From positions 1-26,412 of the IMG/VR virus record IMGVR_UViG_3300031825_000063: a DNA stretch of 26,412 bases. One strand, given 5' to 3'. The translations under genes were made by a program, and so were the position numbers. Origin of the DNA: a virus. Positions 1-26,412 of the stretch are shown here, one piece after another (the first letter of the stretch is position 1; each line of letters starts with the position of its first letter). The notes beneath the pieces were generated by a model that saw only the letters and a program-made list of their open reading frames with translations, was not told the DNA's origin and searched no databases.

Positions 1-251
1 GACGATGCGGTCGCGTATCCCTCGGTGCTGATCGGCACGCCGGGGATCGGTGACTGCGGACGCAGCGACCGCAGTGCCGTCCGGTCGAGCTTCGTCGACG
101 CTACCGACACCGGGGCATAAGTGGCATCTGCTGCCGCTTTCGACAGGTACTTCGGATCCCCCACCGCGTCGACCCGCGCGTCGATCGCCTCGCGCGCGAC
201 AGCCGGCAGCGCCTTCGTCTCCTCGTCGATGGTGACGATCTTTCTCGCCAT
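1..251 (-). CDS. N-terminus of a putative tail appendage or other virion protein (partial)
   Basis: This reading frame is open from an ATG at 251 to the window edge (83 codons visible), so its C-terminus lies outside. It begins MARKIVTIDEETKALP and has a KAAADATYAPVS stretch near residues 38-50. Such Lys/Ala-rich segments ending in ADATYA are common near the N-terminus of phage tail fibre, tail-tip and virion-associated hydrolase proteins. A GGAG lies 6 bases before the ATG, and only one base separates the ATG from the stop of the preceding tail-tube paralog, so the two are probably translationally coupled. I infer a tail-associated structural protein. The enzymatic or binding domain, if any, is not in the window. 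Confidence 0.6.
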   Translation of the reverse strand, partial: MARKIVTIDEETKALPAVAREAIDARVDAVGDPKYLSKAAADATYAPVSVASTKLDRTALRSLRPQSPIPGVPISTEGYATAS

Positions 252-252
252 G

Positions 253-1077
253 TCAGGCTCCAATCGTGTACAGGCCGGATCCGGCCGGGGATTCGGTCAT
301 GCCGGGCGGGATCGCGTACAGCCCCGATCCGGGCGGGTCTTCGGTCAGGCCGGTGAACCCGTACAGCCCGGATCCGGCCGGCGACTCGGTGAGGGTGTAG
401 GTCTCCGGGCCGATCGGCGGGAAGCCGAGGTCGACGAGGAGCCGCTTCCAGCCGGGGCCGCCGAAGAAGTGCCGCACTGAGAACCCGGCGGCGGTGTCGA
501 TCATGGCGTTGACGGTGGCCGGCCACGCGAGGGCGCCCTCGCCGTCGGTGATGGTCTGCTCCCCTGTCTCGGCGACCTCCCCGGCGGCGATCAGCCGGCC
601 GATGTAGATCGCGTCGGCGCCGTACCCGGAGCGGGCGAGGGTGAGGAACCGGCCGCGGCGGACCTGCGCGACCGCGGGCTGGTCGAACGAGACCTCGCCG
701 GTGCCCGGCCGCGGCTGGACTCCGGACAGGTCGACCTGCAGGCCCGTCTCGATGTTGTGCCGGTTGGTCTCGAGGCCCTTGAACGACAGGGAGAACACGT
801 CGGCGGTGATGTCCGAGCGCACCGGATTGGAGTAGCCGATCGCACCGATGTCGGACTTCTCCATCTCCCGGGCCCAGACGATCGCGTCCTCCTTGTCGAT
901 CAGCCCGTAGTCGAACCACCCCGGCGGAAGCTGCGCGAGGGTGGCGACGTCGCCTGTGGTGATCGACGACATCATCGGTGCGGTCGGGCCCGCACCGAAC
1001 ACGTGCGCCTCCGACGGTTTGATGATCAGCTCACGCTGGTGGCGGGCCAACTCCAGCTCGGCGACTCTCGACGGCAT
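253..1077 (-). CDS. Second major tail (tube) protein paralog with repeat C-terminus
   Basis: This 274-residue protein is a clear paralog of the major tail protein encoded at 15771-16709. The alignment runs without large gaps from the N-terminus (MPSRVAELELARHQREL against MPSKVAQLEIARHQREL) to about residue 225. Shared blocks include EMEKSDIGAIGYSNPVRSDI, GEVSFDQPAVA, GEVAETGEQTITDGEG and FGGPGWK. The C-terminal Ig-like domain of the first copy is missing and is replaced by three short TE(S/D)PxGSGLY repeats. The start is the ATG at 1077, preceded by GGAAGGA at good spacing; an upstream extension in the same frame has no such site. It follows the lysis membrane-protein genes, far from the tail module. 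It may be a minor tube subunit, a tail-tip ring or a host-range variant of the tube; I cannot tell which. Confidence 0.85.
   Translation of the reverse strand: MPSRVAELELARHQRELIIKPSEAHVFGAGPTAPMMSSITTGDVATLAQLPPGWFDYGLIDKEDAIVWAREMEKSDIGAIGYSNPVRSDITADVFSLSFKGLETNRHNIETGLQVDLSGVQPRPGTGEVSFDQPAVAQVRRGRFLTLARSGYGADAIYIGRLIAAGEVAETGEQTITDGEGALAWPATVNAMIDTAAGFSVRHFFGGPGWKRLLVDLGFPPIGPETYTLTESPAGSGLYGFTGLTEDPPGSGLYAIPPGMTESPAGSGLYTIGA
256..393 (-). repeat. Three tandem 15-16 residue TE(S/D)PxGSGLY repeats in the tail-tube paralog
   Basis: The last 46 codons of the second tail protein form three units: LTESPAGSGLYGFTG, LTEDPPGSGLYAIPPG and MTESPAGSGLYTIGA. The DNA repeats too, with GATCCGGC-type cores spaced by about 45-48 bases. 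Such short Gly/Pro/Tyr units often form beta-hairpin decorations on virion proteins, but that role is inferred. Confidence 0.85.
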
Positions 1078-1093
1078 CGCGGCATCCTTCCGG

Positions 1094-1618
1094 TCAGTCG
1101 CACTTCGGTTCGGGATACGGGTTGTCGCGGCGCTGCTGCTCGAGCGCCCCACGCGCGGCGATCAGGTCGCCGCGTTCGCGGTCGTTGACCGCGACGGTCG
1201 TCTCGTACCGCTCAAGCAGATCCCGCACCCGGCCGTTGCCGCCGGGCTCGGCGGTGAGCAGCCCCCGGACCAGATCGGTCAGGGCGGCGTCGCGCTGCTC
1301 ACGCAGCGCATCGTCGCGCTTTTCGAGATCGCGGTCCTCGCTGTTGATCCGGGCGTTCTCCCGCAGCGCACGCTGGAAGTCGGCGTTGCACTCGGCCTGG
1401 TGTTGCTGCTGGATCTGCGCGGTGATCACCGAGAACGTCGTCAACAGGGACAGGGTGATCACGACGATGGTGAAGTTGCGCGACGATTTCGGCACGAACG
1501 GCACCAGCAGCGACACGCCCCGCAGCCGGTACTGGCGGTACTGGACGACGGTGCCAGCGGCGTAGCTGGCCGCGCCGACCAGCACGTAGCGGATGAGCGT
1601 CTCCCACAGTTCAGTCAC
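1094..1618 (-). CDS. Membrane protein with coiled coil, lysis cassette (spanin/LysZ-like candidate)
   Basis: The product has 174 residues from a GTG at 1618, which overlaps the preceding gene by 8 bases. A hydrophobic segment near residues 8-25 (YVLVGAASYAAGTVV) and a second at about 50-66 (FTIVVITLSLLTTFSVIT) are followed by a long, charged, heptad-like region at about residues 70-165, rich in Glu, Arg, Gln and Asp. This pattern, one or two membrane anchors plus an extended coiled coil, matches the third small membrane protein often found next to holins in actinophage lysis cassettes, where it may act like a spanin. No lipobox or known family signature is visible, so the exact lysis role is inferred from shape and position. 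Confidence 0.6.
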   Translation of the reverse strand: MTELWETLIRYVLVGAASYAAGTVVQYRQYRLRGVSLLVPFVPKSSRNFTIVVITLSLLTTFSVITAQIQQQHQAECNADFQRALRENARINSEDRDLEKRDDALREQRDAALTDLVRGLLTAEPGGNGRVRDLLERYETTVAVNDRERGDLIAARGALEQQRRDNPYPEPKCD

Positions 1619-1874
1619 GGGACTCGGCCTCCCTGTCGGCCTGCGGCCGTTGCGGTGGTGGGGGCGGCGGGTCGGCCTTGGCGGCCTGGTGGTTACGCGC
1701 GAGCAACCACATCACCACGGCCGTCATGATCTCGTTGAGCCCGGTCGGGGCGACCCACTCGAACCGGAAGAACTGCGAGACGATCTGCGCGGAAACCGAG
1801 GTCCCCCACAGGGCGACGACGATGCCGACGACCACGGACCGGGTCCGCGGCGATGGTCCGTTCGGTTGCGACAC
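1611..1874 (-). CDS. Small two-helix membrane protein, holin candidate
   Basis: An 87-residue protein if translation begins at the GTG at 1874 (N-terminus MSQPNGPSP); an in-frame GTG at 1904 would add 10 residues. I prefer 1874 because AGGGA lies 6 bases upstream, but 1904 is possible. There are two hydrophobic segments, about residues 14-32 (VVVGIVVALWGTSVSAQIV) and 43-59 (LNEIMTAVVMWLLA). The tail is charged and proline-rich with six prolines in a row (PPPPPP). Small size, two membrane helices, a hydrophilic C-terminus and a position beside endolysin genes are typical of phage holins. The gene just upstream encodes another two-helix protein, so the two may be a holin and its partner or antiholin. 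Confidence 0.6.
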   Translation of the reverse strand: MSQPNGPSPRTRSVVVGIVVALWGTSVSAQIVSQFFRFEWVAPTGLNEIMTAVVMWLLARNHQAAKADPPPPPPQRPQADREAESRD

Positions 1875-1919
1875 GCGCCGTCCCTGCCTTTCCTGCCGGC
1901 CCACAGGCCCCTGCGGTCC

Positions 1920-2408
1920 TCACCTGGCCCCCTCGGGCGGCGGCGGCGCGGCCGCGGCATAGCGGGGGGTGATCTTCAGCCGCGCGATGTAGGAGATCGC
2001 GGTCTGGACGATGGTCTTGAGCACCAGCACCCCCAACGTGGCCCACGCGGCGCCGTCGAGGACGTCGACGTCCCCCAGCGCTAGCGCGAGCACCGACAAC
2101 AGGGCGAAGCCGATGTCGATCGCCAGGCCCTGGACGAACGTGCGCCACGATCGGTTGCGGGCGTCGACGACGGTGAGCTGTTCACCGCGGGCGGTGACCG
2201 CGGTGACGTCCGGGACCGGGTCGGGCAGGCCGCGGCCGGTGAGGACGCCGGTGCCGACCTGGCGGGCGTAGTCGCCGAGCTCGCGCCGCACCGCGGCCTG
2301 CTGGCGCTCCCACTCCTGCCGGGCCGCGTCGGCGGCCTCGCGGCGCACCAGCTCCCAGAACGGAAGCTCCGCGCGGGTGGTCGATTCGACGTCGTGATCT
2401 GCTGACAT
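1920..2408 (-). CDS. Membrane protein with soluble N-terminal region, holin candidate
   Basis: The 162-residue product starts at the ATG at 2408, where AGGAGG sits 7 bases upstream; an in-frame upstream extension is unlikely because of this strong site. Residues 1-85 are hydrophilic and charged, with a probable amphipathic helix (FWELVRREAADAARQEWERQ). Two hydrophobic segments follow, near 95-113 (FVQGLAIDIGFALLSVLAL) and 120-140 (AAWATLGVLVLKTIVQTAISY), and the protein ends in a Pro/Ala tail. Adjacent to the wall-degrading enzymes, it is a good holin candidate, similar in layout to actinophage holins with a long N-terminal cytoplasmic part. It could instead be the partner of the smaller membrane protein downstream. 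Confidence 0.6.
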   Translation of the reverse strand: MSADHDVESTTRAELPFWELVRREAADAARQEWERQQAAVRRELGDYARQVGTGVLTGRGLPDPVPDVTAVTARGEQLTVVDARNRSWRTFVQGLAIDIGFALLSVLALALGDVDVLDGAAWATLGVLVLKTIVQTAISYIARLKITPRYAAAAPPPPEGAR

Positions 2409-2418
2409 TCGATGCCTC

Positions 2419-3528
2419 CTAGGGCTGGCCGACGAACTCGGCGAGGATCGCGTCCCACTCGGAGCCCGGCTGCGCATCGTTGGGTGCCGGGTCGGCCACG
2501 AGCGGCCCCAGCTTGTTCGGGGCGGTGAACCGGTACTGCATGGCCCGGTACGGCACGGAGCCGTTCACCCCGTCCCACTGGGAGACGATCATCACGAACT
2601 GGCTCTTGGTGCCGTCCACCTTCTCGAACTTGCTGTCGGGGTGGACGTAGCAGCCGTACAGGCTGGGCTGCACGTCGTACCCGAACGGCAGGCCGGCGCC
2701 GCGCACGGGCCGGGTGATCGGGGCGGTGTGCCAGTTGACGTTCTCGATGGGCCCGTAGCCGAGCCGGACGAACGAATCGTACGAGCTCGCCCGGAATCCG
2801 GAGAGCACGTGGTGCCCCTGGATCCACCGGTAGCCGATCTCGCCGAACTTCTCCCCCGCCGGCATCATGTCGCCCGGCTCGTGGTCGGCCGGGTTCGCCT
2901 TCCACACCCAGGCGCCCCCGATCCAGCAGCGGCCCTCCCACTTGGCGGGGTCGAGGATGTCGGCCTCGCGGACGCGCCAGAGCAGCATGTTCTTGTTGCG
3001 GGCGAGGCCGCCGGTGGAGAAGGCGTAGACCCAGCCGTCGCGGCCGCGGTCCCAGGTCATCATCACGCGCTGGCCGCGGAATGCGGTGGTGGACCACTTG
3101 GTGGTGGAGTTGGTGCCGTTGACCCAGGTTTCGCCGTTGTCGTCGGAGTACCAGATCTCGCACCACAGCTCACCGCCGAGGCCAGCTGTGACCATCACCC
3201 AGAGGTACACGCGGCCGCCGATGACGATCGCATCGCACGGCAGCACGGTGGTGAACTCATTGTTGTTATGAACGTAGGGCCACAGCTGGTCACCACCGCG
3301 GCACGCCGCGTCGATGACGATCGGCTGCGTCATGTCCCGGGTGGGTGAGGTGACGATCACCGGCGAGCGCCAGTCCGGTCCGCCGGCGGCCTGGGTGGTG
3401 CCGCCGAACGTGTCGCCGAAGATGTACCCGACCCGGCCGTTCGGCAGCACGATCGGGATCCCGAGATCGGTGCCGCCGATCGGCCGCGGGATGTTCTGGA
3501 CTGGATTCAGATCACGGATCTTCGCCAT
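2419..3528 (-). CDS. DUF4185 / GH183-type glycoside hydrolase, candidate endo-D-arabinanase
   Basis: A 369-residue protein starting at ATG 3528 (MAKIRDLNPV), two bases after the stop of the M23 gene and without a strong Shine-Dalgarno, so probably coupled. Residues 21-41 (DLGIPIVLPNG, then YIFGDTF) and later beta-rich blocks such as VYLWVMVTAGLG, DNGETWV and WVYAFSTGG are typical of DUF4185 five-bladed propeller proteins. Members of this family have been shown to be endo-D-arabinanases and form glycoside hydrolase family GH183. Asp21 and Asp39 are candidate active-site acids (inference). In mycolata, D-arabinan is part of arabinogalactan and lipoarabinomannan, so a role in opening the outer wall at lysis fits its place in the cassette. 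The last residues, EWDAILAEFVG, resemble the end of the amidase encoded upstream. Confidence 0.8.
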   Translation of the reverse strand: MAKIRDLNPVQNIPRPIGGTDLGIPIVLPNGRVGYIFGDTFGGTTQAAGGPDWRSPVIVTSPTRDMTQPIVIDAACRGGDQLWPYVHNNNEFTTVLPCDAIVIGGRVYLWVMVTAGLGGELWCEIWYSDDNGETWVNGTNSTTKWSTTAFRGQRVMMTWDRGRDGWVYAFSTGGLARNKNMLLWRVREADILDPAKWEGRCWIGGAWVWKANPADHEPGDMMPAGEKFGEIGYRWIQGHHVLSGFRASSYDSFVRLGYGPIENVNWHTAPITRPVRGAGLPFGYDVQPSLYGCYVHPDSKFEKVDGTKSQFVMIVSQWDGVNGSVPYRAMQYRFTAPNKLGPLVADPAPNDAQPGSEWDAILAEFVGQP

Positions 3529-3530
3529 GG

Positions 3531-4337
3531 TCAGCTGCCGAGGATCTGATTGACGTCGAGCTGCAGGTGCGTCGCGATGGCGCGCAGCAGCAGGTTGTTC
3601 TCCCGCGCGAGCGCCGCGGTGCGCAGCACGTGCCCGCGCATGGTCGTCGGGCCGGTGCCGCCGTCCTTGGTCTTGTCGGCGACCTCGCCGTAGGTCATCT
3701 CGGCGGCGACCGAGCGCAGCCAGTACCGCATCTTCGGGTCGGAGAACTGGTTCGGCATGTTCTCGTACAGCGTCAGGGTGTCGGCCGAGGTGGCGCCGTT
3801 GAGTTCGTTCTGGACGTCCTGTGCAGTAGCCACGGTGGCTCCCTTCGTTGTCGACGGCACCGATGCCGTCGGGGTCTTGGTGGTGGCCGGCGCCGGGGCG
3901 GTGCCGGGGTAGTTCGCGTTCTTCAGAAACGGCATCGGGTCCATGCGTCCTGGGCCTGCCGGTTGGCGCGTCCAGCGGTGCACCTCGACGTGCACGTGCG
4001 GATCGACGCCGCCGTTGGTCGATCGGTCTCCGTTCACGCGGCCGATGCGCTGGCCTGCGTCGACCTTCTGGCCGCGGCGTACTTCGGGGACGATGTGCCC
4101 GTACACCCACAGGTTCGAGCCCTGAGCGTCGTCGGAATCGATGTCGAGATAGTGACCGAAACCCTCTGGATCCCATCCGACGGCGACGACGGTGCCTGCC
4201 TGGACGGCGTAGACCGGCTTGTTGGCAGATCCACCCGGCCAGCCGAAATCCACACCGTAATGCGTTGCGCCCCAACGCGGTCCGTATCCACTTGTGACTA
4301 TGTGCCCGCGGGCCATGGGGAAGTACCTACGCGGCAT
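3531..4337 (-). CDS. M23-family peptidoglycan endopeptidase (endolysin component)
   Basis: This 268-residue protein carries a zinc M23 (LytM/lysostaphin-type) domain at about residues 10-125. The HxxxD motif is H26-YGV-D30, YGH ends at H81, and the HxH motif is H114-V-H116, followed by EVH. Such enzymes cut peptide cross-bridges of peptidoglycan. A Thr/Pro/Ala linker at about 131-165 leads to a helical C-terminal region of about 100 residues that I do not recognise; it might bind the wall. The start at 4337 overlaps the upstream HNH gene by 11 bases and has GGGAG about 8 bases before it; a second in-frame ATG at 4316 is possible. With the amidase gene it forms a split endolysin rather than one multidomain LysA. 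Confidence 0.88.
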   Translation of the reverse strand: MPRRYFPMARGHIVTSGYGPRWGATHYGVDFGWPGGSANKPVYAVQAGTVVAVGWDPEGFGHYLDIDSDDAQGSNLWVYGHIVPEVRRGQKVDAGQRIGRVNGDRSTNGGVDPHVHVEVHRWTRQPAGPGRMDPMPFLKNANYPGTAPAPATTKTPTASVPSTTKGATVATAQDVQNELNGATSADTLTLYENMPNQFSDPKMRYWLRSVAAEMTYGEVADKTKDGGTGPTTMRGHVLRTAALARENNLLLRAIATHLQLDVNQILGS

Positions 4338-4857
4338 TGTTCATCTCCCGCCTTTTCGCTGCGTGCCATTCCCTGTCCGTCTTGCGTAGGCAGGTGGCGC
4401 AGCGACGTTTTCCATCGCTCAGCGTGCGGACGTTGTCACCCGACATCGGATGCCCCCGCTTGCAGACGATGCGTATTCCGCCGCACCGCCTTCCGTTCCG
4501 AATCCGGTCGGCGATGTTCTCGGATCGCGTTCCCCACCGGAGGTTCGAGGCCCGGTTGTTGCCCGGGTCGTCGTCCCAGTGAAGGCCTTCCGTCCCCTCG
4601 GGAGCCGGACCGACGAAGGCCTCGAGCACGAGACGGTGCACCAGCACTGTGCGCTGGTCGCCGTCCCGACTCAGCGTCACCTGTCGGTGTCCGCGAGGCA
4701 TCATCTTCTGCCGCAGAACTCGGCCGCGGTAAAGCACTTCGCGGCCGCAGTTGTGCCAGATCATGCGGTCGACGGATCGAACCCGCCCCTGATCGGATAC
4801 CTCGTAGTAGCCGACGTATCCGGATACCGGCTTCCACGTCTCCTCCGGCCCGGCCAT
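4327..4857 (-). CDS. NUMOD4/HNH homing endonuclease inserted in the lysis cassette
   Basis: A 176-residue protein. Residues 7-31 (TWKPVSGYVGYYEVSDQGRV and on to RSVDR) match the NUMOD4 DNA-binding motif. Residues 74-110 (VHRLVLEAFVG, GLHWDDDPGNNRASNLRWGT) match an HNH_3 nuclease core with His93 and Asn101/Asn105. The C-terminus has a probable zinc site formed by C132-x3-H136 and C153-x2-C156. Free-standing homing endonucleases of this type spread by cutting phage genomes that lack them. The ATG overlaps the amidase stop by one base (TGATG), behind GGAAGGGGGAAG. By eye its base composition is less GC-rich than that of the tail genes, consistent with transfer. An upstream in-frame extension into the amidase gene is not credible. 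Confidence 0.88.
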   Translation of the reverse strand: MAGPEETWKPVSGYVGYYEVSDQGRVRSVDRMIWHNCGREVLYRGRVLRQKMMPRGHRQVTLSRDGDQRTVLVHRLVLEAFVGPAPEGTEGLHWDDDPGNNRASNLRWGTRSENIADRIRNGRRCGGIRIVCKRGHPMSGDNVRTLSDGKRRCATCLRKTDREWHAAKRREMNNAA

Positions 4858-5483
4858 CACTTCCCCCTTCCGACGAACTCGGCCAGGACCGTGTCCCAGT
4901 CCTCGCCGGTGACCGCGGCGCCGACGGCGCCGCCCTGGGACAGGTGCACGGCGCGGTCGAGGAAGATCGGCCACGGGAATTCGGGTCCGGGGTCGGTGTG
5001 GCCGCCGCCCCACATGCCGAGGTCACCGTGCCCGCACACGCCTCTCGAGCGGGGCGGGGTGCCGTCGGTGACGCGGCGGATCGGCAGCTCGTTGATCTCG
5101 GCGCGCCACGCGACCCACAGGGCGCCGCGCCAGAGCATCAGGTCCTGGTTGCGGCCGTCGGCATCTTTGTCCGGATCGAGCCACTGCGCTGTGGTCCACT
5201 CGGCGAAGCTGCCGCCGAAGCACAGGTGCTCGGCCACGGTGTTCGCGTTCGCCGCGGCCCAGGGGGCGTCGACGTACGGCACCATCTGGATGAGCTCCCG
5301 CTCGTCTGCCGCGTCGTGGTAGGACACCTGCGACGAGGCCTGTGCGCAGTAGCCGGCGAGGGAGCGGGCGGTGCCGTTGCCCTGCTGGGTGTGGATGACG
5401 AGGTAGCGGCAGTCCGTTGCTGCGCCGGGGTATCGGTTCGGTGACCAGATCGGGGCCGCGTTGTGCGGGTCTGCGATCGACAC
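4857..5483 (-). CDS. N-acetylmuramoyl-L-alanine amidase (amidase_2/PGRP-like endolysin component)
   Basis: A 208-residue protein from a GTG at 5483 with GGAGG 8 bases upstream. It shows the amidase_2 pattern: YLVIHTQQG (zinc ligand His31), SYHDAADE (His56), an intermediate AEHLCFGG block (84-91), and GHGD then GGHTDPGPEFPW, with His162 as probable second zinc ligand and Asp164 nearby. These enzymes cleave the bond between muramic acid and the stem peptide. The whole chain is little more than the catalytic domain; after it comes only a short tail ending DWDTVLAEFVGRGK, and the WDxxLAEFVG part recurs at the end of the DUF4185 protein. It is the first gene of the lysis cassette, directly after the minor tail genes. 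Confidence 0.85.
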   Translation of the reverse strand: MSIADPHNAAPIWSPNRYPGAATDCRYLVIHTQQGNGTARSLAGYCAQASSQVSYHDAADERELIQMVPYVDAPWAAANANTVAEHLCFGGSFAEWTTAQWLDPDKDADGRNQDLMLWRGALWVAWRAEINELPIRRVTDGTPPRSRGVCGHGDLGMWGGGHTDPGPEFPWPIFLDRAVHLSQGGAVGAAVTGEDWDTVLAEFVGRGK

Positions 5484-5497
5484 GAGGGTGCCTCCAA

Positions 5498-6616
5498 TCA
5501 GGCGACGATGAACGAAAATGCTCCGGTGATGACTTCGGGCTCGGAGTACACGCGCGCCCGGGGGTTCTGCTGCTCGATGTATGGGACGCCGCCCGTTCCG
5601 ACCTGGTCGAGGTTGCCGATTCCGCCGTCATCGCCGGCCGACTGCATCGGCAGCAGACGGGTGTCATGGCCGGCCGAGGTGACGTACGGGACGACGAAGT
5701 TGTTGTAGTCGTTGCGGATCAGGAACTTGAGCATCCAGTTCATCCAGCCGTCGCCGACGTTGGTGTACAGCAGGCCCTCGCCCCACTGGTCGGTGAACAC
5801 GGCCGACGGCCGGATCCCCGACGGCAGATCGATGTACATGGTGCCGCGACCGAAGTTGCGGGTGCCGGTGCCCGTGCGGATCTCGAACTTGACGTGGCAG
5901 GTCTGGGTGGCGGGATCGAGCTGGTACCAGCCGCGGCGCACGCCGCCGGCGCCGAGGGCACACACCCCGTCCTTGTGGGTGCCGAGCACCGGGTCGTACG
6001 CGGTCCACGGCAGCGCAGCCGCCGACGTCAGCGACAGCGTGCTGTTGCCCTGGCCATCGTTGGCGGTGACGTTGTATTCGGTGGTGCCGGACTGCAGCAC
6101 CGCGCCGAGGGGAAGGTCTACGATGCCGATCTGTTCGGTCTGCGCGGCCTGGAACGGTCCGCCGAAGCCGCCCCACACCCGCACGTCGAGGACGTCGGCG
6201 GCGGCGATCGTCGACACCGAGGGCCGGACCCGCACGACCGCGAGCGGGAACTCGTAGGTGCCGCCGGCCACGCGGGTCAGTGCCGGTGGGGTGGTCGAAC
6301 CGACGACGCCCTGTTTGACGAACACCTGCACCGAGGAGTTGTCGCCGGCCCAGGTGAAGCGCAGCCCGACGACGTCGAGTCGGGCCGAGGCACCGGAGTT
6401 CGCGGCGACCTGCACGATCTGCGCGGCGGATTCGACGACGAGGACGCCGCAGACCATGGCGGTGCCGGCGGCGAGCTGCACCGACCGCACCCCCGTGGAG
6501 GTCGGTTTGAACGCGGAGGCGGTGTCGACCAGTGCCTTCGCTCCGGCGAGCGCGAAGCGGGTGGCTTCCTGCACTTCGGTGACGGTGCCCTTGAACCCGG
6601 CGATGCTGGCTACCAC
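5498..6616 (-). CDS. Minor tail protein, second of a tandem paralogous pair
   Basis: A 372-residue protein from a GTG at 6616 with GGGAG upstream. The N-terminal half (to about residue 190) is clearly related to the product of the adjacent gene at 6630-7631: both have GFKGxVxE near the start, STGxRxxxLAAGxAM, VGLRFTW, then TIAAxDVxDxRVWGGxGGP and a VDxPLGA block. The C-terminal halves differ, although both contain PSxxxTDQW- or LTDQW-like segments and beta-rich sequence. That pattern suggests a shared virion-binding domain with diverged outer domains, as seen in tail-tip or fibre-like proteins. It lies between the tail-tip genes and the lysis cassette. Receptor binding is an inference; no known carbohydrate-binding motif is visible. 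Confidence 0.72.
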   Translation of the reverse strand: MVASIAGFKGTVTEVQEATRFALAGAKALVDTASAFKPTSTGVRSVQLAAGTAMVCGVLVVESAAQIVQVAANSGASARLDVVGLRFTWAGDNSSVQVFVKQGVVGSTTPPALTRVAGGTYEFPLAVVRVRPSVSTIAAADVLDVRVWGGFGGPFQAAQTEQIGIVDLPLGAVLQSGTTEYNVTANDGQGNSTLSLTSAAALPWTAYDPVLGTHKDGVCALGAGGVRRGWYQLDPATQTCHVKFEIRTGTGTRNFGRGTMYIDLPSGIRPSAVFTDQWGEGLLYTNVGDGWMNWMLKFLIRNDYNNFVVPYVTSAGHDTRLLPMQSAGDDGGIGNLDQVGTGGVPYIEQQNPRARVYSEPEVITGAFSFIVA

Positions 6617-6629
6617 GAGTGTGTCTCCC

Positions 6630-7631
6630 TCAGATGAGATATGAGCCGTCGACGGTGACGAGTTCCGGGCGGCCGTTCATCACCCGGATGCGCACGTCGT
6701 TCGTATTGGCGACCACGTGTATTTGCCCGCGGTCGGATCCGCTGCGCAGCAGCATCTTTCCGTGCACCGACGGCCAGGACGGGTACATGACGGTCGCGTC
6801 GGCCCACTGGTCTGTCAGTTGGGCGCCGACCTTGACGGGCAGGTCCATGGTGTAGGGCACGCCGTCCGGGTTGGTCCAGCCGCCGATCGTGCCGTACAGC
6901 CCGAGCCGCACCTTGAATCGGCACATCCCGTTGGCGATGCGGTAGCGGCCGTCCTTCCAGAACGTCGTCGCGGTGATCAGCTGGCCGCTGCTGTTGCGCA
7001 GGTTCGGCACGAACGCCTTCCACGCGGTGGTCTGCGGGTCGACGACGGTGTAGCCGATGGTGGCCGCGGCGGTGTTCTGCGTGACCACCTGGTACAGCGA
7101 GGTGCCGACGAGGATCTCGGCGCCGAGCGGGATGTCGACGCGGGCGAGGTTGGTGGCCTGGTTCGCCCGGTACGGTCCGCCGACGCCGCCCCACACGCGG
7201 GTGTCGTACACGTCCCCGGCCGCGATCGTGGTGACGCCGGAGCGCACGTAGACCAGGGCGAGGACCATCTCGTACACCACGCCCTGGGTGCGGGTCGGGG
7301 CCGGGGACGACGGGGACGCCGCAGCGGTGCCCTGCTTGGAGAATGTCGTCACCGACGGCGTGGCGCCCCAGGTGAAGCGCAGCCCGACGATGTCGAACCG
7401 CGGCTGCCCGGAGGTGTTGGCCGGCAGCACGACGTCCTGGGTGACGGTCTCGGAGTAGCGCACCCCGGCGGCCATCGCGGCGCCGGCGGCGAGGCGGATG
7501 GTGCGGGTGCCGGTCGACGACGGTGCAAGGTCCGACGGGCCGGCTACCACCGGCGGGGCGAGCATCGTGAACCGGCGGGCCTCGCCCGCTTCGTCCACTA
7601 CCCCCTTGAACCCGGTCAGCGTCTGGGCCAC
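6630..7631 (-). CDS. Minor tail protein, first of a tandem paralogous pair
   Basis: A 333-residue protein. I chose the GTG at 7631 (MAQTLTGFKGVVDE) because AGGAGG lies 8 bases upstream; the frame stays open further upstream but only through the preceding gene. Its first 190 or so residues are paralogous to the next gene's product, with FDIVGLRFTWG, TIAAGDVYDTRVWGGVGGPY and ARVDIPLGAEI blocks. The C-terminal part includes LTDQWADATVMYPSWPS and ends GRPELVTVDGSYLI. It is likely a tail-tip or baseplate-peripheral protein of the virion. The pair probably arose by tandem duplication followed by divergence of the distal domain. Confidence 0.72.
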   Translation of the reverse strand: MAQTLTGFKGVVDEAGEARRFTMLAPPVVAGPSDLAPSSTGTRTIRLAAGAAMAAGVRYSETVTQDVVLPANTSGQPRFDIVGLRFTWGATPSVTTFSKQGTAAASPSSPAPTRTQGVVYEMVLALVYVRSGVTTIAAGDVYDTRVWGGVGGPYRANQATNLARVDIPLGAEILVGTSLYQVVTQNTAAATIGYTVVDPQTTAWKAFVPNLRNSSGQLITATTFWKDGRYRIANGMCRFKVRLGLYGTIGGWTNPDGVPYTMDLPVKVGAQLTDQWADATVMYPSWPSVHGKMLLRSGSDRGQIHVVANTNDVRIRVMNGRPELVTVDGSYLI

Positions 7632-7636
7632 AACGG

Positions 7637-8809
7637 TTACCTCCTGGCGTTCTGGTTGCGGATCTCGGCAGCCAGGCGGGCGATGGCGTCGACGACCGCG
7701 GTGGGCCGGCCCGGGGCGGCGACGCCGCACTTCGGGGTGTAGGTCACCGGCGAACCGGCCTCGTCGCGCATCTCCACCTCGGTGATCTGTGCGCGGAACA
7801 GCTGCCCGGCGATGCGGGCGTAGGCAAAGTCCCCGTTGGCCCAGTCCTGCCCCATCCACCACGGGTTGCCGTCGACGACGGTGAAGTTCACCGACAGTCC
7901 GCCGGCGGCCGCGGCGAGCTCGGCGCGTCCAGCCTCGAGCGGATCGACGTTCTCGTCGTTGGCTTCGACGAAGATCTCCGGCAGCCCGAAGTTCGACGAA
8001 TCCGCGCGGGCGTCGGTGTCGATCACCTCGTAGAACGGGCGGGCGGTTCCTTCGCCTTTGCCGCCGATGTACGCCCGGTACGCCTTGCGTTCGGTGGAGG
8101 ACACCGAGAACTGCTCGAGGTGCTCCTGCTGCCACAGCAGCCGGCCGGTGTCACGGCCGGCGACGACGTCGATCATCACCGTGCCCGGCTCCGGGGCGAC
8201 GTGCACCGCCGCGGGCAGCGGGTCACCGGTGCGGTAGGTGCGGGCGGTGATCGTGTACCCGTACTTACGCAGCACATCGTCGGTAAGCGACTTGACGGTG
8301 ACCATCCGCGCGGACAGCTTGATGATCGGGGACTGGTCCTCCACCGCCGACGGCACCACCATCACCGGGACCTGCAGGCGCCCGGCGGCGTCGGCGATGT
8401 AGCCCTTGATCACCGACTCGAGCGGTCCCTCGCGGACATCGGACTCGCGGTCCTGCAGGCTGGGCCCGACGTCGGCGTTGGCGACCGCGAGCATCGAGTC
8501 GAGCCAGATCCGGTCGTTGACGATGGTGAGCTCGAGGACCGGGCCGTCCCCGTCATCGACGTACTCACCGGAGATCCGTCCCGTCCACGGCTCCGGCGCC
8601 GGGGTGTAGACGGAGATGAACAGCGGCTCCTCATGCACCTTCAGGGCCGCAGTGAGCAGCTCCGGGTCCGGGGTGCCGGGGATGGCGATGGTGCCCGAGC
8701 CGATGTCCTCCCACTTCCAGCTCACCGTCGCCGACTCGTGCTCGGTGATGGACGTGAGCAGCTCGCGGTGCCGGTTGTAGACCAGGTACCGCGCGTCCCG
8801 TCCGGCCAT
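7637..8809 (-). CDS. Siphovirus ReqiPepy6 Gp37-like minor tail protein
   Basis: A 390-residue protein starting at ATG 8809, which overlaps the preceding gene's stop by one base (TGATG). The N-terminus (YLVYNRHRELLTSITEHESATVSWKWEDIGSG) followed by an LFISVYTPAPEPWTGRISG block is typical of the Sipho_Gp37 family named after Rhodococcus phage ReqiPepy6. This family sits after the distal tail protein in many actinophages and is thought to be a tail-tip hub component similar to lambda gpL/gp27-like proteins. Other features are RMVTVKSLTDDVLRKYGYTI in the middle and a C-terminal Ala/Arg-rich helix. The gene order, tape measure then Dit-like then Gp37-like, supports the call. Confidence 0.82.
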   Translation of the reverse strand: MAGRDARYLVYNRHRELLTSITEHESATVSWKWEDIGSGTIAIPGTPDPELLTAALKVHEEPLFISVYTPAPEPWTGRISGEYVDDGDGPVLELTIVNDRIWLDSMLAVANADVGPSLQDRESDVREGPLESVIKGYIADAAGRLQVPVMVVPSAVEDQSPIIKLSARMVTVKSLTDDVLRKYGYTITARTYRTGDPLPAAVHVAPEPGTVMIDVVAGRDTGRLLWQQEHLEQFSVSSTERKAYRAYIGGKGEGTARPFYEVIDTDARADSSNFGLPEIFVEANDENVDPLEAGRAELAAAAGGLSVNFTVVDGNPWWMGQDWANGDFAYARIAGQLFRAQITEVEMRDEAGSPVTYTPKCGVAAPGRPTAVVDAIARLAAEIRNQNARR

Positions 8810-9726
8810 CAGTAGGCCGCCAGGTAGAACGTCGGGAGTTCGAGCCGGATGTTCGCGCCCGGTCCGCCGCCGATGATCTGCGCGGTGGCCACGACGTCGT
8901 CCCCCGGCTTGACCGGCGCGAAGTCATACAGGCCGCCGATGCGGTCCCACGCGCGGTTGCCGCCGCCGTCGACCACCTCGGAGTGCGAGGGGTCGGTGAC
9001 GATCACCAGGCGCTCACCGGCGGCGAGGCCGGAGACGTAGGTGATGTGCTCACCGACGCCGACGACGGCCTGCCCGGGCCCGTCGATCGTCCACGTCGGC
9101 CAGACCTCCACCTGCCCGGGGTTGGTGAGCACCGCGTTGCCGATCGCGTTGCCGCCGGTGATGTAGAAGTCCGGGGCCGCGTTGGTGGGTCCGTAGTAGT
9201 TGTCCGGCGTCGCCGAGCCGGTGAACGGGAAGTCGAACACGACGTCCTTGCCGCGCCAGAACGGGGATTCGGCGGCGAGGGTGATCTCGTACTCGGCCGT
9301 GCCGCGCACGTCGGGCATCGTGTCGACGTCCCCGTCGTCGAGCTCGACGAGGCGGCCGGAGAAGCTGCGGGACTCCCCCAGCGCCTCCACCTCCAGGGTG
9401 CCCGGGTACAGCGGGGAGAACGAGTCCCGGAACGACCGGTCCAGGTACAGGAACTCGTCGCCGCGGCGGAAGTTCCCGGCCGGCCGGGACACCCAGGTGT
9501 CGCCGACGACCACCGTCATCGTGCAGTCCCCCGCGTCCCAGTCGATTCCCTCGAACCGCACCCCGTGCCGGCGGGCGGTCTTGTGGGTGAGCTGGGTGAA
9601 CTTCGGCAGCAGGATCGACTTCAGTCCCTTCGGCAGGATCGCGCCCTCGGTGCCGGACATCAGGTTCCACTCGGTGCCCAGGTGCGAGGCCCACCGCACC
9701 TGGACCCGGCTGTGCAGGGCGCTCAT
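8809..9726 (-). CDS. Distal tail (Dit-like) minor tail protein
   Basis: A 305-residue protein starting at ATG 9726 (MSALHSRVQVRWASHLG), with a 4-base ATGA overlap with the tape measure stop. It has the WNLMSGTEGAILPKGLKS opening, then a GIDWDAGDCTMTVVV block, repeated short beta segments, AEYEITLAAESPFWRGK and a C-terminal galectin-like beta region with NPGQVEVWPTWTIDGPG. This is the usual layout of Sipho_tail/Dit proteins, which form the ring at the tail end that connects tube and tip. A much longer open frame upstream runs antisense-like through the tape measure gene and is not coding. Confidence 0.8.
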   Translation of the reverse strand: MSALHSRVQVRWASHLGTEWNLMSGTEGAILPKGLKSILLPKFTQLTHKTARRHGVRFEGIDWDAGDCTMTVVVGDTWVSRPAGNFRRGDEFLYLDRSFRDSFSPLYPGTLEVEALGESRSFSGRLVELDDGDVDTMPDVRGTAEYEITLAAESPFWRGKDVVFDFPFTGSATPDNYYGPTNAAPDFYITGGNAIGNAVLTNPGQVEVWPTWTIDGPGQAVVGVGEHITYVSGLAAGERLVIVTDPSHSEVVDGGGNRAWDRIGGLYDFAPVKPGDDVVATAQIIGGGPGANIRLELPTFYLAAY

Positions 9727-12700
9727 CCCAGACCTGCCTCGACCATGGCCCGCTTCGTCTCCCGGCGCACAGAGCGGGCGGTCGCCTTGTCGTCGACGAC
9801 GTGCTGCTGCTCGATGTACTGGCCGTAGATCTGCGCGCCCGACAGGTCCACGCTCACCAGCGCGTTGCGGTCGGACGCGGTGAGCACGTCGTCGACCGAC
9901 AGGCTGGTGAGCCGATCGAGGATCGGGATCAGCTTCTCGTCGAAGCTGCGGGTCATGTCCGGATCCAGGACCCGCTCGGGGCGGATGATGTCCTTCATCA
10001 TGATCCCGCGGCCGCGGGCGATACCTCCGTCGTCGTACCAGTGGTTGGCCTCCCAGAACGACCTGGCGCCGAGCGGGTCGCCGTACCGGTCGGAGATGTA
10101 CCGCGCCCCGGCCTGGCCCTGGATGAGCGGGTTCGGGTTCTCGTCCGGCAGGTACTGGTCCTTCGTCGACCCCAGGAACTGGAACAGACCGAACGCGCCG
10201 GACGATGGGTTGCGCGCCAGCGGATTCCATGACGACTCGCGGGAGACGATGTAGTCCACCGCGTCCCACTGGGCTCCGGTGTCCCACCCGTACGGCGCGA
10301 ACGCCTGCCTCACCTGGTCGACCACCGGACCGGAGCCGGGGACGGACGAGCCTTCCACCGCGTCGGACCGATTCAGGATCCAGTCGCGGACGCCGTTTCG
10401 GAACTTGTCGAATGCCAGCTTCGGCAGCCGGCCGATCTGTCCCCCGCCGAACTCCGGGATGGCTCGGCCGATCGGATCCATGACCCCGTCGAACAGGCCC
10501 GCCACGAGGCGACGCAGGAACCCGGCTCCTCCGCCTCGACTGCCGCCCTCGGCGGACACGAGCCGCCCGTCCGAGGTGACCATCTGGGACATGGCCCAGT
10601 GCACGTGATCGGAGTGCCCACCGATCGCACCGGTCGGGCGGCCCTCGTCGATGTTCGGCCCCGGATCCCAGAACAGCTCCAGGGAGTTCGGGTAGGTGGC
10701 GGCGATCCAGCTGGCGATCTGCTGCATGGGCCCACCCAGGTCGATGGCCTGCCCGGCCATGTGGAAGTCGTAGCCGGACCCCACGTCCTGGTACCTGGTC
10801 CCGGAGGTGAGGACAGCGCCGGGGAACGCGGTGCGCACCGCATCCCACATCGACCGCTGGATCTCCGTGGTCAGCTCCGCACCGCCCTGGACACGACCGC
10901 CGCCGGCGTAGTGGAAGTAGTCGGACTCCCCCATCCGGCGGGGCCGCCGGTTGAGCCGATCGAGCGTGTCGTACCCGATCGCCCGGGCCGCCTCGGTGCG
11001 CACCACGTACTCGCCGTTGGACAGCATCGCCGGCACCTTGTCGTCTGCCGGCCCGCCGGGCCCGCGGACCCGGCCGCCGACCGCGTAGTGGCCGAGCTCC
11101 CCGAGATCGGCCTCCTGCAACGGCTCGATATCGAGCCAGCCGGCGACCTTGTTCCAGGCGGCGACGATGCCCTTGTTGTAGACGGTCTCGACGATGAACC
11201 GCACCGGCTTCGCCGCAATCGCCTTGATCCGGTCCCACACCCGACCGATCCAGTCCACCACGGACTCGAAGGCCCGACCGACCAGATCGAGGGCGCCTTT
11301 GAGGGTGTCCCAGATCGGGATCAGGACGTTGTCGACGACCCACTTGATGCCGGCGCCGAGGGCGTCCCAGGCGGGTTTGATGACCGAGTTCCAGATCCAG
11401 GTGAAGAAGTTGCCGACGGCCTGCAACGCGGCCGTGAGGGCGTCCCAGGCGGGCCGGATGATGGTGTCCCACACCCAGGCGATGCCGGCGCCGAGGGCGT
11501 CCCACGCCGGCTTGATCAGGGTGTTCCACACCCAGACGAAGAAGTTGCCGATCGCGGTCAGGGCCGCGGTGAGGGCGTCCCAGGCGGGGCGGATGATGTT
11601 CTCCCACACCCAGGAGATCCCGAACGCGAGAGCATCCCACGCGGGTTTGATCAGGGTGTTCCACACCCAGCCGAAGAACGCCCCGACCTGCCCGAACACC
11701 CACATGATGGCGTCGAACACCGGCCGCAGGACGGTGTTCCACGCCCACTGGGCGACGGCGACGATCGCGTCCCACACGACGCCGAAGATCATGCCGAGCA
11801 GCACGAACGCGGCCAGGACGATGCCGACGGCGTACTTGATGGCGGTGAACACCGGGGACAGGACGTTGTCCCACACCCACTGCAGGATCTGCCCGATCAT
11901 CGCGAACCCGGCCTGGATGCCCTCCCACGCCGGTTTGATGACGTTCTCCCACGCCCACTTCACCGCGCCGGAGATGGCGGCCCAGATCGTCTCCCACAGC
12001 CGGCGGCCGGTCTCGGTCTTGGTGAAGAACCACACCAGCCCGGCCACCAGCGCCGCGATCGCGACGAGGATCAGCCCGATCGGGTTCGCGTTCAATGCGG
12101 CGTTCCACAGCCACTGGGCGGCGGTGGCGGCCTTGACGGCGATCGCCTTGACCTTCATCGCCCCGGCATGCAGCTTCTCGGCCACCAGCGCGCGGGTGGC
12201 GGCGAGGGTGGAGAGGTTCTCGGCGGCGGCCTTGCCGCGGATCGCGCCGGCGGCGGCGGCCATCTTCCCCGACAGGGTGGACTGGGCCTGGGCGATGCCG
12301 TAGGTGGCGTCGGTGTAGGTCTGGTACAGCTCCTTGCCGGTGTCGATGACCCCGGTGACCTCCCCGACCGCGCCCTTGATCGATTCGAGCCCGGAGATCG
12401 CGGTGTCGAACACCGTTCCGACGGCGTGGAAGCCGAGATAGCCGCCGATCAGGGTGTTGACCGCGCCCTGATTCTCCGACATGAGCCCCGCGAGGGTGCC
12501 GAGAGCGGGGATGAGGACGGTTTCGATGGCCGGGGCGAGGGCCTCGAGGGTGCGGACCAGCAGCTCCCAGGTGGTCAATCCCGCCGAGCCCATCGCGGTG
12601 CCGAGGCTGGTGACGATCTCCTTGACCGCCGGGGCGGCGGCGATCGCCGCGTCGCGCAGTTTGCCGAACACGTCCGACAGGCGCGGGCCGTACTCGTCGA

Positions 12701-14108
12701 CGAACTGACCGACCTTGTCCCGGAACGAGAGCAGCTGGGCGACGATCGGCGAGTCCTCCTCGAGACCGAGCGCGGCCCCGAGGGCGCCGTCGTAGTTGCC
12801 GGACACCAGCAGCTCGAACGCGAACCGGATACTGTCGGAGACCTTCTGCGCCCAGGGCCCGACCCGGTTGGTCATCTCGTCGAGCTTGCCGGTGATCGTG
12901 CCGAGCACCCCGGTGGCCTGGTCGAAGAACGGCCCGATCAGGGCGGCCCCGAACCGGCCGAGGGCGGCCTTGGCGTTGTCGAAGGCGCCGCTGACCGTGG
13001 AGCCGGAGGCGAGGGCGGCGCCGCCGATGTTCTGCTCGATCACCTTCTGGAAGGTGGCCGCGTCGACCTGCCCCTTGGTGACCATGTCCCGCAGGGCATC
13101 GCCGGTGACGCCGTACTCCTTCTGCAGCCAGGTGAAGATCGGGATGCCGCGGTCGGCGAGCTGCTGCAGGTCGTCGGTCATCGCGACGCCGTTGGTCTGG
13201 ACCTTGTTGAAGATCGAGCCCATCTCGTCGAGCGAGGCCCCGGCGATCGATGCGGCATCGGCGGTGAGCTTCAGATACCGGGTCAGTTCCTTGCCCGGGG
13301 CGATGCCGGCCGCGACCGCGGACGCCGCGATGGTCGCGGCGTCGCCGAGCCCGAACGCGGTGCCCTTCACCGACTCGAGCGCCGAGGTCATGATCGTGTC
13401 GATCGACGCCGCGTCGTGCCCCAGGCCGCGGAGCTTGCCGCGGGCATCGTCGATCGCGGTGAGCCGACCGATGCCGAGGGTGATCGCGGTCCCGAGGAAC
13501 CCGGCCGCCGCGCCCCCGGCGGCGACGAGACCGGTCTTGAGGGTGCGGCCGACCCCGGAGGCGATCCGCGACCCGATGCCCGGGCCGGTGTCGTCGGCGC
13601 GCCGCAGGATCCGGGAGAAGAACCCGTCCGCTTCCTGCTCGGCCTGCTGCCCGTCGAAGCGGGCCTCCACCCGTGCGACCCGGCTCTGCGCCGACCGCTG
13701 CGCATCCGCCGCGGCGCGCTGCGCCGCCTCGGCCCGCTGCAGCTCCTCCGACGCCGCCTGAGAGGCGCGTTTGGCCTTCGCGAGGGACTGCTCGGCCGCG
13801 GTGAGCCGGCCGACGTCGGTGACGCCCCGTTCCCGCAGCGACTGCAGCTTCGCCTCGGCAACCTCCGCGGCGCCGGCGGCGTCGGCCTCCCTCCGGCGCA
13901 GGGCCTGGACCTTCTGCGACGACGCCTCGACTGTCTTCTGCGCCCGCTCGAGGTCCTTCTTCGCCTTGTCCAGGGCCGACTTGTCCACCGTCGGTTCGAT
14001 CTTGTGTTCGACCGGGTTGCCCTGGATCTCGCGGCGCACGCGCTGAAAGTAGCCGCGCATCGAGGGCATGACGTCGACGAAGGCGGTACCGCCGGACAGA
14101 TCAGGCAC
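9723..14108 (-). CDS. Tape measure protein with M15-like peptidase and lytic transglycosylase-like domains
   Basis: This is the longest gene (1461 residues) and sets tail length; at about 0.15 nm per residue it predicts a tail of roughly 150-220 nm. It starts at GTG 14108 behind GGGAGG. Residues 40-165 are a coiled coil; 190-400 match the TP901-type tape measure core (IDDARGKLRGLGHD, FNKVQTNGVAMTDDLQQLAD). A hydrophobic segment is near 676-699, then Trp-rich repeats at about 715-930. At about 1021 PADDKVPAMLSNGEYVV is a motif common in actinophage tape measures. At about 1116-1170 HMAGQAIDLGG and HSDHVH resemble M15/LAS metallopeptidases. At about 1290-1310 SRESSWNP and GAFGLFQF resemble a transglycosylase/lysozyme fold. 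The enzymes would open peptidoglycan during DNA entry. Confidence 0.9.
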   Translation of the reverse strand: MPDLSGGTAFVDVMPSMRGYFQRVRREIQGNPVEHKIEPTVDKSALDKAKKDLERAQKTVEASSQKVQALRRREADAAGAAEVAEAKLQSLRERGVTDVGRLTAAEQSLAKAKRASQAASEELQRAEAAQRAAADAQRSAQSRVARVEARFDGQQAEQEADGFFSRILRRADDTGPGIGSRIASGVGRTLKTGLVAAGGAAAGFLGTAITLGIGRLTAIDDARGKLRGLGHDAASIDTIMTSALESVKGTAFGLGDAATIAASAVAAGIAPGKELTRYLKLTADAASIAGASLDEMGSIFNKVQTNGVAMTDDLQQLADRGIPIFTWLQKEYGVTGDALRDMVTKGQVDAATFQKVIEQNIGGAALASGSTVSGAFDNAKAALGRFGAALIGPFFDQATGVLGTITGKLDEMTNRVGPWAQKVSDSIRFAFELLVSGNYDGALGAALGLEEDSPIVAQLLSFRDKVGQFVDEYGPRLSDVFGKLRDAAIAAAPAVKEIVTSLGTAMGSAGLTTWELLVRTLEALAPAIETVLIPALGTLAGLMSENQGAVNTLIGGYLGFHAVGTVFDTAISGLESIKGAVGEVTGVIDTGKELYQTYTDATYGIAQAQSTLSGKMAAAAGAIRGKAAAENLSTLAATRALVAEKLHAGAMKVKAIAVKAATAAQWLWNAALNANPIGLILVAIAALVAGLVWFFTKTETGRRLWETIWAAISGAVKWAWENVIKPAWEGIQAGFAMIGQILQWVWDNVLSPVFTAIKYAVGIVLAAFVLLGMIFGVVWDAIVAVAQWAWNTVLRPVFDAIMWVFGQVGAFFGWVWNTLIKPAWDALAFGISWVWENIIRPAWDALTAALTAIGNFFVWVWNTLIKPAWDALGAGIAWVWDTIIRPAWDALTAALQAVGNFFTWIWNSVIKPAWDALGAGIKWVVDNVLIPIWDTLKGALDLVGRAFESVVDWIGRVWDRIKAIAAKPVRFIVETVYNKGIVAAWNKVAGWLDIEPLQEADLGELGHYAVGGRVRGPGGPADDKVPAMLSNGEYVVRTEAARAIGYDTLDRLNRRPRRMGESDYFHYAGGGRVQGGAELTTEIQRSMWDAVRTAFPGAVLTSGTRYQDVGSGYDFHMAGQAIDLGGPMQQIASWIAATYPNSLELFWDPGPNIDEGRPTGAIGGHSDHVHWAMSQMVTSDGRLVSAEGGSRGGGAGFLRRLVAGLFDGVMDPIGRAIPEFGGGQIGRLPKLAFDKFRNGVRDWILNRSDAVEGSSVPGSGPVVDQVRQAFAPYGWDTGAQWDAVDYIVSRESSWNPLARNPSSGAFGLFQFLGSTKDQYLPDENPNPLIQGQAGARYISDRYGDPLGARSFWEANHWYDDGGIARGRGIMMKDIIRPERVLDPDMTRSFDEKLIPILDRLTSLSVDDVLTASDRNALVSVDLSGAQIYGQYIEQQHVVDDKATARSVRRETKRAMVEAGLG
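11346..11750 (-). repeat. 135-bp (45-residue) tandem repeats in the tape measure gene
   Basis: The plus-strand words GATGCCGGCGCC at 11346 and 11481 and the related GATCCCGAACGC at 11616 recur exactly every 135 bases. In protein, each 45-residue unit holds WNTLIKPAWDALGAGIxWVW, then DxIIRPAWDALTAAL and an xxGNFFxW ending, so it is itself two related half-units with (K/R)PAWDAL cores. Three copies are clear; more diverged ones continue to about 11960. Confidence 0.85.
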
Positions 14109-14121
14109 TGCGGAACCTCCC

Positions 14122-14946
14122 TCAGTCGTCGGTGGGGTCGGGCAGGGACAGCCGCTTGTAGCGCGAGCCGAGCACCTTCGAGGCGATGTCGTCGTGCTCG
14201 ACGTAGAGCCGGTACTTGTCGTACCGCTCGCGGGCGGTGAGCGGCCGCGGCAGCGGCCGCGGGGTCTTCGGGCCGCGGCCCTTGAACTTCGGGCTGGCCT
14301 GGAACACCGCCGCCTCGATCCGGCGCAGCGTCTCGAGGATCGCGGTGTCGGTGTCCCGGTCGCGGGTCCACCCGACCAGCGACGGCCGTCCTACCCCCGC
14401 CGGTTTGCCGTGCTCGGCCTCCCACTTGGCGTGCCGCTCGGCCAGCTCGAGATCCGCGGCGAGCGCCGCGGTGTAGTAGCCGCCCTCAATGGGACGTTCG
14501 AGGAACCGAAACAGCTTGTCCCACGGCGTTTTCTCGTGCTCGCGCACCCAGTCGTACAGATTCAGGTGCCGGTCGATCAGGTCCCGTTCGATCGCCTCGC
14601 CGTACAGATCGAGGGTCTCGACCAGCCGCAGGAACCCCCCGAGCGGGGGGACCAGCAACCCGAAATGGGCGCGGATCTCGTCGATCCGCTCCACCAGCTC
14701 GGACACCGGTCGGTCCTCGTACACGTCGAGGATGTCGTCGGCGAGGTCCTCCCCGACCAGCGCGTCGAGCAGCTCGGTGGGGGTGACGGCGGTGTCGAGG
14801 GCGCACGCCCCGTCCGCGGTCGGGACCTCGACCACGATCGTGCGGCCGTCGAGGTCGAGGAAGAACGGACCCGCCGCCTCGGCGAGCAGCTGCTCGAAGA
14901 AGCTCTCGGCGTCCCCGTCGGGCGGGTCCGTCTTCACGCCGGTCAC
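14122..14946 (-). CDS. Tail assembly chaperone-like protein, downstream part
   Basis: A 274-residue acidic protein if started at the GTG at 14946. The N-terminal third (SFFEQLLAEAAGPFFLDLDG, then TELLDALVGEDLADDILDVYEDRPVSE and IRAHFGL) resembles the T-like parts of actinophage tail chaperones; the rest is Arg-rich and helical (ERYDKYRLYVEHDDIASKVL). It lies between the G-like chaperone and the tape measure gene, the standard place for the frameshifted T product. Unusually, it is in the same reading frame as the upstream ORF, separated only by TGA CCC, and the GTG has no Shine-Dalgarno. It may be made by reinitiation or by stop-codon readthrough; a classical -1 frameshift from the preceding ORF would not enter this frame. 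Confidence 0.72.
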   Translation of the reverse strand: MTGVKTDPPDGDAESFFEQLLAEAAGPFFLDLDGRTIVVEVPTADGACALDTAVTPTELLDALVGEDLADDILDVYEDRPVSELVERIDEIRAHFGLLVPPLGGFLRLVETLDLYGEAIERDLIDRHLNLYDWVREHEKTPWDKLFRFLERPIEGGYYTAALAADLELAERHAKWEAEHGKPAGVGRPSLVGWTRDRDTDTAILETLRRIEAAVFQASPKFKGRGPKTPRPLPRPLTARERYDKYRLYVEHDDIASKVLGSRYKRLSLPDPTDD

Positions 14947-14949
14947 GGG

Positions 14950-15312
14950 TCAGCGGCGACGACGGCGACGCTCGAACCGGTTCGCGGCCTGACGCTCCTC
15001 GAAGCGCCGCGCGTCGAGACCGAAGTACTCGAACACATCACGCTGCCAGTCGATGAACTCGTCCCACGACAGCGCCTCGATGAACGGCTCGGCGGTCTCG
15101 TACTGGTCGAGCAGCAGCAGCCGCAGCCCCTGCCGCAGCGAGGTGCGGTCGGACTGCAGCTCGAGCATCGTGCCGGTGTCCGGCTCCTGGATCACGAACT
15201 CGGGGCTGTCGCCGAGCACGAACCGGTACGGCTCCTTCGCCGGGCTCTGACCGCCGAACCGCTTGACGGCGCCGGACGCGCCGCGGCCGATCTCGATGGG
15301 TGCTTCGCTCAT
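14950..15312 (-). CDS. Tail assembly chaperone-like protein, upstream part (G-like)
   Basis: A 120-residue protein from ATG 15312, with a 4-base ATGA overlap with the preceding stop. It begins MSEAPIEIGRGASGAVKRFGG and contains EPYRFVLGDSPEFVIQEPDT and LRQGLRLLLLDQYETAEPFIEALSWDEFIDWQRDVFEYFGL, a fold pattern like the G-type tail assembly chaperones that prepare the tape measure protein for tube polymerisation. It ends in six consecutive arginines followed by TGA. No heptameric slippery sequence is visible near its end. Confidence 0.75.
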   Translation of the reverse strand: MSEAPIEIGRGASGAVKRFGGQSPAKEPYRFVLGDSPEFVIQEPDTGTMLELQSDRTSLRQGLRLLLLDQYETAEPFIEALSWDEFIDWQRDVFEYFGLDARRFEERQAANRFERRRRRR

Positions 15313-15713
15313 GCCTGGGACTCCTCAGAGGTGGTGGGGGCGGATGGGGTGGCGGCGCGGGCACGCCGGGGCTTGGGCGGGGCCGGCTCGGCCGCATCCA
15401 CCGGCGCCGCGGCCGGATCGGCGGGAGGCACGTCGTCGACGACGGACTCCGCCGCGGCCGGCGCAGCGGACTGCCCGGCCTCGTCCGCCGCCGGTGCGGC
15501 GACCGGCTGGGAGGCCGGCGCGAGGTCCTGCGGGGCCGGGGCGACCGGCTCCCCGCCGACAGCCTGGTCCTGCTCGGGATTGGCGACGCGGTACCGGCGG
15601 GCGAGCAGCTCGCCCTCCTCGGCGCGGGTGGACGGGGTGAACCGCCGCCCGTCCGGGGAGACCAGCTCGCGTGGCGTCCAACCGTCCGGGTCGAAGGTGC
15701 GCATGGTGCCCAT
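15309..15713 (-). CDS. Pro/Ala-rich, probably disordered tail-module protein of unknown function
   Basis: The product has 134 residues from the ATG at 15713 (MGTMRTFDPDGWTPRELVSPDGR). GGAG lies about 11 bases upstream, and ATG 15704 or a longer GTG start at 15764 without a good ribosome site are alternatives. Only the first 45 residues look ordered; the remainder is Ala, Pro, Glu and Asp repeats of low complexity. Its place between the major tail protein and the tail chaperones is often occupied by small proteins of unknown role. I do not recognise a family. Confidence 0.65.
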   Translation of the reverse strand: MGTMRTFDPDGWTPRELVSPDGRRFTPSTRAEEGELLARRYRVANPEQDQAVGGEPVAPAPQDLAPASQPVAAPAADEAGQSAAPAAAESVVDDVPPADPAAAPVDAAEPAPPKPRRARAATPSAPTTSEESQA

Positions 15714-15770
15714 GGGTTTCTTGCTCCGTTTCTCGCGCGGACGCGCGCGGTAAGGGGACGGCACGAAGGT

Positions 15771-16709
15771 CTACGAGATGGTGACCGTGCCGGACGGGGT
15801 CAGCGAGGCACCGGACCCGGTGAGGGTGCCGACCTTGGCGACGTCGATCTTCACCGTGTAGGGGCCGCCCGCGGTGCCGGTGACGGTGACGTCCCCGGCG
15901 TCGAGGGTTGAGAGCGCCTCGAGCGCGGCCTGCACCGCGGCGGCCGTCGCATTGAACGCGATGGGATCGGTGGTCTGCCCCCCGAACGACAGCGTGAAGG
16001 TTCCGCCGGTGGGGTTGCCGCCGATGGTGACGACGTAGGTGGCCTTCGGATCGAACCCGGCCTCCTCGAGCAGGTTCTTCCAACCCGGCCCACCGAAGTG
16101 GTGCCGCACCGACACCCCGTAGAGCGTGTCGACCATGGCGTTGACCGTGAACGGCCAGCCGAGGTAGCCCTCACCGTCGGTGATGGTCTGCTCCCCGGTC
16201 TCGGCGACCTCACCGGCGAGGAACTGCCGGCCGAAGTGGATCGTGTCCACCCCCGAGCCGACATCGGCGAGCAGCATGTACCGCTGGCGCCGTATCAACG
16301 CGACCGCCGGCTGATCGAACGACACCTCCCCGGTCACCGGATCCGGGGTCACCCCGGACAGGTCGACACCGAGGTTCGTCTCGATGTTGAACCGGTTCGT
16401 CTCCAGGCCCTTGAACGCCATGCCGAAGATGTCGCTGGTGATGTCCGAACGCACCGGGTTCGAGTAGCCGATCGCATTGATGTCGGCCTTCTCCATCTCC
16501 CGGGACAGGTTGACGGCGTCTTCCTTGTCGAGCAACCCGAAGTCGTAGTACCCGACCGGGAGTTCGGCGAGCTGACTGCTCGGCCCTTCGGTGATGTTCA
16601 GCACCACCGGGGTGGTCATCGGCGCGCCGAACACGTGCGCGGCGCGGGGCTTGAGGATCAGCTCGCGCTGATGCCGCGCGATCTCGAGCTGGGCGACCTT
16701 GCTGGGCAT
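15771..16709 (-). CDS. Major tail (tube) protein with C-terminal Ig-like domain
   Basis: A 312-residue protein starting at ATG 16709, with AAGGAGG 6 bases upstream, one of the best ribosome sites in the window, as expected for an abundant virion protein. The body (to about residue 225) contains LLDKEDAVNLSREMEKADIN and GEVSFDQPAVALIRR. The end holds a bacterial Ig-like or fibronectin-type domain seen on many actinophage virion proteins (GGTFTLSFGGQTTDPIAFNA, AAVQAALEALSTLDAGDVTV, then GGPYTVKI). It forms the tail tube by stacking in rings. A terminator-like hairpin lies in the 85-base gap before it, so its dose may be set separately from that of the head genes. A paralog lies at 253-1077. Confidence 0.9.
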   Translation of the reverse strand: MPSKVAQLEIARHQRELILKPRAAHVFGAPMTTPVVLNITEGPSSQLAELPVGYYDFGLLDKEDAVNLSREMEKADINAIGYSNPVRSDITSDIFGMAFKGLETNRFNIETNLGVDLSGVTPDPVTGEVSFDQPAVALIRRQRYMLLADVGSGVDTIHFGRQFLAGEVAETGEQTITDGEGYLGWPFTVNAMVDTLYGVSVRHHFGGPGWKNLLEEAGFDPKATYVVTIGGNPTGGTFTLSFGGQTTDPIAFNATAAAVQAALEALSTLDAGDVTVTGTAGGPYTVKIDVAKVGTLTGSGASLTPSGTVTIS

Positions 16710-16730
16710 GAATGCCTCCTTCGTCGTGGA

Positions 16731-16760
16731 AACAAAAGAGCCCACGACGACTCGCGGGCT
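16731..16760 (-). terminator. Terminator-like hairpin before the major tail protein gene
   Basis: On the minus strand AGCCC and GGGCT (16760-16756 and 16743-16739) pair with an inner CGA/TCG stem and a 4-base loop, one mismatch between the two stems. The 3' arm is followed by CTTTTGTTT. A stem followed by a U-rich run is the pattern of an intrinsic terminator. It sits between the tail completion gene and the major tail protein ribosome site. Confidence 0.7.
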
Positions 16761-16794
16761 GACTGTGACGTATTCGGTTGTGAGAGACGAAACT

Positions 16795-17196
16795 TCAGAT
16801 CGGCCGGGGTGGCATCAACCCCAGCAGGTACCAGGAGACGACCCGGTCCCGATCGGGGTTGTCGTAGGGCACACCCTCCGGCGGGGTGTCGGTGCGACAG
16901 AAATCGATGGTCACCTTCTGCCCGTCCACGACGAATGCCTCACCACCGAGGGTGAGCATCCGCCGGCGCACCCACTCGGCGAGCTGCTGCGCCTCGTTGC
17001 GGGTCGGGGCGTAGCAGGAGATCTCCACCCGCGGGTAGTCGGTGATCCCGTCGTCGGTGCCCCCGACCCGGTTGATCCGGATCCCGACGTCGATGTCGTC
17101 GTCGGGGGTGACGGTGTCCGTCTCGGCCAGATCGGCCAGCGCGACCATCAGCACGACCTCGATATCCGCGAACAGCGGCGGCTCGGCGACGACCAT
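16795..17196 (-). CDS. Tail terminator/tail completion protein
   Basis: A 133-residue protein with ATG 17196 immediately after the upstream stop. It has the order of a tail terminator: N-terminal helix for tube capping (FADIEVVLMVALADLA), RVEISCYAPTRNEAQQLAEWVRRRML in the middle and a beta C-terminus (VVSWYLLGLMP). Such proteins cap the tail tube and join it to the head. Position just before the major tail protein and size fit; this is family-level inference. Confidence 0.72.
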   Translation of the reverse strand: MVVAEPPLFADIEVVLMVALADLAETDTVTPDDDIDVGIRINRVGGTDDGITDYPRVEISCYAPTRNEAQQLAEWVRRRMLTLGGEAFVVDGQKVTIDFCRTDTPPEGVPYDNPDRDRVVSWYLLGLMPPRPI

Positions 17197-17508
17197 CTAC
17201 CCGCGCCGCCGTCCACCGCGCCCCGCGGCACCTATCGCCGACTGCAGCCGGTTCACCCCCCGCGAGCGGCGAGTACCGAACTCCGCGGCGAGGGGGTTGC
17301 GGATCTGCGGAGACGGCGGCACCGCAATCCGGTAGCCGGGCCGGCCGTCCCAGCCGCGCGCCGGCAGCACCTTCGCGGTCCGGCCGAACGAGCCGCCCAT
17401 CGCCGCGCGGCCCTTCTCCGCCTGCCGGCGCACCGCGGACTGCACCGTGCGCGAGGCCATGATCCGGCGGGCGTCCCGCGAGGACCACCGGAACCTGCCC
17501 TGTGCCAT
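17197..17508 (-). CDS. HK97 gp10-like minor head-tail protein
   Basis: A 103-residue, strongly basic protein from ATG 17508 behind GGAGGGGG. It contains WSSRDARRIMASRTVQSAVRR near the start and WDGRPGYRIAVPPSP in the middle, ending with arginine/glycine-rich residues. HK97 gp10-type proteins of similar size and charge lie between the head closure and tail terminator genes. I infer that role from order and character; sequence evidence alone is weak. Confidence 0.62.
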   Translation of the reverse strand: MAQGRFRWSSRDARRIMASRTVQSAVRRQAEKGRAAMGGSFGRTAKVLPARGWDGRPGYRIAVPPSPQIRNPLAAEFGTRRSRGVNRLQSAIGAAGRGGRRRG

Positions 17509-17510
17509 CG

Positions 17511-17855
17511 CTACCCCCTCCACTCGGTGAGGAACCCGCCGACATACACGGCGGTCCCCTCGTCGTCGTAGTGCGTCTGCAACTCCCCGTCGACATGCAA
17601 CCGGCGCGGCCGGCCGGCGTCGTCGACGATCCCGTCGACGGTGACGACACTCGTGGTGCGCTCCGGGAACCCCGGCGGGGCGAAGAGCTTCCACCGCGAC
17701 TCGGTGGCCTGCCCGTCCTCCCGCCGCTCCTCGGACGCCGCCGGCTGCACCGCACACCCCGGATACGGCACCGGGGCGCCGTCGACGAAATCGCCGTGCT
17801 TGACCTTGATCCGCGGGGTCAGCAGCACGGTCTGATTGCCGAGGTCGTCGACCAT
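17511..17855 (-). CDS. Head closure/head-tail stopper-like protein
   Basis: A 114-residue beta-rich protein from ATG 17855, overlapping the upstream stop by one base (TGATG). Segments such as TPRIKVKHGDFVDGAPVPYPG, RTTSVVTVDGIVDDAG and TAVYVGGFLTEWRG are consistent with the small beta-barrel stoppers that seal the portal. Its position after the adaptor and before the gp10-like gene supports this. The catalytic or binding residues are not known for this family. Confidence 0.62.
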   Translation of the reverse strand: MVDDLGNQTVLLTPRIKVKHGDFVDGAPVPYPGCAVQPAASEERREDGQATESRWKLFAPPGFPERTTSVVTVDGIVDDAGRPRRLHVDGELQTHYDDEGTAVYVGGFLTEWRG

Positions 17856-18217
17856 CAGTAGTCCCCGACCTTGAACGACCACGCCGGCCCGGCCCGGAAC
17901 GGAATGCCGAGCAGCTCCTTGTGGAAGTCGGTGAACACCAGGAACTGCCCCGGATTGGCGAGGGTGACGCTGCGGGTAACCTCCCCGGTCGTCTTCGAGT
18001 ACGAGGACAGACCGAGGTAGGGCTCGGAGGCGAGGGCGGCCTTGACGACCTGGATCGACACCAGCTTCGCGTTCGGGTCGTCCGGGGCGATGTCGGGTTT
18101 GCGGTCCCGGATCCACGACGCCGCCGCGTCGAGCAACAGCTGCGCATCGACCTTCTGCGCCTCGGTCAGCGCCCGGCCCCCGAGGGTGATGTCCTCGGGT
18201 TCCGCGAAGGCCGCCAC
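17855..18217 (-). CDS. Head-tail adaptor/connector protein
   Basis: A 120-residue protein from a GTG at 18217, with GGAG about 8 bases upstream. It is mainly helical in the N-terminal two thirds (TEAQKVDAQLLLDAAASWIRDRKPDI, QVVKAALASE), then ends in NPGQFLVFTDFHKELLGI. This is typical of gp6/gp15-like adaptor proteins that bind the portal. It is the first of the small head-tail joining genes after the capsid genes. Confidence 0.65.
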   Translation of the reverse strand: MAAFAEPEDITLGGRALTEAQKVDAQLLLDAAASWIRDRKPDIAPDDPNAKLVSIQVVKAALASEPYLGLSSYSKTTGEVTRSVTLANPGQFLVFTDFHKELLGIPFRAGPAWSFKVGDY

Positions 18218-18221
18218 CGGG

Positions 18222-18629
18222 TCACTCCGCCAGCGCGGCGAGCAGCTGCGGCTTGGTCATCGACCGGGCCTCGGACTCGTCCATGCCGCGAGAGACCGCG
18301 TAGGCGATCCAGTCGTCCTTGTCCGCGGCCTGCCTCGGCCGCGGCACCGCCGCCGGCACCGGCGCGGGCTGGCTCGTCCCGCCGGGTTCGCCGGCGCCCG
18401 CCGCGACGGTGTCGACCTGGTCGTCGTCGTCGACCGGCGGTGCGGCGGCCGGGCGGACCTGCTCGGCGTCGACGATCGCCCCGGCCCGCAGCAGCCGGGC
18501 GACCTCGACCTCGTCCAGGCCGGCGACCGAATCGCCCCGCCGATGCCGGACGAGCTTGGTGACGCGGCCCTTTTCGTCCCGGGCGAGAACCTGATCGAAC
18601 CGCGTCGCTGTCAGGATGTACTCGGTCAC
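18222..18629 (-). CDS. Small capsid-proximal protein with C-terminal SAP/HeH-like motif
   Basis: A 135-residue protein from a GTG at 18629 that overlaps the major capsid stop by 4 bases (GTGA) behind GGAG. Residues 1-55 (MTEYILTATRFDQVLARDEK and on) look ordered, with a SVAGLDEVEVARLLRAGAI block; 60-100 are low-complexity Asp/Pro/Ala. The end, DWIAYAVSRGMDESEARSMT followed by KPQLLAALAE, resembles a two-helix SAP or HeH DNA-binding motif. Similar small proteins occur after the capsid gene in many actinophages; their role is unknown. Confidence 0.6.
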   Translation of the reverse strand: MTEYILTATRFDQVLARDEKGRVTKLVRHRRGDSVAGLDEVEVARLLRAGAIVDAEQVRPAAAPPVDDDDQVDTVAAGAGEPGGTSQPAPVPAAVPRPRQAADKDDWIAYAVSRGMDESEARSMTKPQLLAALAE

Positions 18630-19567
18630 GGCGTCTCCAATCCGGTCAGCCACAGCGCGGCCTTGGGCTGGTCGAGGCCCATCGCCCGCTTGTGCGAGGC
18701 GTCCGAACGCCACGTCTCGGTCGGGCCGCCGTTGGGGCCGTTGCCCTCCGGGTACAGGCCGGTGAACTGCAACGGCCGGGTGTCGCTGTAGAAGCCGACC
18801 ACTCCGCGCTGCAGCACCAACGCCCGATCCCGCGGGAAGGTGCGGGACTGGATGACGTTCAGGCCGAAGATCGTCGCCGGCAGCGCCCCGGTGTAGGCGA
18901 TGTTCTGCTCGGCGAGATTGCCCTGGTACACCTTCAGGACGTTGTCGTTGTCGAGCAGCGTCGCGAGCAGACCCGGGTGGAGCACGATCGCGTCCGGCTC
19001 GAACCCGAAGTACTCGTCGCCGGTGCCGCCCTGCGCCTCGGTCGGGGCGGCCGAGGTGATCTCCTCGATCGCCTTCGCCAGGTCGGTGCGCGGCTTGCCG
19101 GCTGGATCGTCCCACGGCGTCGACACCGGCATCGTCGGCACCACCGGCGACTGCAGCAGCGCCTTCGCCGACCGGTCGTTGGCGCGGATGAACGTGTTGC
19201 GCAGCCCGGTGAGCTGCTTGTTCACCGCGTCGATCCGGTTCTCGTCGATCATCTCCTTCGACACCCGCACACCGAGCGCCCGCTTGACCGCGAACGCGGT
19301 GCGGGGCAGCCCCAGCTTGCCGTGGCTGACCGGGATCTCCCCGAACTCGGCGACGTCGGCGACGTCGTCCTCGAGGAACATCGGATCACCCTCGCGGTAG
19401 GCCACCACCCCCGACGGGTTGGGGCCGGCGTCGCGCAGCAGGGCCTCGCTGATGAACTGATTGCGCATCAGCTCCATCAGCTTGGTGGGGATGAACAGCG
19501 GGTTGGCGACCAGTTCGGCCACGGTGATCCGCGGTCCGTCCGAGACGCTCACCACATCAACAGTCAT
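18626..19567 (-). CDS. Major capsid protein
   Basis: A 313-residue protein from ATG 19567 with GAGGAG 8 bases upstream. It has the pattern of HK97-fold capsid proteins: N-arm (VAELVANPLFIPTKLMEL), then VAYREGDPMFLEDDVADVAE, EIPVSHGKLG, KRALGVRVSKEMIDENRIDA and, near the end, VQSRTFPRD-like and RALVLQRGVVGFYSDT. It lies after the protease/scaffold and decoration genes. No cross-linking Lys/Asn pair can be asserted from sequence alone. Confidence 0.85.
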   Translation of the reverse strand: MTVDVVSVSDGPRITVAELVANPLFIPTKLMELMRNQFISEALLRDAGPNPSGVVAYREGDPMFLEDDVADVAEFGEIPVSHGKLGLPRTAFAVKRALGVRVSKEMIDENRIDAVNKQLTGLRNTFIRANDRSAKALLQSPVVPTMPVSTPWDDPAGKPRTDLAKAIEEITSAAPTEAQGGTGDEYFGFEPDAIVLHPGLLATLLDNDNVLKVYQGNLAEQNIAYTGALPATIFGLNVIQSRTFPRDRALVLQRGVVGFYSDTRPLQFTGLYPEGNGPNGGPTETWRSDASHKRAMGLDQPKAALWLTGLETP

Positions 19568-19597
19568 GACGGTTTCTCCTCGAGTCGTTGTGAGCGG

Positions 19598-20038
19598 TCA
19601 GGCGATCCGCATCAGGCCGACACCGTTCGCGGCCACGCCGGCCGGTTCGGTGCAGATCCCGACGATGGTGCGGGCATCGGGGGTGGCGGCGGCCGGGCCG
19701 ACCTTGCCGGCCGCGGTGGCGACGAGCTTGTCGCCGAACGTCGCTGCCGCCGAGTAGGTCACCTTCACCTCGGTGCCCGAGTAGGCGACCGCCACCCGGG
19801 TCGGCAGCTGCGTGGCGGTGAGCACCGGCCGCCCGTCCGGGCCGGTGGTCGGTTCGGTGACCTCCGCCTCCGGATTCTGTGCGTCGGTCAGCGCGACACC
19901 GAGCACCTTGGTGCTGCCCGCGGCGGCGACGCCGATCCGGCCGGCGGCGCGGGCTTCGACGAGCTGGCCGCCGGTGATGCGTTCGGCCGGGATGAAGGTC
20001 TTCGGTCCGGTCTTGGTGACCTCGAGGACGGCGCTCAT
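19598..20038 (-). CDS. Capsid decoration-like protein (DUF2190-type)
   Basis: A 146-residue Ala/Thr/Val-rich beta protein from ATG 20038, one base after the protease stop. It begins MSAVLEVTKTGPKTFIPAER and has repeated short strands (LVEARAAGRIGVAAAGSTKVLGVALTD) and ends GICTEPAGVAANGVGLMRIA. Size, composition and place between scaffold and capsid are typical of capsid cement or DUF2190-like proteins. The call is by pattern. Confidence 0.62.
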   Translation of the reverse strand: MSAVLEVTKTGPKTFIPAERITGGQLVEARAAGRIGVAAAGSTKVLGVALTDAQNPEAEVTEPTTGPDGRPVLTATQLPTRVAVAYSGTEVKVTYSAAATFGDKLVATAAGKVGPAAATPDARTIVGICTEPAGVAANGVGLMRIA

Positions 20039-20039
20039 G

Positions 20040-20531
20040 TCACAGGCTCCAGTTCTTGTAGGTCGCGTCGTCGGCGACGTTCGACGGCTGAGCGGGATCG
20101 ACGCCGCTGTAGCCGATCTCGTTGATCGGCGCGGCGAGCTCGTCGGGCAGGGCGTTGAGGGTGTCCTTCGCCGCCGGGTCCGCCGCGAGCAGATTCAGCC
20201 AGTGCTCCCGGTTGGCCGGCGGGATCTTCCCCTTCGCGACCGCCTCGTCGACGACGCGTTCGCGGTCCTGGCGTTCGATGCGGTCGAGCGCGGCACGGCC
20301 TGCCGCGGCGTCGGCCTGCCACTGCTCGAGCTTGGCGCTGTCGACGACCGTGAGCCCGAACTTCGCGGCGGCCTGGGTGACCGCCTCCGTGGTGACCGGC
20401 GCCGCCTCGGTGCCGGCGGCCGGGTCGGCGCGTTCTTCGAGGGCTTCGTTCACCGCCGCCAACACCTGCTCGTCGGTGGCGTCCTCAGCGATGCCGAGGC
20501 TCTTGGCGATCTCTTCCTTCAGGGTGGGCAC
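20040..20531 (-). CDS. Candidate independent scaffold protein from internal GTG in the protease gene
   Basis: Inside the protease frame a GTG at 20531 is preceded by AAGGAGG with a 5-base gap, stronger than the site of the full-length gene. Starting there gives 163 residues (MPTLKEEIAKSLGIAEDATD and on) comprising exactly the scaffold domain. Nested scaffold genes of this type are known from lambda (C/Nu3). Use of this site is inferred. Confidence 0.6.
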   Translation of the reverse strand: MPTLKEEIAKSLGIAEDATDEQVLAAVNEALEERADPAAGTEAAPVTTEAVTQAAAKFGLTVVDSAKLEQWQADAAAGRAALDRIERQDRERVVDEAVAKGKIPPANREHWLNLLAADPAAKDTLNALPDELAAPINEIGYSGVDPAQPSNVADDATYKNWSL

Positions 20532-21260
20532 AACGCCCTCCTTTCCTGTAGCGGCCTCCGCCTCGGCAGAGGAATCCTTGGGGCCGGGCCGCGCGGTGGC
20601 GCGGCGCCCGGCGTGGTTGAACACCGACAGGTCGAACCGGTTCTGCACCGTCTGCGCCTGCTCAGATTCGGCGTCGAGCACCACGTCGGCCAACCCGGCC
20701 GCGGCCGCCTCGTCCGCCGAATACCAGGTCTCGGCGGCCATCGCTTCGAGCCACTGCTCGACGGTGCCTCCCGCCTTGTCGGCGTACACCGAGGCGATGT
20801 TGCGGTCCTCGTGCTCGAGATACCCGGACATCTTCGTCATGTCGTCGGCGTTGCCCATGCACATCCCCCACGCCTTGTGCACGAACAGCTCGGCGTTGCG
20901 CATCATGTGCAGCTCGTCGACGCCGGCGGCGATGAACGACGCCGACGACGCGGCCACCCCCTCGACGACCGCGACCACCTTCGCCGGGTGCGCGCGCAAC
21001 GCGTTGAGGATCGCCAGGGCCTCCCACACCTCCCCGCCCGGGGAGTTGATCAGCAACCGGATCTCGCGGGTGTCGTCCGGGAGCTCGTCGAGCACCCCGA
21101 CGAACTCCTTCGCCGAGAGCCCCCACCACTCACCCCAGGAGTCGAGCGGATCGTAGAGCCGCAGCGTGACCACACCCCCGGCTGAGGTCTTCGGGTCGGG
21201 CCGCTCGGCCCGCACCGGCGTGCGCTGGAACGCCGACGGGCTCCGTAGGAACGGGTTCAC
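20040..21260 (-). CDS. ClpP-like prohead protease fused to scaffold
   Basis: A 406-residue protein from a GTG at 21260 that overlaps the portal stop by 4 bases, with AGGAGG 4 bases upstream. The N-terminal 220 residues are a ClpP/S14 serine protease: INSPGG (71-76) as oxyanion region, GVAASSASF with candidate nucleophile Ser105, and LFVHKAW with His128. A linker at about 225-243 leads to a helical, acidic scaffold-like domain with QWQADAAAGRAALDRIERQ, ending in SNVADDATYKNWSL. The protease matures the prohead and the scaffold shapes it. A strong internal start at 20531 could give the scaffold alone. Confidence 0.85.
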   Translation of the reverse strand: MNPFLRSPSAFQRTPVRAERPDPKTSAGGVVTLRLYDPLDSWGEWWGLSAKEFVGVLDELPDDTREIRLLINSPGGEVWEALAILNALRAHPAKVVAVVEGVAASSASFIAAGVDELHMMRNAELFVHKAWGMCMGNADDMTKMSGYLEHEDRNIASVYADKAGGTVEQWLEAMAAETWYSADEAAAAGLADVVLDAESEQAQTVQNRFDLSVFNHAGRRATARPGPKDSSAEAEAATGKEGVVPTLKEEIAKSLGIAEDATDEQVLAAVNEALEERADPAAGTEAAPVTTEAVTQAAAKFGLTVVDSAKLEQWQADAAAGRAALDRIERQDRERVVDEAVAKGKIPPANREHWLNLLAADPAAKDTLNALPDELAAPINEIGYSGVDPAQPSNVADDATYKNWSL

Positions 21261-22570
21261 TGATCCTCCTGCGGGTTCGGGGTGCCGGGCGTCCACGGCT
21301 GCTCGGGGGGCGGGGTGTCCTTCGCCGGCAGCCCGTACTGCTGGCGGGTGAACTCCTCGAGCGACCGGTCCAGGCGGATCAGGCCGGCGTCGATGAGCAG
21401 CTTGAGCGCCGACGCCGTCAGATCCTGCCGGGCGCCGATGTCGTCGAACTCGATCCGCGGCGCCGGCTCGTCCACACCGAAGTTCAGATCCACCAGATCC
21501 TCGACGATGTGCGCATTGGCGATGTCGCGCACCGATTCGGTCTGCGACTGCACCGACTGCACGAACGTGTTCTCCTGCACCGACGCGAGCGCGTAGCTGC
21601 CACCGCCGTCGAGGTTGAGGTAGTGCGCGAGGCCGGCGAGCGCCATCTGCTTGTCGTGATACGCGATGGCCTGCTGCAGATCCGGCAGATTCCCGGACAC
21701 GCCGAGCAGTTTCGCGTCGGCCCCCTTCGGCAGCCCCACGCCGGACGATTCACCACCGCGGTACTGCGACGCCATCTGCCGGTACTTCTCGATCTGCTCC
21801 GGATCGGCGCTTTCCTCCTCGCTCGCCCAGAACACCGGCACGCCGATGCCGTTGCGGCGAGCCGCCGCCGCCTGGATCCGCATCAGCTCGTCCTTGAGAA
21901 TCCAGTGCTTGTACGCCGGGCGCAGCATCGACTGCCCGATCCACTGGTACGGGCCCGGCTCCGGCTTGCGGACATACGCCACCAGCCGCGACACCGGGAT
22001 CTTCTGCGGCCGCAGCAGCCACTCCACCGGCGCCCCCGCCGGCGCGTGCTGCTCGATCGACTCCAGACCACCGTCGAGCGCGACATGGATCGCCCGGATC
22101 GTCGCCGCCGGGCGCGGCGCGAGTTTGCGCAGCCAGATCCGGCCGTCCTCCCCCGGCCGGTACACCTGCTCGAAGAAGCTGTGGCCGTGCTTATTCTGCA
22201 GCAACGCCTGCTCGAGGTGCAGCCGCCACGAGAACCGGCCGCGGCTGCGGATCCGCTGACCCTGCCGCGGCTCGTCGGCGCCCTTGATCGGCAACCCGAG
22301 ATTGTCCGCGACGAACTCGGTCACCTCGTCGCGGGCACCGGCACCGTCGATCCGCCAGCCCGTCCCCAACGCCGGCAGCGAGATCGCGTCGAGCACCGAC
22401 GAGATCCGGGTGTCCTCCCGCGTCATCCGATCGAACACCGCGATCGACCGCGGCCACCGCAGATCCGGGACCTTCTCCCCCGACATCCACTGCTGCCACT
22501 CCGTCACCCCGGAGCCGTTGACATACCCCGCCTCCCGGAAGGAGCTGGGTGTGCCAGTCGTCTCGGCCAC
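21257..22570 (-). CDS. Portal protein
   Basis: A 437-residue protein from a GTG at 22570 behind AAGGAGG. It contains TREDTRISSVLDAISLPALG, a WRLHLEQALLQNKHGHSFFE region, KIPVSRLVAYVRKPEP, the portal-typical QSMLRPAYKHWILKDELMRI and HYLNLDGGGSYALAS, and a Pro-rich C-terminus. It resembles the DUF935/Mu gp29-type portals more than lambda gpB. The dodecameric portal is the channel for DNA; it follows the terminase gene, as usual. Confidence 0.85.
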   Translation of the reverse strand: MAETTGTPSSFREAGYVNGSGVTEWQQWMSGEKVPDLRWPRSIAVFDRMTREDTRISSVLDAISLPALGTGWRIDGAGARDEVTEFVADNLGLPIKGADEPRQGQRIRSRGRFSWRLHLEQALLQNKHGHSFFEQVYRPGEDGRIWLRKLAPRPAATIRAIHVALDGGLESIEQHAPAGAPVEWLLRPQKIPVSRLVAYVRKPEPGPYQWIGQSMLRPAYKHWILKDELMRIQAAAARRNGIGVPVFWASEEESADPEQIEKYRQMASQYRGGESSGVGLPKGADAKLLGVSGNLPDLQQAIAYHDKQMALAGLAHYLNLDGGGSYALASVQENTFVQSVQSQTESVRDIANAHIVEDLVDLNFGVDEPAPRIEFDDIGARQDLTASALKLLIDAGLIRLDRSLEEFTRQQYGLPAKDTPPPEQPWTPGTPNPQEDQ

Positions 22571-22585
22571 GACGCCACCTCCTTC

Positions 22586-24154
22586 CTAGAATCCGACCGT
22601 CAACACATCGACCTCGCCACCGAACCCACCCGCGAGCGCCGGCACCGCCGCGTCCTCCGACACGGTCGGTTTGAACGCCGGGCCCGCCGGCTTCGGTTTG
22701 GGCACGTCGTAGACCTTGAGCGCCCAATGGGCGAGCGTCGCCGCCACCAGCGGCGAGATGGTCATGTTGCCCTTGCGATTCCACGCCCAACCACCACCGG
22801 ACAGGTCCCGCTTCGTCGCCCCCTCGAGCGCCGACGCCAGCAACGGATCCCCGGTATGCGAGAGGTTCGCGTTCACCGCGTCGTCGTAGAACCCGCCGCA
22901 CGCCTGCACCATCTGCGCCGCCGTGGTGACCTCCGGCTCGATGCCGGCCGCCACCAGATCCGGATGCAGCGAGTACGCAGGCGAAGCCTTGTCGATCACC
23001 AGCGCGCACGGATCCCACCGGTCGATCAGCGACAGCAGGATCTGAACCAATCCGGGCCCAGGCGCCGCGTGGTAGCCGACCTCGAGGTGCACCCGCCCGG
23101 CGTCGGTGCGGGCCGCGGCGGCGATCGAGACCCACTTGCGGTCCGGGGACATGTCGATCGCCAGGGCGATCCTCTTGCCGAACTTCGCCTCCGCGACCCT
23201 CATGTCTCTCCACACGTCCGGATCGATCACGAACTCGCGGGTCTCGTCCTGATCCCAGAACTCGTCCCACACCCCGAGACCCTCACGCCGCCACGCATCA
23301 TCGTTCGGCAGGTTCTCCCGCAGACGCAGCATCGCCTCGTGATTGGTGCGCGTCGGGTACGAGGCGTTGGCGATCTTCCACTGCTCGGGGTCATCCAGCT
23401 CTCCGTCGCGATCGGCGGAGCACTCGATGTACGCACCGTTGCGCAGCTGCCCGGACAGGGCCTTGCGGCGCTTGTTCGAGAACGCCTCGCCCGGATCGAT
23501 CCCGGGACGCGGCGGGGTACCCATGTAGAACAGCAACGCACCGGCCGGATGCTGCGACTGGTTCGTCGCCGCCAGCATGTCCTCGAGCGCACGCTCGGTG
23601 AGGATCTGCGCCTCGTCGAACACCTCGACATCGACCTGGTCGAAGCCACGGCCGAAGCCCATCGACCGGGCACCGAACATGATGATCGACCCATTGCTGA
23701 ACGCGATCTGCTGCTCACCATTGGCGGTGCGCACTCCGTGCTGCGGCACGTACGCCGCGATCCCCGGCCGTTTGACCAGCGACTGCAGCGTCTGGAACGT
23801 CCGCGTCGACGTGCGCAGATGGTGCGCGGTCCACACCACCGTCAACCCCGGGAACTCCAGGCACAGTGCGATGACGAGCGATCCGACGAAGAACGTCTTG
23901 CCGACCTGCCGCGGGATGCTCAGTGTGATCCCGCCGACCGTCGCCGCGTACATGCCGTCGGCTGTCTTGCCGAGCGCGATCTGCCCGACACCCTGCTGCC
24001 ACGGGTCGTGCTCGACCCGCATCGCCCGCAGCCACTTGCGGATCCCGCCGTAGCCGGTCGAGACGATCCCTTCCGGGATCACCACATGGCGGGCAGCCTC
24101 AGAGAGCTTCGGGGTCGAAGGCCTCGTCGGTCGACGACTCGTCGTTGTCGCCAT
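22586..24154 (-). CDS. terL: Terminase large subunit
   Basis: A 522-residue protein from ATG 24154. Walker A is RQVGKT (82-87), Walker B is VEVFDEAQ (176-183) with catalytic Glu181, and a TGTPP-like coupling motif appears as YMGTPPRPG. The nuclease domain has ALAIDMSPD (Asp334) and CALVIDKAS (Asp388). The ATPase pulls DNA into the prohead and the nuclease cuts it at the packaging site. Its first 56 bases overlap the end of the small-subunit candidate. Size is normal for siphovirus large terminases. Confidence 0.92.
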   Translation of the reverse strand: MATTTSRRPTRPSTPKLSEAARHVVIPEGIVSTGYGGIRKWLRAMRVEHDPWQQGVGQIALGKTADGMYAATVGGITLSIPRQVGKTFFVGSLVIALCLEFPGLTVVWTAHHLRTSTRTFQTLQSLVKRPGIAAYVPQHGVRTANGEQQIAFSNGSIIMFGARSMGFGRGFDQVDVEVFDEAQILTERALEDMLAATNQSQHPAGALLFYMGTPPRPGIDPGEAFSNKRRKALSGQLRNGAYIECSADRDGELDDPEQWKIANASYPTRTNHEAMLRLRENLPNDDAWRREGLGVWDEFWDQDETREFVIDPDVWRDMRVAEAKFGKRIALAIDMSPDRKWVSIAAAARTDAGRVHLEVGYHAAPGPGLVQILLSLIDRWDPCALVIDKASPAYSLHPDLVAAGIEPEVTTAAQMVQACGGFYDDAVNANLSHTGDPLLASALEGATKRDLSGGGWAWNRKGNMTISPLVAATLAHWALKVYDVPKPKPAGPAFKPTVSEDAAVPALAGGFGGEVDVLTVGF

Positions 24155-24374
24155 CCGAACCTGCCTTCGCCTTCTCCCGCTCGTCGATCTCCTCGATCGC
24201 GTCCATGAAGTCCGCGAGCCGCTTCGTCAACGCCGCGAGATCCCGCGCTGGCGTCGACTCGTCGTCGATCGCCCGCGCACATCGATCCCGCATCGCCACC
24301 AACGTCGCCCGCTTGTCGCCGGCCGCCGCAGCCTGCTGGACCGCCCCGCCGGCGTCCCGCTCACCCCCTCCCAC
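24099..24374 (-). CDS. Terminase small subunit candidate
   Basis: A 91-residue protein from a GTG at 24374 with only a weak upstream AGGCG, six bases after the HNH stop. It is mainly helical: KRATLVAMRDRCARAIDD, DLAALTKRLADFMDAIEEID, then an acidic tail. Its C-terminus overlaps the large subunit gene by 56 bases in another frame. Similar short helical proteins just before the large terminase gene of actinophages are usually called small terminase. No helix-turn-helix is evident. Confidence 0.6.
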   Translation of the reverse strand: MGGGERDAGGAVQQAAAAGDKRATLVAMRDRCARAIDDESTPARDLAALTKRLADFMDAIEEIDEREKAKAGSDGDNDESSTDEAFDPEAL

Positions 24375-24380
24375 CTGCGC

Positions 24381-25526
24381 CTACACCGCCTTGGGAAAAA
24401 ACGGAGAGAGAGACGAGGACTGGCGACGGTGGGCAGTCCCGGGCCGGGGTGGTCCAATTTTCTGAGCGTCGGCAACGACCGGATCGCCGGGAAGCCGGTC
24501 AGCCTTGGCGACGTTGCACGCCCGGTGCGCCGGCTGCACGTTCGCGTAGGTATGCGCACCGCCACGCGAGATCGGAACGATGTGATCCAAGGTCAAGCTC
24601 TTCGGATCGGCCGGGTCGAGCGTCGGATCGATCTCCTCCCCGCAGATCCCGCACGTCCAATTGTGCTTCTCGTACACCTCGCTGCGCTTGACGTTCTCGA
24701 ACGGAACACCGGCTGCGCGCGCCCGGCCGATGTCCTTCTTCATCTGGGTCCTCGCTCGCGTCCGCGCTGCGACACGCCGGATCTCCGCCGCCTCGCACCG
24801 CGGACATCTCACGTGTGATCGGTCCGTACTCACGAACACCACGGCACAGTCGGAGCACCTGCCCTCGTGCTGCTGCGGTTCGTAGTTCTCAGGCCGGCAC
24901 TGCGGGCAGTAGTGCTTGAACTTGATCTCGGACATGTCCGCATTACATCCTCGACACCGCTTGACGGTAGTGCGGTTGACCAGCTCGCGTTGATGGGTGA
25001 GCCGGCACTCGATGGTGCAGTAACGCTGATCTGTTTTGAACGTCTCGAAGCTGCGACTACAGCCCGTGCACTGGACGGTCGTCGGTTCGGCCGGCTCGAC
25101 CGGTTGCCCGTACACACCGCGCCCGGTCAGCACGGCGATCCGCTTACCGGTGGCGACTCTCCGAGCGCACGGCTCGCAGCGATCGGTCACCCTGATCGAA
25201 CTGCGCGATTTCGTGAATCCCACCCCACAATCCACGCATACACCGTGGATCTTCTCCCTGCACTCCGCGCACTTCCTGTGTGCGGCGTTGCGTGGGGCGA
25301 ACTCCGTCCCACATCCACACGTTCGGTTCGGTAGCCGCAACGCCTTCTGGCGGGTACGCCGTTGCGCTCGGGCCCGCGTGGGCTGGGCTTCTTGCTGAGC
25401 CTCGGCTGCAGCTTCGCGGCGAACTCGGCGGCACGGCCGGCACACCGCCTTGCCCTGGGGCAGCGATCCTGCCGCGCGAGCCATCCGCTTCCCGCAATCA
25501 GCACAGGTCAAGTCGATACCAGGCAT
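24381..25526 (-). CDS. HNH endonuclease with tandem zinc-ribbon-like modules
   Basis: A 381-residue protein from ATG 25526 (MPGIDLTCADCGKRM); an ATG at 25580 would add 18 residues. The C-terminal HNH at about 288-342 has CGICGEE, LTLDHIVPISRGG and HRACNVAKADRLPG. Before it come about six modules with CxxC pairs: CADC/CRPC, CGCG/CAEC, CVDC/CEPC, CTGC/CTIEC, CRGC/CPQC and CSDC/CPRC, each probably a zinc ribbon. HNH proteins next to terminase genes are needed for cutting at cos in several phages; a homing endonuclease is the alternative. An RNA leader with complementarity to its ribosome site precedes it. Confidence 0.82.
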   Translation of the reverse strand: MPGIDLTCADCGKRMARAAGSLPQGKAVCRPCRRVRREAAAEAQQEAQPTRARAQRRTRQKALRLPNRTCGCGTEFAPRNAAHRKCAECREKIHGVCVDCGVGFTKSRSSIRVTDRCEPCARRVATGKRIAVLTGRGVYGQPVEPAEPTTVQCTGCSRSFETFKTDQRYCTIECRLTHQRELVNRTTVKRCRGCNADMSEIKFKHYCPQCRPENYEPQQHEGRCSDCAVVFVSTDRSHVRCPRCEAAEIRRVAARTRARTQMKKDIGRARAAGVPFENVKRSEVYEKHNWTCGICGEEIDPTLDPADPKSLTLDHIVPISRGGAHTYANVQPAHRACNVAKADRLPGDPVVADAQKIGPPRPGTAHRRQSSSLSPFFPKAV

Positions 25527-25535
25527 ATGTTCGCA

Positions 25536-25605
25536 CTCCAGGATTTTCGCGGATGCCCCGCACCTGGAGGAGCGGGGCATCCTTGCCTCGGGGATCAGCC
25601 GAGGC
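25536..25605 (-). promoter_or_regulatory. Two-hairpin RNA leader with possible pseudoknot over the HNH ribosome binding site
   Basis: In the minus-strand RNA a 7-bp stem GCCTCGG/CCGAGGC (25605-25585, 7-base loop) is followed after two bases by a perfect 10-bp stem GGATGCCCCG/CGGGGCATCC (25582-25551) with a 12-base loop. The loop contains CTCCAGG (25569-25563), fully complementary to CCTGGAG (25542-25536), which includes the Shine-Dalgarno of the HNH gene at 25526. There is no U-run, so it does not look like a terminator. The loop lengths (3, 2 and 8 bases, the last A-rich) allow an H-type pseudoknot. The caveat is an alternative in-frame ATG at 25580. Confidence 0.55.
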
Positions 25606-25624
25606 CGCTTCTTGGTGAGGTGGT

Positions 25625-25987
25625 TCACCAGTCGAGAAGGGTCCACCGGGACCTATCATGCTCGGTCCCTTCCTCTTCGAATGCTTCTCCCGTAGCATCT
25701 GGTCTCAGATGATCCCGACTGCCGTCGCCCCTCTGTCTATTACAGACGCTGTGGAGAAGTCGATCTGCCTTCGTACCGCCGTGAGCGCGACTGAGTGAGT
25801 GGTCGGCCTCGAGCGGTTGCCCATCCGGATTCCGGTCCGCGTTCCGGAACATCGGCTCGCCGCACCAATAGCACGGCGCACCGTCGACATGGCGACCGAG
25901 AAGGATCTCCCGCTGCCGACGGTGAGGCGCACCGAGCCCGCGCTGCGCCGCAGACTTCTGATTCCTGCGCGCGTTCGCGGTGGGCAT
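25625..25987 (-). CDS. Small HNH endonuclease
   Basis: A 120-residue protein from ATG 25987 with GAGGA 4 bases upstream. Cys39 and Cys42 (CYWCGEP) form a zinc knuckle, LEADHSLSRAHGG (Asp62, His63) is the first half of the nuclease core and LLHSVCNRQRGDG (Cys82, Asn83) the second. Compact HNH proteins of this size close to terminase genes are common in actinophages and may assist cos cleavage. Unlike its larger neighbour it has no extra zinc ribbons. By eye it is less GC-rich than the structural genes. Confidence 0.8.
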   Translation of the reverse strand: MPTANARRNQKSAAQRGLGAPHRRQREILLGRHVDGAPCYWCGEPMFRNADRNPDGQPLEADHSLSRAHGGTKADRLLHSVCNRQRGDGSRDHLRPDATGEAFEEEGTEHDRSRWTLLDW

Positions 25988-25997
25988 CAGTCCTCGT

Positions 25998-26072
25998 TCA
26001 CGGCCGCGCCGCTCGTCGGGCGCCGAGGTTGCGCAGCCACACCAGGATCCGCCCGGCCAGGGTGAGCTTCAT
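25998..26072 (-). CDS. 24-residue basic hydrophobic mini-protein (unknown)
   Basis: A tiny ORF from ATG 26072 whose first bases overlap the stop of the upstream mini-ORF (ATGA). The peptide begins MKLTLAGRILVWLRNLGARR and is hydrophobic and strongly basic, possibly an amphipathic membrane-interacting helix. It is followed 10 bases later by the small HNH gene. It is too short for family assignment; the coupled overlap is the main argument that it is translated. Confidence 0.4.
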   Translation of the reverse strand: MKLTLAGRILVWLRNLGARRAARP

Positions 26073-26143
26073 CGCGCGAACACGATCCGCAGCACGTCGA
26101 TGGTCGCCTGTGCCAGGTCGAGCAGGGCATGGATCAGGTTCAT
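26069..26143 (-). CDS. 24-residue hydrophobic mini-protein (unknown)
   Basis: A tiny ORF from ATG 26143 with GGGAGG 5-6 bases upstream, a near-ideal ribosome site. The peptide starts MNLIHALLDLAQATIDVLRI and would form one amphipathic helix. The ATGA overlap with the next mini-ORF suggests coupled translation. It could be a leader peptide or a membrane-active mini-protein; the longer in-frame extension to 26401 has no comparable ribosome site. Confidence 0.45.
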   Translation of the reverse strand: MNLIHALLDLAQATIDVLRIVFAR

Positions 26144-26161
26144 CGGAACCTCCCGAGATGC

Positions 26162-26175
26162 GGGGCGAACGCCCC
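26162..26175 (-). promoter_or_regulatory. Short GC hairpin before the first mini-ORF
   Basis: GGGGC and GCCCC flank a 4-base loop (GTTC on the minus strand), 18 bases before the mini-ORF start. No U-run follows, so it is more likely a leader RNA structure than a terminator. Confidence 0.4.
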
Positions 26176-26221
26176 CGGAAACGGAAACTCCCACACCCGC
26201 ATCTGGGCATGGGAGATCGCT

Positions 26222-26257
26222 TGCGGACATCATGCCTGTGGATAACTTCGAGTGCAA
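26222..26257 (-). promoter_or_regulatory. Candidate sigma70-type promoter for the late operon
   Basis: On the minus strand TTGCAC (26257-26252) is followed after 17 bases by CATGAT (26234-26229). The -35 element matches 5 of 6 and the -10 element 4 of 6 consensus bases. It would start RNA near 26222, about 80 bases before the first mini-ORF. No other promoter candidate of similar quality was noticed in the leader. Confidence 0.35.
26237..26245 (-). promoter_or_regulatory. Perfect DnaA-box-like 9-mer TTATCCACA
   Basis: The minus strand reads TTATCCACA, the classic DnaA-box consensus, exactly inside the spacer of the candidate promoter. Only one copy was noticed, so an origin is not supported; DnaA-dependent control of the promoter or chance are both possible. 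Confidence 0.35.
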
Positions 26258-26412
26258 GTCCATGACCAGGGCCTGGCGTGTCATTGGGGTAAGTCCCGGG
26301 GAGTGGTGGGAATCGGCTGAGGGCATCGGTCCAGGTCCGCGGCGTGTCGTTCCCGCTCTGCGGGTGGGCCATCGCGTAGTGATCAACGAGTTACCTCTCA
26401 CAGTGACTCACA

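Follow-up and report, generated by a model that had tools for sequence, protein, structure and literature searches.

The window (the whole stretch of DNA analysed here, 26,412 nt of IMG/VR record IMGVR_UViG_3300031825_000063) is a provirus fragment with its late genes on the minus strand, from a Rhodococcus prophage. The genes and features that matter for what follows are:

1..251, minus strand: start of a fibre-like gene (MARKIVTIDEETKALP..., from the translation), which leaves the window
253..1077, minus strand: MTP2, second gene for a major tail (tube) protein, start codon ATG at 1077 and stop codon at 255-253, 274 aa
421..1077, minus strand: tube domain of MTP2, residues 1-219 (from conserved columns and dN/dS)
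256..420, minus strand: C-terminal SGLY tail of MTP2, residues 220-274 (from alignment with the -1-frame tail of phage REQ2)
361..393, minus strand: tail repeat 1, LTESPAGSGLY (translation)
316..348, minus strand: tail repeat 2, LTEDPPGSGLY (translation)
268..300, minus strand: tail repeat 3, MTESPAGSGLY (translation)
1085..1091, minus strand: Shine-Dalgarno-like GGAAGGA of MTP2 (sequence)
1094..1618, minus strand: membrane-protein gene, upstream neighbour of MTP2 (matches membrane-protein families)
1614-1904, minus strand: small gene of the lysis block
1923-2408, minus strand: small gene of the lysis block
2422-3528, minus strand: endolysin-like module
3534-4337, minus strand: endolysin gene
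4860-5483, minus strand: endolysin gene
7640-8809: hub gene, in its usual place
8812-9726: Dit-like gene, in its usual place
15771..16709, minus strand: MTP1, main tail tube protein gene, 312 aa (PHROG 476 match)
15774..16037, minus strand: decoration domain at the C-terminus of MTP1, which MTP2 lacks (the BLASTP match ends here)

A second, intact major tail protein gene, placed after the lysis cassette and equipped with a strong ribosome site, had been proposed in the sequence-only reading, and this is what is found: MTP2 lies on the minus strand with the lysis genes directly upstream, behind a GGAAGGA (1091-1085) to which comparable purine-rich sites are present in relatives. The gap between the membrane-protein gene and MTP2 is 16 nt, and a sigma-70 scan gave no promoter-like site belonging to MTP2 itself. 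On the other side, the fibre-like gene starts at 251 (i.e. 1 nt past the MTP2 stop), and its counterparts at this position in relatives encode fibres, depolymerases or minor tail proteins; this gene and its link to the MTP2 tail had gone unmentioned in the earlier reading. No sheath gene was seen in the tail region of the window. Between the two endolysin genes, the gene at 4330-4857 (minus strand) has, by eye, the look of a NUMOD4/HNH homing endonuclease.

MTP2 and MTP1 are paralogues by sequence, being identical at 159 of 249 positions (64%) with one gap (BLASTP, E = 2e-113), and both match PHROG 476 'major tail protein' (MTP2 at 1.5e-49 over residues 9-236, MTP1 at 4.3e-57), while the PDB match for MTP2 is the tube protein gp13 of mycobacteriophage Douge (E 5.4e-14). 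The tube domain is common to both, and of its 93 columns that are invariant among 17 other family members, 82 are kept in MTP2, the replacements being conservative in most cases. Beyond residue ~219 the two proteins diverge: MTP1 continues with a decoration domain, which is the sole part of MTP1 matched by several PHROG tail families, and MTP2 with a 55-residue tail (ETYTLTESPAGSGLYGFTGLTEDPPGSGLYAIPPGMTESPAGSGLYTIGA) that has no recognised domain and holds three PxGSGLY repeats, the short repeats that had been described as gained. An AlphaFold2 model of MTP2 (23-row alignment) reached a mean pLDDT of 47. In Douge gp13 the C-terminal domain points away from the hexameric ring, towards the outside (PDB 8ZDL, 8ZEA; PMC13033339), and by analogy the tail of MTP2 should face the exterior of the tube.

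MTP2 is also present in six other IMG/VR proviruses; the sequence-only reading had suggested that relatives be searched for both copies and for signs of drift or disruption. All six hold one MTP1 each, and in all six MTP2 is flanked by the same membrane-protein gene and a fibre gene; the reading frame is intact in the seven genomes (the window included). Among 314 phage records with a homologue, none has two copies of the tube gene. The dN/dS of the type A tube domains (the type found in the window) is 0.09-0.23 among close relatives, compared to 0.04-0.09 for MTP1, and between the two copies of a second type (type B) it is 0.04. Judged by these ratios MTP2 is under purifying selection, and a decaying relic, already thought unlikely in the sequence-only reading, is rejected. 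In one provirus (IMGVR_UViG_2634166395_000001) it is MTP1 that is frame-broken, by one C too many in a poly-C stretch around codon 21 (L035:8059-8070), and MTP2 is intact despite this; the break is either a sequencing error or the mark of a defective prophage. R. aetherivorans DSM 44752 (NZ_JAALEG010000012.1; L019, L020, L021) carries two related MTP2-bearing prophages ~44 kb apart on one contig, and among 18 genomes of its genus only R. aetherivorans itself gave a match at the level of MTP2.

On the tree, type A MTP2 (window, 1152, 1707b, 1707c, 6395) stands apart from MTP1, and 32 residues are fixed in it that are absent from the rest of the family, whereas type B (7247, 8087) is sister to MTP1, with 84-88% amino acid identity. 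A recent copying of MTP1 as the origin of type A is rejected by this tree, the root of which depends on a single long branch (NBR1). That MTP2 'lost' an Ig-like domain is therefore not shown: the C-terminal domain of MTP1 is indeed absent, but on the tree the window type of MTP2 is not descended from the present MTP1. Types A and B, separate as they are, carry the same tail; either, then, the tail became joined to tube domains at least twice, or gene conversion from MTP1 replaced the tube part of type B.

A search with the MTP2 tail led to Rhodococcus phage REQ2, in which the only major tail protein gene ends, after an Ig-like domain, in GTA AAC CCT TAG. The -1 frame is open across this stop and reads KPLVGPAVDETPAGGGLFMMSPPPVESTSSGLYDIPAGLVESPPGSGLYATGA-stop, and all three repeats of the MTP2 tail align with it; the peptide KPLVGPAVDETPAGGGLF belongs to this putative -1-frame extension of the REQ2 tube protein. 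The extension is unannotated (L038:8918-9079, i.e. NC_016652 8712-8873, between gp12 and gp13). A second tail search led to two phages (L058 and L059) in which the tube gene ends in GAA ACC CCT TAG and the SGLY tail again lies in the -1 frame, there behind a tube protein of another family (PHROG 3884). Other tails related to that of MTP2 were found in IMG/VR; none was found in plasmids. A match in NadineRae that continues past its stop was discarded as a low-complexity chance hit, there being no repeat tail at that place.

The stretch before the stop reads AAC-CCT-TAG in REQ2 and ACC-CCT-TAG in L058, with a C-CCU-UAG core, so that both have, as far as sequence can tell, a slippery stretch followed by a constrained -1 frame past the stop. 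Differences between the REQ2 and L058 tails number 6, 7 and 20 by position in the -1 frame, the third being highest, and pN/pS is 0.27 in the -1 frame compared to 2.05 and 1.53 in the other frames, which indicates that the -1 frame is under selection as protein. Strong hairpins follow; strong hairpins or hairpin-like sequence are also seen behind some extension-free tube genes. It would seem that REQ2-like phages make a tagged tube subunit by ribosomal frameshifting. No shift site was found at the 3' end of MTP1 in the window or its relatives, and a dedicated gene for MTP2 fits an MTP1 of this kind.

What all these tails have in common is the gene that follows. In 10 out of 10 genomes with the tail on a tube protein, a fibre gene starts 1-3 nt past the tail stop, with a GGAG within the last tail codons ahead of the fibre start (likewise 10/10). 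The downstream proteins have a common N-terminus of 30-60 residues (M-x-K/R-K/R-L/I-V-S-F-D ... DATY) and differing bodies. The fibre that follows MTP2 in one provirus (L016) matches the fibre behind the putatively frameshifted, unrelated tube gene of L058 at 58% identity over 702 aa. The L007 fibre body shares ~72% identity with Gordonia phage minor tail proteins, only from residue 29 on, and Gordonia phage Annalisa has a related fibre body with another N-terminus, 15 kb from its tube gene. Among phage records, REQ2 is the only match to the fibre N-terminus.

A second type of N-terminus follows a second type of extension: in L045, L047 and L048 a C-CCY-stop with a PG-repeat -1 extension is followed by a fibre-like gene of that other type, and L039 has a seeming remnant of a fibre-like gene after such an extension. 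The candidate PG-repeat extensions (e.g. PLLPGNDLFPGNDVFPG) lie at L047:8660-8740, L048:8665-8745, L045:8660-8740 and L039:8915-9000; the fibres behind them have a TPIxAxxLNRIE N-terminus, which in L045 matches the head fibre family PHROG 5711. At tube genes without a C-CCY-stop extension (including all MTP1 and that of phage REQ3, whose tube protein is 74% identical to that of L058) no fibre gene was found directly downstream. A hand tally of the link between extension and fibre (6 with, 16 without) gives a Fisher p of 1e-5, to be taken as a guide only because the sequences are related and hence not independent. By eye, the C-terminal domain of MTP1 (15774-16037) is seen again, in frame, on the REQ3 tube protein (L069:2950-3211), which is unrelated, so that decoration domains also seem to move between tube families.

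Similar SGLY repeats occur outside tube genes as well and are therefore not exclusive to the arrangement of tube tail and fibre: Dit-like proteins contain them internally (L057, L085), minor tail proteins have them N-terminally (Jojan60, L018:4947-6584, and L086), and in L081 they form the C-terminus of a large protein that is not a tube protein. Apparently, PxGSGLY is a widespread and undescribed repeat of phage tail proteins. The non-tube sites in L057, L084, L085, L086 and L081 lie near 4000-5100.

Since the tagged subunit of the relatives seems to be frameshifted and always comes just before a tail-fibre gene, MTP2 is probably a minority tube subunit that holds a receptor-binding fibre. 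The reading we prefer, to which we give about even chances, is that MTP2 is a minor tube subunit with a gene of its own, the counterpart of a frameshift-extended subunit, and that its tail anchors the fibre encoded next door. The tube domain would polymerise with MTP1, with a minority of MTP2 subunits scattered along the tube or placed in particular rings, and these subunits would expose the PxGSGLY tail on the outside in place of the decoration domain of MTP1. The tail would provide all or part of the site at which the product of the next gene, fibre or depolymerase, attaches, with the short conserved fibre N-terminus as the matching plug, and the near-abutting stop and start codons would couple synthesis of the fibre to that of its anchor. 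More tentatively, and with somewhat less than even confidence, it is proposed that the SGLY tail and the matching fibre N-terminus make up a mobile plug-and-socket cassette with which siphophages hang receptor-binding fibres or depolymerases on the tube itself. Such a cassette would pass from one tube protein to another, unrelated one, would be wired by a -1 frameshift at the tube stop codon or else, in Rhodococcus prophages, by a dedicated second tube gene, and would have its anchor-to-fibre ratio set by the near-abutting codons. Adjacency of the fibre gene, taken by itself, can reflect joint inheritance.

Two tube isoforms in one tail are already known. SPP1 makes gp17.1 and gp17.1* in a 3:1 ratio by frameshifting (PMC8718954); as with MTP1 and MTP2 the two differ at the C-terminus, but there one gene suffices and the extension is an FN3 domain, whereas here there are two genes, a short repeat tail and a fibre gene directly next to it. 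In lactococcal 936 phages, TpeX is a tube extension behind the decoration domain (PMC6669499), and the REQ2 extension likewise follows a decoration domain in another frame; TpeX differs in being a large carbohydrate-binding extension, with neither a second tube gene nor a short tail coupled to a fibre gene. The tsh genes of Listeria phages PSA, A118 and A500 undergo +1 shifts at CCC-UGA, on a proline codon before the stop (PMC5009743), and in REQ2 and L058 the candidate shift likewise falls on the proline codon that immediately precedes the stop of the tube gene, the difference being that it leads to the -1 frame and that the window has a dedicated gene. Douge gp13, the closest solved relative of the MTP2 tube domain, has an outward C-terminal domain, as the tail of MTP2 is predicted to be, and comes from a single gene with an Ig-like domain, no SGLY tail being described in the accessible part of its report. 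MTP2 and MTP1 thus share with these systems a C-terminally extended form beside a different main form. Production of both forms from one gene by frameshifting, which looks to be the case in REQ2 and L058, is not found in the window, and because its gene is separate MTP2 would work like the gp17.1*/Tsh-L/TpeX family without being a member of it. The open-access literature yielded no report of a siphophage with a second, dedicated gene for the tube, nor of a tail-fibre cassette common to unrelated tube genes.

The main rival reading also makes MTP2 a minor tube subunit, with the SGLY tail itself as adhesin or decoration, its repeats contacting the host surface, and with the fibre attached elsewhere as a mere neighbour. 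The known C-terminal tube extensions are adhesin-like (the FN3 domain of gp17.1*, the carbohydrate-binding module of TpeX), in Douge the Ig-like domain of the tube serves to label the surface of mycobacteria (PMC13033339), and SGLY repeats occur in baseplate proteins without this type of fibre. Against this, the tail of MTP2 is 55 residues long with no recognised domain, and the same fibre N-terminus is always within 1-3 nt of it, even on unrelated tube proteins, and we regard an adhesive tail as possible, if rather doubtful.

A role of MTP2 as a special ring at one tube end, or as an entire alternative tube that is used under some conditions, is unlikely. Its separate gene, its own ribosome site and its diverged tube domain (the 32 residues specific to type A) would suit such a role, and contractile systems do have tube-fold initiator proteins. 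Those of the T4 gp54/Afp5 type, however, are encoded among baseplate and hub genes and form the first ring of a contractile tail, whereas MTP2 comes behind the lysis genes, with ~6.5 kb between it and the hub gene, in a genome with dedicated Dit-like and hub genes in their usual place. Moreover, REQ2 and L058 carry the same tail on their only tube gene, so that the tailed protein is not ring-specific there, and type B MTP2 is 84-88% identical to MTP1. Of the options considered in the sequence-only reading, nothing specific supports alternate tails or a special terminal ring, and mixed tubes fit MTP2 best, given the 82 of 93 residues kept and the presence of the same tail in the -1 frame of other phages' only tube gene, an arrangement by which mixed tubes are known to be made.

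That MTP2 is a passenger of the fibre cassette, a roleless relic of another phage's tube gene, would agree with a type A not derived from the present MTP1 and with the variable genes that adjoin it near the prophage end, but is improbable in view of the intact gene in seven genomes, its dN/dS (0.09-0.23) and its invariant residues (82/93), and because tail and position are kept in the separate type B too. Very improbable is an accessory, dominant-negative subunit that poisons the tail assembly of competing phages, for although the similarity of the tube domains would permit poisoning and prophage ends are a frequent site of accessory genes, MTP2 comes right behind the lysis genes in the late operon, without a promoter-like site of its own in the sigma-70 scan, and its tail also occurs on main tube genes in other phages.

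As far as the searched open literature shows, two tube isoforms in a siphophage tail come from one gene and frameshifting. With a second tube gene the minor isoform becomes directly testable, since MTP2 can be removed or given a tag while the main tube gene stays as it is. Should the MTP2 tail hold fibres, as in the reading preferred here, phages would have a way of gaining or exchanging receptor-binding fibres on the shaft of the tail as well as at the baseplate, and extensions missed in genome annotation, such as that of REQ2, would be accounted for.
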